From: Asticcacaulis aquaticus
GTDB lineage: Bacteria > Pseudomonadota > Alphaproteobacteria > Caulobacterales > Caulobacteraceae
Direction of reading: 5' to 3'
Length of the DNA stretch: 64,000 bases
Assembly: GCF_028550415.1 (NCBI RefSeq)
Contig: NZ_JAQQKX010000001.1
Location: 62,001 to 126,000, forward strand
The notes beneath the pieces were generated by a model. The model was not told the DNA's origin. It did not search any database and saw only the letters and a list, made by a program, of their open reading frames with translations. Below are positions 1-64,000 of the stretch, in pieces. Within the stretch, counting starts at the first letter, position 1. The number at the start of each line of letters is the position of its first letter. The position numbers and the translations under genes are program-made.

Positions 1-2
1 CA

Positions 3-50
3 GAGCGATATGTCGAAAAGTGTAAGCGGTTTTCGACGACAATATCGCGA
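3..50 (+). repeat. Palindromic intergenic element, copy 1
   Basis: Nested inverted repeat: outer arms GCGATAT (5-11) and ATATCGC (42-48), inner arms TCGAAAA and TTTTCGA, around a core GTGTAAGCGG. A second copy lies in reverse orientation at 5468-5515. There the inner arms read GCCAAAAA/TTTTTGGC, so the stems differ but stay paired. It resembles the short palindromic elements common between genes in alphaproteobacteria (recalled knowledge, not searched). Confidence 0.75.
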
Positions 51-63
51 CAAAACAAAAATT

Positions 64-104
64 TAGAGCGGAATGACGATTCTATTTAATGTCATTCTGC
101 TCTA
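64..104 (+). repeat. Imperfect hairpin upstream of mrcA
   Basis: Inverted repeat with arms AGAGCGGAATGAC and GTCATTCTGCTCT around a 13-nt loop. It sits about 17 nt before the mrcA start codon, so it would lie in the leader or promoter. No T-run follows, so it is not a normal terminator. It may be another intergenic palindrome family or a regulatory hairpin. Confidence 0.5.
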
Positions 105-120
105 GTGACGGAGGTGTTGG

Positions 121-2550
121 GTGAAGTCCACGGAGCGTTGGTTTGCTATGGCGGGCGTGGTCATGATGACCGCCGTGGCGATCGCGGGCTTTGCCATCGC
201 CATCTATGCCGCGTGGCTGTTCCACGACCTGCCCGACGGCAATGAGATCGTGGACTATCGTCCGCCGACCTCGACCCGGGTCTTCGCGTGGGATGGCACC
301 CTGATCGGCGAATTCGCCAAGGAACGCCGCGTCTTCATCCCCTATAACCGCATCCCCGACCGTCTGGGCAAGGCCTTCCTCGCCGCCGAAGATCGCAACT
401 TCTTCAACCATTCCGGCGTCGATGTCGGCGGCCTGTCGCGGGCCATGATGAAGAACGTCGTCAATTTCGTGCAGGGTCGCCGCCTCGAAGGCGGTTCGAC
501 CATTACGCAACAGGTGGCGAAAAACGTCCTGCTGACCAATGAGCGGACCCTGGGGCGCAAGCTCAAGGAATTCATTCTGGCCCGGCGGCTGGAAACCTCG
601 CTGAGTAAGGAACAGATTCTCGAACTGTATCTGAACGATATCTATCTTGGCTATCGTTCGAACGGCATCGGCACGGCGGCCTATAACTATTTCGGCAAGT
701 CGGTCGATCAGCTGACCCTCGCTGAAATGGCCTATCTGGCGGCCCTGCCCAAGGGCCCGAACCAGTACCATCCGACCCGTTACAAGGAACGCGCCATCGA
801 GCGCCGGAACTGGATTCTGGGTGAAATGGCCAAGGTCGGCTGGGTCACCCCCGCCGAGGCCGAGGCCGCCATGAAGGAAGACCTTGTCGTGCAGGCCGCG
901 CCGCAGCGCGCCAAGTACCGCGACGCCGACTTCTTCGTGGCCGAGGTCGAAAGCCGCGCCAAGAACCTGTTCGGCGACGACATCTATTCGTCCGGCTATT
1001 ATCTCAAGACGACGCTGGACCCCAAGCTGCAGACCGCCGCGCGCATCGCCCTGATGGACGGGCTTGAACTTTACGACCGCCGTCACGGCTGGCGCGGGGC
1101 GTGGGGCAATATCCCCCTGACCGAAGGCTGGCAGGATGACGCCGTGCAGGCGGAAAATCACCTGCCCGAACGCAAGCGCGCGCCGTTCGAGCGCCCCGAC
1201 TGGCAGATCGCCATCGTCGAGCGCGCCTCGGGTGCCATTCGTCTGGCCGAAAGCACGACCAATGAAAACCGTGGTCAGATTCGCGGCGCCGATGTCGCCT
1301 GGACGGCGGGCAATCTGAAAGCCGGGGATCTGGTCTATGTGTCGCGCGACGCGACCGGAACTTACCACCTGCATCAGGTGCCGGCGGTCAATGGCGCGCT
1401 GGTGGCGGTCGATCCGTGGACCGGGCGCGTGGTGGCCATGGTCGGCGGCTATTCCTATTCGCTGTCGAAATTCAACCGCGCCACCCAGGCAAAGCGCCAG
1501 CCGGGCTCGGCGATCAAGCCGTTCATCTACGCCACGGCGCTGGAGGCCGATTTCACCCCGGCCTCGATCGTCATGGACAGCCCGATCACCTTCCGCGGCG
1601 CCAATGGCGAATCGTGGTCGCCGAAGAACTATTCGCGCACCTATTACGGGCCGCAGACCCTGCGCAAAGGGCTGGAGCTGTCGCGTAACGCCATGACCGT
1701 GCGTCTGGCGGACAAGGTTGGCATGAAGACGGTGGCCGCCAAGGTCGTGCAATACGGCGCGGTGGACAAGATGGAGCCCTATCTGTCCAACGCGCTCGGT
1801 TCGACCGAAACCACGCCCTATCAGCTGACCGCCGCCTATTCGGCCTTCGTCAATGGCGGCCGCCGCATCAAGCCGCACCTGATCGAGATGGTGCAGGACT
1901 ATCAGGGCAAGGTCATCTACCGCGCCGATCAGCGCAACTGCCCCAATGCCTGCAAGCGCGCCTTCGACGGCACCGAATCGCCGCGTCTGACGCCGGACGG
2001 TCAGCCGGTGATGGACCCGATCGTCGCCTATCAGATCAACTCTTATCTTCAGGGTGTCGTTCAGCGCGGTACGGCGGTCAAGGCGCAGGTTCTGGGCCGC
2101 CCTGTCGGCGGCAAGACCGGTACGACCAACGAATATCGCAGCGCCTGGTTCGTGGGCTTCACGCCCGATCTGGTGGTCGGTGTCTTCGTCGGCTACGACG
2201 ACAACCGTTCGCTGGGGGATTCCGAAACCGGTGGTTCGTCGGCCCTGCCGATCTTCGTCGATTTCATGATGAGCGCTAACAAGAACAAGCCGGTCAAGGA
2301 GTTCCGCAAGCCGAAGGACGCCGTCTTCGTCTCGATCCGCGGCCACGAAGAGGCCTTCCGTCCGGGCACCGAGCCCAAGCCGGTCGAGCGCGTCCCGGGC
2401 GAGGTCGACGGGCCCAAGCCCTATAATGAGGTGTGGCGCGACGGCCTGACCGGGCAACCGGCCGACGAAGTGCCCGTACAAAAGCAGCCGACGGAACAGC
2501 CGAAAAAGAAAAAGTACGTCGACGAGATCGAGGAAGAAGTTCTCTATTAA
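121..2550 (+). CDS. mrcA: Penicillin-binding protein 1A (bifunctional transglycosylase/transpeptidase)
   Basis: Class A PBP of 809 residues that polymerises and crosslinks peptidoglycan in the periplasm. One N-terminal membrane anchor spans about residues 9-33. The GT51 domain shows EDRNFFNHSG (catalytic Glu90) and EGGSTITQQ near 124-131. The transpeptidase domain carries SAIK (Ser463), SRN and KTGT (Lys665). An OB-like linker lies between the domains. The tail is Pro/Lys/Glu-rich and charged. The start is GTG with GGAGG just upstream. Length is normal for the family. The gene precedes prfB on the same strand, about 75 bp apart. The exact paralogue name among several class A PBPs is less certain than the family. 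Confidence 0.93.
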   Translation: MKSTERWFAMAGVVMMTAVAIAGFAIAIYAAWLFHDLPDGNEIVDYRPPTSTRVFAWDGTLIGEFAKERRVFIPYNRIPDRLGKAFLAAEDRNFFNHSGVDVGGLSRAMMKNVVNFVQGRRLEGGSTITQQVAKNVLLTNERTLGRKLKEFILARRLETSLSKEQILELYLNDIYLGYRSNGIGTAAYNYFGKSVDQLTLAEMAYLAALPKGPNQYHPTRYKERAIERRNWILGEMAKVGWVTPAEAEAAMKEDLVVQAAPQRAKYRDADFFVAEVESRAKNLFGDDIYSSGYYLKTTLDPKLQTAARIALMDGLELYDRRHGWRGAWGNIPLTEGWQDDAVQAENHLPERKRAPFERPDWQIAIVERASGAIRLAESTTNENRGQIRGADVAWTAGNLKAGDLVYVSRDATGTYHLHQVPAVNGALVAVDPWTGRVVAMVGGYSYSLSKFNRATQAKRQPGSAIKPFIYATALEADFTPASIVMDSPITFRGANGESWSPKNYSRTYYGPQTLRKGLELSRNAMTVRLADKVGMKTVAAKVVQYGAVDKMEPYLSNALGSTETTPYQLTAAYSAFVNGGRRIKPHLIEMVQDYQGKVIYRADQRNCPNACKRAFDGTESPRLTPDGQPVMDPIVAYQINSYLQGVVQRGTAVKAQVLGRPVGGKTGTTNEYRSAWFVGFTPDLVVGVFVGYDDNRSLGDSETGGSSALPIFVDFMMSANKNKPVKEFRKPKDAVFVSIRGHEEAFRPGTEPKPVERVPGEVDGPKPYNEVWRDGLTGQPADEVPVQKQPTEQPKKKKYVDEIEEEVLY

Positions 2551-2625
2551 TCCCGATTTTATTTGCCAAGCCTATGTGGCGGGTCTATCCCGCTCGGCTA
2601 CTGTTTTTACCGCAAGGACATGATT

Positions 2626-3748
2626 ATGCGACTGGATGTTGAGGCTTCGGCCCGAGACATCGAGCAATCCATCGGATTGCTCAGGAGGCGTCTTTGACTG
2701 GGATGTCGCGCTTAGACGTCTCGACGAACTGAACGCGCGGGTCGAGGACCCGACGCTGTGGGACAAGCCCGAAGAAGCGCAGGCCGTGATGCGCGAACGC
2801 ACCAAGCTGGCCAATGGCGTCGAGGCTGTCAATTCCCTGACTCGGGAACTGAAAGACGCGCTCGACTACGCCGAACTGGCCGACATGGAAGGCGACGAAG
2901 ACCTGCTCGAAGAGGCGAGGGCCCTGCTGAAAGGCCTCAAGGAGCGCGGGGCGCGCGCCGAGCTTGAAGCCCTGTTGTCCGGCGAAGCCGACGGCAACGA
3001 CGCCTATCTGGAAATCAATTCCGGCGCGGGCGGTACCGAGTCGTGCGACTGGGCCGGTATCCTGCTGCGCATGTATACGCGCTGGGCGACCCAGCACGGC
3101 ATGACGGTGTCGCTTGAGGAAGAAACGCCGGGCGAACAGGCGGGCATCAAGTCGGCGACCCTGACCATCAAGGGCCCGAACGCCTATGGCTGGCTGAAGA
3201 CCGAGGCCGGGGTTCACCGTCTGGTGCGCATCTCGCCGTTCGATTCCAGCGCTCGCCGCCATACCTCGTTCGCCTCGGTGTGGGTCTATCCGGTCGTCGA
3301 CGACACCATTGTCATCGAAATCAACCCCGCCGACGTGCGCACCGACACCTATCGTGCGTCGGGCGCGGGCGGTCAACACATCAACAAGACTGACTCGGCG
3401 GTGCGCCTGACGCACATCCCGACCGGTATTGCCGTGGCCTGTCAGGCCGGGCGGTCTCAGCACGCCAACCGCGACGAAGCCTGGAAGATGCTGCGCGCGC
3501 GTCTGTATGAGGTCGAACTGCAAAAACGCGAAGCCGCGCAACAGGCGCTCGAAGACCAAAAGACCGATATCGGCTGGGGGCATCAGATCCGCTCCTACGT
3601 CCTGCAACCCTATCAGATGGTCAAGGACCTGCGCACGGACGTGGAAACCTCGGACAGTCAGGGGGTTCTGGACGGCGATCTCGACCCGTTCATGGCGGCG
3701 TCCCTGGCCCAGCGGGTCGGCGCGACGCGCGACGCGGTGGAAGGTTAA
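2626..3748 (+). CDS. prfB: Peptide chain release factor 2, expressed by programmed +1 frameshift
   Basis: RF2 releases nascent chains at UGA and UAA codons. The zero frame opens at ATG 2626 (AAGGA seven bases upstream) and runs 23 codons to an in-frame TGA at 2695-2697. The sequence before it is AGGAGG-CGT-CTT-TGA-C: an internal SD-like AGGAGG (2683-2688) three bases from the slippery CTT. This is the classical autoregulatory RF2 signal. Skipping T2695 joins the frame that continues [13 protein letters not shown] and reaches the peptidyl-hydrolysis motif GAGGQHINK. The product after the shift is 373 residues, normal for RF2. A single-frame annotation would give a wrong N terminus. Confidence 0.95.
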
Positions 3749-3751
3749 AAG

Positions 3752-3783
3752 AAAAACCGGAGGTCATTAGCCTCCGGTTTTTC
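3752..3783 (+). terminator. Rho-independent terminator of prfB
   Basis: Stem ACCGGAGG / CCTCCGGT with a 7-nt loop, followed by five T residues, starting a few bases after the prfB stop. Confidence 0.85.
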
Positions 3784-3942
3784 ATAAGGCACTGCCCGTT
3801 CGGGCGGTGTCGGATTGACAATCCGGCGTTACCGGCGCATAGGCCGTTCGTCAAAGGCGTGAACGCTTACCGCCCGCCTTCGGCCCCCGAATATTGCCAT
3901 TTGACCGTCAATCTGTGGCGGTTTGAATAGAGGGGCCTGACC

Positions 3943-4482
3943 ATGAGTCTGTTTATAATCGATGTCGAAGCGGACGGACCTTGTCCGGGTCTGTTTTCGA
4001 TGATTTCGCTCGGCTGCGTCCGCTTGGACCGGGAATTGAAAACGGTGTTCAAGGCGCAATTTGCGCCCATATCCGAAAAATGGGTGCCGGGCGCTCTGGC
4101 GGTATCCCATATCTCACGCGAACAGCATCTCGCTTATCCCGCCCCCGAAAAGGGAATGCGGGTTTTCGGTCAGTTCCTCGAAACGACATCGGTGGGGCGT
4201 CCGATCTTCGTATCCGATAATCCGGCTTTCGACTGGCAGTGGGTAAATTACTATTTCCACGCCTTCTGCGGCGAAAACCCGTTCGGTCATTCGGCGCGAC
4301 GGATCGGCGATCTTTATGCCGGACTGGAAAAGGATTTTTCGGCGGCCTCACGCTGGAAAGCGTTGCGTAAGACGAAGCACACGCATGATCCGCTCGATGA
4401 CGCCATGGGCAATGCCGAAGCCTTGATCGCCATATCCGACAGATTTGGATTGAAGCTGCCGGGTCTTGCCCGTACCGGCTGA
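3943..4482 (+). CDS. DEDD-type 3'-5' exonuclease-like protein
   Basis: A 179-residue protein with the RNase H-fold exonuclease motifs of the DnaQ/RNase T group. Exo I is DVEADGP near residue 7. Exo II is SDNPAFDW in the middle. The C-terminal HDPLDDAMGNAEAL supplies the His and Asp of a DEDDh site. It probably acts as a stand-alone exonuclease on DNA or RNA ends; the substrate cannot be told from sequence. No POLIIIAc or helicase domain is attached. It has its own start after the prfB terminator and is convergent with the yihY-like gene, 3 bp away. Confidence 0.75.
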   Translation: MSLFIIDVEADGPCPGLFSMISLGCVRLDRELKTVFKAQFAPISEKWVPGALAVSHISREQHLAYPAPEKGMRVFGQFLETTSVGRPIFVSDNPAFDWQWVNYYFHAFCGENPFGHSARRIGDLYAGLEKDFSAASRWKALRKTKHTHDPLDDAMGNAEALIAISDRFGLKLPGLARTG

Positions 4483-4485
4483 GGG

Positions 4486-5406
4486 CTACATCTCCGGCTT
4501 TGCTTTGCGTTTGCGGCGCGGCATGATCTGCTTGCCGAAGTGGCGGCTATAGACCTGGGTGAACTCCGCGCCGAAGAAGAAAATCTGCGTCGAATAATAG
4601 ATCCACACCAGAACGACGATCAGTGAGCCCGCCGCGCCATAGGCCGAGGACAGGGCGCTTTGTCCCAGATAGAGCCCGATCAGCTGCTTGCCGATGGAAA
4701 ACAGGACGGCGGTGATCGCCGCGCCGACCCAGACATCGCGCCACGCAATATGCACGTCGGGCAGGATCTTGAACGTCATGGCGAACAGGAAGGTGACCAC
4801 GCCGAACGAAATGACGAAGTTGACGGCCCCCATGAAGAAGCCGGGCAGAAGGCTGGACATAAATGCGCTGAGCGCCGCCAGCGCCGCCGATATGACCAGC
4901 GAGACGAGCAGCAGGAAGCCAATGCCGACAACGAGCGCGAAGGACAGCAGGCGTTTCTTGACGAACCATTTCCAGTCGGCATTGACGTCGCTTTCGACAT
5001 TCCATACCGCGTTCATGGCGTCCTGAAGCTGGGCGAAGAAGCCGGTGGCCGACACGACTAGCGTGATAATCCCGATAAGGGTGGCAATGATGCCCTGCTG
5101 CGGATTGGCGGCCCCGGCGAGGATTGCCTGAATGCCCGCCGCGCCGACATCGCCGACCAGATTGCGCAGTTCGGCGAACAGATAGCCGTTGACGGCATCG
5201 CGCCCGAAGGCCAGTCCTGCGACCCCCGTCACGATCAGCAGCAGAGGCCCGATGGACAGGATGCTGTAGAAGGCGAGCGCCGCCCCCAGTCGCGGAGCCT
5301 TGTCGTCGTTCCACTCCTGAAACGCTTCCATCAGCATTTGCAGCAGCAGTTTTCCCGTCAAGGGCGGGCGAGGGCGCGTATCTGAGTCGGTGGTGGCTGT
5401 CGTCAT
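4486..5406 (-). CDS. YihY/BrkB family inner membrane protein
   Basis: A 306-residue integral membrane protein of the YihY/virulence factor BrkB family, long mislabelled as RNase BN. Family hallmarks are DDKAPRLGAALAFYSILSIGP near residues 34-54 and FFGAEFTQVYSRHFG near the C terminus. About six hydrophobic segments are visible, and the tail is strongly basic (PRRKRKAK). No catalytic motif is recognisable. Members are proposed transporters or envelope proteins, but the function is not settled. The gene lies downstream of bacA on the same strand, behind a strong bidirectional terminator. Confidence 0.85.
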   Translation of the reverse strand: MTTATTDSDTRPRPPLTGKLLLQMLMEAFQEWNDDKAPRLGAALAFYSILSIGPLLLIVTGVAGLAFGRDAVNGYLFAELRNLVGDVGAAGIQAILAGAANPQQGIIATLIGIITLVVSATGFFAQLQDAMNAVWNVESDVNADWKWFVKKRLLSFALVVGIGFLLLVSLVISAALAALSAFMSSLLPGFFMGAVNFVISFGVVTFLFAMTFKILPDVHIAWRDVWVGAAITAVLFSIGKQLIGLYLGQSALSSAYGAAGSLIVVLVWIYYSTQIFFFGAEFTQVYSRHFGKQIMPRRKRKAKPEM

Positions 5407-5422
5407 AATCGTAATGACCCAA

Positions 5423-5462
5423 CAAAAAGCCGGAAAAGGTCAATACCTTTCCCGGCTTTTTT
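5423..5462. terminator. Bidirectional terminator between bacA and the yihY-like gene
   Basis: Long stem AAAAGCCGG-AAAGGT / ACCTTT-CCGGCTTTT with loop CAAT and T-runs on both strands. Read on the minus strand it ends the bacA transcript. Confidence 0.75.
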
Positions 5463-5467
5463 CTTTG

Positions 5468-5515
5468 TCGCGATATTATAGCCAAAAACCGCTTACACTT
5501 TTTGGCATATCGCTC
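5468..5515 (-). repeat. Palindromic intergenic element, copy 2 (inverted)
   Basis: Reverse-orientation relative of the element at 3-50: outer arms GCGATAT/ATATCGC, inner arms GCCAAAAA/TTTTTGGC, and the same core GTGTAAGCGG when read on the minus strand. Similarity continues past the outer arm into GCGACAAA. It lies just after the bacA stop codon, before the terminator. Confidence 0.75.
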
Positions 5516-5540
5516 GCCTCAATCCGGCATCGCCCGTTTA

Positions 5541-6116
5541 TTACTTCAGATCAGAGAGGGCGTTCAGATCGTAGCTGTTCATGCCGGTGTCGCTGCTGCT
5601 GAAGCTGTGCGACGTATTGGCGACCGGCGCGACGACGGGGGCGATGACCGGCGCTTCGACGCGACGGGTTTGCAGGCAACGGCCCTGGAAATAGGCGCCG
5701 ACATCGATCGACAGCGCTTCGTGGCTGATATCGCCTTCGACATAGGCCGAGGACAAAAGCTTCACCGACTTGCCGCTGATGGCGCCCAGAACGCGGCCGC
5801 GAACCTCGACGGTTTCGGCCTCGACATCGCCTTCGATATTGCCGGCTTCACCGACGATCAGGTGGGCGACCTTGACATTGCCACGGACATTGCCGTCGAT
5901 CTGCAAATCGGCGGTGCCGGTGATGTTGCCATCGATATTGAGATGTGCGGCCAGCAGCGACGGTGCGCCACGCGCCGCCACCGGAACAGGCGCGACCGGA
6001 GCCACCGGCGCGCCAGGCTTTTTCATATTGACCGTCGACATGTCGAGCGGCGGCGGCACATTGGCCTTCGGCGGCTCAGGCGTATGACGAACGGGTTTGC
6101 TAGTTTTGTTGAACAT
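5541..6116 (-). CDS. bacA: Bactofilin (polymer-forming cytoskeletal protein)
   Basis: A 191-residue bactofilin (DUF583). A proline-rich N-terminal tail (about residues 10-50) leads into a right-handed beta-helix core from about 55 to 150, with short repeats such as DGNITGTADLQIDGNVRGNV. A low-complexity C terminus follows. In Caulobacterales, bactofilins form membrane-bound sheets that recruit peptidoglycan enzymes to the stalk site (established for the family). The gene start overlaps the 3' end of the upstream M23 peptidase gene by 17 bp. Translational coupling and a shared role in local wall remodelling are therefore likely. bacA is the family name; paralogue identity is not proved. Confidence 0.9.
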   Translation of the reverse strand: MFNKTSKPVRHTPEPPKANVPPPLDMSTVNMKKPGAPVAPVAPVPVAARGAPSLLAAHLNIDGNITGTADLQIDGNVRGNVKVAHLIVGEAGNIEGDVEAETVEVRGRVLGAISGKSVKLLSSAYVEGDISHEALSIDVGAYFQGRCLQTRRVEAPVIAPVVAPVANTSHSFSSSDTGMNSYDLNALSDLK

Positions 6117-7242
6117 AGTCTCCAGCCTTTACGAAGCGCGCGGGATTTTGAGGACGACCGTTGATCCACACCTCGTAATGAAGGTGAACCCCCGTAGAGC
6201 GACCCGTAGAGCCCATGGCACCGACCCGCTGACCGACACCGACGCGCTGGCCGGGCTTCACCGAGAAGGACTGCATATGGGCGTAACGGGTCTTGAAACC
6301 GTTACCGTGATCTATTTCGACACAGTTCCCGTACCCATTTCGAACACCGGCGAACGCAACAATGCCGGGGGCCGTGGCATGGATAGGGGTCAGGAACGGA
6401 CCTGCAAAATCAAGGCCAAAGTGGTTCTTGGGGCGGCGGGTAAACGGATCGAAGCGCACGCCGAAGCCGGACGTCATGCGCGTGTCGTAGGTGGGGCGGG
6501 CGAAGGGCATCCCCTTGACCGAGCGTTCCAGGCCGCGCATGTCCGACAGGTTCAGCGCCGCATTGCGGATGCGTTCGGCAAAGCCCTGATCGACATTGAG
6601 AAACGCCGCCAGTTCCTTGGAATCCTTGGACTCCAGCAGCGGACCGCCGGTGCCGCCGCCCGCATAGGCGCCGGGGTTGAGCCCGGCCAGACGGAAGGCC
6701 AGACGCAGACGCTCGGCGCGCGACTTGGCGAAGGTTTCGGCCTTGGAGACCATGCGCTCCTGCTCGGCGCGCACGGCATAGACGCGTTCGACCGGCGGCA
6801 GGGTTTCGTCGATGCGGCCCGGTGCCAGCGCCGTAGCTGCGCCCGGAACGCCTTTGAAATCTTTCAGAATTTGCACCAGGGCGCCGTGGCGTTTCTCCAC
6901 CGTTTGCGCCAGTTGTTCCAGCGAGCCGGACGAAGCCTCGTTCTGCTGCATCAGGACGTCGAGACGCGCCTGACGGTCGGCGACCCAGCGCTCGGACTGG
7001 GCCTTCATCATCATGATCTGCTTGTCGGGGCCGTTGCCGCTGGAAATGGCCATGAAGATGACCGCGCCGGTGCTCATGGCCAGCCAGGTCAGGCCGACGG
7101 TGGCCAGTACGGCCAGACCGAACTGCTTGCCCGTGCTGAGAATATAGCCTTGTGTTTCGCCGCCGGAACGAATGAACAGGTGGCGCTCCGGAAACGTTTG
7201 TTCCAGTGCATCCCGAACGCGTTGAAAGCTTTTCTTACGCAT
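6100..7242 (-). CDS. M23 family peptidoglycan metallopeptidase, membrane-anchored
   Basis: A 380-residue protein with a short basic cytoplasmic head, one membrane span near residues 38-60, a predicted coiled coil (about 75-200), and a C-terminal M23/LytM domain. The zinc ligands are visible as HFGLD and HLH in HLHYEVW, so the domain should be catalytically competent. The expected role is DD-endopeptidase cleavage of crosslinks. The ATG at 7242 has AGGG at suitable spacing; a GTG one codon earlier is possible. The 17-bp overlap with bacA mirrors the bactofilin-M23 pairing seen in other stalked or helical bacteria. Confidence 0.88.
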   Translation of the reverse strand: MRKKSFQRVRDALEQTFPERHLFIRSGGETQGYILSTGKQFGLAVLATVGLTWLAMSTGAVIFMAISSGNGPDKQIMMMKAQSERWVADRQARLDVLMQQNEASSGSLEQLAQTVEKRHGALVQILKDFKGVPGAATALAPGRIDETLPPVERVYAVRAEQERMVSKAETFAKSRAERLRLAFRLAGLNPGAYAGGGTGGPLLESKDSKELAAFLNVDQGFAERIRNAALNLSDMRGLERSVKGMPFARPTYDTRMTSGFGVRFDPFTRRPKNHFGLDFAGPFLTPIHATAPGIVAFAGVRNGYGNCVEIDHGNGFKTRYAHMQSFSVKPGQRVGVGQRVGAMGSTGRSTGVHLHYEVWINGRPQNPARFVKAGDYVQQN

Positions 7243-7467
7243 CACACACCCTACCCCAAGGAGTTTCTTAATTATGACTTAACCAAAACGGATTTGGCAA
7301 GCGCTAATCGATTCGCCGGTGCGTGCAGCGCAGCGAAAATAAGGGCGGTCATAAAAAACAACAGGTTGAGCATCATTTCCATCGTCCGACCGTCCCATTT
7401 TGAGTGATATGGGCGCTGCATTTCAAGAACGATGCCGCGTAACGCGGTTATGGTTATATTGGCTAAG

Positions 7468-7962
7468 TCAAGTATTTTGTATCAGGCGTAGAGTATCGAG
7501 CACCGCCTGCACGTGGCCCTTGAGGCGCACCTTGCGCCATTCGGCCCGCACCTGTCCCTGCGGATCGATGAGGAAGGTCGAACGATCGGTGCCCATATAG
7601 GCCCGCCCGTACAGGCTTTTTTCGCCCCACGACCCAAAGGCGGCGATAGTGGTGGTGCTTTCATCCGACAGCAGCGGCATGGTCAGGCTGTGCTTGGCGC
7701 GGAACCGGGCATGGCTTTTCAGATCGTCCTTGGACAGGCCGATGACGGTGGCCCCAAGCGCCGCGAAATCGGGTGCGGCGGCGGTAAAGTCGAGCGCTTC
7801 CTGCGTGCAGGTCGGCGTATTGTCGGTGGGGTAGAGGAACAGCACGACCCATTTGCCGGCTAAGTCCTTGAGGCTCAACGACTTGCCTTCATCCGACGGC
7901 AGGGCGAAGTCCGGTGCCGGATAGGGCTTGAATTCGGTCGCCGGGGTCGTTTTTTTTGCCAT
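7468..7962 (-). CDS. bcp: Peroxiredoxin of the Bcp/PrxQ type with a single cysteine
   Basis: A 164-residue thiol peroxidase that reduces H2O2 and organic peroxides. The peroxidatic site is TPTCTQEALDF (Cys52). The usual PrxQ resolving cysteine five residues later is absent, and no other cysteine exists in the chain. The enzyme must therefore be regenerated by an external thiol (1-Cys mechanism, inference). ATG 7962 has GAAGG eight bases upstream and is preferred over an in-frame start 42 bp earlier. It is divergent from the large AsmA-like gene, 81 bp apart. Confidence 0.88.
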   Translation of the reverse strand: MAKKTTPATEFKPYPAPDFALPSDEGKSLSLKDLAGKWVVLFLYPTDNTPTCTQEALDFTAAAPDFAALGATVIGLSKDDLKSHARFRAKHSLTMPLLSDESTTTIAAFGSWGEKSLYGRAYMGTDRSTFLIDPQGQVRAEWRKVRLKGHVQAVLDTLRLIQNT

Positions 7963-8043
7963 GACAATGCCTTCGGTTAAGCTTATGGGAAGAGAAGATA
8001 CCAAAATATCGTCCGACAGTATGGCCGTCTCATTCCGGGTTTC

Positions 8044-11000
8044 GTGAATAGGTTAATTGATAAGATAAGACAACACTGGCGGCTCAGTCTGACGGGACTG
8101 ATCCTGTTGATGGTTGCCTGCTTTTTTATCAATCTGGCACAGGCCCCGATCCGCATAGACGGGTTGAAATTCCTCATTCTTCAGCGCCTGGAGCGCACGG
8201 TGCCGGGCGCGAAGGCCAGTCTGGGACATCTCGACCTCGTCTGGTTTCACGATACCAACGCCCTGGGCCTGCGTTTCGAGGAGATGCGGCTGCAGGACGG
8301 GCAGGGGCGGGTCATCGCCTCGGCGGGCGAAATGGAGGCGGCGCTGGCCATCGACAGTCTGCTGGGGCTGCATCTGGCGCCGGCGCGTCTGACGGCGGCG
8401 GATTTCTTCGTCGCTTTGTCGGTATCGGCCAACGGGCGGTATGAGCTGGGCTACGACGCCAAGGGCGATCCGACGGCCTTTGCCATCGACAAGGCGTTCC
8501 GCGACCTGACCGGACCGGAAAAGCTGGGCCGTCCGATCAGCTTCACCCGGCAGTTTTCGCTGAAAGACGGCACGATTGCCTTTCGTCAGGTCGGCACCGA
8601 TCTGAAATGGCGCGCGCAGGTGGCCCATATCGATTTTTCCAAGCGTAAGACCCGGATCAAGACCGATATCGGCGTGGCCATCGTCAGTGAGGGGCAGACT
8701 TCTTACCTGACCGCGCATGCCGACGCCGAAACCGATCTCAAGACCGCGTCGCTCAACGCCCAGATCCGCGACCTGATTCCATCGAAAGTGTTCCCGTCGG
8801 TCGGGGCGACGCGCGCTCTGTCGCATTTTCGCGCTGCCGTGAACGGTCGCGGCAGCCTGAGCTATTCGGCTAAGAACGGCCTTGAAAACGCCTTTGCCGA
8901 TATTGCCGCCGGTCAGGGCAGCTACGCCTTCGGCAAGGCCGAGCAGGGCTTCGATGCCCTGAGCCTCAAGGCCGACTATGCGCCGAAGATCAAGACGATG
9001 CAGTTCAAGAGCTTCCGTCTCAAGTCGCGGTTCCTCGATACCGATCTTTTCGGCAAGGTCCGCATTACGCCCGAAGACGAGGCAACCGGGCAAAAAATGG
9101 CGGTGGAATTCGATTTCACCGGGCCGCGCGTGACCGGGCAACTGGCGGACGACTTCCCGGCGCAGACCCTGACCGATGTGCATTTCATCGGTGCCTATAC
9201 ACCGGACGATCGCCGGCTGGACATTAAATCCGGCAAGGGCTTGCTGGGCGGATCGTCGCCCCTGACGACGAAGGGCAAGGTCTATACCGACGAAAAGGGT
9301 CAATTGGGCGCCGACCTGACGGCGCAGGTCAAGGGCGTCTTCACCAAGGAACAGGTCTTTGCCTTCTGGCCGGAAAAGATGACGCCGGTGACGCGGAGCG
9401 ACCTCATCCGGCGCATCAAGGGCGGCGTCTATTCCAACGCCGATTTCGTGCTCAAGGCCCCACCGGGCCACCTCAAATCCGACGCGCTGGAAAACGAAGA
9501 TTTACGCCTGACCTTCGATTTCCGCGATATGGCGCTGAATTTCCACGACAAGCTTCAGGATGCGACGGGTCTGCACGGCAACGGTTTGCTGCTCGGCAGC
9601 CGTTTCGACCTGTTCCTCAAGGGCGGTCAACTGGTCGAGGTGCCGATCACCGGTGGCGGCGTCTCGGTACCGAGTTTCAAGAAGGCCGACAAGACCGACA
9701 CCCATATCTGGCTGACGGCCTTGTCCGGTGCGGCGCAACTGATCGAAGCCATCGACCCGCTCACGGGGGGCAATCTCGGTAAGGAGGGCCTGACGCGCGA
9801 ACGGTTGTCGGGGGAGGCCGAAACGCGGCTCGATATCAAATTTGCGACCTTTGCCCCCCTGACGCTGAAAAATCTCGACCTGCGCTTTACCGGCAGGATA
9901 CGCAATGCCGGGCTGAAACAGGCGGCGCTGGGCTGGAATATTACCGAGGGCGACCTGACCGTGACCGGCGACTATCTGGCCGACCATCTGGAGGTGCGCG
10001 GCCCGGCAAAGCTTGGGCCCTATGCCGGGGAGATCGGCTATACGACCCAATTCGAGCCGAAAATGCAGTATGTCGATTTTACCGGCAGCTTCAATGCGCG
10101 GCAGTTCGGCGGTTCGCCGACGAAACGCGTGGCGCTCAAAGGCAAGATGGAAATTTTCAACAATGTCGGCAAGGGCGAGATCGAGTCGGATATCTTCAAC
10201 GGCACAGTTAACTGGGACGGCACCGAGGAGCGACCGACCCATGTGACCCTCACCGGCAATACCCTGAGTGCGGGGATGAAGGGGCAGGGCCTGCCGATCT
10301 TTGCGCGCTTCAAGCCGGAAATCCCGACTGTGATCCGGCTGATCCGGGCAGGGGATATCTGGACCGGCGATCTGGAGGCCGAGGGATTTTCCGGCGATCT
10401 CGGCTATATCGACAGCGATCACCCGCGCCTGGTCTATAAGGCGACGATCACGCCCGAACGGGCGCAGTTGCTGGGTATGGGGGCCTTGCCCTATTTCAAT
10501 CAGGCTAGAAAACTGAGCGTCGATATCGGGCTGGATGCACAGTCGCGTGAGGCCCGTATCCGGCTGGATGACATCGATTCCGTACTCGACTGGACCGACG
10601 AGGGCGACAAGCCGCCGCTGCGGACCCTGACGACCAGCCTGACGCCGGAGCAGATGTACGCCATGGGCCTGCCGCGCGGCTGGTTCACACCGACTCAGAC
10701 CATTCCCGTATCGGCCAAGTGGGAGCAGGATGCGCAGGGCATCAAGGGCGAGGTCTTGCTGGGAACGCAGCCGGTGGCGTTCGACCTGCCCGATACCGAA
10801 GGCGTCGATTTTACCTCAGGATCGCCGTGGATGAAGATCTATGGCGACCTCGATGAGCCGTTTCTGAAGCGGTTAGGCTATCTCAACCACAGTCTGGACC
10901 TGAAAGGGCAGATCGGCTTCACCCTAAGCCTGTTCCAGACCGAAAACCGCGCCCCCGATGCCATCGCGCCGGGCGAGATTTCAGCCGCCGTGCTGAACCT

Positions 11001-12225
11001 CGATGCGACGCAGACCCAGCTTCAACTGGCGCGCAGCGAGTGGGTCAAGCCGGTGGGCGAAGCGGCCACGCTGGCGCTCAGTTTCGATGACCGCGGCGAG
11101 GCCGGCGGGATGAATATATCCCGTATCCATGGCGAAGGTGCCCGGATCGCCGTCGAAGGCCGCGCTTCGATGCTGAAAGACGGGACGTTCGACTATGCGG
11201 ATTTCTCACGCATCTATCTTAAGGACTTCGCCAACCTGTCGCTGAAATTCTACGAACTGGATCATCCGTCGACGCGGATCGTCTCGGTCAAGGGCAAGCA
11301 ACTGGATATCCGTCCGTGGTTCAATCCGCCAAAGCCGAAGACCGTGACCGTCAATCGCGGTGTCGTGCCGGTCGACGGGCCGGAACCCCCTGTGGCCTAT
11401 CGCGAACCGCAAGGCCTGCCGCAGCGGCCTCTGCGCGTCCTGATCGATGTCGCGGCGTTGCGGGCCTCGGACACCGGCGTATTTAGCGATGTCGAACTGA
11501 ACGTCGAATGGGACGGCCGCAATCGCATCAAGGGCGAGGGCTCGGCCCTGACCGGCGAAGGCTCGCTGGTGACGCTCGATTTCGACCCCGAAGACGACCA
11601 TACGGAGTTCACCTTCGAGGCCGACAATATGGGCGATCTGGTCCGCACGGCCATCGGCGACAAGCGCCTGACGGGTGGGACAGCGGTCGTCGAAGGCAAA
11701 TACCGCGACGGTCAGGTCGATGCGACGCTCAAGGGCGAAAACATCCGCGTCAGCCAGATTCCGGCCCTCGGTCAGGTTCTGACTCTGGCGTCGCTGCAAG
11801 GTCTTTCCGACACCCTGTCGGGGGCCGGGATCACCTTCAAGGACTATGAGTTCCCCATTCGTTACCGCAATAAATATCTCTTCGTCCGCAACGGCTGGGC
11901 CAAGGGCGAGGCCCTGCGGATCAATGTCTGGGGTTCGTCGGATTTCGAACGACAATCGCTCGATTATCAGGGCACGATCATCCCCGCCTACGGCGTCAAT
12001 GCGGCCTTTGCCGGGGTGCCGCTGGTTGGTGATGTGATCACGTCGAAATCGGGCGAAGGCGTGCTGGGGCTGAAATACAAGCTGAAGGGCCGCTTTGAGA
12101 CGCCACAGGCTCAGATCGACCCGCTGTCTCTGGTCCTGCCGGGCTTCCTGCGGCGGCTGCTGGACGAGGATCGTGTCGATCCGCTGCCAGCGATTGAGTT
12201 GAGCGAAAAGAAGAAGAAAGATTAG
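8044..12225 (+). CDS. Giant AsmA-like/DUF3971 envelope protein
   Basis: A 1,393-residue protein with an N-terminal membrane anchor (about residues 13-32). A very long beta-rich periplasmic region follows. The C-terminal AsmA-like domain includes segments such as ALGQVLTLASLQGLSDTLSG and ends in LVLPGFLRRLLDED. The size and layout match the YhdP/AsmA-like group of bridge-type proteins implicated in lipid movement between the two membranes (family knowledge; specific role inferred). The start is GTG at 8044 and the SD is weak. It is a single-gene unit, ended by hairpins at 12225-12301. TamB is a less likely alternative because no partner TamA gene is nearby. Confidence 0.75.
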   Translation: MNRLIDKIRQHWRLSLTGLILLMVACFFINLAQAPIRIDGLKFLILQRLERTVPGAKASLGHLDLVWFHDTNALGLRFEEMRLQDGQGRVIASAGEMEAALAIDSLLGLHLAPARLTAADFFVALSVSANGRYELGYDAKGDPTAFAIDKAFRDLTGPEKLGRPISFTRQFSLKDGTIAFRQVGTDLKWRAQVAHIDFSKRKTRIKTDIGVAIVSEGQTSYLTAHADAETDLKTASLNAQIRDLIPSKVFPSVGATRALSHFRAAVNGRGSLSYSAKNGLENAFADIAAGQGSYAFGKAEQGFDALSLKADYAPKIKTMQFKSFRLKSRFLDTDLFGKVRITPEDEATGQKMAVEFDFTGPRVTGQLADDFPAQTLTDVHFIGAYTPDDRRLDIKSGKGLLGGSSPLTTKGKVYTDEKGQLGADLTAQVKGVFTKEQVFAFWPEKMTPVTRSDLIRRIKGGVYSNADFVLKAPPGHLKSDALENEDLRLTFDFRDMALNFHDKLQDATGLHGNGLLLGSRFDLFLKGGQLVEVPITGGGVSVPSFKKADKTDTHIWLTALSGAAQLIEAIDPLTGGNLGKEGLTRERLSGEAETRLDIKFATFAPLTLKNLDLRFTGRIRNAGLKQAALGWNITEGDLTVTGDYLADHLEVRGPAKLGPYAGEIGYTTQFEPKMQYVDFTGSFNARQFGGSPTKRVALKGKMEIFNNVGKGEIESDIFNGTVNWDGTEERPTHVTLTGNTLSAGMKGQGLPIFARFKPEIPTVIRLIRAGDIWTGDLEAEGFSGDLGYIDSDHPRLVYKATITPERAQLLGMGALPYFNQARKLSVDIGLDAQSREARIRLDDIDSVLDWTDEGDKPPLRTLTTSLTPEQMYAMGLPRGWFTPTQTIPVSAKWEQDAQGIKGEVLLGTQPVAFDLPDTEGVDFTSGSPWMKIYGDLDEPFLKRLGYLNHSLDLKGQIGFTLSLFQTENRAPDAIAPGEISAAVLNLDATQTQLQLARSEWVKPVGEAATLALSFDDRGEAGGMNISRIHGEGARIAVEGRASMLKDGTFDYADFSRIYLKDFANLSLKFYELDHPSTRIVSVKGKQLDIRPWFNPPKPKTVTVNRGVVPVDGPEPPVAYREPQGLPQRPLRVLIDVAALRASDTGVFSDVELNVEWDGRNRIKGEGSALTGEGSLVTLDFDPEDDHTEFTFEADNMGDLVRTAIGDKRLTGGTAVVEGKYRDGQVDATLKGENIRVSQIPALGQVLTLASLQGLSDTLSGAGITFKDYEFPIRYRNKYLFVRNGWAKGEALRINVWGSSDFERQSLDYQGTIIPAYGVNAAFAGVPLVGDVITSKSGEGVLGLKYKLKGRFETPQAQIDPLSLVLPGFLRRLLDEDRVDPLPAIELSEKKKKD

Positions 12226-12265
12226 AAGGGGGCAAGCCCCCTTCACCCATCACTTGGAGCAGAGA

Positions 12266-12301
12266 AAAAGGCCAGTGCTTTATGCACCGGCCTTTAATTT
12301 T
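12266..12301. terminator. Terminator between the AsmA-like gene and tyrS
   Basis: Stem AAAGGCC-GTGC / GCAC-GGCCTTT with a 5-nt loop and one internal mismatch, which becomes a G-U pair on the minus strand. A T-run follows on the minus strand (for tyrS) and a T-rich tail on the plus strand. A GC-rich hairpin without T-run (12225-12244) precedes it. Confidence 0.75.
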
Positions 12302-12341
12302 GCTCCCAGCTATGGGGTTTGGGGCCTGCGGCCCCATGACC

Positions 12342-13595
12342 TTAAACCGGCTTCACCAGAACGATCTTCTTCTTGCCTTGCGACAGCTTGATCACGCCAT
12401 CCGCATTCAGATCGCCCAGCGTCACGTTTTGATTACCGTCGGTGATCGCCGCGTCGTTGACCCGCAGACCCCCGCCTTGCGCCAGACGACGGGCTTCGCC
12501 GTTTGAACTGGTCAGGCCGATCTTCGTCGCCAGAGCCGCCAGCATGATCCCGGCCTCAAGCTCAGCGCGCGCCAACTCGACGGTCGGCAGGTCGGCGGAT
12601 AGAACGCCTTGTTCGAAGGCCTTCTGCGCCGTGTCGCGGGCGGTTGCAGCGGCGGCTTCGCCGTGGACCATGCGCGTGGCGGCATCGGCGAGGATCTTCT
12701 TGGCCTCGTTGATCTCGGCCCCTTGCAGGGCTTCGAGACGCGCGATCTCGTCGAGCGGCAGATCGGTGAACAGGCGCATGAACTTGCCGACATCGGCGTC
12801 TTCGGCGTTGCGCCAGTATTGCCAGTAGTCGTAGGGGCTGAGGGCGTCGGCATTGAGCCACACCGCGCCGCCAACCGTCTTGCCCATCTTGGCGCCCGAA
12901 GCCGTCGTCAAAAGCGGCGTCGTCAGGCCGAACGCCGCCTTCTGGTTCAGGCGGCGGGTCAGTTCGACGCCGTTGACGATATTGCCCCACTGATCCGAAC
13001 CACCCATTTGCAGGACGCAGTTATAGGTATTGTTCAGTTCGCGGAAATCGACGGCCTGCATGAGCATGTAGTTGAACTCAAGGAAGGTCATCGGCTGCTC
13101 ACGCTCAAGGCGCAGCTTCACCGAATCGAAGGTCAGCATGCGGTTGATGGTGAAATGCGTGCCGAAGGTGCGCAGGAATTCGATATAGCCAAAGCTCGAC
13201 AGCCAGTCGTCATTATTGACCATGATAGCATCGGTCGCGCCATCCCCAAAGGTCAGGAAGTTGGTGAAGACCGACTTGATGCCGTCCATGTTCGACTGAA
13301 TCTGGGCGTCGGTGAGCAGCGGGCGCTGGGTGTCCTTGAAGGTCGGGTCGCCGACCTTGGTCGTGCCGCCGCCCATCAGGACGATCGGCTTGTTGCCCGT
13401 TTTTTGCAGCCAATAGAGCATCATGATCTGCACCAGGTGGCCGGCGTGCAGCGACGACGCCGTAGCGTCATAGCCGATATAGCCCGTGATCGGTCCGGCA
13501 GAAGCCAGCGTATCGAGGGCTTCCGCGTCCGTGCACTGGTGGATGAACCCGCGCTGTCGAAGGACGTTGAGGAAATCGGATTTGAAGGTGGTCAT
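12342..13595 (-). CDS. tyrS: Tyrosyl-tRNA synthetase
   Basis: A 417-residue class I aminoacyl-tRNA synthetase. The HIGH signature appears as HAGH in [11 protein letters not shown]. The KMSKS loop appears as KMGKT. The tyrosine pocket includes [11 protein letters not shown], and [11 protein letters not shown] is typical for TyrRS. An S4-like RNA-binding domain forms the C terminus (about residues 350-417). The frame stays open for another 106 codons upstream. ATG 13595 fits the family's N terminus ([12 protein letters not shown]), so the longer form is rejected. It is divergent from anmK. Confidence 0.95.
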
Positions 13596-13620
13596 GATCT
13601 CTAACAATCTGTTGGTTTTA

Positions 13621-13636
13621 CGCACCGTTTGGTGCG
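13621..13636. promoter_or_regulatory. Dyad in the tyrS/anmK divergent promoter region
   Basis: Perfect inverted repeat CGCACC-GTTT-GGTGCG in the 87-bp gap between two divergent genes. It could be an operator or a short leader hairpin of tyrS. No regulator can be named. Confidence 0.3.
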
Positions 13637-13682
13637 ACAGTGCCTTTACCACGCACCACTTGCTTTGCCATAGGTATATTGC

Positions 13683-14819
13683 ATGAAAATCATCGGCTTC
13701 ATGACCGGAACGTCTCTGGACGGCATCGATATGGCGGTGCTGGACACGGACGGCGAGGCGCAACTGAGCTTCGGTGCCTATGCCGAAAAGCCGATGCGGG
13801 TCGAGGTGCGTGCCGTGCTGGAAGCCGCAACCAAAGCGGCCTTGCAATGGCCGCGCGGCGAGACCGAGCCTGAGATTTTTACCGAGGCGCGCCGGGTGAT
13901 TGCCGATTTCCATCTTTCGGCGCTGGATGAATTCGTGCGCGAAAACGATCTGAATCTACAGGATTTCGATGCGTTGGGCGTGCATGGGCAAACCGTCCTG
14001 CACGAACGCCCCAAGGCGGGCATCAAGGGCCGCACGGTGCAACTGTTCGACGGGCAATATTTCGCCGACCGGACCGGCATGCCGGTCGTCTGCGACTTCC
14101 GTCAGGCCGATATCGAGGCGGGCGGTGAGGCGGCGCCGCTGGCCCCGGTCTATCATCGCGCGCTGGCGCTGGCATCAGGGATGGATCTGCCGGTCGTGGT
14201 CGTCAATCTGGGCGGCGTGGCCAATATCACCGTCGTGCGTGAGGACGGCCTGACGGCACTTGATACCGGCCCGGCCAGCGGTCTGATGGATCAGTGGATA
14301 CGCCAGCATACCGGGGCCTTGTTCGACGAAAACGGCGCGGTGGCGGCGAAGGGGGGGCCGGATATGGACGTGGTGACGCAGTACCTGTCGCATCCCTATT
14401 TTCAGGCCAACGCACCGAAGTCGCTCGATCGTTACGACTTCACGCTGGAGCCGGTTGCCTCTCTCGGTCTTGAGGACGGCATGGCGACTCTGATGGCGTT
14501 CACGGTCGAGAGCCTGCGCCATGAGATCGAGCGCGCCGGGATCAAACCGAACGCCATCGTGCTGTGTGGGGGCGGGCGCAATAATCTGCATATGGTCAGT
14601 CGCTTACGGGCACGACTTGCCGATCTGGCCGAAGTGAAAATCGCCGAGGACATGGGCTGGCGCGGTGGCGCGATCGAAGCCGAGGCCTTTGCCTACATGG
14701 CGGCGCGGTCGCTGCGCGGCTTGCCGATTTCATTCCCCGGCACGACGGGCGTCAAAGCGCCGCTGACCGGGGGTGTCGTTCATCAGCCACGCAGGGCATC
14801 GCAAGAGTCAGCGGCATGA
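13683..14819 (+). CDS. anmK: Anhydro-N-acetylmuramic acid kinase
   Basis: A 378-residue ASKHA-fold kinase that opens and phosphorylates 1,6-anhydro-MurNAc to MurNAc-6-P during peptidoglycan recycling. The ATP-binding segment is GTSLDGID near residue 9. Further family motifs are [28 protein letters not shown] [32 protein letters not shown] and CGGGRNN. Length is typical. The stop overlaps the start of the following lipoprotein gene by 4 bp (ATGA), so the two are cotranscribed. Confidence 0.94.
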
Positions 14820-15244
14820 AACCGGTAGTGCTGACTCTTATGCTGGTGGGGCTGGGTGCCTGTTCGGCATCCGAACAGGCTACGGATGCACAGAATTCGG
14901 CTTCATCCTTCGTTTCTGAAACGGCGACCTCATCTACGGATGAAGTGGTGCATGTTTCGATACCTGAGGCGTTTCAAGGTCGGTGGGACGCCAAGGCGGC
15001 AAAATGCCGCTCCGGCGACAGCGACATGGCGCTATCCATATTGGCCACGCAGATGGATTTTTGGGAAAGCCGCGCAACGGTCAGCCATGTTAAAATAGTC
15101 GGCCCTTCTGAGGTGTCTGTGGACGCCGATTTCCAGGGCGAAGGCGAGGCATGGAGGCGTAGTTTGCGCCTTAAATTGAGCGCGGATGGCCAATATCTTA
15201 CTATAGACGGTGACGAAGGCGGTGCGCGGAAACGCTGCCTGTGA
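14816..15244 (+). CDS. Small putative lipoprotein of unknown function
   Basis: A 142-residue protein with a lipoprotein signal: charged Lys, hydrophobic core LTLMLVGLG, and lipobox LGAC with Cys16 as the predicted lipidation site. A Ser/Thr-rich linker follows. A compact domain then begins at about IPEAFQGRWD and contains two more cysteines (Cys near 64 and near the end), which could form a disulfide. I do not recognise the family. The 4-bp overlap with anmK suggests cotranslation and an envelope role. Confidence 0.75.
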   Translation: MKPVVLTLMLVGLGACSASEQATDAQNSASSFVSETATSSTDEVVHVSIPEAFQGRWDAKAAKCRSGDSDMALSILATQMDFWESRATVSHVKIVGPSEVSVDADFQGEGEAWRRSLRLKLSADGQYLTIDGDEGGARKRCL

Positions 15245-15259
15245 CTTAAGTCCTCTGGC

Positions 15260-15793
15260 TCAGTCCTCCGGCGTCGCGCCTGACGGTTTGCTCGCCACAT
15301 CGCCGCGTTCGATGCGGATTAGTTCCAGCACGCTGACGATCTGCCTGGACCGCCAATGACTGAGGAAGTAACCCGCCGGGGCCGCCGTCAGGATGCAGAC
15401 CCACTGGATAATGGTTGTGGTGTGTTCGCGGAAGTAGGATGACAGGGTATCCCCGGCGATTTCTGCCAGCACCGCGATAATCGATAGAGGGATGGTCAGA
15501 TAGCCGATGATCACGGCCTTCAGGATCTGCTCCTGACGCTTTTCATTGAGCGCGGCCATGTCGGCGACCGCGGCAAAGGTCGCGCTATCGACACCCGAAA
15601 GCAATTCGAACGCCTTGCGCGTCGAGCCATTGCGCCGAAGACCGCTCAGGAAATCGACACCCATCATGGTCCACGCCCCCGGCGTCACGAACGCCGAGGG
15701 GATAAGGCTCCAGCCGGGAAACAGCGGCGTCAGCCGCTGCCACAAGGCCCAGACGGGCGTTTCGAAAACAGGGTCCTTGGGTTTGGCGGGCAT
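15260..15793 (-). CDS. Conserved-looking two-span membrane protein of unknown function
   Basis: A 177-residue protein. The N-terminal half is soluble and contains an FPGWSLIPSAFVTPGAW segment. Two membrane spans follow at about residues 90-112 and 125-145, then a charged C terminus. No family recognised. It lies 13 bp downstream of the alpha/beta hydrolase gene on the same strand, so the two probably form an operon. Confidence 0.65.
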   Translation of the reverse strand: MPAKPKDPVFETPVWALWQRLTPLFPGWSLIPSAFVTPGAWTMMGVDFLSGLRRNGSTRKAFELLSGVDSATFAAVADMAALNEKRQEQILKAVIIGYLTIPLSIIAVLAEIAGDTLSSYFREHTTTIIQWVCILTAAPAGYFLSHWRSRQIVSVLELIRIERGDVASKPSGATPED

Positions 15794-15806
15794 GGAAAGC
15801 GCGGAA

Positions 15807-16457
15807 CTATTCCAGTTCGCCGGCCAGACGGCGATCGAGATAGCCGCCGACGCGCTGCTCGACTTCGCTCAGTTGATCGGTCCAGAAGTGACCGGCACCT
15901 TCGACGACTTCGTGGGCGATGGTGATACCCTTTTGTGTGCGCAGCTTGGCGACGACGCGCTCGACTTCCGACGGCGGCACGACCGGATCGGCCGCGCCGT
16001 TGAGGAACATGCCGGACGCCGGGCAAGGGGCCAGGAAGCTGAAATCATAGGCGTTGGCGGGCGGCGACACCGAGACGAAGCCATCGGTTTCCGGACGACG
16101 CATCAGAAGCTGCATGCCGATATAGGCGCCGAAATTGTAGCCTGCGACCCAGAATTGCGACGCGGTCGGGTTTTTGGCCTGAAGCCAGTCGAGCGCCGTA
16201 GCGGCGTCGGCCAGCTCACCAATGCCCGAATCGAATTCGCCCTGCGACTTGCCCACGCCACGGAAATTGAAACGCAGGACCGAAAAGCCGCGCGTCATGA
16301 ACAGGTGGAACAGTTGCACCGTCACCGGATTGTTCATGTGGCCGCCCGCCTTGGGGTGCGGATGCAGGATCAGGGCGATGGGAGCGTTTTCCGTTTTGCC
16401 GGCGGTATATCGGGCCTCAATTCGTCCGGCGGCGCCGGCGAGGATAACTTCAGGCAT
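15807..16457 (-). CDS. Alpha/beta hydrolase-fold protein with altered nucleophile elbow
   Basis: A 216-residue compact alpha/beta hydrolase (COG2945-like). Recognisable parts are HPHPKAGGHMNNPV (oxyanion region), RFNFRGVGKSQG, GYNFGAYIG at the nucleophile elbow, GAADPVVPP (acid) and GAGHFW (His). The nucleophile position in G-x-S-x-G is Asn108, read as AAT, while Asp and His remain. Classical serine hydrolysis is therefore doubtful unless another residue substitutes. The ATG at 16457 has AAGGG seven bases upstream and is preferred to an in-frame ATG 45 bp earlier. Divergent from iscR. Confidence 0.8.
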   Translation of the reverse strand: MPEVILAGAAGRIEARYTAGKTENAPIALILHPHPKAGGHMNNPVTVQLFHLFMTRGFSVLRFNFRGVGKSQGEFDSGIGELADAATALDWLQAKNPTASQFWVAGYNFGAYIGMQLLMRRPETDGFVSVSPPANAYDFSFLAPCPASGMFLNGAADPVVPPSEVERVVAKLRTQKGITIAHEVVEGAGHFWTDQLSEVEQRVGGYLDRRLAGELE

Positions 16458-16507
16458 ATAGAACCCTTGCTCAGTAACAAAAAGTGTCATGGTGCGGGGC
16501 ATAATTC

Positions 16508-16536
16508 TTGACTATATTAGTCGGAATTACTAAGTC
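16508..16536 (+). promoter_or_regulatory. suf operon promoter with IscR-type dyad
   Basis: TTGACT (-35-like, 16508-16513) overlaps a perfect dyad GACTA-TAT-TAGTC (16510-16522), followed by TCGGAATTACTAAG. It lies about 90-115 bp before iscR. The arrangement resembles Rrf2/IscR-controlled promoters of alphaproteobacterial suf operons (family knowledge). Autoregulation by the iscR product is inferred. Confidence 0.6.
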
Positions 16537-16621
16537 CGCTGCAAACGGGCTTTCCGCTGTAAGGCAAGCCGTTTAGCACACTCTTTTCGCTTTGCGCAGG
16601 TTTTTCGTCAGAGACGCCGTC

Positions 16622-17143
16622 ATGAGATTATCGACCAAGGGACGCTATGCCGTAATGGCTATGACCGACCTCGCCTTGAATGCGCAGGGTAAGCCTATCT
16701 CCCTGTCCGAAATCTCGGATCGTCAGCAGATTTCCCTGTCGTACCTTGAGCAACTGTTCGCGCGTCTGCGGAAGGCGGGCCTTGTCAAAAGCGCACGCGG
16801 GCCCGGCGGCGGCTATTCGCTGGCGCGCAAGGCCGACGACCTGTTCGTGTCCGAAATCGTGCTGGCCGTCGATGAGCCGATCAAGGCGACGCGTTGCGCC
16901 CTGACGTCGAACAAGCTGGGGGCCAATAAGCGGCAATCCAAGGAAAGCGCGGCGCGTGAAATCGGCTGCATGCCGGGCGGTCAGCGCTGCCTGACGCATA
17001 ATCTGTGGGAAGATCTGGGCTTCGCCATCCACGATTACCTGTCGACCGTGTCGCTGAGCGACGTGATCCATAAGCGCACGCGCAAGCGCGTGACGATTGA
17101 AAACCGTGTGGCGCACGATCCGTTGCGGGAACTGGCCATATGA
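16622..17143 (+). CDS. iscR: Rrf2 family Fe-S-sensing transcription regulator (IscR-like)
   Basis: A 173-residue winged-helix regulator. The N terminus MRLSTKGRYAVMAM is diagnostic. The wing includes ARGPGGGY. The cluster ligands appear as Cys92, Cys116, Cys123 and His126 (GGQRCLTHNLW). The cysteine-bearing loop is longer than in E. coli IscR. It probably binds [2Fe-2S] and represses the suf operon when clusters are sufficient. ATG 16622 is chosen over an in-frame upstream codon because of the family N terminus. The stop overlaps the next gene by 4 bp. Confidence 0.9.
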   Translation: MRLSTKGRYAVMAMTDLALNAQGKPISLSEISDRQQISLSYLEQLFARLRKAGLVKSARGPGGGYSLARKADDLFVSEIVLAVDEPIKATRCALTSNKLGANKRQSKESAAREIGCMPGGQRCLTHNLWEDLGFAIHDYLSTVSLSDVIHKRTRKRVTIENRVAHDPLRELAI

Positions 17144-18258
17144 GTCGTGCCCCCATCTATCTCGATCATGCCGCCACCTCGCCGATCCGGCCCGAGGTGC
17201 GCGACGCCATGATCGCGGCGTGGGATATCGGCGCCAATGCATCTTCGGTCCATGCGCTGGGGCGCAAGGCCAAGCTTTTGTTGGAAGAGGCGCGCGACAC
17301 GGTGCTGGGGCTGGTCAACGGTGTCGGTCCGGCGCGTCTGGTCTTTACCTCCGGCGGCACCGAGGCCAATCAACTGGCTCTGGCGCAGGCGCGCGGATTC
17401 GACCGGATCATCGTCAGTGCCGGTGAGCACGACAGCCTGCACAAGGCGGCAGAATCGTACGGTTTGCCCGTGGCTTATGTGCCATTATTGAGGTCGGGAC
17501 TTATCGATCTGGCGGCACTTGATCAATTGTTGATCGGTCGTCCGTTCGTGGCCGTCATGCTGGTCAATAACGAGACCGGCGTCATCAAGCCCATTCGCTC
17601 TATCGCCGAGAAGGTTCATGCGGCTGGCGGCTGGCTGCACGTTGATGCGGTTCAGGCGGCGGGCAAGATCGATATCGACATCGAAGCGCTGGGGGCCGAC
17701 AGCCTGTCGCTGGCGGCGCACAAGATCGGTGGCCCGCAAGGCGTCGGGGCGCTGGTCTATAGTGCCGACCGCGACCTCAAAGCGGCAGTACCGGGTGGCG
17801 GGCAGGAGTTCGGCCACCGTGCGGGCACCGAAAATATCGCCGGTATCTCCGGTTTTGCCGCCGCTGTACGCGTGATATCCGCGCCCGATACCGAAGCACA
17901 AATCGCGACCGAAGCGGCGTTGAAGGCTTTGGGGGCGACCATCGTCGGCGAGGACGCCCCACGTGCACCGGGTATCACCTGTTTCACGGTGCCTGACTGG
18001 ACCGCGCAGCTTCAGCTTATTCACATGGATATGGCGGGCATTTGTGTCTCGTCGGGATCGGCCTGTTCGTCGGGCAAGGTCAAGTCGAGCCGGGTGCTGG
18101 AGGCCATGGGCCTGAACGATGTGGCCGATAAGGCCTTGCGCGTCTCGTCCGGGTGGAATACGACCCCCGTCGACTGGCAGGAATTTTTGGATATCTGGTC
18201 AAAGGGTTATGAGAAGTTTCTCGCCCGCCAAACCAGCAGAGTAAAGGAAAGCGCCTGA
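17140..18258 (+). CDS. Cysteine desulfurase, NifS/IscS type
   Basis: A 372-residue class V PLP enzyme that takes sulfur from cysteine for Fe-S assembly. The PLP lysine is in [14 protein letters not shown]. The persulfide cysteine loop is [21 protein letters not shown], the long-loop form of group I (NifS/IscS) enzymes. The operon also encodes a group II SufS, so two desulfurases are made from one transcript. It starts inside the iscR stop (ATGA) and ends overlapping sufB by 1 bp (TGATG). The name iscS is often used, but this copy could equally be called NifS-like. Confidence 0.92.
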
Positions 18259-19724
18259 TGGCCGCGGTCAAGGAAACGATCGAAACCGTTCAAAAGCTTG
18301 AAACCTATGAGCACGGCTTCGTCTCGGACATCGAGATGGAATACGCGCCCAAGGGGCTGAGCGCCGATATCGTGCGCTTCATTTCGGCCAAGAAGAACGA
18401 GCCGGAATGGATGCTGGAATACCGTCTGGCCGCCTTCGAGCGCTGGCAGTCGATGGACGAACCCGACTGGGCCAAGGTCGAGTATCAGAAGGTCGATTAT
18501 CAGGACCTCTATTACTACGCCGCGCCGAAGCCCAAGGCCAAGCTGAATAGCCTCGACGAGGTCGATCCGGAACTGCTGGCCGTCTATGCCAAGCTGGGCA
18601 TACCGCTGAAGGAGCAGGAAGTGCTGGCAGGCGTCGCCAGTGCGCCGAAATATGCGGTGGATGCCGTGTTCGATTCGGTGTCGGTCGTGACGACCTTCAA
18701 GGACGAACTGAAAAAGTCCGGCGTCATTTTCTGCGCCATTTCCGAGGCCTTGCGCGAATATCCTGATCTGGTGCGTCAATATCTGGGCTCGGTCGTGCCG
18801 GTGTCGGACAACTATTTCGCCGCGCTCAATGCCGCCGTGTTTTCGGACGGCTCATTCGTCTACGTGCCGCCGGGCGTGCGCTGCCCGATGGAACTGTCGA
18901 CCTATTTCCGCATCAATGCCGAAAATACGGGGCAGTTCGAGCGCACCCTGATCATCGCCGATAAGGGCGCCTACGTTTCCTATCTCGAAGGCTGTACGGC
19001 GCCGATGCGCGACGAGAACCAGCTTCACGCCGCCGTGGTCGAACTGGTGGCGCTGGACGACGCCGAGATCAAATATTCGACGGTGCAGAACTGGTATCCC
19101 GGCGACGCCGAAGGCAAGGGCGGCATCTATAATTTCGTGACCAAGCGCGCCGATTGCCGCGGCGCACGATCAAAGGTGTCGTGGACCCAGGTTGAGACCG
19201 GTTCGGCCGTGACGTGGAAATACCCGTCGTGCATCCTGCGCGGGGATGAGAGCGTCGGCGAGTTCTATTCCATCGCCGTCACCAACGGCATGCAGCAGGC
19301 CGATACCGGCACCAAGATGATCCATCTGGGCAAAAATACCCGCTCGCGCATCATTTCCAAGGGCGTGTCGGCGGGCAAGTCGTCCAATACCTATCGCGGT
19401 CTGGTCTCGGCCCACGCCAAGGCCGGCGGGTCGCGCAACTTCACCCAGTGCGACAGCCTGCTGATCGGGAAGACCTGCGCGGCACATACGGTGCCTTATG
19501 TGGAGTCCGACACGGCGACGGCGCAATTCGAGCACGAGGCGACGACGACGCGCCTCAGCGAGGATCAACTGTTCTACGCCATGCAGCGCGGCCTGTCGCA
19601 GGAAGAGGCCGTGGCCCTGCTGGTCAACGGCTTCGTGCGCGACGTCCTGCAGGAACTGCCGATGGAATTCGCCGTCGAGGCCCAGAAACTGGTCGCTATC
19701 AGCCTTGAAGGCTCGGTCGGCTAA
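18258..19724 (+). CDS. sufB: Fe-S scaffold protein SufB
   Basis: A 488-residue SufB, the scaffold on which SufBC2D builds clusters. Typical segments are [77 protein letters not shown] and the C-terminal [24 protein letters not shown] conserved Cys lies in [15 protein letters not shown] (the Cys405-like site of E. coli). Length matches the family. Start ATG overlaps the previous stop by one base; sufC follows after 11 bp. Confidence 0.96.
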
Positions 19725-19735
19725 ATAAGAGAATA

Positions 19736-20491
19736 ATGACAATGCTTTCTATCGAAAACCTCACCGTCTTCGTCGACACCAAGACCATCCTCAAGGGCCT
19801 GAACCTGAATGTTCCGGCGGGCGAAGTGCACGCCATCATGGGCCCCAACGGCGCGGGTAAATCGACGCTCGGTTATACGCTGGCCGGTCGCCCGAATTAC
19901 GAGGTCGCCCAAGGCGCGGTCGATTTCAACGGCGAAGACCTGCTGGAAATGGAGGTGCATGAACGCGCCGCCGCCGGTCTTTACCTGTCGTTCCAGTATC
20001 CGCTGGAAATTCCCGGCGTCCCGGCCCTGACCTTCATCCGCACGGCGCTCAATGCCCAGCGCAAGCTGCGTGGCGAAGACGAAATGAGCGCACCGGAGTT
20101 CCTCAAAACGACGCGCGAACTGGCCAAGACGCTGAAAATCGACATGGATATGCTGAAGCGTCCGCTCAATGTCGGTTTCTCCGGCGGCGAAAAGAAGCGC
20201 ATGGAAGTGCTACAAATGGCGCTGCTCAAGCCGAAGTTCCTGATCCTCGACGAGACGGATTCCGGCCTCGATATCGACGCGCTCAAGGTCGTGTCGGACG
20301 GCGTCAATGCCCTGCGCGCGCCGGATCGCGGCATGCTGGTCATTACCCACTATCAGCGCCTGCTTGATCATATCAAGCCGGACCGCATCCATATTCTTGT
20401 CGACGGTAAGATCGTCCATTCCGGCGGCCCGGAGCTGGCGCTGGAACTGGAAGCGCACGGTTACGACCGTTACCTCGGTGAGGCCGCGTAA
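19736..20491 (+). CDS. sufC: Fe-S assembly ATPase SufC
   Basis: A 251-residue ABC-type ATPase without membrane partner that powers the SufBCD scaffold. Walker A is GPNGAGKST, the signature is FSGGEKKRMEVLQ, Walker B is FLILDETDSGLD, and the switch His is in ITHYQRLL. A second ATG at 19742 (MLSIENLTV) fits the SD AAGAGA spacing slightly better, so the true start may be two codons later. The stop overlaps the sufD start (TAATG). Confidence 0.96.
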   Translation: MTMLSIENLTVFVDTKTILKGLNLNVPAGEVHAIMGPNGAGKSTLGYTLAGRPNYEVAQGAVDFNGEDLLEMEVHERAAAGLYLSFQYPLEIPGVPALTFIRTALNAQRKLRGEDEMSAPEFLKTTRELAKTLKIDMDMLKRPLNVGFSGGEKKRMEVLQMALLKPKFLILDETDSGLDIDALKVVSDGVNALRAPDRGMLVITHYQRLLDHIKPDRIHILVDGKIVHSGGPELALELEAHGYDRYLGEAA

Positions 20492-21537
20492 TGGCCTTCG
20501 ACCTGACCCCGCTCGACCTGTTCGATCCGTCGTCCTACCCGACGCGGCGGAATGAAGAGTGGAAATACAGCGACCTCGCGCGCGTGCTGCGCGAGGTGCC
20601 GTCGCGCGCGGTCCTGACGCATCTGCAAGCGGCAACCGGCGATTTCGGTGGCTTCTACTGGCATTGTGCCGGTGACGGGCAACTAGGTGACTTGCAAGCG
20701 GCTGTGGCCAAGGCGAATGGTCGTCTTTATCTCGACCTGAGCGATGTCGGTGCAGAGGGCGTGGTCGCTGGCTACCAAGGTGAAGGCCGCATCACGCTGG
20801 GCGTGGGCGAACACCTGATCCTGCTCGAAGACTATAGCGGCGCGCTCGACTATGCTGCCAACACGACCCTGCATTTTGAACTGGCCAAAGGCGCATCTCT
20901 GACTCGCGTGGTCATCCTTGATGAGCCGGAAGGCGCTGTGTCGGTGCGTCGTTCGACCGTCAAGACCGCGCCGGGCAGCGCGTTCAAGCAATATGTCTTC
21001 TCAACCGGTGCCAAGTTTCAGCGTTTCGAGACCCATGTTGAACACGCCGGGCATGGCGCGCACGTCGAAATGCACGGCGCTTATCTGCTGAAAGACACGG
21101 CGCATTTCGACTACACGACGCGTGTCAACCATGCCGAGATCGACGGTACGACCGAGCAACTGATCAAGGGCCTCGTCAAGGACCGCGCTACGGCAGTGTT
21201 TCAGGGCCGGATCTATGTCGAAAAGGGCGCTGACGGTACCGATGCCCGGATGCGCCATCAGGCCCTGATGCTCAATGACGGGGCGCACGTCCGCGCCAAG
21301 CCAGAGCTTGAAATCTATGCTGACGACGTACAATGCGCCCACGGCAATACGATAGGCGCTCTGGACGAGGCGGCGCTGTTCTTCTGCCAGTCGCGCGGTA
21401 TGCCCGAAGACACCGCGCGCGCTATGCTGATGCAGGCCTTCGTCGTGCCGGTCGCTGAACAGATCGAGGACGAGGCTTTGCGCGAGATGGTTCTCAACTG
21501 GATTGAAGACAAGGCGGGAGGGTTCTATGCCCTTTGA
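20491..21537 (+). CDS. sufD: Fe-S assembly protein SufD
   Basis: A 348-residue SufB paralogue that completes the SufBC2D scaffold and is linked to iron entry. It shows the shared beta-helix core and the C-terminal block EIYADDVQCAHGNTIGALDEAALFFCQSRGMPEDTARAMLMQAFV with the conserved Cys-Ala-His-Gly. The N terminus includes RRNEEWKYSDL, typical for SufD. It is shorter than E. coli SufD in the N-terminal helical part. It overlaps sufS by 11 bp. Confidence 0.95.
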   Translation: MAFDLTPLDLFDPSSYPTRRNEEWKYSDLARVLREVPSRAVLTHLQAATGDFGGFYWHCAGDGQLGDLQAAVAKANGRLYLDLSDVGAEGVVAGYQGEGRITLGVGEHLILLEDYSGALDYAANTTLHFELAKGASLTRVVILDEPEGAVSVRRSTVKTAPGSAFKQYVFSTGAKFQRFETHVEHAGHGAHVEMHGAYLLKDTAHFDYTTRVNHAEIDGTTEQLIKGLVKDRATAVFQGRIYVEKGADGTDARMRHQALMLNDGAHVRAKPELEIYADDVQCAHGNTIGALDEAALFFCQSRGMPEDTARAMLMQAFVVPVAEQIEDEALREMVLNWIEDKAGGFYAL

Positions 21538-22747
21538 CGTCGACGCCGTCCGTCGCGATTTTCCGATCCTCAGCCGCGAAATCAACGGCAAGCCGCTGAT
21601 CTATCTCGATTCCGGCGCTTCGGCACAGAAGCCGAAGGCCGTGATCGACGCCATGAGCCATCACATGGCGCAGTCCTACGCCAATGTGCACCGGGGCCTG
21701 CACCGGCTGGCCAATGAGGTCACCGATGCGTTCGAGGCGGGGCGTGAGACGGTCGCGAAATTCATCAACGCCGCCCGTCCGGAAGAGGTGATCTTCACCA
21801 AGTCGGCCACCGAGTCGATGAACCTCGTGGCGCAGACCTGGGGGCAGCAAAACCTCAAGGCCGGTGATGAAATCCTCATCAGTGAGTTGGAGCATCACGC
21901 CAATATCGTGCCGTGGCACATGCTGGCCGTGCGCACGGGCGCGGTGCTGAAATGGGTACCGATCCTTGATGACGGCAGCCTCGATATGGCGGCATTTGAT
22001 CAATTGTTGACCGAGCGCGTCAAGCTGGTCGCCATCGCCCATATGTCGAACGTGCTGGGGACGATCAACCCCGTGCAGGTCATCGTCCAGAAGGCCCATG
22101 CGGTCGGTGCGAAGGTGCTGATCGACGGCTGTCAGGGTGTGGTTCACCTGCCGGTGGACGTACAGGCGCTGGGTTGCGACTTCTATGCCTTCTCGGCCCA
22201 TAAGCTGTATGGGCCGACCGGTCTGGGCGTCCTGTGGGGCCGCTACGACCTCTTGGAGGCCATGCCCCCGTGGCAGGGCGGCGGCGAGATGATTGCCCAC
22301 GTCAGCAAGGAACGGATTACTTATGCCGAACCGCCGCACCGCTTCGAAGCGGGCACACCGGCGATCCTTGAGGTCATCGGTCTGAAGGCCGCCATCGACT
22401 GGTTGTCGCAATGGGACCGTGAGGCCGCTGTGGCGCACGAAATGGCGCTCTATGAACGCGCCCATGCCGGACTGAAAAAGATCAATTCCGTGCGCATCCA
22501 CGGCGAAGCGGCGGAAAAAGGTTCGATCCTGACCTTTTCTTTGGGCTCGGCCCACGCTCACGATGTTGCGCAAATCCTCGACCGCTACAATATAGCGGTG
22601 AGGGCGGGGACGCACTGCGCCGAACCGCTGATGACGCGTCTGGGCGTGACCTCGACCGTGCGCGCCTCGATCGCCATTTACAATACCGAAGCCGAAATCG
22701 ACGCGCTGATCGCGGCGGTCGAAAAGGCCCAATCCTTCTTTGAGTAA
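21527..22747 (+). CDS. sufS: Cysteine desulfurase SufS
   Basis: A 406-residue group II desulfurase. The PLP lysine is in SAHKLYGPTGLGVLWG and the active cysteine is Cys364 in RAGTHCAEPLM, with the short loop of the SufS/CsdA class. ATG 21527 has GGGAGG four bases upstream, and MPFDVDAVRRDFPIL matches the family N terminus, so an in-frame start 24 bp earlier is rejected. No sufE gene is visible in the operon; the sulfur acceptor must lie elsewhere. Confidence 0.95.
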   Translation: MPFDVDAVRRDFPILSREINGKPLIYLDSGASAQKPKAVIDAMSHHMAQSYANVHRGLHRLANEVTDAFEAGRETVAKFINAARPEEVIFTKSATESMNLVAQTWGQQNLKAGDEILISELEHHANIVPWHMLAVRTGAVLKWVPILDDGSLDMAAFDQLLTERVKLVAIAHMSNVLGTINPVQVIVQKAHAVGAKVLIDGCQGVVHLPVDVQALGCDFYAFSAHKLYGPTGLGVLWGRYDLLEAMPPWQGGGEMIAHVSKERITYAEPPHRFEAGTPAILEVIGLKAAIDWLSQWDREAAVAHEMALYERAHAGLKKINSVRIHGEAAEKGSILTFSLGSAHAHDVAQILDRYNIAVRAGTHCAEPLMTRLGVTSTVRASIAIYNTEAEIDALIAAVEKAQSFFE

Positions 22748-22751
22748 CCCC

Positions 22752-23159
22752 ATGTCCCAGCACGAGATCATTTCCCTGACCGGCGAAGAGCCGCAAGCTG
22801 AACTCTTTTCGGCGGAGGAAACGGTGGCCGTTGAGCCGTTGCCGCAGGAAGAACTCGATCGTCTGACCGACGAACTGATCGCGGCATTCAAAACGGTGTT
22901 CGATCCGGAAATTCCGGTCGATATCTATGAACTGGGGCTGATCTACCGCGTCGATGTAAACGACAACCGCGAAGTCGTGGTCGATATGACCCTGACGGCG
23001 CCGGGCTGTCCGGTGGCCGGCGAAATGCCGGGTTGGGTGCAGAACGCCGTCATGGGCGTGCGTGGCGTTGCCGATTGCACGGTCAATCTGGTGTTTGAGC
23101 CGCCGTGGGAGTCGTCGAAGATGAGCGACGAAGCCAAGCTGCAACTGAATATGTTTTAA
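22752..23159 (+). CDS. sufT: SUF system Fe-S maturation protein SufT (MIP18/DUF59)
   Basis: A 135-residue protein with a variable acidic N-terminal tail (about 35 residues) and a DUF59/MIP18 domain. The segment FDPEIPVDIYELGLIY and the cysteine motif LTAPGCPVAGEMP are diagnostic. Members help deliver Fe-S clusters to target proteins. ATG 22752 lies 4 bp after the sufS stop; a TTG overlapping sufS is a weaker start option. Confidence 0.92.
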   Translation: MSQHEIISLTGEEPQAELFSAEETVAVEPLPQEELDRLTDELIAAFKTVFDPEIPVDIYELGLIYRVDVNDNREVVVDMTLTAPGCPVAGEMPGWVQNAVMGVRGVADCTVNLVFEPPWESSKMSDEAKLQLNMF

Positions 23160-23169
23160 GGGCACGATC

Positions 23170-23553
23170 ATGGAACCGACCGTCACCGTTCGTCCCCGCC
23201 GTCCGCGTCCGGCCGTTGTGTCTCTGACCGAGGCGGCTGCCGCACAGGTCAAATCGATCATGTCGCGGGCCGAGAAGCCCTATGTCGGCCTGCGCGTTGG
23301 CGTTAAGGCCGGAGGCTGTGCCGGTCAGGAATATGTGTTGTCCTATGCCGAAAGCATCGACCCGCTGGACGAAGTGGTCAAGGACAAGGACGTCACCATT
23401 CTGATCGAACCCAAGGCGGTGCTGTATCTGGTCGGTACAATCATCGACTTCGAGACGACCAAACTGGCCTCGAAATTCGTCTTCAATAACCCGAACGAGA
23501 CCGACGCCTGTGGCTGTGGTGAGAGTGTTACCATCGTGCCGGTTAAGGACTAA
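23170..23553 (+). CDS. sufA: A-type Fe-S carrier protein SufA/IscA-like
   Basis: A 127-residue HesB/IscA-family carrier. The cluster cysteines are in KAGGCAGQEYV and the C-terminal DACGCGES. A short basic N-terminal extension (RPRRPRP) precedes the domain. As the last gene of the suf operon, it completes iscR-iscS-sufBCDS-sufT-sufA. Its stop overlaps the convergent STAS-like gene by 4 bp. Confidence 0.93.
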   Translation: MEPTVTVRPRRPRPAVVSLTEAAAAQVKSIMSRAEKPYVGLRVGVKAGGCAGQEYVLSYAESIDPLDEVVKDKDVTILIEPKAVLYLVGTIIDFETTKLASKFVFNNPNETDACGCGESVTIVPVKD

Positions 23554-23945
23554 GCGGCAGGCACCATATCCAGCCAGTCGAGCGCCTCATCGAGGCTCTC
23601 AAACGTCTGGATAAAGGCCTTTGGGAACATGTCTTCCATGCTGCCCAGACGCGGCTTGTCGAACGGATCGGTCGAGATCAGGGCCAGACGTTTGCGCGGC
23701 GGGGGCGGTGAGCCCGCCATATCCGCCAGATATTTCCCGGCCCGCAGCAGGTCGGTGACTTCGACATAACCGTCGGCCGATCGCATATCCATAATGCGAT
23801 CATAGAGCCAGGGATGACCGATAGTGCCGTAAAATTCGATCAGCGCATCTATGAAGGCGGTGCTTTCATACCGTCCCCGCACGGTGATGATCAGGCGTTG
23901 CTTTTCGGGGTCAATCTGGTGGCTGATGCGGAAGGTCGTCGGCAT
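23550..23945 (-). CDS. Small protein with a STAS/SpoIIAA-like fold (uncertain)
   Basis: A 131-residue soluble protein. The pattern of beta strands and helices (RLIITVRGRYES, LYDRIMDMRSADGYVEVTDLLRAGKYLADMAG, RLALISTDPFDKPRLGSMEDM, FESLDEALDWLD) resembles SpoIIAA/STAS-like proteins that end in an EALDWL helix. No catalytic residues recognised. Convergent with sufA. Confidence 0.55.
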   Translation of the reverse strand: MPTTFRISHQIDPEKQRLIITVRGRYESTAFIDALIEFYGTIGHPWLYDRIMDMRSADGYVEVTDLLRAGKYLADMAGSPPPPRKRLALISTDPFDKPRLGSMEDMFPKAFIQTFESLDEALDWLDMVPAA

Positions 23946-23981
23946 GGTGTGTACTCGTAGCGTGGTCAGGCCAAACTACGC

Positions 23982-24005
23982 GGCAGGCCTTAAGAAAGGC
24001 CTGCC
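23982..24005 (-). terminator. Perfect hairpin downstream of the acyltransferase gene
   Basis: GGCAGGCCTT / AAGGCCTGCC with a 4-nt loop, a 10-bp perfect stem. It sits 20 bp after the acyltransferase stop on the minus strand. No T-run follows in that direction, so termination is only possible, not certain. Confidence 0.4.
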
Positions 24006-24024
24006 AGAATCCGTTTTTTGAATA

Positions 24025-24828
24025 TTATTCAACGCTTTGCGCAAGCGTGTCAGCGGATTTTGGACGCCTTGTCGCCCGTTCAGGTGTCTCATCGACAAGG
24101 ACCGAGGGTTGAATGGGTAAGCCCGTACCTTCGGCAATAAGAGCCTGACTGGCATCCTCGATCCGCGCTTGCAGAGTGGCCATGAAGGCGTGTTTGTCGA
24201 GCCCAACCGGAATGGGTTCGAGAAATTGCAGGACCGCCGTGCCGGGCGTCTTTTTGTAGTGTGTTTCCTGCCAGAACAGGCCGAGATTGGTCGCCACCGG
24301 CACGACGGGCCGCTGAAAATTCTTGTACATGTGCCAGACGCCGGACCGGTAGCGGCGATAGGTGCCTGGCGCGTTCAGGTGGCCTTCGGGGTAGATCAAG
24401 ATATGGCGACCGTCGCGCGCGGCTTCGGCGGAGCGCTGGCTGAGGTTCTTGCGCGCTTCGTGCCCGCCGCAATTATTGACGACGATGGCCCCCAGCTTGC
24501 GCAGCAGCGTCCCCATCAGGGGATATTTCTCCAGATGATCGCCGGTGACGAAGGCCAGATCGGCAAATTGAGCATAGATGCTGAATCCGTCACCCCACGA
24601 CTGGTGTTTGGCGGCGAAAATCACCGGTTCGTCCGGCACGTTTTCGCGACCGCGTACTTCCAGCCTTATGCCGGCGACGGCATCCATCGCCCACACCATG
24701 CGCCGCGTATAGCGCTGGATGATCCACAGGACCGGTTTGCGCCCCGGCAGAAGCGACAGGACAAGCGCGGCAAGGCTGTAAAAAATCGAAAACAGCCAGT
24801 AAACGACGGCGAATGCGAAAGAGCGCAT
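24025..24828 (-). CDS. Lysophospholipid/1-acylglycerol-3-phosphate acyltransferase (PlsC type)
   Basis: A 267-residue membrane enzyme that acylates lysophosphatidic acid or a related lysolipid. An N-terminal hydrophobic region (about 3-33) anchors it. The acyltransferase boxes are HQSWGD (HX4D catalytic pair) and YPEGHLNAPG (variant of the EGT box), with VPVATNLG downstream. ATG 24828 begins MRSFAFAVVYWLF with AGG upstream; a longer frame from 24903 is less likely. The C-terminal tail after the enzymatic core is about 25 residues and charged. Confidence 0.87.
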   Translation of the reverse strand: MRSFAFAVVYWLFSIFYSLAALVLSLLPGRKPVLWIIQRYTRRMVWAMDAVAGIRLEVRGRENVPDEPVIFAAKHQSWGDGFSIYAQFADLAFVTGDHLEKYPLMGTLLRKLGAIVVNNCGGHEARKNLSQRSAEAARDGRHILIYPEGHLNAPGTYRRYRSGVWHMYKNFQRPVVPVATNLGLFWQETHYKKTPGTAVLQFLEPIPVGLDKHAFMATLQARIEDASQALIAEGTGLPIQPSVLVDETPERATRRPKSADTLAQSVE

Positions 24829-24912
24829 AAGGGAACCTGCAACGAAAAAGGCAGGGCAAAACAGCCCCGCCTTTATAGTGGCATAAATTTGAACAATGTT
24901 CAAATTATTTAT

Positions 24913-25968
24913 TTAGGCGGCATTGACGCCTTTACGCGTCGAAGCGGCGCAGGTGACCATGTTGCGGCCATTGTTCTTGGACTGATAGAGGGCCTTGTCG
25001 GCTCGGTCGAGCAGGTCGAAGGCGTCTTCGCCGAACTCGCGCTGGGCAATACCGGCCGAGATGGTGACGGTGCCGAGGTCTTCGTTGGTCGAGCGGCGCT
25101 TGAGCACGCGCGAGGCAATTTCCTGACGCGCCTCATTGAGCAGGCGCTCGACCGAAGCCATCGACTCGTTCGGGAAGATCATGCCGAATTCTTCGCCGCC
25201 GTAACGGGCGGCGAGGCGCGGCGGGCGGCCCATGCGCGACAGGACCGAGGCGACGTAACGCAGAACCTGATCGCCGGTCTGATGGCCCCAGGTGTCGTTG
25301 AAGCGCTTGAAGTGGTCGATATCCAGAACGGCCAGAGTCACGACATTGCCGTCGTCGCCTTCGCAATGCTTATCCAGCGTTTCGTCGAAGGATTTGCGGT
25401 TGGCCAGGTTGGTCAGGGCGTCGGTCATCGCTTCCATGCGCACCTGATCCAGATGCTTGCGCAGACGAGCGACCTCACGCGACGATTCGCTCAGGCGGGT
25501 TTCAAGCTGGCCGTGCTGATCGATGACCTTGTTGGTGGCCGTGGTCAGGGTATCGACCAGAGACCGCAGGCGAGCGGCGTCGACATCGGCCATCGAGTCC
25601 TTGGCGCCGAGCAGGGTCTGATTGTAAACCTTCTGCGCTTTCTGGGCTTCGGTAATGACGTCGGTCACCGAAGCCAGTTCGCGCGTCAGCTTGAGGCCTG
25701 CGTCGCGGACCTCGTCGTTGAGTTTCATGCGCGTGATGAATTTCGACGCGAGGCTTTCCGAAATTTCTTCGGTGATCTTTTCACCGGAACCAATCAGGCG
25801 GCGGATTTCCTGCGCCAGAGCCGATTCTGGATCACCTGCGACATAGAGCCAGATCTCATAGTTGAGGGGCGTCGGCCACACGTCGTGCAGTTCCATCATG
25901 CGGATGGCTTCCTGCGCGAGGGTATAGGCGTTGGGGCTGCGTACGCTGACTTCTATGTCGTTATTCAT
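24913..25968 (-). CDS. Diguanylate cyclase (GGDEF domain)
   Basis: A 351-residue cytoplasmic protein. The N-terminal region (about 1-180) is helical and likely coiled coil. The C-terminal GGDEF domain carries the active-site motif ARYGGEEFGM, preceded by DALTNLANRKSFDE and VLDIDHFKRFNDTWGHQTGDQVL. The residues before the motif read RPPRLAARY, so the RxxD inhibitory site is absent. The enzyme should make c-di-GMP without that product feedback. ATG 25968 has AGGAAG upstream and is preferred to one 12 bp earlier. The input signal is unknown. Confidence 0.9.
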   Translation of the reverse strand: MNNDIEVSVRSPNAYTLAQEAIRMMELHDVWPTPLNYEIWLYVAGDPESALAQEIRRLIGSGEKITEEISESLASKFITRMKLNDEVRDAGLKLTRELASVTDVITEAQKAQKVYNQTLLGAKDSMADVDAARLRSLVDTLTTATNKVIDQHGQLETRLSESSREVARLRKHLDQVRMEAMTDALTNLANRKSFDETLDKHCEGDDGNVVTLAVLDIDHFKRFNDTWGHQTGDQVLRYVASVLSRMGRPPRLAARYGGEEFGMIFPNESMASVERLLNEARQEIASRVLKRRSTNEDLGTVTISAGIAQREFGEDAFDLLDRADKALYQSKNNGRNMVTCAASTRKGVNAA

Positions 25969-26066
25969 AGGCTTCCTCATGTCACACTGATTCGTGGTGA
26001 CCCGGTCAGCCTATGCCAATTTCTCTGACAGCCGGTTAACGCCGTCATTTATTTTTATTTTATTTC

Positions 26067-27596
26067 TCAGTTGCGGTAGGCGCTGCGCAACAGGAAGGCC
26101 GGAACATGGGCACCAAAGCCCGTGCCCTCTATGTCCTTATCGGTTGAATATTCAGGCTTTTTGGCTGATTTTTTTAAAGATTCAATAGGGGTTTCATCGA
26201 CCGGTGGGGCCGACTTCACACCGCCGCGACGACGCGATTTTTTTTCAGGTTTGACAACCTCCGCTATGGCCGCGGCCGTGGAATTATCAACTTCAGGTAT
26301 GGATTCGCTGACCTCAACCGGTGAAGCTGCGGGTGCGACAGGCTCCATCGATACGCCTTCGGACACCTTGACCGGGCGCGAGCGGCCCCGCGGAGAGCGT
26401 TCGCGGCCCTTACGTTCCGGGCGCTCGGGGCGGGCGTCTTCCAGGCCGGTCCAGTCGACCTCAAGCTCAAGCGGGTTAGGCTCTTTCTTGATGAGTTTCA
26501 GAACCTTGTCGTAGTTCTTCTCGTCCGACGGCGACAGGATGAGGTAGGCTTCGCCGGTGCGCCCGGCACGACCGGTACGTCCGATGCGGTGGACATAGTC
26601 GTCGGCGTGGATGGGGACGTCGAAGTTGAAGACATGGCCGACATTGGGAATATCGAGGCCGCGGGCGGCCACGTCAGACGCAACCAGAAGCTTCAAATCG
26701 CCCTTGCGGAAGGCATCGAGCGTCTTCATACGCAGGCTCTGATCGAGGTCGCCGTGGATCGGCGCGGCATTGAAGCCGTGCACCGACAGCGACTTGGCGA
26801 CGATATCGACGTCGCTTTTGCGATTGCAGAAGACGATGCCGTTGGTGATCTCGAGCTGGCCGATCAGGGTCCGCAGCGCCATGCGCTTGGCCTTGGCCAT
26901 GGTTTTCGAGTCTTTCGACGGCACCTTATAGACGTATTGCGTGATGTTTTCGTTGGTCGAGGCCGGGCGTGACACCTCGATACGGACCGGGTTCTTCAGG
27001 AACTGCTCGGTCAGGCGCGTGATTTCCGGGGGCATGGTCGCCGAGAAGAACAGGGTCTGACGCGACGGCGGCGTCAGCTTGAAGATGCGCTCGATGTCCG
27101 GAATGAAGCCCATGTCGAGCATCCGGTCGGCTTCGTCGATGACCATCAGTTGCACGCCGTTGAGCATGACCTTAGAGCGCTCGAACAGGTCGAGCAGGCG
27201 ACCCGGCGTGGCGATCAGGACGTCGACGCCCTTGTCCAGCTTGGCGACCTGATCCGACATCGACACGCCGCCAATGAGCAGGGCCCAGTTCAGCTTGCAA
27301 TATTTGGCGTATTTCTCGAAGGCTTCGGCGACCTGATCGGCCAGTTCGCGGGTCGGCGCCAGCACAATGGCGCGCGGCATCCGGGCGCGCGAGCGGCCCG
27401 AGGCCAGCTTTTCGATCATCGGCAGGGTGAAGGCGGCGGTCTTGCCCGTCCCCGTCTGCGCAATCCCCAGCACGTCCAGCCCGACAAGGGCGATGGGGAT
27501 GGCCTGCTCCTGAATCGCGGTCGGCGTGTCGTAGCCGGTATCGGCGACGGCTTTGAGGATTTCAGGGCTGAGGCCTAGATCGGTAAACTTGGTCAT
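26067..27596 (-). CDS. DEAD-box ATP-dependent RNA helicase, RhlE-like
   Basis: A 509-residue helicase. The Q motif is near PTAIQEQAIP, motif I is AQTGTGKT, Ia is PTRELADQV, II is DEAD in VIDEADRMLD, III is SATMP and VI is HRIGRTGRAG. After the two RecA domains (about 1-375) comes a 130-residue low-complexity, basic tail (RPERPERKGRERSPRGRSR and KKSRRRGG), which probably binds RNA. RhlE-like members work in ribosome assembly or RNA decay; the exact paralogue is not decided. Confidence 0.9.
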   Translation of the reverse strand: MTKFTDLGLSPEILKAVADTGYDTPTAIQEQAIPIALVGLDVLGIAQTGTGKTAAFTLPMIEKLASGRSRARMPRAIVLAPTRELADQVAEAFEKYAKYCKLNWALLIGGVSMSDQVAKLDKGVDVLIATPGRLLDLFERSKVMLNGVQLMVIDEADRMLDMGFIPDIERIFKLTPPSRQTLFFSATMPPEITRLTEQFLKNPVRIEVSRPASTNENITQYVYKVPSKDSKTMAKAKRMALRTLIGQLEITNGIVFCNRKSDVDIVAKSLSVHGFNAAPIHGDLDQSLRMKTLDAFRKGDLKLLVASDVAARGLDIPNVGHVFNFDVPIHADDYVHRIGRTGRAGRTGEAYLILSPSDEKNYDKVLKLIKKEPNPLELEVDWTGLEDARPERPERKGRERSPRGRSRPVKVSEGVSMEPVAPAASPVEVSESIPEVDNSTAAAIAEVVKPEKKSRRRGGVKSAPPVDETPIESLKKSAKKPEYSTDKDIEGTGFGAHVPAFLLRSAYRN

Positions 27597-27742
27597 TAAG
27601 CTTTTTGAACGGGTTGACGGAAAAGAAATGGCCTGTGCGCATGCGCGAATTCAGCGCAAATCCGCGCCGTGAAAGGCTTTGCGCTTCTAGTACCAGATTT
27701 TACATAAAAAGACAGAAGTTTATTGCACCCGCTCGGGCCCGG

Positions 27743-29848
27743 TCAGACATCCAGGTCTTCGGTGACGAATTCGGCGTTTTGCTGGATATATTTGAAACGC
27801 AATTCGGGTTTGCGGCCCATCAGGGTTTCAACCAGATCCTCGATTTCCGACTCGTTTTCCGGCAAAGTGACCCGTGCCAGGGTCCGCGTCTTCGGGTCCA
27901 TGGTGGTTTCCTTCAATTGCGCCGGCATCATTTCGCCGAGGCCTTTGAAGCGACCGATTTCGGGCTTCTTGCCCTTGAATTCGGTCTCCAGCAGTTCGAG
28001 GCGATGGGCGTCGTCCTTGGCGTACATGGTCTTGGCACCGTGGCTGATGCGGTAGAGCGGCGGCATGGCCAGGTACAGATTGCCGTTGCGCACCATGCCC
28101 GGCATGCTGCGGTAGAAATAGGTGATCAGCAACGAGGCGATGTGCGCGCCATCGACGTCGGCGTCGGTCATGATGACGATGCGTTCATAGCGCAGGTCGT
28201 CCTCCTTGAACCGCGCACCGGGCTGTACGCCGAGCGCCAGACCGAGGTCTGACAACTCCTGATTGGACTTGGCCTTGTCGGCGGTGGCCGAGGCGATGTT
28301 GAGGATCTTGCCGCGCAGGGGCAGGATGGCCTGGGTATTGCGGTTACGTGCCTGTTTGGCCGAACCGCCGGCCGAGTCGCCTTCGACGATGAACAGTTCG
28401 GTACCGTGGGCGTCCTGACGGGCGCAGTCGGCCAGCTTGCCCGGCAGGCGCAGCTTCCGCGTCGCCGAGGCACGCTGGACTTCCTTGTCCTTGCGTTTTT
28501 TCAGACGTTCTTCGGCGCGTTCGACGACGAATTGCAGCAGCTTGTCGGCCTGTTTGGGCGACGAGATCAGCCAGTGATCGAACGGGTCGGCGAGGGCCTT
28601 TTCGACCAGTTTCTGCGCGTCCGACGACGACAGGCGGTCCTTGGTCTGGCCCTGAAACTCCGGGTTCTTGATAAAGACCGAGATGACCACACCGGCCTGA
28701 GCGACCACGTCTTCGGCCGTGATGACCGCGCCGCGCTTGTCGCCGGTCATTTCGGCATAGGATTTCAGCGAACGGGTGAGGGCGGCGCGAAGCCCGGCTT
28801 CGTGCGTGCCGCCGTCGGGGGTCGGGATGGTGTTACAATAGGACTGCGTAAAGCCGTCGAACTCGCCGAAACCGGCGCCGGACCACGTGACCGCCCATTC
28901 GACCGCCCCGGCCTCGCCTTTACGCTCGACGCGCCCGGAGAAGATGTCGGTGACGGTTTCGGTTTCCTGAACGCGTTCCGCCAGATAGTCGGCCAGACCA
29001 TTGGGGAAATAGAACTTGTCTTCGGTCGGCGTGTGGTCGGTGATGTGGTTGGCCGCGCACTTCCAGTGGATCTGGACGCCGCGGAATAGGTAGGCCTTGG
29101 CCTTGGCCATGCGGTACAGGCGCGCCGGTTTGAAATGCGCGCCGACGCCGAAGATTTCCGGATCGGGCAGGAAGCGTTCACGCGTACCGCGCTTCTTCGA
29201 CGGCCCGATCTGCTGGATAGGGCCGAGGCTCAGGCCCTTGGAGAAGTTCTGCTGCCATTCGAAGCCGTCGCGCCAGACCGTCACTTCGAGGTGTTCGGAC
29301 AGGGCATTGACGACCGACACGCCGACGCCGTGCAGACCGCCGGACGTCTCATAGGCCTTGCCCGAGAACTTGCCGCCGGAGTGCAGAACGGTCATGACGA
29401 CTTCGAGTGCCGACTTGCCGGGATATTTCGGGTGCGGATCGACCGGAATGCCGCGACCGTCGTCGCGCACCGACAGATAGCCGTCCGTATCCAACTCGAC
29501 CCAGATCGCCTTGGCATGCCCTGCCACGGCTTCGTCCATGGCGTTGTCGAGCACTTCGGCAAAGAGGTGGTGCAGGGCTTTTTCGTCCGTCCCGCCGATA
29601 TACATGCCCGGACGTTTGCGCACCGGTTCCAGGCCTTCCAGAACCTCGATGGCCGATGCGCCATAGCCTTCGGCGGTCATGGCCGAGGGCTCGACCGCTG
29701 ACGGCTTGGGTGCGGGCGCTGCGGGCGTGGCGCGTGCCGCAGGCCCCGTGTCCTTAGCGGTTTCAGAGCCCGTCGCATTGCCAGTCTCGGGGGATGGTTT
29801 GGGCGTTTCGCCGCCGAACAGGGAAGGTTGGGGAGTCGGGTTGGACAT
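27743..29848 (-). CDS. parE: DNA topoisomerase IV subunit B
   Basis: A 701-residue type IIA topoisomerase ATPase subunit that with ParC decatenates daughter chromosomes. The GHKL site shows EVLDNAMDEAVAGHA, DDGRGIPVDPH and GGLHGVGVSVVNALS. The TOPRIM region shows EGDSAGGSAKQARN and MTDADVDGAHIASLL. An N-terminal Pro/Ala/Thr-rich extension of about 55 residues precedes the ATPase domain. ParE over GyrB: the shorter C terminus lacks the GyrB insertion. ATG 29848 is chosen; the frame stays open 63 bp upstream without support. Confidence 0.93.
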   Translation of the reverse strand: MSNPTPQPSLFGGETPKPSPETGNATGSETAKDTGPAARATPAAPAPKPSAVEPSAMTAEGYGASAIEVLEGLEPVRKRPGMYIGGTDEKALHHLFAEVLDNAMDEAVAGHAKAIWVELDTDGYLSVRDDGRGIPVDPHPKYPGKSALEVVMTVLHSGGKFSGKAYETSGGLHGVGVSVVNALSEHLEVTVWRDGFEWQQNFSKGLSLGPIQQIGPSKKRGTRERFLPDPEIFGVGAHFKPARLYRMAKAKAYLFRGVQIHWKCAANHITDHTPTEDKFYFPNGLADYLAERVQETETVTDIFSGRVERKGEAGAVEWAVTWSGAGFGEFDGFTQSYCNTIPTPDGGTHEAGLRAALTRSLKSYAEMTGDKRGAVITAEDVVAQAGVVISVFIKNPEFQGQTKDRLSSSDAQKLVEKALADPFDHWLISSPKQADKLLQFVVERAEERLKKRKDKEVQRASATRKLRLPGKLADCARQDAHGTELFIVEGDSAGGSAKQARNRNTQAILPLRGKILNIASATADKAKSNQELSDLGLALGVQPGARFKEDDLRYERIVIMTDADVDGAHIASLLITYFYRSMPGMVRNGNLYLAMPPLYRISHGAKTMYAKDDAHRLELLETEFKGKKPEIGRFKGLGEMMPAQLKETTMDPKTRTLARVTLPENESEIEDLVETLMGRKPELRFKYIQQNAEFVTEDLDV

Positions 29849-29918
29849 GGCATTCACTGTGAACTGATTCGTGGCCGGGACGCAGGGCGTACTATGGCAC
29901 GGAGAGAACAAGCCATAA

Positions 29919-29954
29919 ACAAAAAGGCCGCAAACCCCAAGGGGCTTGCGGCCG
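29919..29954 (-). terminator. Terminator of the first TorF-type porin gene
   Basis: 13-bp stem GGCCGCAA-CCCC / GGGG-TTGCGGCC (one G-U) with a 2-nt loop and five T residues on the minus strand. Confidence 0.85.
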
Positions 29955-29982
29955 ATTTCTGTGGCTTACGCCGTAAGGAAGC

Positions 29983-30651
29983 TTAGAAAGCCGCCTTGAT
30001 GGTCAGAGCGATCTGCTCTTTCATCGGGTTGCGAGCGATGCTCTTGCCCAGGTCGTGATCGCCGGTGTCCGAGTAACGGGCGTCGATCGAGAGGTTTTCG
30101 GTCAGGGCGTAGGTGGCACCGAGGTTCCAGGTGGTATATTCACCGGCGGCGGCTTCGTACTTGCCCATGGCGCCCGAAACCGACCACTTGTCGGCGATCG
30201 GATAGGCGGCGTTCAGTTCGTAGTAGGGGTTTTCCAGCGTTTCCCAATCCGTGTAGATGGTGGCGCCGATGGTGCCCTTGCCGAGCGGGTGCGAGAAGCC
30301 AGCCTTCAGTTCACCGAAGTTCAGGCCGTCTTCGTCCGGATAGGAGTAATAGACCGCGCCGAAATCGAACGACCAGTTGCCCACGGTCGGCTTCACGCCG
30401 GCGTAGAGGTCGACTTCGAGCGAAGCGTCGCTGCCGAAGTCAACGTTCGAACCCCAGGCGCCAGCGTAGAAGGTGCCGTTGGTGTAGTCGATGCCGCCTT
30501 GGACAGCAGCTTCCTTGTTCGACTGAGAAACGCCGCGCCAGATGTAGTTGTTCGTGGCGGCGATGTTGTAGCTCAGGGCGCCTTCGGCCGAAGCGGCACC
30601 GGCAACGAGGGCGCTGGTGGCGACAGCGGCGGCGAGGAGGAATTTCTTCAT
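29983..30651 (-). CDS. TorF-family outer membrane protein (paralogue 1)
   Basis: A 222-residue beta-barrel protein with a cleavable signal peptide (cut after GAASA, about residue 22). Its mature start EGALSYNIAATNNYIWRGVSQS and repeated amphipathic strands match the TIGR02001/TorF family. It ends in Phe as outer membrane proteins do. A closely related gene lies about 400 bp upstream on the same strand. The position beside amtB and glnBA suggests passage or handling of nitrogen compounds, but that is inference only. Confidence 0.85.
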   Translation of the reverse strand: MKKFLLAAAVATSALVAGAASAEGALSYNIAATNNYIWRGVSQSNKEAAVQGGIDYTNGTFYAGAWGSNVDFGSDASLEVDLYAGVKPTVGNWSFDFGAVYYSYPDEDGLNFGELKAGFSHPLGKGTIGATIYTDWETLENPYYELNAAYPIADKWSVSGAMGKYEAAAGEYTTWNLGATYALTENLSIDARYSDTGDHDLGKSIARNPMKEQIALTIKAAF

Positions 30652-31003
30652 GATCTGTATCCTGTTTATGATTCGGATTATTCTTGGGTCTTACCTGTCG
30701 CCCGACACGATCAGTTTAAGGCTGCGTCAGGTGATATGCGGCATAACTTGCAAATCGACGTTGAATTTAGCAATTTTTTTGCTCAGTGCCAGTCCCCGCC
30801 GAACGTTTCAGTGCCTTTGATGTAAAATTGTCACTTTTGCGCGATGTGTCGATTTTGAAACGTAATCTAATTTAGGCACCTGATTCGATTAAGATTTTCA
30901 TAACCTTTAAATGACGCCCCTTTCGGGACCACGTGGCGAGGCCGAGACCTGTGTCAGGTGGGTGCGTATCTTCGGACACTGATCACTTGAAAGGGGAATA
31001 ATG
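30652..31003. other. Gene-free leader region of TorF paralogue 1
   Basis: About 350 bp, AT-rich near 30770-30910, without a convincing reading frame. It must contain the promoter and leader of the gene ending at 29983. I could not assign -35/-10 elements or an operator with confidence. Confidence 0.4.
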
Positions 31004-31037
31004 AAAAAAGCCGCCCGCTGTCGCGGACGGCTTTCGG
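31004..31037 (-). terminator. Terminator of the second TorF-type porin gene
   Basis: Stem AAAGCCG-CCGC / GCGG-CGGCTTT with a short loop. On the minus strand it is followed by TTTTTT. Confidence 0.85.
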
Positions 31038-31059
31038 GCCTTTTTAAAGACGATTCGTC

Positions 31060-31713
31060 TTAGAAGGCAGCCTTGAGGGTGACGACGAAGCGCTCGTCCA
31101 TGCCCTTGATGCTTTCGCTGGTGTCGTGGTAGCGCAGGTCCACCGAGAACTTGTCGGTCAGGGCCACGGAGCCGCCGACGTTCCACGTATCGTACTCACC
31201 ACCGAAGGCGAACTTCTGCGTACCGATGGCGCCCGACAGCGAGACCTTTTCGGTGATCGGATAGGCGGCGTTCACTTCGGCATAGTAGGTGTCGAAGGTG
31301 TCGTCGGTGTTGGTGTAGTAGGTGGCGCCGATCGAGCCTGCGCCCAGCGGATAGCTGACGGCGGCCTTGAGTTCGGTGACGTTCAGGTCGTCTTCCTGCG
31401 GATAGGCGTAGTAGAGCACGCCGAAGTCGAAGCTGGCCTTGCCAGCGGTCGGCTTGATACCGGCGTACAGGTCGACTTCGTAGTCGGCCTTCGTGCCGAA
31501 ATCGACGTTCGACGCCCAGGTACCCGCGTAGAAGATGCCGTTGGTGTAGTCGATGCCGCCCTGAATGGCCGGGCTTTCGTCGGTTTGGGTGATGCCGCGG
31601 AACACATAGTCGCTGGTCACAGCGATATTGTAGCTGACCGCGCCTTCAGCCGAAGCGGCGCCGGCGACCAGCAGAGCAGAAACCGCAACGGCGGCCGTCA
31701 AAAACTTTTTCAT
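31060..31713 (-). CDS. TorF-family outer membrane protein (paralogue 2)
   Basis: A 217-residue relative of the 29983-30651 product: same signal peptide plan (MKKFL...GAASAEGA), same YNIA-N/S-DYVFRG and QGGIDYTNGIFYAGTWASNVDFG blocks, and a terminal Phe. Start ATG 31713 has GAGGAAG upstream. Each copy has its own terminator and long leader, so they are tandem duplicates under separate control rather than an operon. Family function is a putative outer membrane channel. Confidence 0.85.
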   Translation of the reverse strand: MKKFLTAAVAVSALLVAGAASAEGAVSYNIAVTSDYVFRGITQTDESPAIQGGIDYTNGIFYAGTWASNVDFGTKADYEVDLYAGIKPTAGKASFDFGVLYYAYPQEDDLNVTELKAAVSYPLGAGSIGATYYTNTDDTFDTYYAEVNAAYPITEKVSLSGAIGTQKFAFGGEYDTWNVGGSVALTDKFSVDLRYHDTSESIKGMDERFVVTLKAAF

Positions 31714-31853
31714 AATCACTTCCTCAGATTGGGGCTTATTTTGTGTTGCCGGGTCTGAACGTTTCCGTGTTAAGCGCGGCCTGTATGAACTTTTTATGAT
31801 ACCGCAAGGTCAACATACAGAGATTGAATCGTAAGCCAATAGTGTGACGATCA

Positions 31854-31870
31854 AACACATTAACTGTGTT
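31854..31870. promoter_or_regulatory. Dyad upstream of TorF paralogue 2
   Basis: AACACA-TTAAC-TGTGTT, perfect 6-bp arms, about 140 bp before the start codon in the 269-bp AT-rich gap to amtB. Possible operator; no regulator can be named. Confidence 0.3.
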
Positions 31871-31921
31871 ATAATTACACTGAATGTGTCGCGAATATGG
31901 ATTAATATCTTGTAATGTATA

Positions 31922-31960
31922 AAAAATAAGGCGCCCGTTTCCGGGCGCCTTATCGTTTTT
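31922..31960. terminator. Bidirectional terminator at the end of amtB
   Basis: Perfect 12-bp stem ATAAGGCGCCCG / CGGGCGCCTTAT with loop TTTC. A T-run follows on the minus strand, and a shorter one on the plus strand. Confidence 0.9.
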
Positions 31961-31982
31961 GTGCAACAGTTTCTGTTGTGAC

Positions 31983-33416
31983 TTAGTGATGGACTTCGTC
32001 GTGAAGCGCCGAGTCGAGGCCCAGTTCTTCATCGGCTTCCGAAACACGCAGGCCCGTCGTGAACTTGCAGATGATCAGAATGATGAAGGTGCCGACGGCC
32101 GACCAGGCGATGGTGAACAGCAGGCCATAGAGCTGCGTCATCACGTTGGCGCCTTCCGACAGGCTGTTGATCGCCGGATCGGCGAAGACGCCGGTCAGGA
32201 TCGCGCCGAGGAAACCACCCGCACCGTGGATGCCGAAGGCGTCCAGCGAGTCGTCGTAGCCCAGCAGCTTCTTCACCCACGAGGCGAAGATGTAGCAGAA
32301 CGGACCGGCCAGCAGGCCGATGATCAGGGCGCCCGTCGGGTTGACGAAACCGGCAGCCGGCGTGATGGCCACGAGGCCAGCCACGATACCCGACAGGATG
32401 CCGAGCAGCGACGGCTTGCGACGGATGGTCCATTCAACCAGCTTCCACGACAGACCGGCAGCCAGAGCGGCCAGCAGCGTGTTGAGCAGGGCAGCGGCAC
32501 CGATACCGTCCGGAGCCCAGGCCGAGCCGGCGTTGAAGCCGATCCAGCCCACGAACAGCAGCGAGCAGCCGATCATGACGAAGATCAGGTTGTTCGGGGC
32601 CATTTCTTCGGTGCCGTAACCCTTACGACGGCCGAGGAAGATAGCCGCAACTAGACCCGCGACACCCGAGTTGACGTGAACGACCGCGCCACCGGCGAAG
32701 TCCAGCACGCCCATGCCGCCCATATAGCCGCCGCCCCAGACCTGGTGACAGATCGGCGCATAGACGAAGACCGACCACAGGGCCATGAACAGGATCAGGC
32801 CCGAGAGCTTGATACGTTCGGCGAAGGCACCGGTGATGAGGGCCGGGGTGATGATCGCGAAGGTCATCTGATAGGAAATCCACAGCATTTCAGGCAGGCC
32901 GGGGGCCAGGCTGAAGGCCGTTTCCTTGGTGACGCCCTTCAGCAGGAAGGTGTCGAAGCCGCCGATGAACTTGTTGACGGTTTCGCCCGGAACGCCGAAC
33001 AGATCGCTGCCGACGCCGAAGGAGATCGAATAGCCGACCACGTACCACAGCAGACCGGCGACGCACGAAACGGCGACCGACTGAGTGACGGTGGCGATGA
33101 CGTTCTTCTTACGCACCATACCGCCGTAGAACAGGGCCAGACCCGGAAGGGTCATCATCAGAACCAGGGCGGTGGAGAGGAAGACGAAGGACGAGGCCGC
33201 GCCGTCGAGTTCGAGCGGTGCCTGGTGAGCCAGCAGCTTGGGCGCTTCGGCTTCAGCCGCTTCGACCGGGGTAGGGGCTTCGGAGGCGGCGACCGATTCG
33301 GACGCGGCGGCCTCAGCCGTGACAGCCGCCGCATGGGCGACAGTGACGACCGGGGCGGTCATCAGAAGAGCGGCAGCCGCGGCGGCCACTCGGGTAAGTT
33401 TGATCCACGTTTTCAA
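31983..33416 (-). CDS. amtB: Ammonium transporter AmtB, TTG start
   Basis: A 477-residue inner membrane ammonium channel. The twin pore histidines are in GGAVVHVNSG and FGIHGAGGFLG. FYGGMVRKKN begins the channel. An N-terminal signal-like helix plus an Ala/Glu-rich stretch (about residues 30-65) precede the 11-span core, as in periplasmic N-out AmtB proteins. No ATG fits. TTG 33416 has AGGGGG six bases upstream and starts MKTWIKLTRVAAAAAALLM, a proper signal peptide. Adjacent glnB/glnA suggest PII control of the channel. Confidence 0.93.
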   Translation of the reverse strand: MKTWIKLTRVAAAAAALLMTAPVVTVAHAAAVTAEAAASESVAASEAPTPVEAAEAEAPKLLAHQAPLELDGAASSFVFLSTALVLMMTLPGLALFYGGMVRKKNVIATVTQSVAVSCVAGLLWYVVGYSISFGVGSDLFGVPGETVNKFIGGFDTFLLKGVTKETAFSLAPGLPEMLWISYQMTFAIITPALITGAFAERIKLSGLILFMALWSVFVYAPICHQVWGGGYMGGMGVLDFAGGAVVHVNSGVAGLVAAIFLGRRKGYGTEEMAPNNLIFVMIGCSLLFVGWIGFNAGSAWAPDGIGAAALLNTLLAALAAGLSWKLVEWTIRRKPSLLGILSGIVAGLVAITPAAGFVNPTGALIIGLLAGPFCYIFASWVKKLLGYDDSLDAFGIHGAGGFLGAILTGVFADPAINSLSEGANVMTQLYGLLFTIAWSAVGTFIILIICKFTTGLRVSEADEELGLDSALHDEVHH

Positions 33417-33680
33417 GTTATCCCCCTTGGATAAGCGGATATTGCACACGCGAAGAGTGCCGCTATTAGATTGTTTCGCAAAGAGTTTTATTGCGCTAAT
33501 ACAGGCGCGAAAGGCCACCCGGGCCCCATTGCGTCATTTATGTGTCTAAATGCGCGTCTCAGGCGCGCAAACCCAATGAATCAAACCGGTATCAATGGAT
33601 ACCAATTTAATATCATTTGAAACTAAAAAAGTTTACCCTACGTAATTATTTAACCGGTCAAGTGAGGCCAGGATGAAAAT
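33417..33680. other. Gene-free region between glnA and amtB
   Basis: Upstream region of amtB with a small dyad GGTATC-AATG-GATACC (33588-33603). I looked for a sigma-54 GG-N10-GC element on the minus strand and found no convincing one. No reading frame supported. Confidence 0.4.
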
Positions 33681-33716
33681 GAAACAAGCCGCCCCGGTTA
33701 AGGAGCGGCTTGTTCT
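33681..33716. terminator. Terminator of glnA
   Basis: Stem AACAAGCCGC / GCGGCTTGTT (10 bp perfect) with a 12-nt loop, 33 bp after the glnA stop. The T-rich tail is interrupted on the minus strand and stronger on the plus strand. Confidence 0.65.
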
Positions 33717-33747
33717 TTTTATTCAGGTGGTTAGCCTAATTTCCGGC

Positions 33748-35154
33748 TTAGCACTTGTAGTAGAGTTCGAATTCGACCGGGTGCGGACGCAGTTCGAGCA
33801 TCATAACTTCTTCCATCTTCAGATCGATGTAGGAGTCGATGAAGTCGTCGTCGAACACGCCGCCCTTCTTGAGGAAGGCGCGGTCCTTGTCGAGGTTTTC
33901 CAGAGCTTCACGGAGCGAACCGCAGACTTCCGGCACCAGCTTACGCTCTTCGGGCGGCAGGTGGTAGAGATCCTTGTCGGCGGGGCCGCCCGGATCCATG
34001 CGGTTTTCGATACCGTCGAGACCGGCCATCAGCAGGGCGGTGAAGGTCAGGTACGGGTTGCCCATCGGGTCCGGGAAACGGGCTTCGATGCGCTTGCCCT
34101 TCGGCGAGGAGACCCACGGAATACGGATCGAGGCCGAACGGTTGCGGGCCGAATAGGCCAGCTTCACCGGAGCTTCGTAGCCGGGAACCAGGCGCTTGTA
34201 GGAGTTGGTCGTCGAGTTGGCGAAGGCGTTGATGGCCTTGGCGTGCTTGATGATGCCGCCGATGAACCACAGGCACATGTCGGACAGACCGGCATACTTG
34301 TCGCCGGCGAACAGCGGCTTGCCGCTCTTCCAGATCGACATGTGGACGTGCATGCCCGAACCGTTGTCGCCGAACATCGGCTTGGCCATGAAGGTCGCCG
34401 TCTTACCGTAGGCGTGGGCGACGTTCTGGACGACGTACTTGTAGAGCTGAAGGCGGTCGGCCATGGTCAGCATGTCCGAGAACTTCAGGCCGAGTTCGTG
34501 CTGGGCCGGCGCCACTTCGTGGTGGTGCTTTTCCGGCTCCATGCCGAGTTCACCCATGACGGCGAGCATTTCGCCGCGCAGGTCCTGGCACGAATCGACC
34601 GGGTTGACGGGGAAGTAGCCACCCTTAGGGCCAGGGCGGTGACCCATATTGCCTTCAGGATAGACCTTGGCCGAATTGTGCGGGAATTCCGACGAGTCGA
34701 AGGTGAAGCCCATGTCGTTGGGCTGGATCGACCAGCGCACGTCGTCGAACAGGAAGAATTCGGCTTCGGGGCCGAAATAGACGGTGTCGCCGATACCGGC
34801 CGATTGCGTATAGGCCAGGGCCTTCTTGGCGATCGAGCGCGGGTCGCGGTTATAGGGTTCGTTGGTGTCGGGGTTCACGACGTCGCAGAACAGGAACAGG
34901 GTCGTCTGCTGATAGAAGGGGTCGATATAGGCCGTCTTCAGATCGGGACGCAGCTTCATGTCGGATTCGTTGATGGCCTTCCAGCCAGCAATGGACGATC
35001 CGTCGAACATGGTGCCGTCGGTCAGAAACTCCTCGTCGACCAGATCGATGTCGAAGGTCACGTGCTGCATCTTGCCGCGCACGTCGGTGAAACGGACGTC
35101 TACGTACTTGACGTCTTTTTCTTTGATAAGCTTGAGGATGTCATCTGCTGTCAT
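33748..35154 (-). CDS. glnA: Glutamine synthetase type I
   Basis: A 468-residue GSI that condenses glutamate and ammonia with ATP. Recognised are the N-terminal beta-grasp [17 protein letters not shown], the [14 protein letters not shown] metal site, MHVHMSIWK (ATP), NRSASIRIP and the adenylylation loop [10 protein letters not shown]. Tyr397 is the adenylylation target and sits at the same number as in enteric GSI-beta. Activity control by GlnE/GlnD/PII is therefore expected. glnB is 39 bp upstream on the same strand, giving a glnBA operon. Confidence 0.96.
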
Positions 35155-35193
35155 TTTTTGACGCCTTGGTTCCTGGGTAAGGGTAGTGAGAAA

Positions 35194-35965
<772 letters not shown>

Positions 35966-36050
35966 GCGGTCGTGGCGGAACTGGTAGACGCACTGGGTTT
36001 AGGTTCCAGCGCCGCGAGGCGTGGAGGTTCGAGTCCTCTCGACCGCACCA
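35966..36050 (+). tRNA. tRNA-Leu (UAG anticodon)
   Basis: 85 nt including an encoded CCA. Acceptor stem GCGGTCG/CGACCGC, a seven-base anticodon loop TTTAGGT with anticodon TAG, a long variable arm typical of type II tRNAs, and GGTTCGAGTCC as the T arm. Reads CUA and CUG. Confidence 0.95.
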
Positions 36051-36056
36051 GCATTC

Positions 36057-36100
36057 AAAGGACGGAACGTTGCGAAAGCCGTTCCGTCCTTTTTGTTTTT
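36057..36100 (+). terminator. Terminator of tRNA-Leu
   Basis: Stem AAGGACGGAACG / CGTTCCGTCCTT with a 10-nt loop followed by TTTTGTTTTT. Confidence 0.85.
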
Positions 36101-36157
36101 GGCCACCCTGTTCGCTTTTTGCGCGTTCTGATACGGTTCGGGGAAAGCGGAGGCCAC

Positions 36158-36694
36158 ATGTCCACATACATAGCGCTGTTGCGGGGGATCAATGTCGGCG
36201 GCAACAACAAGCTGCCGATGAAGGACTGGCGCGGGATCATGGATGGGCTCGGTTATGCGAAGGTCCGGACCTATATTCAGAGCGGCAACGCGCTGTTCGA
36301 GTCCGATCGCCCGGCATCGGATATCGCTACCGCCATGACGGAGGCTATCGGAGAGGCTTTCGGATTTCGACCGTCCTGCATCGTCCTGACCCTGGATCAG
36401 GTAAAAGCGGCTTTGGCGGCCTGTCCGTTCAGGCCCGAAGGCGAAAACGCGCACAAGCTGGTGCATGTGTTTTTCCTCAACGGGTCGGTGAAAGCCTATG
36501 ATCCCGACGGGCTGAAGGGTCTGGCGACGCAGGATGAGGCGTTCCACATGGATGAGGATGTGTTCTATCTCTATACGCCGCAGGGGTTCGGCGTGTCGAA
36601 AGTCGCCGAAAAGCTGGGCAAGTATCTGAAAGGCGATATGACCGCGCGGAATTTGCGTACGGTCGAGACGCTGATAGATATGGCTGGCGAATAA
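36158..36694 (+). CDS. DUF1697 family protein
   Basis: A 178-residue cytoplasmic protein. MSTYIALLRGINVGGNNKLPM and YIQSGNALF are hallmarks of DUF1697, and the C terminus ends TARNLRTVETLIDMA, also typical. The biochemical role of this family is unknown. The frame is open upstream through the tRNA gene, but ATG 36158 with AGCGGAGG before it is clearly the start. Confidence 0.87.
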   Translation: MSTYIALLRGINVGGNNKLPMKDWRGIMDGLGYAKVRTYIQSGNALFESDRPASDIATAMTEAIGEAFGFRPSCIVLTLDQVKAALAACPFRPEGENAHKLVHVFFLNGSVKAYDPDGLKGLATQDEAFHMDEDVFYLYTPQGFGVSKVAEKLGKYLKGDMTARNLRTVETLIDMAGE

Positions 36695-36696
36695 TG

Positions 36697-36748
36697 CTTT
36701 TAATTTGAAATCAAAATTTTAATTTCAAATTAAAAGTGAAAATTTCAC
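36697..36748. repeat. AT-rich inverted repeat pair between convergent genes
   Basis: 15-bp perfect arms CTTTTAATTTGAAAT / ATTTCAAATTAAAAG (36697-36711, 36722-36736) around a 10-nt loop, followed at once by the palindrome GTGAAAATTTCAC. It fills the whole gap between two convergent genes, so it probably acts as a shared terminator, though the stem is almost pure A/T. Confidence 0.6.
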
Positions 36749-38041
36749 CTATGACGTCAGATAGTTGAGGCTGAATTCGACCGTAGGGTGAAACGCATTC
36801 GGGCGACGTTCGAACAGGGCCAGGCTGAGGAGCTGGTTCCAGTTGGCGGCCCGCGTCAGGCCCTTGACGAACAGTCTGCGGTCCAGATGGAAGATCATGT
36901 CCATGCCGGGCACGACGTGGTCGGCGAAGCGATAGCCTCCGCAAGGCACGCTGCTTATATGGCCTTTATCGTCGACGCTTAGTCGATCATAGAGGACGAA
37001 GGCGACGCTTTGCGCGATCGTCACCTTATCCTCGGTCATCTTGCGGCTGTAATTCGCATAGGCGCGGGCAAACAGGTCGTCCAGTTCGCGGTCGCTGATC
37101 CCGCTGTCATCGAAGGAATCGTGCGTATAGGTGTCCGCTGCATGGGTGCGGACGGCGGTGTCGCGGTCGACTTGGCCGGGAGAAAGCGCCGGACTAATGC
37201 TCAGCCGGTCGAGATTGAGCGTTTGCCCGCCTTCGAGGGCGAAGGCCTGAGCGCGGTCGTTCAGCGTCGATTTCAACGTCGCGAAATCCGGCTGAGCGAT
37301 CCAGCGGTTGAGCGGCGCGAAGCGGCCGGGAATGATATAGGTGCCGCCCGCCGGGAAATAGGTGCGTGGCTGTAGGATATCGATGATCGCCGAGAACTTG
37401 TCCAGCGAGCGCGTGATGACGGCAGCTTGCTCAGCGTCGCGGTCGCAGGCGATGAAGCTTTGCGGGTAGGGGCTGGCGGCGCCGGTCGCCAGACAGACGC
37501 AATCCAGGTCGCCAAAGGTTGCCGTGATGAAGGCTTTTACAGCTGTGTAATTGGCCAGCGACAGCGGGTTATCAACCTGATTGAAAAAGGTCTGGCCGTC
37601 GGCGTGGACGATGATCGAGGTGTCGAGGTCGTAGTCGATCTCATCGTCCAAAGCCGCATTATTGCTCGTCATTTGCGGCACGATGGCAAATTGCAAGTTT
37701 TTGAATATCGTGACGTGAAGGGCGGGGACTTCGATCACCGTTTCGACGCCCAGCGCCTTGATACGCTTGAGCAGGGTCTTGTTTTGGAAGTCTTTTATGA
37801 TGAAGGGTTTGTCGACGAGGCCCGCCGCGCGTAACAATGCCGGGTCGAAATGATCGGCGTGAAGGTGCGAGATATAGACCGCATCGCAATCCACCATGAA
37901 GGCGTACAGCACCTCTGGATCGAATTCGGGAAAGCTGCGCCAGCCGCCTTCGTTGGCGGTTCCGGCCCACGGATCGCAGAGTAGCTTCGTGCCACCGCCT
38001 TCGATCATCAGGAACGAATTGTTGAGGTGGGTGATCTTCAT
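36749..38041 (-). CDS. MBL-fold metallo-hydrolase, possibly CMP-NeuAc hydroxylase-like
   Basis: A 430-residue protein whose first 270 residues form a metallo-beta-lactamase fold: NNSFLMIEGGGTKLLCDPW, then the metal motif SHLHADHFD and later TYFPAGGTYIIPGRFAPLN. The C-terminal part (about 300-430) is a separate domain ending AANWNQLLSLALFERRPNAFHPTVEF. This resembles MBL proteins linked to sugar-nucleotide or lipid modification. The substrate is unknown. ATG 38041 overlaps the stop of the methyltransferase gene by 4 bp, so the pair is translationally coupled. Confidence 0.65.
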   Translation of the reverse strand: MKITHLNNSFLMIEGGGTKLLCDPWAGTANEGGWRSFPEFDPEVLYAFMVDCDAVYISHLHADHFDPALLRAAGLVDKPFIIKDFQNKTLLKRIKALGVETVIEVPALHVTIFKNLQFAIVPQMTSNNAALDDEIDYDLDTSIIVHADGQTFFNQVDNPLSLANYTAVKAFITATFGDLDCVCLATGAASPYPQSFIACDRDAEQAAVITRSLDKFSAIIDILQPRTYFPAGGTYIIPGRFAPLNRWIAQPDFATLKSTLNDRAQAFALEGGQTLNLDRLSISPALSPGQVDRDTAVRTHAADTYTHDSFDDSGISDRELDDLFARAYANYSRKMTEDKVTIAQSVAFVLYDRLSVDDKGHISSVPCGGYRFADHVVPGMDMIFHLDRRLFVKGLTRAANWNQLLSLALFERRPNAFHPTVEFSLNYLTS

Positions 38042-38730
38042 GCCGGTTTGCGCCCGATCGCGAACAACGAGGTCGAGCGGCCTTTCAGCCATGAAGGCGC
38101 CAGCCGGTTATCGCCGCGGAACGGCAGCAGATAACGCGCTTTCCAGAAGCGGTTCGCCCCCTGATAATACCAGTCCGGCTTACAGCGCAGGCCCGGAAAC
38201 ACGGCGACGCCCTCAAGGCCGGTCAGGCTCATGACCTTGGCCAGGCTGTGCGGGGTGTAGGGCTTCACATGGGTCGGATCGTTATAAAAATTCTTGAAAT
38301 CCATCTGGAAGTTGGGTGTCGACAGGATGACGCCGCCCCCGGGACGGACCACGCGCATTGCCTCCGACAGGAACAGCGACGGGTCGCGCAGATGTTCGAT
38401 CACGGCCAGCGATACGAACAGATCGACACTGGCGTCCGGCACAGGCAGACGCCCGGTCTCGAAATCGAGATCGCCGATGTCGAGACCCAGATAGTCGAAT
38501 CCCCTTTGCTGCACGGCGGGCGCAATATAACGGTCGCCGCACCCGGCATCGATCAGCGCGCCCAGCTTCGGCTGCATAACCTCAGCATATCCCGCCAGAC
38601 GCGCCAGTATATCGAAGGTCAGGACCTCGCGTTCGCCCTGCGCTACGCGATGCGGCGCGGCGGTGCCGCCCAAGCCAGCGTTCCGGTCGTGGAAATACTG
38701 CGTTTTGAGGCTGTCCGTTGTTTCGCTCAT
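38038..38730 (-). CDS. Class I SAM-dependent methyltransferase
   Basis: A 230-residue enzyme with motif I LIDAGCGDRYIAP, acidic loop LGLDIGDL, post-I VSLAVIEHLRDP and VVRPGGGVILSTPN. The C terminus carries basic and aromatic residues (WYYQGANRFWKARYLLPF) often seen in methyltransferases acting on lipids or polysaccharide carriers. ATG 38730 begins MSETTDSLKTQYFHDRNAG. The coupled downstream MBL protein suggests a common small-molecule or envelope pathway (inference). Confidence 0.8.
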   Translation of the reverse strand: MSETTDSLKTQYFHDRNAGLGGTAAPHRVAQGEREVLTFDILARLAGYAEVMQPKLGALIDAGCGDRYIAPAVQQRGFDYLGLDIGDLDFETGRLPVPDASVDLFVSLAVIEHLRDPSLFLSEAMRVVRPGGGVILSTPNFQMDFKNFYNDPTHVKPYTPHSLAKVMSLTGLEGVAVFPGLRCKPDWYYQGANRFWKARYLLPFRGDNRLAPSWLKGRSTSLFAIGRKPA

Positions 38731-38833
38731 AGGATGAATTAGCGACGATTCTGGGGGGCGAACAAGGCGCGCTCTTGCCAAGCCCCGCGTCTCAGGTAGT
38801 GTCGGGGGTAACTGAATTCCGACGGAGCACCCC

Positions 38834-40084
38834 GTGAAAAACAAATTCGCCCTGTTCATCATCGCCGCCATGGTTCTCGGTGTGGCGACGGGATGGGCCT
38901 GCAACCAGTATCTGACGCCCGAACAACTGCCGCAGGCGATTGCCGGATTCAGCCTGCTGACCAAGATTTTCTTGTTGCTGATCAAGATGATCATCGCGCC
39001 TCTGGTGCTGTTCACCCTGATCGCCGGGATCGGCCATATGGAAGACGCCGCCGCCGTCGGTCGCGTCGGCGGCAAGGCCTTGGGCTGGTTTATCGGGGCA
39101 TCGATCGTGTCGCTGCTGCTCGGCATCGTCATGGTCGAATGGCTGCAACCGGGCGCGGGCATGAACCTTCAGGCGGCCGGAGAGGCGATCAAGGCGCCCA
39201 CCACCGACGGGTTCACGCTGGAAGGCTTCATCACCCACATGATTCCGTCGTCGATCATCGACGCGATGGCCAAGAACGAAATCCTTCAGATCGTCGTCTT
39301 CTCGGTCTTCGTCGGTACGGCGGTGGCCATGCTGGACGACAAGGCGCCTCAGGTCATGCAACTGGCCGAACAGGCCGCCTCGATCATGCTCAAGGTCACC
39401 GAACTAGTCATGAAGTTCGCGCCGTTCGCCATCTTCGGCTCGCTGGCCGCCACCGTCGCCAAGCAGGGTCTGCCTATTCTGGTGACCTACGCCAAGTTCA
39501 TCGGCGGCTTCTATTCGGCCCTGGGCGTGCTGTGGGTCGTGCTGATCGTGGCGGGGCTGGGCTTTGTCGGTGGACGTATTTTCCGTATTCTGGGGGCCGC
39601 GCGCGAACCGGCCCTGCTGGCCTTCTCGACGGCCTCGTCCGAAGCGGCCTATCCGAAATTGCTCGAAGGATTGCCCAAGACCGGCGTATCGCGCAAGATC
39701 GTGTCGTTCGTCCTGCCGCTGGGCTATTCGTTCAACCTCGACGGCTCGATGATCTACTGCACCTTTGCGACCCTGTTTATCGCGCAGGCGCATGGCGTCG
39801 ACTTCACCACCACGCAGCTTGTCATGATGCTGTTCCTGCTGCTGGTGACGTCAAAGGGGATTGCCGGGGTGCCGCGCGCTTCGCTGGTCGTGATCATGGC
39901 GACCCTCAGCTATTTCGGTCTGCCGGATGAATGGATCGCCATCGTTCTGGGGGTCGATCACCTGCTCGACATGGGCCGGTCGGCTACCAATGTGGTCGGC
40001 AATACGGTGGCGTCTGCGGTCGTGGCCAAGTGGGAAGGGCAACTGACGGACCCGGAGGCGGAGTCTCAACCCGTAAAGGGATAA
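38834..40084 (+). CDS. Dicarboxylate/amino acid:cation symporter (DAACS family)
   Basis: A 416-residue inner membrane symporter, GltP/DctA-like, with about eight spans plus re-entrant loops. Hallmarks are the serine-rich loop FSTASSEAAYP and SFNLDGSMIYCTFATLFIAQ, then the conserved AGVPRASLV and GVDHLLDMGRSATNVVGN block. Substrates of the family are glutamate, aspartate and C4-dicarboxylates coupled to H+ or Na+. The start is GTG with ACGGAG upstream. Its 3' end overlaps the convergent gene by 19 bp. Confidence 0.92.
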   Translation: MKNKFALFIIAAMVLGVATGWACNQYLTPEQLPQAIAGFSLLTKIFLLLIKMIIAPLVLFTLIAGIGHMEDAAAVGRVGGKALGWFIGASIVSLLLGIVMVEWLQPGAGMNLQAAGEAIKAPTTDGFTLEGFITHMIPSSIIDAMAKNEILQIVVFSVFVGTAVAMLDDKAPQVMQLAEQAASIMLKVTELVMKFAPFAIFGSLAATVAKQGLPILVTYAKFIGGFYSALGVLWVVLIVAGLGFVGGRIFRILGAAREPALLAFSTASSEAAYPKLLEGLPKTGVSRKIVSFVLPLGYSFNLDGSMIYCTFATLFIAQAHGVDFTTTQLVMMLFLLLVTSKGIAGVPRASLVVIMATLSYFGLPDEWIAIVLGVDHLLDMGRSATNVVGNTVASAVVAKWEGQLTDPEAESQPVKG

Positions 40085-40605
40085 AAGCCGCTTTCATCCC
40101 CGCTCAGGGCCGTCTTCAGGGCGGCCCTGAGTTCGTCGGCACGGTCGTTGAAGCGACTTTTATGGCCATACATGGCGAGCAAAAAGATGAGCAGAGTGGC
40201 GACAATTGAAAAAGCCACGCCCGTCAGACTTCTGGCCATCAAGGCACCTCCGCCGAAGAAAATGGCGACGAAGAAGCTCGACAGTGCGGAAACGATGGCG
40301 TTGCCTCGCCGGCTGACGATGAGGCCCGTAACGCGCGTACCGACCTCGCAGGCGTCGAATTTCAGATAGAGCAGGGGCGGCTGCATATCCTCTGTAGAGA
40401 AGGCACCCCTGAGTTGTAATCGCGCTTCCGAATCCGAGAGCGTCCCCCTGAACAGGCCGATGTCCTGATCGAAGGGGGTATAATGCGGGCGAGGGTCCGT
40501 CGCGCGACGCAGGCGGCGTCCGGCTTCGGCGGGCAGGAGGTCCATCTCCCACTCGAAACGCTGACGCGGCAACAGAAAATTGGAAAGCGCGCTGGACTCT
40601 GACAT
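40066..40605 (-). CDS. Two-span membrane protein of unknown function
   Basis: A 179-residue protein. The first 80 residues look soluble and beta-rich (RQRFEWEMDLLPAEAGRRL, FRGTLSDSEARLQLRG). Two membrane spans follow around 105-122 and 127-145, with a charged C-terminal tail. No family recognised. Convergent overlap of 19 bp with the symporter gene. Confidence 0.65.
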   Translation of the reverse strand: MSESSALSNFLLPRQRFEWEMDLLPAEAGRRLRRATDPRPHYTPFDQDIGLFRGTLSDSEARLQLRGAFSTEDMQPPLLYLKFDACEVGTRVTGLIVSRRGNAIVSALSSFFVAIFFGGGALMARSLTGVAFSIVATLLIFLLAMYGHKSRFNDRADELRAALKTALSGDESGFYPFTG

Positions 40606-40648
40606 GACGGCAATCTAACCGATTGTCTCAACAGATCAAACGGGGCGT

Positions 40649-41680
40649 CTATTCCGCAGGCAGAGACGAGGCCTCAGGTGTTTTGCGTCCGCGTATAAGC
40701 TTCCACGCGCGCTGACACGGCAGGACCATATGCGTCCACAGGCTGGCCGAGGTCGTCAGTTCGTCCTTGTGGCCATGTTCGTCGAACAGACCCAGAGTCA
40801 GGGTTTCGCCCTTTTTCGGAATATACAGCGTCCCGAAGGCCCAGTCCCACACCGACAGGCAGAAGCCGAGATTCTTGTCGAAATGGCGCGGATCGGTCGA
40901 GTGATGGATATGGTGATGGGCCGGTGACTGAAAGATATAGCCCCAGATACCCGTGGCGGTCAGGTTCACGTGGCTGTGGCGCAGGTGCAGATAGGTGGCG
41001 ACGAAGGCGAACAGGATCAGGCTGGGGTTCCAGAAGGCCGACAGTTCGATATCCGGCCCGAAGCCCCACTGCACGATGGCTAGCGCGATGGAACTGACCA
41101 CGCCCATCACGACCGGCACGATGACATATTCGACGGGGTGCTGACGCCATTCGGTCAGAGGTGTCATGACCTCGGCGCTGTGGTGGACCTTGTGGAACTC
41201 CCACAGCCAGTCGATCCGATGCAGCATATAGTGCGACAGCCAGTAACCCAACTCCAGCGCCAGATAAAGAAAGGCCGGAACGGCGACGATGGCCCAGCCG
41301 GGCAGGGGGGCGTGCGGTGCGCCCGAACCGATGACCGGTGCCGCCATAGCCAGCAAGCCCGCGCTGAGGCCTTTCATGCCGCCGAGCAGAATCACCGCCT
41401 GACCGGCCAGATAGAGGCTGGAATAGAGATACATTTTCAAGTCGAGGCGCGTCGAGGGATGGCGCATCAGGCGCTTCGGAAAGAGATAGCGCCACAGGCC
41501 TTTCAGGCTCGTCTTGCGGCGACGGCGTGACGTCAGATAAAAGACGGCGGCCACGATCAGCGCCCCCAGATAGCTGATCCACACGGTCTGCTGCTGGATG
41601 TCGAACAGGCGCGTTATCGGTGCCAGAAGAATATCGATCAGGGTTTCCACCGCGTTTTGCGGCGCGTGCACAGGCTGCAT
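40649..41680 (-). CDS. Sterol desaturase/fatty acid hydroxylase superfamily membrane protein
   Basis: A 343-residue membrane di-iron oxygenase. Histidine boxes are HYMLH, HKVHH and HSHVN...HHHIHH, which should bind two irons. Four or so spans are visible. Relatives hydroxylate or desaturate sterols, hopanoids, carotenoids or fatty acids; the substrate is not given by the sequence. ATG 41680 is preferred; a GTG 42 bp upstream is possible. No clear operon partner. Confidence 0.85.
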   Translation of the reverse strand: MQPVHAPQNAVETLIDILLAPITRLFDIQQQTVWISYLGALIVAAVFYLTSRRRRKTSLKGLWRYLFPKRLMRHPSTRLDLKMYLYSSLYLAGQAVILLGGMKGLSAGLLAMAAPVIGSGAPHAPLPGWAIVAVPAFLYLALELGYWLSHYMLHRIDWLWEFHKVHHSAEVMTPLTEWRQHPVEYVIVPVVMGVVSSIALAIVQWGFGPDIELSAFWNPSLILFAFVATYLHLRHSHVNLTATGIWGYIFQSPAHHHIHHSTDPRHFDKNLGFCLSVWDWAFGTLYIPKKGETLTLGLFDEHGHKDELTTSASLWTHMVLPCQRAWKLIRGRKTPEASSLPAE

Positions 41681-41933
41681 GGGCGTCTTTGCTATCGGAA
41701 TCGTGAGGCGGGTCGAGCGCACATTATCCGGCCAGGGTTAAGAATTAGGCTTTGCGTTCACCGTGGAATAGGTTTGCCCCGCTTTTATCGTTGACCTTAT
41801 CCCCGCTCATGCCATAAGAGCGCATCTTTGAATTTGCCGCCCGCAATCAGTGCGCGCGGTGCTTTTCTCTAACGCGATCTGGTGATCGAACGCGACGTTC
41901 GGGCGCACCCAACGCACAAGGTAAAATAGATCG

Positions 41934-43274
41934 ATGCAAGTCGTTGAAAAACTGAATGAAGGTCTCTCGCGCGTCTATGAAGTGACGGTGGCCAAGGACG
42001 TCCTGGCTTCCAAACTCGACGCCAAGATCAAGGAAATCGCCCCCAAGATGCAGATCAAGGGCTTCCGTCCCGGCAAGGTGCCGACGGCCCACGTCCGCAA
42101 GCTGTACGGCAAGGACCTGATGAGCGAAATCCTTCAGGAGCAGCTTAACGAGACCTCGGCGGCTGCCCTTGAGCAGAACAAGGTGCGTCCGGCCAGCCAG
42201 CCGGAACTGACCCCCGTCGGCGACATCGAAGCCGTCATCAACGGTCAGGCCGATCTGGCCTACGAAATCTCGGTCGAGCAGATGCCCGACTTCGAGCCGG
42301 TCGATCCGACGACGCTCGAACTGTCGCGTCCGGTCTATGAGCCGACCGAAGAGGAAGTCGAGGAGCAACTCCAGAACATCCTCAAGCAAACCAAGCAGTA
42401 CGACACCAAGGGCGGCAAGGCCCCCAAGGCCGCCGATGGCGACAAGCTGAAGATCGATTTCGTCGGCAAGATCGACGGCGAAGTCTTCGAAGGCGGCTCG
42501 ATGGAAGGTGCCGAGCTGGTTATCGGCTCGAACCAGTTCATCCCCGGCTTCGAAGAGCAGCTGATCGGCGCCAAGAAGGGCGAAGAGCGCGTTCTGAACG
42601 TGACCTTCCCGGCCGATTACGGTGCGGCGAACCTGGCCGGCAAGGCTGCCACCTTCGAGACGACCGTTCACGAAATCTCGGCGCCCAAGGATGCCGTGGC
42701 CGACGACGAATGGGCCAAGGGTCTGGGCCTCGAAGGCCTTGACGCCCTTAAGGGTCTGCTCAAGGGCCAGCTTCAGCAGCAGTATTCGACCGCCGCCCGC
42801 TTCAAGATGAAGCGCGCCCTGCTCGACATCCTTGATGAAAAGCACGCATTCGACCTGCCGAAGAAGATGCTCGACGCCGAATTCCAGGGCATCTGGCAAC
42901 AGGTCGAGCAGGACAAGGCCGCCGGTCAGCTGTCGGAAGAAGACGCCGGCAAGTCCGAGCAGGAGCTGAAGGACGAGTACATGAAGATCGCCGAGCGCCG
43001 CGTGCGCCTGGGCCTCGTGCTCGCCGAAATCGGCACCAAGAACAACGTGCAGGTCTCCGAGCAGGAAGTGGCTCAGGCCATCGCTCAGGAAGCCCGCAAC
43101 TTCCCGGGTCAGGAGCGTCAGGTGTTCGACTTCTACCGTCAGAACCCCGCCGCTGCCGCTCAGATCCGCGCGCCGATCTACGAAGAAAAGGTCGTCGACC
43201 ACATCTTCGCCAACGCCAAGGTCAGCGAAACGCCGATCTCGAAGGAAGACCTGCTGGCTGAAGACGAAGCCTAG
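41934..43274 (+). CDS. tig: Trigger factor (ribosome-associated chaperone, PPIase)
   Basis: A 446-residue chaperone at the ribosomal exit tunnel. The ribosome-binding signature GFRPGKVP is near residue 44. The FKBP-type PPIase domain spans about 165-250 (GDKLKIDFVGKIDGEVFEGG, FIPGFEEQLIGAK). A long helical C-terminal domain ends acidic. It heads the classical tig-clpP-clpX-lon neighbourhood and has its own strong terminator. Confidence 0.95.
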   Translation: MQVVEKLNEGLSRVYEVTVAKDVLASKLDAKIKEIAPKMQIKGFRPGKVPTAHVRKLYGKDLMSEILQEQLNETSAAALEQNKVRPASQPELTPVGDIEAVINGQADLAYEISVEQMPDFEPVDPTTLELSRPVYEPTEEEVEEQLQNILKQTKQYDTKGGKAPKAADGDKLKIDFVGKIDGEVFEGGSMEGAELVIGSNQFIPGFEEQLIGAKKGEERVLNVTFPADYGAANLAGKAATFETTVHEISAPKDAVADDEWAKGLGLEGLDALKGLLKGQLQQQYSTAARFKMKRALLDILDEKHAFDLPKKMLDAEFQGIWQQVEQDKAAGQLSEEDAGKSEQELKDEYMKIAERRVRLGLVLAEIGTKNNVQVSEQEVAQAIAQEARNFPGQERQVFDFYRQNPAAAAQIRAPIYEEKVVDHIFANAKVSETPISKEDLLAEDEA

Positions 43275-43343
43275 GCAGGGGCACGGCCCCTGCACCCGTT
43301 CTTTGGAGCGGATGGTTGGGCCAGTTATAATCTAAAATTATAG

Positions 43344-43378
43344 GGTGCAGGGAACCGCGTTCCCTGCATCTTTTTTTG
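43344..43378 (+). terminator. Terminator of tig
   Basis: Perfect 10-bp stem TGCAGGGAAC / GTTCCCTGCA with a 3-nt loop, then ATC and seven T residues. Confidence 0.92.
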
Positions 43379-43409
43379 TTATAATGCGTTCAGTTTATTG
43401 GGGTGGAAA

Positions 43410-43898
43410 ATGAGGACCTATACAGCTTTATTGGCTGCCATCTTTACTCTGGCCTGTGGTCATACTTCCGCAGCCGAGAGTGACGACAAAGAACGTCATG
43501 CGCTTGCTGCCAGATACGCGGAATCCATAAATTTAAAGGCGGGGGTTGAAGAACATCTGACTTTGATGCTGGGACTGTCGTGGTCGTCGGTAGACGCAAA
43601 CACGCCTGAATTCAGGCAAGGTGACGGACCTGCCGTGGTCGAAGCTGTGGCAAAAGAGATAAACCACGAATACACACAAAAAATTCTCACGAAAATGATC
43701 GATGAACTTGCGGATCTGTATTCAGTTGAAGAGTTGACGGCCCTGCTGACGTTCTCCGAATCTGCCGAAGGTCGATCTGTGCTGAAAAAGTCGAAGGCTC
43801 GATCGGAGAGAGAGGGGAATGCCCTGCAAATTTCTTTCGATTATGTGGGTGATATTCAGCGCGAAGCCTGCAAACGCCTTAAGTGCAAAACCAAATAG
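43410..43898 (+). CDS. Secreted DUF2059-like protein
   Basis: A 162-residue exported protein. The signal peptide (about 1-22) ends near HTSAAES. The mature part is helical with YTQKILTKMIDELADLYSVEELTALLTFSESAEGRSVLKK, which fits the DUF2059 pattern of a C-terminal FYxSPxG-like helix pair. Function unknown. ATG 43410 has GGGGTGG upstream. Codon use is a little more AT-rich than in tig and clpP. Confidence 0.65.
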   Translation: MRTYTALLAAIFTLACGHTSAAESDDKERHALAARYAESINLKAGVEEHLTLMLGLSWSSVDANTPEFRQGDGPAVVEAVAKEINHEYTQKILTKMIDELADLYSVEELTALLTFSESAEGRSVLKKSKARSEREGNALQISFDYVGDIQREACKRLKCKTK

Positions 43899-44020
43899 TT
43901 TGACCTTGAAAATCCCCGACGAAGGGGCCAAGTTGCAGAAGACGGGCCAAGCGCACACCTTCGGTTAAGATTCTTACCCTTAGATGCCTTCCCATAACCA
44001 ATAACGCTTTAGGGACTACC

Positions 44021-44650
44021 ATGCGCGATCCAGTCGAAAATCTGACCAGCTACCTCATCCCGACGGTCATCGAGCAGTCGAGCCGCGGTGAGCGTGCCTA
44101 TGACATCTATTCCCGGATGCTGAAAGAGCGCATCATCTTCCTCACCGGCCCGTTCGAGGACGGTATGGCGACGTCGATCTGCGCCCAGCTTCTGTTCCTC
44201 GAATCGGAAAACCCGAAGAAGGAAATCTCGATGTATATCAACAGCCCCGGCGGTCAGGTGACCTCGGCGCTGGCGATTTACGACACCATGCAATATATCA
44301 AGTCGCCGGTGACGACCGTGTGTATGGGTATGGCGGCTTCGGCCGGTTCGCTTATCCTGCAAGCGGGTGAAGCTGGTCAGCGTATCTCGCTGCCGAACTC
44401 GAAGATTATGGTTCACCAGCCGTCGGGTGGTGCGCGCGGCATGGCCTCGGACATCGAAATCCAGGCCGAAGACATCCGCAAGACCAAGAAGCTGCTCAAC
44501 GAAATCTACGTCAAGCACACCGGTCAGCCTTACGAAGTGATCGAGCGTACGCTCGACCGCGACCGTTACATGACGGCGGCGGAAGCCAAGGACTTCGGCC
44601 TGATCGACCACGTTTATGAGAAGCGTGCCGATCCGGTCAGCAACGCCTAG
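44021..44650 (+). CDS. clpP: ATP-dependent Clp protease proteolytic subunit
   Basis: A 209-residue ClpP that forms the tetradecameric chamber partnered by ClpX. The catalytic Ser107 is in GMAASAGS, His132 in MVHQPSGG, and the Asp lies in the [10 protein letters not shown] region. [10 protein letters not shown] is a family signature. The propeptide is short. clpX follows after an unrelated minus-strand gene. In Caulobacterales, ClpXP is essential for cell-cycle proteolysis (family knowledge). Confidence 0.97.
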
Positions 44651-44665
44651 TAAGCGACAGAAGGC

Positions 44666-45271
44666 CTAGGGCTTTTTGACGAACACCCTGTAGTGACCAT
44701 TCCGGGCGGCTTTGATCATGTCAAAGTCGCCCGACGTGTCTCCATAGGCCGAATCCAGGTCGAGATCGTTGCCATAGACGGCGCGCAGGCGGTTCATCTT
44801 TTCGTCGCCGCGGCAGTTGGGACCGTCGAGGTCCGGCATCAGGCGGTCTTCGGCATCGAAGGCCAGACGTGTACCGATGGTGCGATCGGCGCCCAGCATC
44901 TGACCGAACTGCCCGACCAGCATTTCCGGTGACGCCGTGACGATGACTCGCAGGGTGTCGGCGGTTTTCACGCTTTCCCACGTTTGCATCGCGTCGGGAC
45001 GGAACAGTTTGCGACCCGTTTCCTGTGCGAAGGTGACGAACTTGGCTTCAAGGTTGGTGCGCGAAATCCGCCCCAGCAGGTTGAACAACAGGTGCGATTT
45101 CAACGCGCCGCGATCCCGGGTCTTAAGATATCCGGCCAGCATGTAGGGTTTGAAGGCTAACGTCGAGGCCACCTTCGCATGACCGCATTCCCACAGCAGG
45201 AAGGCGGTAAAGCTGTCCGTATAGGTCAGGGTGCCGTCGAAATCGAAGGCGTGGATGGCGGGCTGAGTCAT
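44666..45271 (-). CDS. HAD-IB family hydrolase (SerB-like phosphatase)
   Basis: A 201-residue HAD phosphatase. Motif I is AFDFDGTLT, motif II is VTASPEML, and motif IV is YGDTSGDFDM. The subfamily resembles TIGR01490, close to SerB-like phosphatases and the phosphatase halves of lipid enzymes. The substrate is unknown. ATG 45271 begins MTQPAIHAFDFDG; the 54-codon open extension upstream has no family match. It sits on the opposite strand between clpP and clpX. Confidence 0.82.
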   Translation of the reverse strand: MTQPAIHAFDFDGTLTYTDSFTAFLLWECGHAKVASTLAFKPYMLAGYLKTRDRGALKSHLLFNLLGRISRTNLEAKFVTFAQETGRKLFRPDAMQTWESVKTADTLRVIVTASPEMLVGQFGQMLGADRTIGTRLAFDAEDRLMPDLDGPNCRGDEKMNRLRAVYGNDLDLDSAYGDTSGDFDMIKAARNGHYRVFVKKP

Positions 45272-45541
45272 GGGCGTCAATGTGGCTTTAAAAACGCAAG
45301 TGTCCACCCATATAGAGTCGGGTCCAAGGAAAAAAGCCCTTTTGAAGTCAGGACAACCGCGAGGGGAGGTTGAGGCACGGTCTAATCTGTGCATAGATGC
45401 CCTGAACGACCGGGGCGCGCCCCAAATTGGCACCGAAATGACCTTTTCTTAAGGTTCAAAGGTGCATAGTATCGGTATGAAAGCGTCTGGAATTTCCTCC
45501 GTAAGGAGAGAGAACGACGCGTGCGAAGGTGAGAAGCGCTT

Positions 45542-46801
45542 ATGACGAAAGCCGCCAGTGGCGATAGCAAAAGTACCCTGTACTGCTCTTTCTGCGGAAA
45601 GAGCCAGCACGAGGTGCGTAAACTCATTGCCGGTCCGACCGTCTTCATCTGCGATGAATGCGTCGAACTGTGTATGGATATCATTCGCGAAGAGCACAAG
45701 ATCGCCTTTGTGAAGTCCAAGGACGGCGTTCCGACCCCTAAGGAAATCCGCGAAGTTCTCGACGATTATGTCATCGGTCAATCGCAGGCCAAGAAGGTCC
45801 TGTCGGTGGCGGTGCACAACCACTACAAGCGCCTGAACCACGCTGCCAAGGGCAATGACGTGGAACTGGCCAAGTCGAACATCATGCTGATCGGGCCGAC
45901 CGGTTCGGGTAAGACCCTGCTGGCGCAGACTCTGGCGCGCATCATCGACGTACCGTTCACCATGGCCGACGCCACGACGCTGACCGAAGCCGGTTATGTC
46001 GGTGAAGACGTCGAAAACATCATTCTGAAGCTGCTTCAGGCCGCCGATTACAATGTCGAACGTGCCCAGCGCGGCATCGTCTATATCGACGAAGTCGACA
46101 AGATTTCGCGCAAGTCGGACAACCCTTCGATCACCCGCGACGTGTCGGGCGAAGGCGTTCAGCAGGCGCTGCTGAAAATCATGGAAGGCACGGTCGCCTC
46201 GGTGCCGCCGCAAGGTGGCCGCAAGCACCCGCAGCAGGAATTCCTGCAAGTGGACACGACCAACATCCTGTTCATTTGCGGCGGCGCGTTCGCCGGTCTC
46301 GAGAAGATCATTTCGGGCCGCGGCAAGGGTACCTCGATCGGCTTCGGCGCCACGGTTAAGGATCCGGAAGAGCGTCGTCTCGGCGAAGTGCTGCACCAGG
46401 TCGAACCCGATGACCTGATGAAGTTCGGCCTGATTCCGGAATTCATCGGCCGTCTGCCGGTTCTGGCGACGCTGGAAGACCTTGACGAGGCGACCCTCGT
46501 CAAGATCCTGACCGAGCCGAAGAACGCCCTGATCAAGCAATATGCCCGTCTGTTCGAGATGGAAAACGTGACCCTGACCTTCACGGAAGAGGCGCTGTTC
46601 GCCGTCGCCAAGAAGGCCATCGTTCGCAAGACCGGCGCGCGCGGTTTGCGCTCGATCCTCGAAGGCATCCTGCTCGACACCATGTACGAACTGCCCAATA
46701 TGCAGGGCGTCGAAGAAGTGGTGATCAATGGCGAAGTCGTCGAAGAGCGGGCTCAGCCGTTGTTGATCTACGCCGAAAAACGCGGCGGCGGCGCAGCTTA
46801 A
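45542..46801 (+). CDS. clpX: ATP-dependent Clp protease ATPase subunit ClpX
   Basis: A 419-residue AAA+ unfoldase. The N-terminal zinc domain has Cys15, Cys18, Cys37 and Cys40. Walker A is GPTGSGKT near residue 118, and Walker B is [10 protein letters not shown]. The pore loop region and the GFGA/IGF ClpP-docking loop ([11 protein letters not shown]) are present. Length is standard. A strong terminator follows, so it is not cotranscribed with lon. Confidence 0.97.
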
Positions 46802-46818
46802 ATTGAAATAAAATGACC

Positions 46819-46850
46819 TTAATAGCCTGTTTGTAACAGGCTATTTTTTT
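46819..46850 (+). terminator. Terminator of clpX
   Basis: Perfect 11-bp stem AATAGCCTGTT / AACAGGCTATT with loop TGT and seven T residues. The next start codon begins four bases after the T-run. Confidence 0.93.
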
Positions 46851-46853
46851 AAC

Positions 46854-47963
46854 ATGATGTATTTATCAGTAAAGCCAGATTTGCCTACTGTAGAAGATGT
46901 ATTGCCTTATCTTCGGCAGATACACAGTAATGCCCGATATTCAAATTTTGGGCCGCTTTCGACGGAACTGGAAGCGGGGTTACTAAGCGCTTTTGGATCT
47001 GCTGATACAGCAGAGCGGTGTGTATGTGTAAGCAATGCGACCTCAGGGCTGACGGCGGCTCTTCTCGCAGCGGGAGTGAATGGAAAGGTTGCCGTTCCGG
47101 CTTTTACATTTCCGGCTTCCTTAGGAGCCGTTTGCTCGGCCGGTGCCACGCCGGTTATATTTGACGTCTCTATTGATAAGTGGGCATTTGACGAAATTAT
47201 TATAGAAGATATATTAAAGTCTGAAAATATATCGGCAGTAATGATTGTTGAAGCGTTTGGAATACTAACAAATATTGAGAATTTAATCAGAATGTGCTTG
47301 AGTCACGGTGTAAAGGTCATCATAGACTCAGCGGCGGGTTTAGGAGTTAGGCGAACGGGCAGGGTCGTCCATCCCGATGTCTTCGAAATTTTTTCTATGC
47401 ACGCAACAAAACCTTTGGGGATTGGTGAAGGTGGGTGTGTATTTATGCACAATTCACGAGTATCTAATTTTCGTGCCGCAATTAACTTTGCGCTACCTGT
47501 CCACCAAGACCATACGGTGTACTGGGGATTCAATGGAAAAATGTCTGAATACCACGCAGCAGTTGGTCTGGCTCAACTTCGTCGAAGACATGTCTTACTG
47601 CAACAAAGGCAAGGTGTTGTGACGCGCTATATAGAACAAATTAAATTGTTGGATGGTTTGATATTTTCGAGAGAGGTTGCAGCCTCACCTTGGCAATTCT
47701 TCCCTATACGACTGCCCGATGAGCAAACTACAGAAAGCTTCGTAGACCTGGCAGCTCAAAAAGGCGTGGAAATTAGAAGATATTATAGGCCAAGTCTGGC
47801 CTCCATGTACCAAAATTTTGCACACAATTCCTGTCTTTCTTCTGAACAGTTGTCGAAGACAATGTGTGCCCTTCCTGTGCGGTCAGGGAATGCAATTGCT
47901 GAAATGGATGAAATTATTGATGCAGTTTTAGACAGCCTTAAAGGTGCTATGAATTATGCGTGA
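46854..47963 (+). CDS. DegT/DnrJ/EryC1-type sugar aminotransferase
   Basis: A 369-residue PLP enzyme of the sugar aminotransferase family, expected to aminate a keto-sugar nucleotide. VSKPDLP-like VKPDLPTVEDVLPYL and NFGPLSTELE start the fold. The PLP lysine is Lys186 in SMHATKPLGIGEGG and Asp158 lies in IIDSAAG. VPAFTFPAS is typical. Base composition is visibly more AT-rich than clpX or lon. The start codon sits right after the clpX terminator without a clear SD. It overlaps the next gene by 8 bp. Confidence 0.85.
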   Translation: MMYLSVKPDLPTVEDVLPYLRQIHSNARYSNFGPLSTELEAGLLSAFGSADTAERCVCVSNATSGLTAALLAAGVNGKVAVPAFTFPASLGAVCSAGATPVIFDVSIDKWAFDEIIIEDILKSENISAVMIVEAFGILTNIENLIRMCLSHGVKVIIDSAAGLGVRRTGRVVHPDVFEIFSMHATKPLGIGEGGCVFMHNSRVSNFRAAINFALPVHQDHTVYWGFNGKMSEYHAAVGLAQLRRRHVLLQQRQGVVTRYIEQIKLLDGLIFSREVAASPWQFFPIRLPDEQTTESFVDLAAQKGVEIRRYYRPSLASMYQNFAHNSCLSSEQLSKTMCALPVRSGNAIAEMDEIIDAVLDSLKGAMNYA

Positions 47964-48903
47964 AAATTTAATACCGAAATTGGAGTTCCGCATTCCCATA
48001 TCTCCGACGCCAGGATTCTTTAAACAAGTTGAGTTGTTTAATTATTGTCTGAGGCAATTAGGCGGGGCGTATGAAGAGTGTCTGTTGACGGTCGTGGTGG
48101 GAGACGAATGCAACATAGATTGGGTAAAGTCTGAGAATCCCTGGAGCCGGAATTTCAACATCTCGTGGCAGGCTGTGCCTGTAGACATTTTTAGAGAATT
48201 TGGAATACACGGTACTGCGAATTGGCGTTTGTGTATTCCTTCCAGCGCCGATATAATAATTTTGTCGGATGCTGATACTATTTTGACAAAAGATATAGAT
48301 CCTTTGTTTTCTGTTCTTTGCCGTGATGATCCAGTTATAATTGGACACATGGCCCATTTTCCTCCGCCGATCAGCATAGCGCCTTCTGATGGTTATGAAC
48401 GCGGAGGTAAATATTTTTGGTCAGATATTTTTGATAGATTTGATATTGAATGGCCAAGTGTTCTGCATAATTACTCTATGACGAATGCTGAATCATCTGT
48501 GCCGGCGTATTTTAATCTCGGATTTGTAGGACTTAATGCAAGCGCGTTGTCATCCATTGGTAAGCACGTGCTGGATTATGAGCGACGTTTTAAGGAAATT
48601 TGCGATAGCCATATGAGGTGTCAGATTATACTTACACTGATGTCGTATAAATTGGGTTTTAATATAGGTGTTTTGCCTGCACAATATAATGCTGCCAATG
48701 ACCCTGAACATATACGATTAAATTACATATCGGAAGACGATATTCGGGTTATGCATTATTTGCGCGAATCGGAATTCCGCCGGAGTACTTTTTTGACACC
48801 AAATGAAATAATTGGATTTTTAGATTCTAAATTGGAGCTTCCCTGTAACAAACTTCTTCAAAAAATAGTTAAGAATTTTTACATTAAAAATGGGAAAATT
48901 TAA
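47956..48903 (+). CDS. Putative GT-A fold glycosyltransferase
   Basis: A 315-residue soluble protein. A Rossmann-like N-terminal half leads to IIILSDADTIL, where Asp105-Ala-Asp107 would be the metal- and nucleotide-sugar-binding DxD. Later YFNLGFVGLNASAL resembles the acceptor part of GT8-like enzymes. AT-rich, as are its neighbours. Overlaps the preceding gene by 8 bp and the next by 1 bp (TAATG), so the three form one translational unit. It probably transfers the sugar made by the flanking enzymes. Confidence 0.6.
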   Translation: MRENLIPKLEFRIPISPTPGFFKQVELFNYCLRQLGGAYEECLLTVVVGDECNIDWVKSENPWSRNFNISWQAVPVDIFREFGIHGTANWRLCIPSSADIIILSDADTILTKDIDPLFSVLCRDDPVIIGHMAHFPPPISIAPSDGYERGGKYFWSDIFDRFDIEWPSVLHNYSMTNAESSVPAYFNLGFVGLNASALSSIGKHVLDYERRFKEICDSHMRCQIILTLMSYKLGFNIGVLPAQYNAANDPEHIRLNYISEDDIRVMHYLRESEFRRSTFLTPNEIIGFLDSKLELPCNKLLQKIVKNFYIKNGKI

Positions 48904-49487
48904 TGCCGGGATGCAATTCTGATTTTTTTTCACAAGAAGAAGTGGATAGAATGCAATTTGGATGTATAGGTGATGAAGTTCTTATACATAAGACTTGTAT
49001 TATTGTTGACACGAGAAAAATTTTTTTAGGAAATAGGGTTCGTATAGACGCAAATTGTTTGTTGTCAGTTGGGTCTTCTTTGTTGATTGGAAATAATGTT
49101 CACCTCGCTGCGCAGACAATTGTATCCGGTCATGCAGACATAACTATTGAAGAGTATGCCGGATGCTCCTTCGGCGTAAAAATTTTATCATCTTCCGATG
49201 ATTTTTCTGGAAATTACATGACTAACCCTACTGTGCGTTCGGAATATACGAACGTACATTCTTCGGCGGTCCGCGTAAGTCGTCACGCTATTATCGGCGC
49301 AGGCAGCGTCGTTTTGCCAGGTGTTACAATCGGTGAGGGGGGCGCCATTGGAAGCCAGTCACTGGTTAATTCTGACACGGAAGCGTGGTCCATATACGCC
49401 GGTGTGCCCGTAAAGCGACTACGCGCTCGCAGTCGGGAATTGCTGGATAGGGAGCATCTCTATAAATCAACATTGTCTAAAAATTGA
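48903..49487 (+). CDS. Left-handed beta-helix (hexapeptide) acyltransferase
   Basis: A 194-residue protein built of hexapeptide turns such as IFLGNRVRIDANC, LLIGNNVHLAAQTIV, AIIGAGSVVLPGVTIGEGGAIGSQSLV, ending YAGVPVKRLR, the standard O- or N-acetyltransferase ending. His residues in VSGHAD and VHSSAVRVSRHA may be catalytic. It likely acetylates the amino group introduced by the DegT enzyme or an O position of the glycan. AT-rich composition marks the end of the cassette at 49487. Confidence 0.8.
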   Translation: MPGCNSDFFSQEEVDRMQFGCIGDEVLIHKTCIIVDTRKIFLGNRVRIDANCLLSVGSSLLIGNNVHLAAQTIVSGHADITIEEYAGCSFGVKILSSSDDFSGNYMTNPTVRSEYTNVHSSAVRVSRHAIIGAGSVVLPGVTIGEGGAIGSQSLVNSDTEAWSIYAGVPVKRLRARSRELLDREHLYKSTLSKN

Positions 49488-49500
49488 CTGACCTCTTTGA

Positions 49501-49528
49501 CTTGAAAAATAGCGTTAAAAACCCAAAT
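49501..49528 (+). promoter_or_regulatory. Heat-shock (sigma-32 type) promoter candidate for lon
   Basis: CTTGAAA (49501-49507), 14-nt spacer, CCCAAAT (49522-49528). This closely fits the sigma-32 consensus CTTGAAA-N13/14-CCCATNT. It lies 160 bp upstream of lon, a known heat-shock gene. Confidence 0.65.
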
Positions 49529-49689
49529 AAACATGATGATTTAGTCGACGATAGCTTATTGCAAGCATGTTCGAATAATTTGGTCTATCGTTGATGGAAT
49601 CGCTGACGCGGCGAACCGCTAAAAGGTGCCAGGAATTGTTACAGGCCATGTGTTAATACGGCCTGCTGTCCGGCTCAGGAGTTGAGTGA

Positions 49690-52083
<2,394 letters not shown>

Positions 52084-52090
52084 AGTACAA

Positions 52091-52128
52091 GGATTTGCTG
52101 CGGTTTGCAGTGCAACCGCAGCGTATCC
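52091..52128. repeat. Hairpin containing palindrome copy 1 after lon
   Basis: GGAT-TT-GCTGCGGTT / AACCGCAGC-GT-ATCC around loop TGCAGTGC, immediately after the lon stop. It includes the 15-mer CGGTTTGCAGTGCAA (52101-52115) that recurs at 52205-52219. No T-run follows. Confidence 0.6.
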
Positions 52129-52138
52129 AAATGCAATG

Positions 52139-52184
52139 GAGCGGAATTCGGGCGTCTAAGGCGCTCAAATTTCGCTCTTTTTTG
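52139..52184 (+). terminator. Terminator of lon
   Basis: Stem GAGCG-GAATT ... AATTT-CGCTC extended by GCG/CGC near the loop, with G-U pairs, followed by six T residues. Confidence 0.75.
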
Positions 52185-52204
52185 TGTAAACCCTTAAAAA
52201 ACTT

Positions 52205-52219
52205 CGGTTTGCAGTGCAA
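52205..52219. promoter_or_regulatory. Palindrome copy 2 upstream of hup
   Basis: CGGTTTGCAGTGCAA, identical to 52101-52115 and 104 bp away. Its core TTGCA-G-TGCAA is a perfect odd palindrome. It lies about 130 bp before hup, where a promoter operator would be expected. Confidence 0.5.
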
Positions 52220-52350
52220 AAAGTACGATTTCGCTTTTGACGTAAGCCTAAAATTGTAGTCTCTATCGGGTCCACCCGCCGACGACTCAGGTGAGTCCGG
52301 TTGACCGGTTTACAAGCAGATGCCCGTTTCCGCGGGCTGGGAGAGAGATT

Positions 52351-52629
52351 ATGACGACGAAAGCTGAACTCGTGGCCGCCATCGCCGAGCAGGCGGGTCT
52401 GACCAAGGAACAAGCCAAGAAGGCCGTCGACGCCTTCACCGACAGCGTGGTTGATGCCCTGAAAAAGGGTGAAGAAGTCCGCCTCGTCGGCTTCGGCACC
52501 TTCCTGGCCGTCAAGCGCGAAGCTGGCACCGCCCGCAACCCGCGCACCGGCGAAACCGTTGCCCGTCCGGCTTCGGTCACCGCGCGCTTCCGCGTCGGCG
52601 AAGGCCTGAAGTCGGCCCTGAACGGCTAA
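52351..52629 (+). CDS. hupB: Nucleoid protein HU
   Basis: A 92-residue DNA-bending histone-like protein. MTTKAELVAAIAEQAGLTKEQAKKAVDAF is the helical dimer part, VRLVGFGTFLAVKREAGTARNPRTGE the body and arm, and the DNA-intercalating arm carries ARNPRTG. GGGAGAGAG lies upstream of ATG 52351. The typical lon-hup order of proteobacteria is preserved. Confidence 0.95.
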   Translation: MTTKAELVAAIAEQAGLTKEQAKKAVDAFTDSVVDALKKGEEVRLVGFGTFLAVKREAGTARNPRTGETVARPASVTARFRVGEGLKSALNG

Positions 52630-52678
52630 TTCAGCACAGGTTTATTGCGGAAAACGATCCGCGAGACTTGACTTAGAG

Positions 52679-52714
52679 TCCGGAGGTTGGCATTGACCGG
52701 CCTCCGGATTTTTA
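52679..52714 (+). terminator. Terminator of hup
   Basis: Stem TCCGGAGG / CCTCCGGA with a 14-nt loop and five T residues, 50 bp after the stop. Confidence 0.85.
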
Positions 52715-52738
52715 TTGCCGGACTTGGTCCTTGGATCA

Positions 52739-52814
52739 GGGCGATTAGCTCAGCTGGCAGAGCGGCTCGTTTACACCGAGTAGGTCGGCGGTTCGATCCC
52801 GTCATCGCCCACCA
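52739..52814 (+). tRNA. tRNA-Val (UAC anticodon)
   Basis: 76 nt with encoded CCA. Acceptor GGGCGAT/ATCGCCC, D-arm GCTCAGCTGGCAGAGC, anticodon stem GCTCG/CGAGT with loop TTTACAC (anticodon TAC), T arm GGTTCGATCC. Its 3' end is the likely integration site of the element that follows. Confidence 0.95.
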
Positions 52815-52866
52815 AATTCTTGAATTAAATCAAGTATTTGCCGAAAATCGACAGAATGGCCCGCCT

Positions 52867-52972
52867 TGTGCCACCGGATTGTGCCACCAAACGGCCTCCC
52901 AACAGTCGTTTTACCCTGTAGAATCAGACACTAAACACCCAACAGCCTGTGCCACCGGACTGTGCCACCAAA
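52867..52972 (+). repeat. Four TGTGCCACC repeats beside tRNA-Val
   Basis: TGTGCCACC at 52867, 52880, 52948 and 52961, arranged as two tandem pairs (13-bp period) 81 bp apart. The pairs sit between the tRNA and the integrase stub. The layout fits arm-type binding sites of a tyrosine integrase (inference). Confidence 0.55.
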
Positions 52973-53136
52973 GTGCGCAGACAAGGGCTTCCAGACTGTT
53001 TGGCCATCGTCGGCCCTCAGCATCTTCAAAAACGACGGGGAAACCATCCATCTACGGTTCGTCGAGCCCGTCCGGGATGGTCGAAACAGATCGCCCCGGA
53101 AATGACCGGCGCATATCATTAGGACAAAAGCATGGG

Positions 53137-53283
53137 ATGTTCGTCAGAGGTCGATCCTTCTATGTTCGATGGAAAATCCCCTCACGCCTTCAACCCATTG
53201 TCGGGCATTCGCACTTCGTCAGATCGTTGAAGACAGGACGGCGGGCCGATGCTGAGGCCGTGGATTTTGGCTTGTTCCTTTAG
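53137..53283 (+). pseudogene. Truncated integrase N-terminal remnant
   Basis: 48 residues beginning MFVRGRSFYVRWKIPSRLQPIVG and continuing HFVRSLKTGRRADAEA. This matches the opening beta-hairpin of phage-type tyrosine recombinases with a DUF6538-like arm domain (RRGxxYxVRxxIP). The frame stops at TAG 53281 with no core-binding or catalytic domain downstream. The rest was presumably deleted when the arsenic genes became fixed. Confidence 0.6.
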
Positions 53284-53327
53284 GTAGGTGCTTCACCTAT
53301 AAGACGCGACAGGGCTTGTCAGGATCA

Positions 53328-53353
53328 CATATATCAAATAATCATGATGTATG
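53328..53353. promoter_or_regulatory. Putative ArsR operator
   Basis: Near-perfect dyad CATATATC-N10-GATGTATG whose right half covers the arsR start codon. The AT-rich centre and position fit an autoregulatory ArsR box. Confidence 0.45.
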
Positions 53354-53683
53354 GATAAGAATCAATCAATCGCGGCCTTCGGGGCGCTCAGTCAGGAAAC
53401 GCGTCTGGATGTCATACGCCTGCTCATACGGGCGGGCACAGAGGGCATGGCCGCAGGCGAGATCGGTGATCACCTTGGTGTAAGGCAGAACACCATGTCG
53501 GCCAACCTGTCGGTGCTGGCGCACGCTGGGCTGATCAAGTTCGTCCGAGAGGGGCGCAGCATCCGCTACTTCGCGGACTTCGACGGCATCAAGGGCTTGC
53601 TTACCTTCCTGCTCCGCGATTGCTGCGGCGGCAGGGCCGACCTGTGCCAGCCGCTATTGGATGAGATCGCCTGTGGCTGTTGA
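53351..53683 (+). CDS. arsR: ArsR-family arsenic-responsive repressor
   Basis: A 110-residue winged-helix repressor. The HTH is GEIGDHLGVRQNTMSANLSVLAHAGLI. It lacks the classical CVC metal site in the recognition region. Instead the C terminus has Cys91-Cys92, Cys99, Cys108 and Cys110, like the C-terminal As(III) site of Acidithiobacillus-type ArsR. It overlaps aqpS by up to 23 bp and heads the arsR-aqpS-arsC operon. Confidence 0.9.
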   Translation: MDKNQSIAAFGALSQETRLDVIRLLIRAGTEGMAAGEIGDHLGVRQNTMSANLSVLAHAGLIKFVREGRSIRYFADFDGIKGLLTFLLRDCCGGRADLCQPLLDEIACGC

Positions 53684-54359
53684 GACCTATAGCTTTGGTC
53701 GCAAACTGTTCGCGGAGGGGCTGGGCACCAGCTTGCTGCTGGCCACGGTCGTCGGGTCGGGCATCATGGCCCAGTCGCTATCAGGCGGTAATGTCGCCAT
53801 CGCCCTGCTGTGTAATGCTATCGCTACAGGGGCAATCCTTGTCGTTCTGATCACCTTGCTTGGCCCGATTTCTGGCGCGCATTTCAACCCTGTTGTAACG
53901 CTCGTCTTCGCCCTGCGGCGAGAAATCTCTGCGCAGGCGTCTTTGGGGTATATCGGCGCACAGGTCTTAGCAGCGGCGCTTGGCGTCTGGCTGGCGCATA
54001 TGATGTTTGGTGAGGACATCGTTCAGGTATCGGAGAAGGTGAGAACGGGTGCCCCACAGTGGCTCTCGGAAGGTATCGCCACCTTCGGCTTGGTCATAAC
54101 CATCCTCGGCACGGTCAGATTCAGAGACAGCTTCGTTCCTGTGGCGGTCGGCCTCTACATCGTTGCCGCCTATTGGTTCACGGCGTCGACCTCGTTTGCC
54201 AACCCAGCTGTTACCCTTGCTCGAAGCCTATCCGACACCTTTGCGGGCATTCGCCCCCATGATGCGCCAGCGTTCGTGGCGGCGCAGATAGGTGGCGCGT
54301 TGGTCGCTTACGCCGTCTGTGCGTGGTTTCTGAAATCGAGAGAAGAACAATGTCTGTAA
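53661..54359 (+). CDS. aqpS: Aquaglyceroporin AqpS-like arsenite channel
   Basis: A 232-residue MIP-family channel with six spans. The two half-helix motifs are HFNPVVT (NPV, a variant of NPA) and SFANPAVT. In Sinorhizobium meliloti, AqpS in an arsR-aqpS-arsC-arsH operon lets As(III) flow out after ArsC reduction. The same role is inferred here in place of an ArsB or Acr3 pump. A GTG at 53673 is an alternative start. It overlaps arsC by 10 bp. Confidence 0.85.
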   Translation: MRSPVAVETYSFGRKLFAEGLGTSLLLATVVGSGIMAQSLSGGNVAIALLCNAIATGAILVVLITLLGPISGAHFNPVVTLVFALRREISAQASLGYIGAQVLAAALGVWLAHMMFGEDIVQVSEKVRTGAPQWLSEGIATFGLVITILGTVRFRDSFVPVAVGLYIVAAYWFTASTSFANPAVTLARSLSDTFAGIRPHDAPAFVAAQIGGALVAYAVCAWFLKSREEQCL

Positions 54360-54772
54360 CGATCTATCATAACCCTGACTGCGGGACGTCTCGCAATGTG
54401 CTGGCCCTTCTCGAAGCGGCGGGTTTTACGCCTGTGGTCGTCGAGTATCTACAGACGGGCTGGCAGCGGGAGCAGCTTGTCAGTCTGTTGGTGGCGGCAG
54501 GACTTACACCACGCACAGCCCTACGGGAAAGCAAGTCCCCCGCAAAGGAAATGGGCCTGCTCGATCTTGCCGTCAGCGATGAACGCCTATTGTTGGCAAT
54601 GTTGGAATATCCTGTGCTGGTGAATCGTCCCATTGTCGTAACCGACAAGGGAACCAAGCTTTGCCGACCAAGCGAGACGGTCCTCGACCTGATCGAGCGT
54701 TTTCCTGCGGGGCCGTTCTACAAAGAAGACGGCGAGCTTCTGATCGATGCGAACGGCAACCGAGTAGGTTAA
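54350..54772 (+). CDS. arsC: Arsenate reductase, glutaredoxin-linked
   Basis: A 140-residue ArsC of the R773 type that reduces arsenate to arsenite using glutathione/glutaredoxin. The active cysteine is Cys11 in IYHNPDCGTSRN. Arg residues in TPRTALRES and NRPIV contribute to oxyanion binding. ATG 54350 has GAGAGAAG before it; an in-frame start 27 bp earlier is rejected. No arsH follows. It is convergent with the next gene, overlapping 4 bp. Confidence 0.92.
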   Translation: MSVTIYHNPDCGTSRNVLALLEAAGFTPVVVEYLQTGWQREQLVSLLVAAGLTPRTALRESKSPAKEMGLLDLAVSDERLLLAMLEYPVLVNRPIVVTDKGTKLCRPSETVLDLIERFPAGPFYKEDGELLIDANGNRVG

Positions 54773-55011
54773 TTCGTTGCCTTTTCCGCGTTGCGCTTGA
54801 CGTTCTCGGCGGGCGGCTGGTCGCCCAGCTTGTCTGCTGCCTTGTCGACGCCCTGCGGTAGGGCCTCAATGGCGTCGGCGGCGCGTTCGGATCCCGAACG
54901 GTTATCCTGCATCATATAGACCGCTATGACCGCCAGAACGGCGATGAGCGCGACGCCCAGGATGATCGCCAGATTGTTGGAGCCGCCTTGACTTTGTTGT
55001 GCTGTGGCCAT
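54769..55011 (-). CDS. Small single-span membrane protein
   Basis: 80 residues: a short polar N terminus, one hydrophobic span (NNLAIILGVALIAVLAVIAVYMM, about residues 13-35), then a charged Ala/Glu/Lys-rich tail. No family recognised. It marks the return to chromosomal sequence after arsC. The frame is open 27 bp further upstream, but MATAQQ is the natural start. Confidence 0.6.
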   Translation of the reverse strand: MATAQQSQGGSNNLAIILGVALIAVLAVIAVYMMQDNRSGSERAADAIEALPQGVDKAADKLGDQPPAENVKRNAEKATN

Positions 55012-55099
55012 GGTAGGAATCCTTGTGGTTAAAAACACGATCCTAGCCCCTGGGCTGCAAAGCCTCAGTCGTCATGTGCCTCTGTAAGATAAACCGCGC

Positions 55100-55134
55100 A
55101 AAAAAAACGCCGCCCGGAGGGGGCGGCGTTTTTG
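55100..55134. terminator. Bidirectional terminator after the autotransporter gene
   Basis: Stem AACGCCGCC / GGCGGCGTT with a short loop, flanked by seven A residues on one side and five T residues on the other, so it works for the minus-strand gene. Confidence 0.88.
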
Positions 55135-55150
55135 ACCCGAGGTACCGGGA

Positions 55151-58100
55151 TCAGAACTGGAAGCGCGCGCGCAGCGACAGCGACACGTTCTCGTAAGCGT
55201 CCTGCTTCTCGTACTCGCCTTCGATGCCGAAATAGCTGTATTCGTTCGAGGCGGCGATGCGCAGACCGGCCACGGGGCCGCCGCCTTCGACGGTGCCACC
55301 GTGCAGGGTGAACGGCGTCTGGGTGCCGTAACGGGCGACGGTATCGCCGATTTCAACCGAGAAGTTGTTGCGGTAGCCGACCCACAGTTCCGGGCGGAAG
55401 AGGGCGTTCTTGTCCGAGCGGCCGATATTCAGGATCGCCGAACCGCTGAGGATGTGGCTGGTGCGTTCCTCGACAGACAGGTCAAAGGCGACGTCGCCGC
55501 CGGTTTCGGTGTGGGCGTCTTCCTTGAGGCCGTAGTAGTCGGCGCTGAGGAGCGGCGTGAGGCTCAGCCAGCCAGCTTCGAACCCGTAGGAGGCGCCGAC
55601 GCTGCCCGAATAGCTGACGCCATTCCAGGTCGCCTCGTTACGGGAAATGAAGGTGCCTTCCAGAATCTGGCGGGTCGATTCGAGCTTGGTATAACCGGCA
55701 CCGGCGCGGACCCAGCTCTTCAGCCCCGAACCCGTATCCAGACGCCAGTAGACGCCGAGGCTGAGGTCGGTGGCGGTCATGTCCTCTTCGGGCGAGGCAA
55801 AGGTGTCGGAAGGCGAGGCCGCGGTATAGCCCAGATAGAGGCCCGCCGCCTGAGTGGAGGTCAGGCCGCGCTCGACGCCGCCCGCAAAGGCAAAGCCGCG
55901 CGCGTCGAAGCCGGTGACTTCGGCGCGGTCGCGGGTAACCTGATAGCCATATTCCTGCAGCCAGTACTGGTTTTCGCCGGTCGGCGGGATGACTGACTGG
56001 CTGGCCAGGGTGCGGCTCAGGGCGTCATTGCCCTTGGCCAGGCTGAGGAGGGTTTCACCGGAATAGTCGGGCAGGAAGGAGAGGTAGGCCTTCTCGAATC
56101 CGGTTGCCGTGATCGGGTCGAGCAGGGCGTTGGTGGCTCCCGTGGACCCCTGGGCGGCGGTCATGATCGCATCGAAGGCGGCGAATTCGTTCGCCGTCAG
56201 GGTGGTTTCGCTCTGGGTCCGCAGACGGACGTCGGCGAACAGGCTGGTCTTGGCCGTGTCGGTCGACAAGGCCGCCTTGTACAGATACGGGATATTGGCG
56301 TCGAGGCTGGCCGTGTCGAGCGTGCCCAGCGTGATGCTGGAAGCGGTCAGCAGGGTGTAGCGCGTCGGTGCCTTGACGATCTTGGACATACCGATCTGCA
56401 CCTTGGCGCCGGTTTCGAAGACCGCGGGCCCGGCGGAGACGAGCAGTGCCGTGCCCGGGGCGGTCGTATCCGGAATGAAGCGCAGCGTACCGTCCTTGCG
56501 AACGTTCAACTGGCTCAGGTTCAGTCGGGAACCGAGCGCCAGATTAAGGCTGCCGTTGACGATATCGAGATTGACCGTGCCACTGCCGGTCATCTTACCG
56601 GCGACAATGGCCTTGGTATTGATGGTCAGGCTGTTGGCACCACCCCCGAAATCGATATTGCCGAGGATAAAGCCGCCATTGATATTCAGGACATCCGCGC
56701 CGGAGCCCAGCAGGATGTCACCCGTAATGAACGGCGCGGCGACCGTATCGTCGTCCGGCTTGAGGTCGGTCTGGGTCAGGGTCAGGCCCAGCGTATTGCC
56801 GCGGGTATCGATGGCCACGGCGCGATTGGTCGAGGTATCGATCACGCCGTCTCCGTCATCGTCGGTGGCGGTGAGCGAGGCCGAGATGTTCCCGGTATTG
56901 GTCACCCGCGCCAGCAGGTTCGACGCGTCGAAAATCGCCGTGGCGTTGGATTTGGACCCTATGCCCGCGGCCTGAACCGAACCGGCGATATTGAGTTCGG
57001 GCACATTGGCTCCGGTCCCGATATAGATGCCGTAGGCCGTCTGGTTGGTCTTGGAGGCCGCGGTACCCTTCACGAGACCTGAGACGTTGAACTTCGCGGC
57101 CTGAGTGCCCGACAGCAGGCTGACGGCGCGGTTTTCTGCCAGATAAGAAGACGAGGAGACCGATCCTGCGATCAGAATGCCGTTTTCGAACAGGACCGTA
57201 CGACCGAGGCCGCCGGTTTCGATTGCCTTGGCGGCGATGCCGTCCAGCACGCCAGCCGACGTCACCGAACCCCGGACGACGAGGCCGAACTTCTGATCCT
57301 TGTACAGATCCGTCGCGGTCGAGGCGATGTTGATGGCGTTAAGCGTGATATCCTGCGTCGCCGACCCGATCCTGAGCGCGGCGGCACCACCGAACTGGCT
57401 CAGGGAGGCCGCACCGTCGAGCGTATCGTCGATGCCGTTGCCGTCTTCGTCATTGTTCGGCGTGGTGACGGTCGCGGCATCCGTATTGGTGATGGCGGAC
57501 TGGATCAGAAGGCCCTGGGTGATGTTCGAGGCGATATTGATCAGAGGCCCGGCCTGAAGCTTGTCTTCGGCTTGCAGCTTGTCCAGCGTCGCCTGATCCG
57601 GGATGGATGTGAGACGGTAACCGCTGCCGGCGATCGTGCCGTCGATGATCACGGCGCCGTTGACGCCCCCGGTGAGGTTCAGGGCCGTGGCGCCTTCGCC
57701 CAGCACGCCGACCGAACCCCCGATGATCAGACGACCGGTAACCGCATTCTCGAACGAGAAGCCGCGGGCATTGTTGCCGACGACGGTCAGACTGCCCTTG
57801 TGGGTCAGGTTACCGGTGAGGGCGTTTTCAAAGCGGACCCCATAAGAATTATTACCCTCGACCAGAATGACACTGCCGGTCGTCGTCGTGGTGGCGGCCA
57901 GGAAGTCGATATTACCGACATAGGGCGTGGTGCCGGCCGAACGGAAGGCATAACGGCCCGTGCCGGTGGCGAAAGCGCCGTCGGTGATTCCGTCCACTGG
58001 GCTGTCGGTATCGGTGGGCGTATAGTCGTCGGTGACGGTAATCTTGCCGGAGACCGACACGCTGCCGGTGCGACCGCCGTCGACATAGATGGCGGTCGCA

Positions 58101-58375
58101 TTATCGCCGGACGCCGACATGTCGATGGCACCGGCCATGGTCAGCTTGTTATTGGAATCGATCGTCACCGCACGGGCGTTGGCGTCCTTGAGCGTAATCG
58201 TGCCGGCCGAGGTAATATTGATATCGTCGGCCGTCCCGCCGGTGCCGATGGTGGCCGTGCGTACCGGCGTCGTGGTCGCGGTCGTGATGCTGGTTTCGGC
58301 CTGAGCCTGCGCCCCGAGGGCGACGGCCATGACGAGGCCGAGGGCAGTGGCGTTAAACAGATGAGATTTGCGCAT
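55151..58375 (-). CDS. Large autotransporter (type Va) with beta-helix passenger
   Basis: A 1,074-residue secreted protein. The signal peptide ends near AQAQA (residue 26). A long, Gly/Asn/Thr-rich beta-helix passenger runs to about 800, with two acidic loops (NDEDGNGIDD and DDDGDGVID) resembling calcium-binding type-3 repeats. A C-terminal autotransporter barrel (about 810-1074) ends in RARFQF, a typical outer membrane end. Likely an adhesin or surface protein; no protease or lipase motif was seen. No partner genes. Confidence 0.87.
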   Translation of the reverse strand: MRKSHLFNATALGLVMAVALGAQAQAETSITTATTTPVRTATIGTGGTADDINITSAGTITLKDANARAVTIDSNNKLTMAGAIDMSASGDNATAIYVDGGRTGSVSVSGKITVTDDYTPTDTDSPVDGITDGAFATGTGRYAFRSAGTTPYVGNIDFLAATTTTTGSVILVEGNNSYGVRFENALTGNLTHKGSLTVVGNNARGFSFENAVTGRLIIGGSVGVLGEGATALNLTGGVNGAVIIDGTIAGSGYRLTSIPDQATLDKLQAEDKLQAGPLINIASNITQGLLIQSAITNTDAATVTTPNNDEDGNGIDDTLDGAASLSQFGGAAALRIGSATQDITLNAINIASTATDLYKDQKFGLVVRGSVTSAGVLDGIAAKAIETGGLGRTVLFENGILIAGSVSSSSYLAENRAVSLLSGTQAAKFNVSGLVKGTAASKTNQTAYGIYIGTGANVPELNIAGSVQAAGIGSKSNATAIFDASNLLARVTNTGNISASLTATDDDGDGVIDTSTNRAVAIDTRGNTLGLTLTQTDLKPDDDTVAAPFITGDILLGSGADVLNINGGFILGNIDFGGGANSLTINTKAIVAGKMTGSGTVNLDIVNGSLNLALGSRLNLSQLNVRKDGTLRFIPDTTAPGTALLVSAGPAVFETGAKVQIGMSKIVKAPTRYTLLTASSITLGTLDTASLDANIPYLYKAALSTDTAKTSLFADVRLRTQSETTLTANEFAAFDAIMTAAQGSTGATNALLDPITATGFEKAYLSFLPDYSGETLLSLAKGNDALSRTLASQSVIPPTGENQYWLQEYGYQVTRDRAEVTGFDARGFAFAGGVERGLTSTQAAGLYLGYTAASPSDTFASPEEDMTATDLSLGVYWRLDTGSGLKSWVRAGAGYTKLESTRQILEGTFISRNEATWNGVSYSGSVGASYGFEAGWLSLTPLLSADYYGLKEDAHTETGGDVAFDLSVEERTSHILSGSAILNIGRSDKNALFRPELWVGYRNNFSVEIGDTVARYGTQTPFTLHGGTVEGGGPVAGLRIAASNEYSYFGIEGEYEKQDAYENVSLSLRARFQF

Positions 58376-58712
58376 AGGTTCGCTTTCGCTCGTCGTTTGA
58401 AATTTTCAGACAGACCATCCGGCGCCAAAATCAGACGCCGCACCTGCCCCCATAATAAATAACGCGGCAAAGCTCTGGGGTTCGCCCCAAAGGTCGTCAC
58501 GTGTCCGTGGCGACTTTTCCGGATGAATATGGGCGATTCTATGTCACATCCGACATGCGGCCGCCCAAAACGCTCGTCCTTACCCTGCCAATATTTCAGG
58601 ACAGACTTACACGCAAACGCACGACCTTGCCTATGGCAAAGTTAACGCAGATGACGAAATTCAGAGAGAAAAGAGGGAAATGCGAGGCCACCTGAAGAGC
58701 GTATCATTCAAG
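58376..58712. other. Gene-free region upstream of the autotransporter
   Basis: 337 bp between the autotransporter start and the first tRNA-Asp. A 64-codon open frame at 58501-58695 (+) has no SD, no family features and is considered chance. No promoter elements could be named. Confidence 0.4.
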
Positions 58713-58827
58713 TGGCGCGAGTGACGGGGCTCGAACCCGCGACCTTCGGCGTGACAGGCCGACACTCTAACCAACTGAGCTACACCCGCATTCCATAATG
58801 ATTATCAAGTTTTGCGAGGCCACCTGA
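58681..58827 (-). repeat. Direct duplication of a tRNA-Asp unit
   Basis: TGCGAGGCCACCTGA occurs at 58681-58695 and again at 58813-58827, each about 18-20 bp beyond a tRNA-Asp 3' end. The duplicated unit is therefore larger than the tRNA itself, about 130 bp. Confidence 0.75.
58713..58789 (-). tRNA. tRNA-Asp (GUC anticodon), copy 1
   Basis: 77 nt with CCA. Acceptor GCGGGTG/CACTCGC, D-arm GCTCAGTTGGTTAGAG, anticodon GTC in CCTGTCACGCC, T arm GGGTTCGAGCCC. Identical to the copy at 58848-58924. Confidence 0.96.
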
Positions 58828-58847
58828 GGACTGGACGTCTCTGCAAG

Positions 58848-58924
58848 TGGCGCGAGTGACGGGGCTCGAACCCGCGACCTTCGGCGTGACAGGCCGACAC
58901 TCTAACCAACTGAGCTACACCCGC
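58848..58924 (-). tRNA. tRNA-Asp (GUC anticodon), copy 2
   Basis: Identical 77-nt tRNA-Asp, 58 bp upstream (in transcription direction) of copy 1, with encoded CCA. Confidence 0.96.
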
Positions 58925-59068
58925 AAACTTGAATTTTTCCTCTGCAGCAAAGCGTTTAAGGCGCTTCGTGAAGAGGTGGGCTTGATAGTGCGGGGCAGGG
59001 GCGGGTGTCAAGCGTGATGTTTCTAAAAAACGTCAAAAACCGATTTGCCTGTGGACGAGCGGGAATGA

Positions 59069-59096
59069 TTTGCGAGTGCTTCGCAATTGCTATAAT
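59069..59096 (+). promoter_or_regulatory. Possible nuo promoter with dyad
   Basis: TATAAT (59091-59096) preceded by TTTGCG/TTGCGA at 15-16 bp. The spacer region contains TGCGA-GTGCT-TCGCA, a perfect inverted repeat that could bind a regulator. It lies 130 bp before nuoA in the 299-bp gene-free stretch 58925-59223, where nothing else was identified. Confidence 0.45.
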
Positions 59097-59223
59097 TTCT
59101 GATACAATTTTATCATTTCCCACGTTTTCTTTGTTTCTAGTGTTTGAAGCTTGGCCCGAGGTGGTCTAATAGGCACTCATTGAGTCTGCCGTCCGCTTTG
59201 CCCTTCGCGGTGCAATATGGCGT

Positions 59224-59631
59224 ATGGCGCGTACTAAAAGTGAGGTCGCACCCGTGGAAGCCCTGCTTATAAAATATCTGCCGATCATCATATTCTTCGG
59301 CATCGCACTCGTTCTGGGCCTCGGCTTCATCGTCGCCGCGCTGGTTCTGGCCCCCAAGGCGCCTGACACCGAAAAGCTGTCGGCCTATGAGTGCGGTTTC
59401 AACGCCTTCGACAGCGCCCGTCAGAAATTCGACGTACGATTCTACCTCGTCTCGATCCTGTTCATCATCTTCGATCTCGAAGTGGCGTTCCTCTTCCCGT
59501 GGGCGGTGTCGATGTTCGACCTGCCGCAGGCGGGGATGCAGTTCGCCTTCTGGTCGATGATGGTCTTCCTCGGCGTCCTGACCGTAGGCTTTATATATGA
59601 GTGGAACAAAGGAGCCCTGGAATGGGAATAA
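59224..59631 (+). CDS. nuoA: NADH-quinone oxidoreductase subunit A
   Basis: A 135-residue (or 125-residue) membrane subunit of complex I with three spans. [39 protein letters not shown] is the family signature, including the membrane Glu and Asp. The ATG at 59224 lacks a clear SD; GTG 59254 ([11 protein letters not shown]) has GAGG eight bases upstream and may be the real start. It overlaps nuoB by 10 bp. Confidence 0.95.
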
Positions 59632-60203
59632 TTCTTCCTGGCCAGACGGACGTAACGGCTTACGGCCAAGCGGGCCGCAGCACCGTCGAAGGGTACGACC
59701 CCAAAGTCCACGACAAGTTTTTCGAAGCCGTCTCCACCGAACTGAACGACAAGGGTTTTCTCGTCGCTTCGGCTGATGACGTCATCACTTGGGCGCGCAC
59801 CGGCTCGCTGATGTGGATGACCTTCGGTCTGGCCTGTTGCGCTGTCGAAATGATGCAGGCCTCGATGCCGCGCTACGATATGGAGCGCTTCGGCATGGCC
59901 CCGCGCGCCTCACCGCGCCAGTCGGACCTGATGATCGTCGCCGGCACCCTGACCAACAAGATGGCGCCGGCTTTGCGCAAGGTCTATGACCAGATGCCGG
60001 ACCCGCGCTACGTCCTGTCGATGGGGTCGTGCGCCAATGGCGGCGGCTATTATCACTATAGCTACAGCGTCGTGCGCGGTTGCGACCGCGTCGTGCCGGT
60101 CGATGTCTATGTGCCGGGCTGCCCGCCGTCGGCCGAGGCCCTGTTGTACGGTCTGCTTCAGCTTCAGAAGAAGATCCGCCGCAACGGCACGATCCGTCGC
60201 TAA
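59622..60203 (+). CDS. nuoB: NADH-quinone oxidoreductase subunit B
   Basis: A 193-residue peripheral-arm subunit that holds cluster N2, the last Fe-S centre before quinone. Cys pairs are in [18 protein letters not shown] and [26 protein letters not shown] is typical. ATG 59622 ([11 protein letters not shown]) has GGAG upstream and overlaps nuoA; an earlier in-frame ATG inside nuoA is less likely. Confidence 0.96.
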
Positions 60204-60215
60204 GGGAGTTTCAGA

Positions 60216-60818
60216 ATGTCCGAAGAAAAACTCCTCAAGATTGCCGAGCAGGCGAAGTCCGATTTCAAGGAAGGCCTCATTGAGACCATCTTTGCGTTTG
60301 GTGAACTGACGCTGGTCGTTGAGCGTGAGCGCATTGTCGAGGTGCTGACCAAGCTGCGCGCCGAGCCCTATCGCTTCCATCAGCTGATCGACCTGTGCGG
60401 TGCCGACTATCCCAAGCGGGCCCGTCGCTTCGATGTCGTCTATCACCTGCTGTCGCTGACCCAGAATGTGCGCCTGCGCGTCAAGGTCATGACCGACGAA
60501 GTGGTGCCGGTGCCCACCGTGCGCGACGTCTATCCGAACGCTGACTGGTACGAGCGCGAAGCCTTCGACATGTACGGCATGCTGTTTTCGGGCCAGCCCG
60601 ATCTGCGCCGCATCCTGACGGACTATGGCTTCGAAGGCCATCCGCTGCGCAAGGACTTCCCGATGACCGGCCATGTCGAGGTCCGTTATGACGAAGAACA
60701 AAAACGCGTCGTTTATGAACCGGTGAAGCTGACGCAGGAATACCGTCGTTTCGATTTCCTCTCGCCGTGGGAAGGCGCGCAATACGTGCTGCCGGGCGAT
60801 GAAAAGGCGAAGGCATAG
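60216..60818 (+). CDS. nuoC: NADH-quinone oxidoreductase subunit C
   Basis: A 200-residue 30-kDa type subunit of the hydrophilic arm. The signature [41 protein letters not shown] is complete. It is separate from nuoD, unlike the fused nuoCD of enterobacteria. AGGGAG upstream of ATG 60216. Confidence 0.96.
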
Positions 60819-60822
60819 TATC

Positions 60823-62085
60823 ATGGCTGATGAACTGAAAAACCCGATGGCCTCCTTTGTCGATGCGAAGACCGGTGCCGTATTCGACGATGTCGAGGCG
60901 CGCTCCAGCTTCGATGACCGCAAATTCACCATCAATTTCGGCCCGCAGCACCCGGCGGCGCACGGCGTTCTGCGTCTGGTGCTCGACCTCGACGGCGAAA
61001 TCGTCGAGCGCGTTGATCCGCATATCGGCCTGCTGCATCGCGGTACCGAAAAGCTGATGGAATACCGCACCTATCTGCAGAACACGCCCTATTTCGACCG
61101 CCTCGACTACGTGGCGCCGATGAATCAGGAGCACGCTTTCTGTCTGGCGATCGAGCGTCTGCTCGGTCTCGAAGTGCCCAAGCGCGCCCAGCTGATCCGC
61201 GTCCTGTTCTCGGAAGTCGGTCGCATCCTGTCGCACCTGCTCAACATCACGACCCAGGCCATGGACGTCGGCGCGCTGACGCCGCCGCTGTGGGGCTTCG
61301 AAGAGCGCGAAAAACTGATGGTGTTTTATGAACGCGCCTGCGGGGCGCGTCTGCACGCCAACTATTTCCGTCCGGGCGGCGTCCATCAGGACCTGACGCC
61401 GGAACTGATCGAAGACATGATCACCTGGTGCAAGGAATTCCCGCGCGCCCTGGCTGACATCGAATCGCTCGTTACGGAAAACCGCATCTTCAAGCAGCGC
61501 AACGTCGATATCGGCCTTGTGACCAAGCAGCAGGCCTATGACTGGGGCTTCACCGGCGTCATGATTCGCGGGTCGGGCGTGCCTTGGGATCTGCGCAAGT
61601 CGCAGCCTTACGAGTGCTACGACGAGCTCGATTTCGAGATCGTTCTGGGCAAGAACGGCGACTGCTGGGACCGTTACCTGTGCCGCGTCGAGGAAATGCG
61701 CATCGCCGCCGACCTCATGCTGCAGTGCCTTGAAAAGCTGAAAGTCACGCCGGGCGAAGTGCTGGCCGCCGACCACAAGGTCACGCCGCCGCGCCGCGCC
61801 GAGATGAAGAACTCGATGGAAGCGCTGATCCATCACTTCAAGCTCTATACCGAAGGCTTCAAGACGCCGCCGGGCGAGGTCTATGCCGCCGTCGAAGCAC
61901 CGAAGGGCGAATTCGGCGTCTATCTGGTCTCGGACGGCACCAACAAGCCCTACCGCTGCAAGATCCGCGCGCCGGGCTTTGCCCACCTGCAGGCGATGGA
62001 CTGGATGAACCGCGGCCACATGCTGGCTGATGTCTCGGCGATCCTCGGCTCGCTCGACATCGTGTTCGGCGAGGTCGATCGATGA
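60823..62085 (+). CDS. nuoD: NADH-quinone oxidoreductase subunit D
   Basis: A 420-residue 49-kDa type subunit that forms the quinone site with Nuo[54 protein letters not shown] and the C-terminal DIVFGEVDR are typical. ATG 60823 (MADELKNP) follows the nuoC stop by 4 bp. Its stop overlaps the next gene by 4 bp (ATGA). Confidence 0.96.
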
Positions 62086-62483
62086 ACCCCGACTTCCCGC
62101 ACGATGCGGCGCATCTGGCGCCCTATATGATGGTGGTGATGCCGCTGATCGTCGGTTCGACGATTATCGCCGCCATCATTCTCGTGCGCTGGCTGATGAG
62201 CAAGTCGGCCTGGAATTTCCATCCGGGCGGGGCCAATGGCTTCCTGTACGATGAGTTCCTGCGTCTGGGGGCGATCTTCATCCCCTATATGCTGATCGGC
62301 GTGGCCCTTCGCTGGTACATCTATGTTATGCACCCCGAGCTGTCGCATTCGCCGGCCCTGATCGGCGCTCTGGTGGTGATCTTTATCATGCGCCGCTTTT
62401 CGCGCTACATTCCGTTCGTGCGCGATGCGGGCAACCGGATCGACGCTGCTCGTGCGGCCTGTAAGGCGGGGAGGGCCGCATAA
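62082..62483 (+). CDS. Small membrane protein in the nuo operon, paralogue A
   Basis: 133 residues, three likely spans (about 15-37, 63-82 and 91-104). Between the first two lies FHPGGANGF (46-54), shared as FHPxGAxG with the next gene product. Similarity continues with [15 protein letters not shown] and the basic end [15 protein letters not shown]. It starts inside the nuoD stop and overlaps the next gene by 1 bp. No known Nuo subunit matches; I do not recognise the family. It could be an assembly factor or lineage-specific accessory subunit of complex I. Confidence 0.75.
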
Positions 62484-62836
62484 TGCAAACCTGGCAATCC
62501 TTTCTGCTCGTCATCGTCTTCCTGACGGTTGCCATCGGCCTGCGCTACATGCTGGGTCGCGCCGCATTTGCCTTCCATCCGGACGGCGCCACGGGGTACC
62601 TCAGGGACCTTCTGCTGGAAACCGCCGTGTCCTATGTGCCGCTGCTGGTGATCATTTTCGGCGTGAAACTCTATATCGATGCCAACCCGCAGCAGGCGGA
62701 ATCGCCGCTGGTCTTTGCGTCGATCGGCATTGCCGTGGTGTCCATGCTGCTGGCCAAGCGCTTGCCGCTGGTCAAGGCGGCCTCGACGCGCATGATGAAG
62801 GCGCGTCACGACCGTTGGGAGGCTCTGAAACAATGA
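62483..62836 (+). CDS. Small membrane protein in the nuo operon, paralogue B
   Basis: 117 residues with three likely spans (about 5-24, 47-65 and 75-92), FHPDGATGYL at 31-40, VPLLVIIFGVKLYI and LPLVKAASTRMMKAR at the end. It aligns along its length with the 62082-62483 product, so the two arose by tandem duplication. It overlaps that gene by one base (TAATG) and a 16-codon frame downstream by 4 bp. Function unknown. Confidence 0.75.
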   Translation: MQTWQSFLLVIVFLTVAIGLRYMLGRAAFAFHPDGATGYLRDLLLETAVSYVPLLVIIFGVKLYIDANPQQAESPLVFASIGIAVVSMLLAKRLPLVKAASTRMMKARHDRWEALKQ

Positions 62837-62883
62837 GCCGCTTAAATAAAAACTATTTCGTACCCCAGATGAGAGAGGCCTGA
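62833..62883 (+). CDS. Possible 16-codon peptide ORF before nuoE
   Basis: ATG 62833 to TGA 62881-62883 encodes MSRLNKNYFVPQMREA. It is coupled to the preceding gene through an ATGA overlap and ends one base before the nuoE start. Its last codons include GAGAGAGG, the SD of nuoE. It may only relay ribosomes to nuoE; whether the peptide matters is unknown. Confidence 0.35.
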   Translation: MSRLNKNYFVPQMREA

Positions 62884-62884
62884 G

Positions 62885-63547
62885 ATGTCCGTTCGCCGTC
62901 TCGCCGCCGTTCAGCCGGAAAGCTTTACCTTCAAGCCTGAAACGCTTGAAAAGGCTAACTGGTGGATTGCCAAATACCCAGACTCCCGCCGTCAGTCGGC
63001 GGTCATTCCGATCCTGTGGCTGGTTCAGAAGCAGGAAGGCTGGGTCAGTGAGCCCGCCATCACGGCCATCGCCAAGATGCTCGGTATGCCGCAGATTCGC
63101 GTCTATGAGGTCGCGACCTTCTACACCATGTTCATGCTTGAGCCGGTAGGCTCCGCGGCGCTGATTCAGGTGTGCGGCACGACCCCGTGCCAATTGCGTG
63201 GCTCCGAAGCCCTGATGAAGGTGTGCAAGGACAAGATCGGCCCGAAGGACAAGCTTTCGGCGGACGGCAAGTTCTACTGGCAGGAAGTCGAATGCCTTGG
63301 TGCCTGCACCAATGCCCCAATGGCGCAGATCAACGACTATTTCTACGAAGACCTGACGCCGGATAATCTGGCCCAGATCATCGACGATTTCGCCGCCGGC
63401 AAGACACCGAAGACGGGGCCGTACAATGGCCGTTTCACGTCCGAACCTCTGGGTGGCGCGACCAGCCTGACCGATCCGTCGCTGTTCGACGGCTCGCTGG
63501 CCAAGCCGATTAAGATTCCGAACGCTCCCGAAGCGGAGAAAGCGTAA
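62885..63547 (+). CDS. nuoE: NADH-quinone oxidoreductase subunit E
   Basis: A 220-residue 24-kDa type subunit with a thioredoxin-like [2Fe-2S] domain. Ligands appear in [12 protein letters not shown] and [13 protein letters not shown]-terminal extension of about 50 residues beyond the core (after [12 protein letters not shown]) is seen in alphaproteobacterial NuoE. AGAGAGG precedes ATG 62885. The stop overlaps nuoF by one base. Confidence 0.95.
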
Positions 63548-64000
63548 TGGTTGGTATTCTCGAAGACAAAGACCGGATTTTCACGAACCTCTACGGCTTC
63601 CACGACTGGGGCCTCGAAGGCGCGAAGCAACGCGGCGCGTGGAATGCGACGAAGGACATCCTGTCCTACGGGCGCGACTGGATCATCACCAACGTCAAGA
63701 ACTCCGGCCTGCGCGGTCGCGGTGGTGCGGGTTTCTCGACCGGCCTGAAGTGGTCCTTCATGCCGAAGGAAGTCAAGGATCGCCCACACTATCTGGTTGT
63801 GAACGCCGACGAATCCGAACCCGGCACCTGCAAAGACCGCGAAATCATGCGCCACGATCCGCATCTGCTGATCGAAGGCTGCCTGATCGCGTCGTTCGCT
63901 ATGCAGGCCCATGCCTGTTACGTCTATCTGCGCGGCGAATACGTTTTCGAGCGCGAGCGCCTGGAAGCCGCGATCAAGCAGGCCTATGAGGCCAAGCTGG
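63547..64000 (+). CDS. nuoF: NADH-quinone oxidoreductase subunit F, partial (cut by window end)
   Basis: The first 151 codons of the 51-kDa flavoprotein that oxidises [22 protein letters not shown] is the glycine-rich nucleotide site, and [16 protein letters not shown] belongs to the FMN site. The frame is open to the last base. The iron-sulfur ligands would lie beyond the window. Start ATG overlaps the nuoE stop (TAATG). Confidence 0.95.

Follow-up and report, generated by a model that had tools for sequence, protein, structure and literature searches.

Two small genes between nuoD and nuoE

Within the window, the stretch of 64,000 nucleotides of Asticcacaulis aquaticus DNA analysed here, two open reading frames, A and B, lie between nuoD and nuoE of the complex I operon (62082-62483 and 62483-62836), which is where the original prediction had placed them. 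The features of this region, in window positions, are:

60823..62085, + strand: nuoD, 420 aa, with tblastn relatives; its stop overlaps the start of ORF A
62082..62483, + strand: ORF A (P0001), ATG start, 133 aa, predicted three-span membrane protein, A-type
62220..62252, + strand: core motif of ORF A, residues 47-57, with H, G, G and D invariant or nearly so
62481..62485, + strand: TAATG stop/start overlap of A with B
62483..62836, + strand: ORF B (P0002), ATG start, 117 aa, predicted three-span membrane protein, B-type
62576..62608, + strand: core motif of ORF B, HPDGATGYLRD, residues 32-42
62837..62884, + strand: 48-nt spacer between B and nuoE, with the Shine-Dalgarno-like stretch of nuoE, agagaggcctgag
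62885..63547, + strand: nuoE, 220 aa

The junction of nuoD with A is an ATGA at 62082-62085. The claim that all junctions in this part of the operon are overlaps holds for nuoD/A and for A/B (TAATG), but not for B and nuoE, which are separated by the 48-nt spacer (62837-62884). A 16-codon frame at 62833-62883 shares an ATGA overlap with the stop of B and ends 1 nt before nuoE. We considered it as a coupling peptide and set it aside: a frame of equal length is found in the spacers of near relatives, the peptides differ, and, as read by eye in these spacers, the peptide is mostly unconserved past the Shine-Dalgarno stretch. The frame is probably not a gene, and it may explain why the original prediction ended at position 62883.

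Several other features were observed around the operon. Directly after nuoF and beyond the end of the window (L232:1331-1771) lies a gene for a 146-aa TM2-domain protein (PF05154, E 2e-14), a second extra gene of the nuo operon; nuoG, expected after it, was not identified in the ORF list there. A tandem pair of tRNA-Asp (gtc) genes is located just upstream of the operon (58713-58789 and 58848-58924, - strand), and a 1074-aa ORF at 55151-58375 (- strand) has, by eye, the look of a putative autotransporter-type outer-membrane protein. ARAGORN calls a 90-nt tRNA-Val (tac) at 47074-47163, compared to 76 nt for the tRNA-Val (tac) at 52739-52814; the longer call may be false or may mark an odd gene.

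Family, conserved core and predicted fold

A and B are paralogous, as had been proposed. BLASTP aligns them with 27% identity over 90 columns (E 1e-14), and a search of their own genome with A returns A itself and B alone, the latter at E 1.7e-10. The motifs described for the two proteins are present in the translations, with FHPDGATGYL and LPLVKAASTRMMKAR in B and RWYI in A fitting the patterns, and the other motifs of A likewise. The FHPxGAxG signature occurs in both, but its exact form is not conserved among relatives. In an alignment of 39 rows the core of the family is instead H-x2-G-x2-G-x3-D, in which the histidine is kept in 38 rows and both glycines and the aspartate in all 39, while the proline of FHP is kept in 32 and the first position is variable. 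Outside the core, Pro-53 and Pro-95 (B numbering) are kept in 37 and 36 of the 39 rows, respectively. Departures from the core are seen in the first of the two proteins in the nuoD-nuoE slot of G721 (outside the 39 rows, read by eye), where an arginine replaces the first glycine, and in the slot protein of G774, which has a tyrosine in place of the histidine. A and B themselves carry the core residues, the three spans and the proline and basic tail by which we recognize the H-x2-G-x2-G-x3-D slot family.

Neither protein reaches a cut-off in Pfam or NCBIfam, and 19 family members searched against the same two collections gave weak, scattered matches only. The best PDB match by sequence has an E of 0.99, and Foldseek against the PDB returned nothing at or below an E of 0.001, its lowest values being 1.6 (B) and 6.6 (A). 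The nearest entry, DUF6256 (PF19770), weakly matches B over its full length (E 7e-4) and 2 of the 19 family members (best E 9e-5). However, B scores 20.1 bits against a gathering cut-off of 25, A shows no match and 17 of the 19 members are unmatched at E 1, and we do not place A and B in this entry. Our literature search, in which subscription journals were thinly covered, turned up no entry naming genes that lie between nuoD and nuoE of Caulobacteraceae.

Could A and B be diverged duplicates of NuoA, the core subunit that also has three spans and is encoded in the same operon? A comparison of profiles gives a probability of only 0.1%, and when NuoA is scored against the family profile, 252 of 300 shuffles score as high, which makes this origin very improbable. 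The description of A and B as an unknown family is borne out by scores below every Pfam and NCBIfam cut-off. Nor did they turn out to belong to a known, unrelated family scattered outside nuo loci, since no known family was matched.

Hydropathy gives three membrane spans in A and three in B, the number originally assigned to each, and AlphaFold2 (AF2) models agree. The model of B (mean pLDDT 90.6, pTM 0.73) consists of helices at residues 2-24, 26-31, 35-67, 75-91 and 95-116, and that of A (mean pLDDT 84.9, pTM 0.69) is built alike behind a flexible N-terminal stretch, so that both comprise three long helices followed by a C-terminal one. In the models, the core motif is located at the break that separates the second span from the short (interface) helix. 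Over the 39 rows, the tail carries on average 6.85 Lys and Arg vs. 1.87 Asp and Glu; the corresponding values are 2.38 vs. 1.82 in the first loop and 0.51 vs. 1.62 in the second. From these charges we infer that the H-x2-G-x2-G-x3-D loop and the strongly basic C-terminal helix would face the cytoplasm.

Such a position, together with the near invariance of the histidine and aspartate, would suit a redox or quinone-side subunit in which these two residues would serve as ligands of a metal or haem, or contact quinone, on the cytoplasmic side of the membrane; the histidine had earlier been suggested as a possible ligand or quinone-side residue. We nevertheless regard this role as improbable. There is only one conserved histidine and one conserved aspartate, at the break before the second span, the G774 protein does without the histidine, and no cofactor protein was matched by sequence or fold. 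Moreover, the spacing of the two glycines suits helix packing, and it is simpler to assign these residues a structural role; invariant H, G, G and D at a helix break are equally what structure alone would give.

Between genomes G000 and G012, A has a dN/dS of 0.15 and B one of 0.26, compared to 0.02 for NuoD and 0.05 for NuoE, and both proteins change at several times the rate of these core subunits. Over 18 comparisons within the family the ratio lies between 0 and 0.32, with the highest value in a pair whose dS is only 0.04. The genes are therefore real and functional and are kept by purifying selection, under a looser constraint than the core subunits. Taken together, A and B are members of a Caulobacteraceae-restricted family of predicted three-span inner-membrane proteins of about 115-150 aa.

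The nuoD-nuoE slot in Asticcacaulis and its relatives

Relatives that carry names were Asticcacaulis at 10 of 10 loci. Among 25 genomes of this genus, the slot between nuoD and nuoE holds one family gene in 18, two in 5 and none in 2 (G007 and G010). The view of A and B as a pair is hence correct for the present genome but not general, as two-gene slots occur in only 5 of the 25. Where two genes are present, their order is A-B (G000, G012) or B'-A (G018, G021, G024). With types assigned by tree, or by identity where a genome lies outside the tree, 14 genomes have a B-type in the slot, 7 have a B'-type, and in G008 and G015 the A-type is the only one there. In the tree, nine B rows fall on one side of a branch (support 98/94) and five B' rows do likewise (100/98); the A rows are separated by an open branch only (85/70), which includes two long rows of another genus. 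In all 23 occupied slots, as read by eye, the first gene has a start codon that shares 1 or 4 nt with the stop of nuoD, which supports the proposal that these proteins are produced in step with Nuo subunits. This start is GTG in G008 and G015, the latter also having a later alternative ATG.

Ten of the 25 genomes carry an A-type copy outside nuo (G001, G006, G011, G015, G016, G017, G019, G020, G022 and G023), and in every one of them the slot still holds a member. In G007 and G010, where the slot is emptied, no family member was found elsewhere either. The outside copies of A. excentricus CB 48 and M6 reside on plasmids (pASTEX01 and pASEM-1, respectively). Three plasmid records match A, all from Asticcacaulis, where RefSeq labels the relatives “hypothetical protein”; no phage record matches B. 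The outside copy in G001 is interrupted by a TGA, and for that of M6 the annotated start lies later. Comparison of the flanks within about 3.6-3.9 kb shows that G017 and G022 share both sides, with one downstream gene in common with G020, that G001, G006, G011, G019 and G023 partly share theirs, and that G016 shares none and G015 has one weak match. The outside copies thus lie in two to four different neighbourhoods, and the flanks compared over this distance point to no particular functional partner.

The gap in G007 is identical to the spacer before nuoE of G008 at 59 of 70 columns, including 54 of the last 58, so the ORF looks to have been cleanly removed with nuoD and nuoE left whole. Since an A-type member alone (G008, G015) or a B-type one can fill the slot, selection seems to retain one member in place.

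A broader profile finds matches in 33 of 199 Caulobacteraceae genomes, of which 23 are Asticcacaulis. The other 10, from four further genera, all have one or more members in the nuoD-nuoE slot, some members outside Asticcacaulis having diverged to about 17-30% identity. Confinement to nuo operons, which had been anticipated, consequently describes the genomes outside Asticcacaulis (10 of 10) but not Asticcacaulis itself, with its A-type copies elsewhere in 10 of 25. Searches at the level of order, class and phylum matched 4 of 299, 2 of 385 and 3 of 398 genomes, all Caulobacteraceae, in agreement with lineage specificity; as few candidates were scored per genome (10-14 at these levels, 10-22 over all wide searches), distant members can be missed, and the absence counts are soft because results depend on the profile (G044 was missed with profile A1 and found with A2). 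Every one of 60 sampled Caulobacteraceae genomes has a NuoE match, that of G733 being weak, so co-occurrence with complex I says little.

The content of the slot could be read in 58 of these 60 genomes. It is closed in 14, contains a short gap (21-200 nt) in 8 and clearly holds the H-x2-G-x2-G-x3-D family in 13. SnoaL-like genes are found in 19 (in 3 beside the family, in 1 beside an SPRRR gene and in 1 with nuoD not in view). “SPRRR”, a name coined here for a kind of three-span protein encoded upstream of nuoE, accounts for 7 (1 beside a SnoaL-like gene, 2 with nuoD not in view), and one gap of more than 200 nt holds none of these three kinds. Pfam SnoaL_2 was confirmed for two slot genes (L068 and L125); the SnoaL_2 (NTF2-like) slot proteins have 111-116 aa (e.g. 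L068:1162-1497 and L125:2349-2699). In Caulobacteraceae the nuoD-nuoE junction is an insertion site whose content varies. Outside this family the junction is closed at 25 of 27 measured alphaproteobacterial loci (28 loci from 54 genomes with a NuoE match), while four other families of the order have gaps of more than 200 nt in 8 of 14, with varied genes. At L219:435-1112, L220 and L221, from Caulobacterales outside Caulobacteraceae, a two-domain SnoaL-like slot gene was observed amid genes for small membrane proteins.

This variability raises the question of whether A and B have anything to do with complex I. They could be passengers, trapped at an insertion-tolerant junction of a strongly expressed operon and passed on at that position while performing a job of their own, perhaps related to the envelope or lipids. 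The unrelated genes and closed junctions just described point in this direction, as do the clean losses, the escape of the A-type to plasmids, and the selection seen on A-type copies away from nuo (three pairs with dN/dS 0.09-0.13). On the other hand, one small three-span kind occupies the slot repeatedly across several genera and is found elsewhere only as the Asticcacaulis A-type copies, the ten genomes with such a copy all retain a slot member, and the first gene remains coupled to the nuoD stop in all 23 occupied slots. A passenger origin is a serious contender, to which we give appreciably less than an even chance.

The SPRRR proteins of other Caulobacteraceae resemble A and B in place, length, three spans and a P-x basic tail, and with the family profile four of six beat nearly all local shuffles (0, 1, 1 and 2 of 300 as high). 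One of the seven SPRRR genomes also gives a weak score with this profile. In contrast, these proteins lack H-x2-G-x2-G-x3-D, the other two of the six are not outstanding (13 and 83 of 300 shuffles as high), and the profile-profile probability is only 10%. Judged by sequence, these proteins may be distantly related to the A/B family.

A role at complex I and comparison with known systems

The reading we favour, tentatively and at slightly below even chances, is that A and B are lineage-specific, dispensable accessory or assembly proteins of complex I. They occupy the nuoD-nuoE slot and would be translated in step with NuoD. The motif loop and the basic C-terminal helix, cytoplasmic by their charge, could bind at the NuoD/NuoB/NuoH junction during assembly of the enzyme, a contact that we infer; alternatively, they could help to hold complex I in the membrane. 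We lean towards this role because the slot is kept across genera despite low identity, because coupling to nuoD is retained in every occupied slot, and because genomes with a copy elsewhere keep one in place. In the related Caulobacter crescentus the nuo genes form an essential operon (PMC13001252). An insert that harms its translation should therefore not last, and since an essential operon is rarely broken, the persistence of A and B at this position counts for less than it might seem. An obligatory subunit is argued against by the loss of members, the escape of the A-type and the variability of the slot.

A wider proposal would unite the H-x2-G-x2-G-x3-D and SPRRR kinds in one fast-evolving superfamily of complex I membrane subunits of Caulobacterales, docking at one common place, duplicated, swapped between A- and B-type and lost in some lineages, with the second copy on Asticcacaulis plasmids perhaps tuning complex I in trans. 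We consider it unlikely because two of the six SPRRR proteins fail the shuffle control.

With one, two or no members at a fixed junction and further copies on plasmids, the family would allow gain and loss of an accessory protein to be tested within one genus. Should A and B be passengers only, the junction still offers a clear example of a cargo slot with variable content, in an operon that a close relative cannot do without. On current views complex I gained its extra subunits stepwise en route to mitochondria, and few bacterial examples of such subunits are known. Unidentified reading frames occur inside the nuo/nqo operons of Rhodobacter capsulatus and Paracoccus. Like A and B these are extra small genes set between nuo genes, in step with them, although the comparison is one of place only, and our class-level profile search gave no A/B relative outside Caulobacteraceae.

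The solved alphaproteobacterial enzyme, complex I of Paracoccus denitrificans, has other extra subunits (PMC11522691). Its supernumerary subunits include NDUFS4, NDUFS6, NDUFA12 and an L-isoaspartyl-O-methyltransferase (PMC11522691, PMC8115037). These are known by purification and structure and are located on the hydrophilic arm, whereas A and B are predicted membrane proteins known from their genes alone. What the Paracoccus subunits share with A and B is that they are small, lineage-bound additions to the 14-subunit core.
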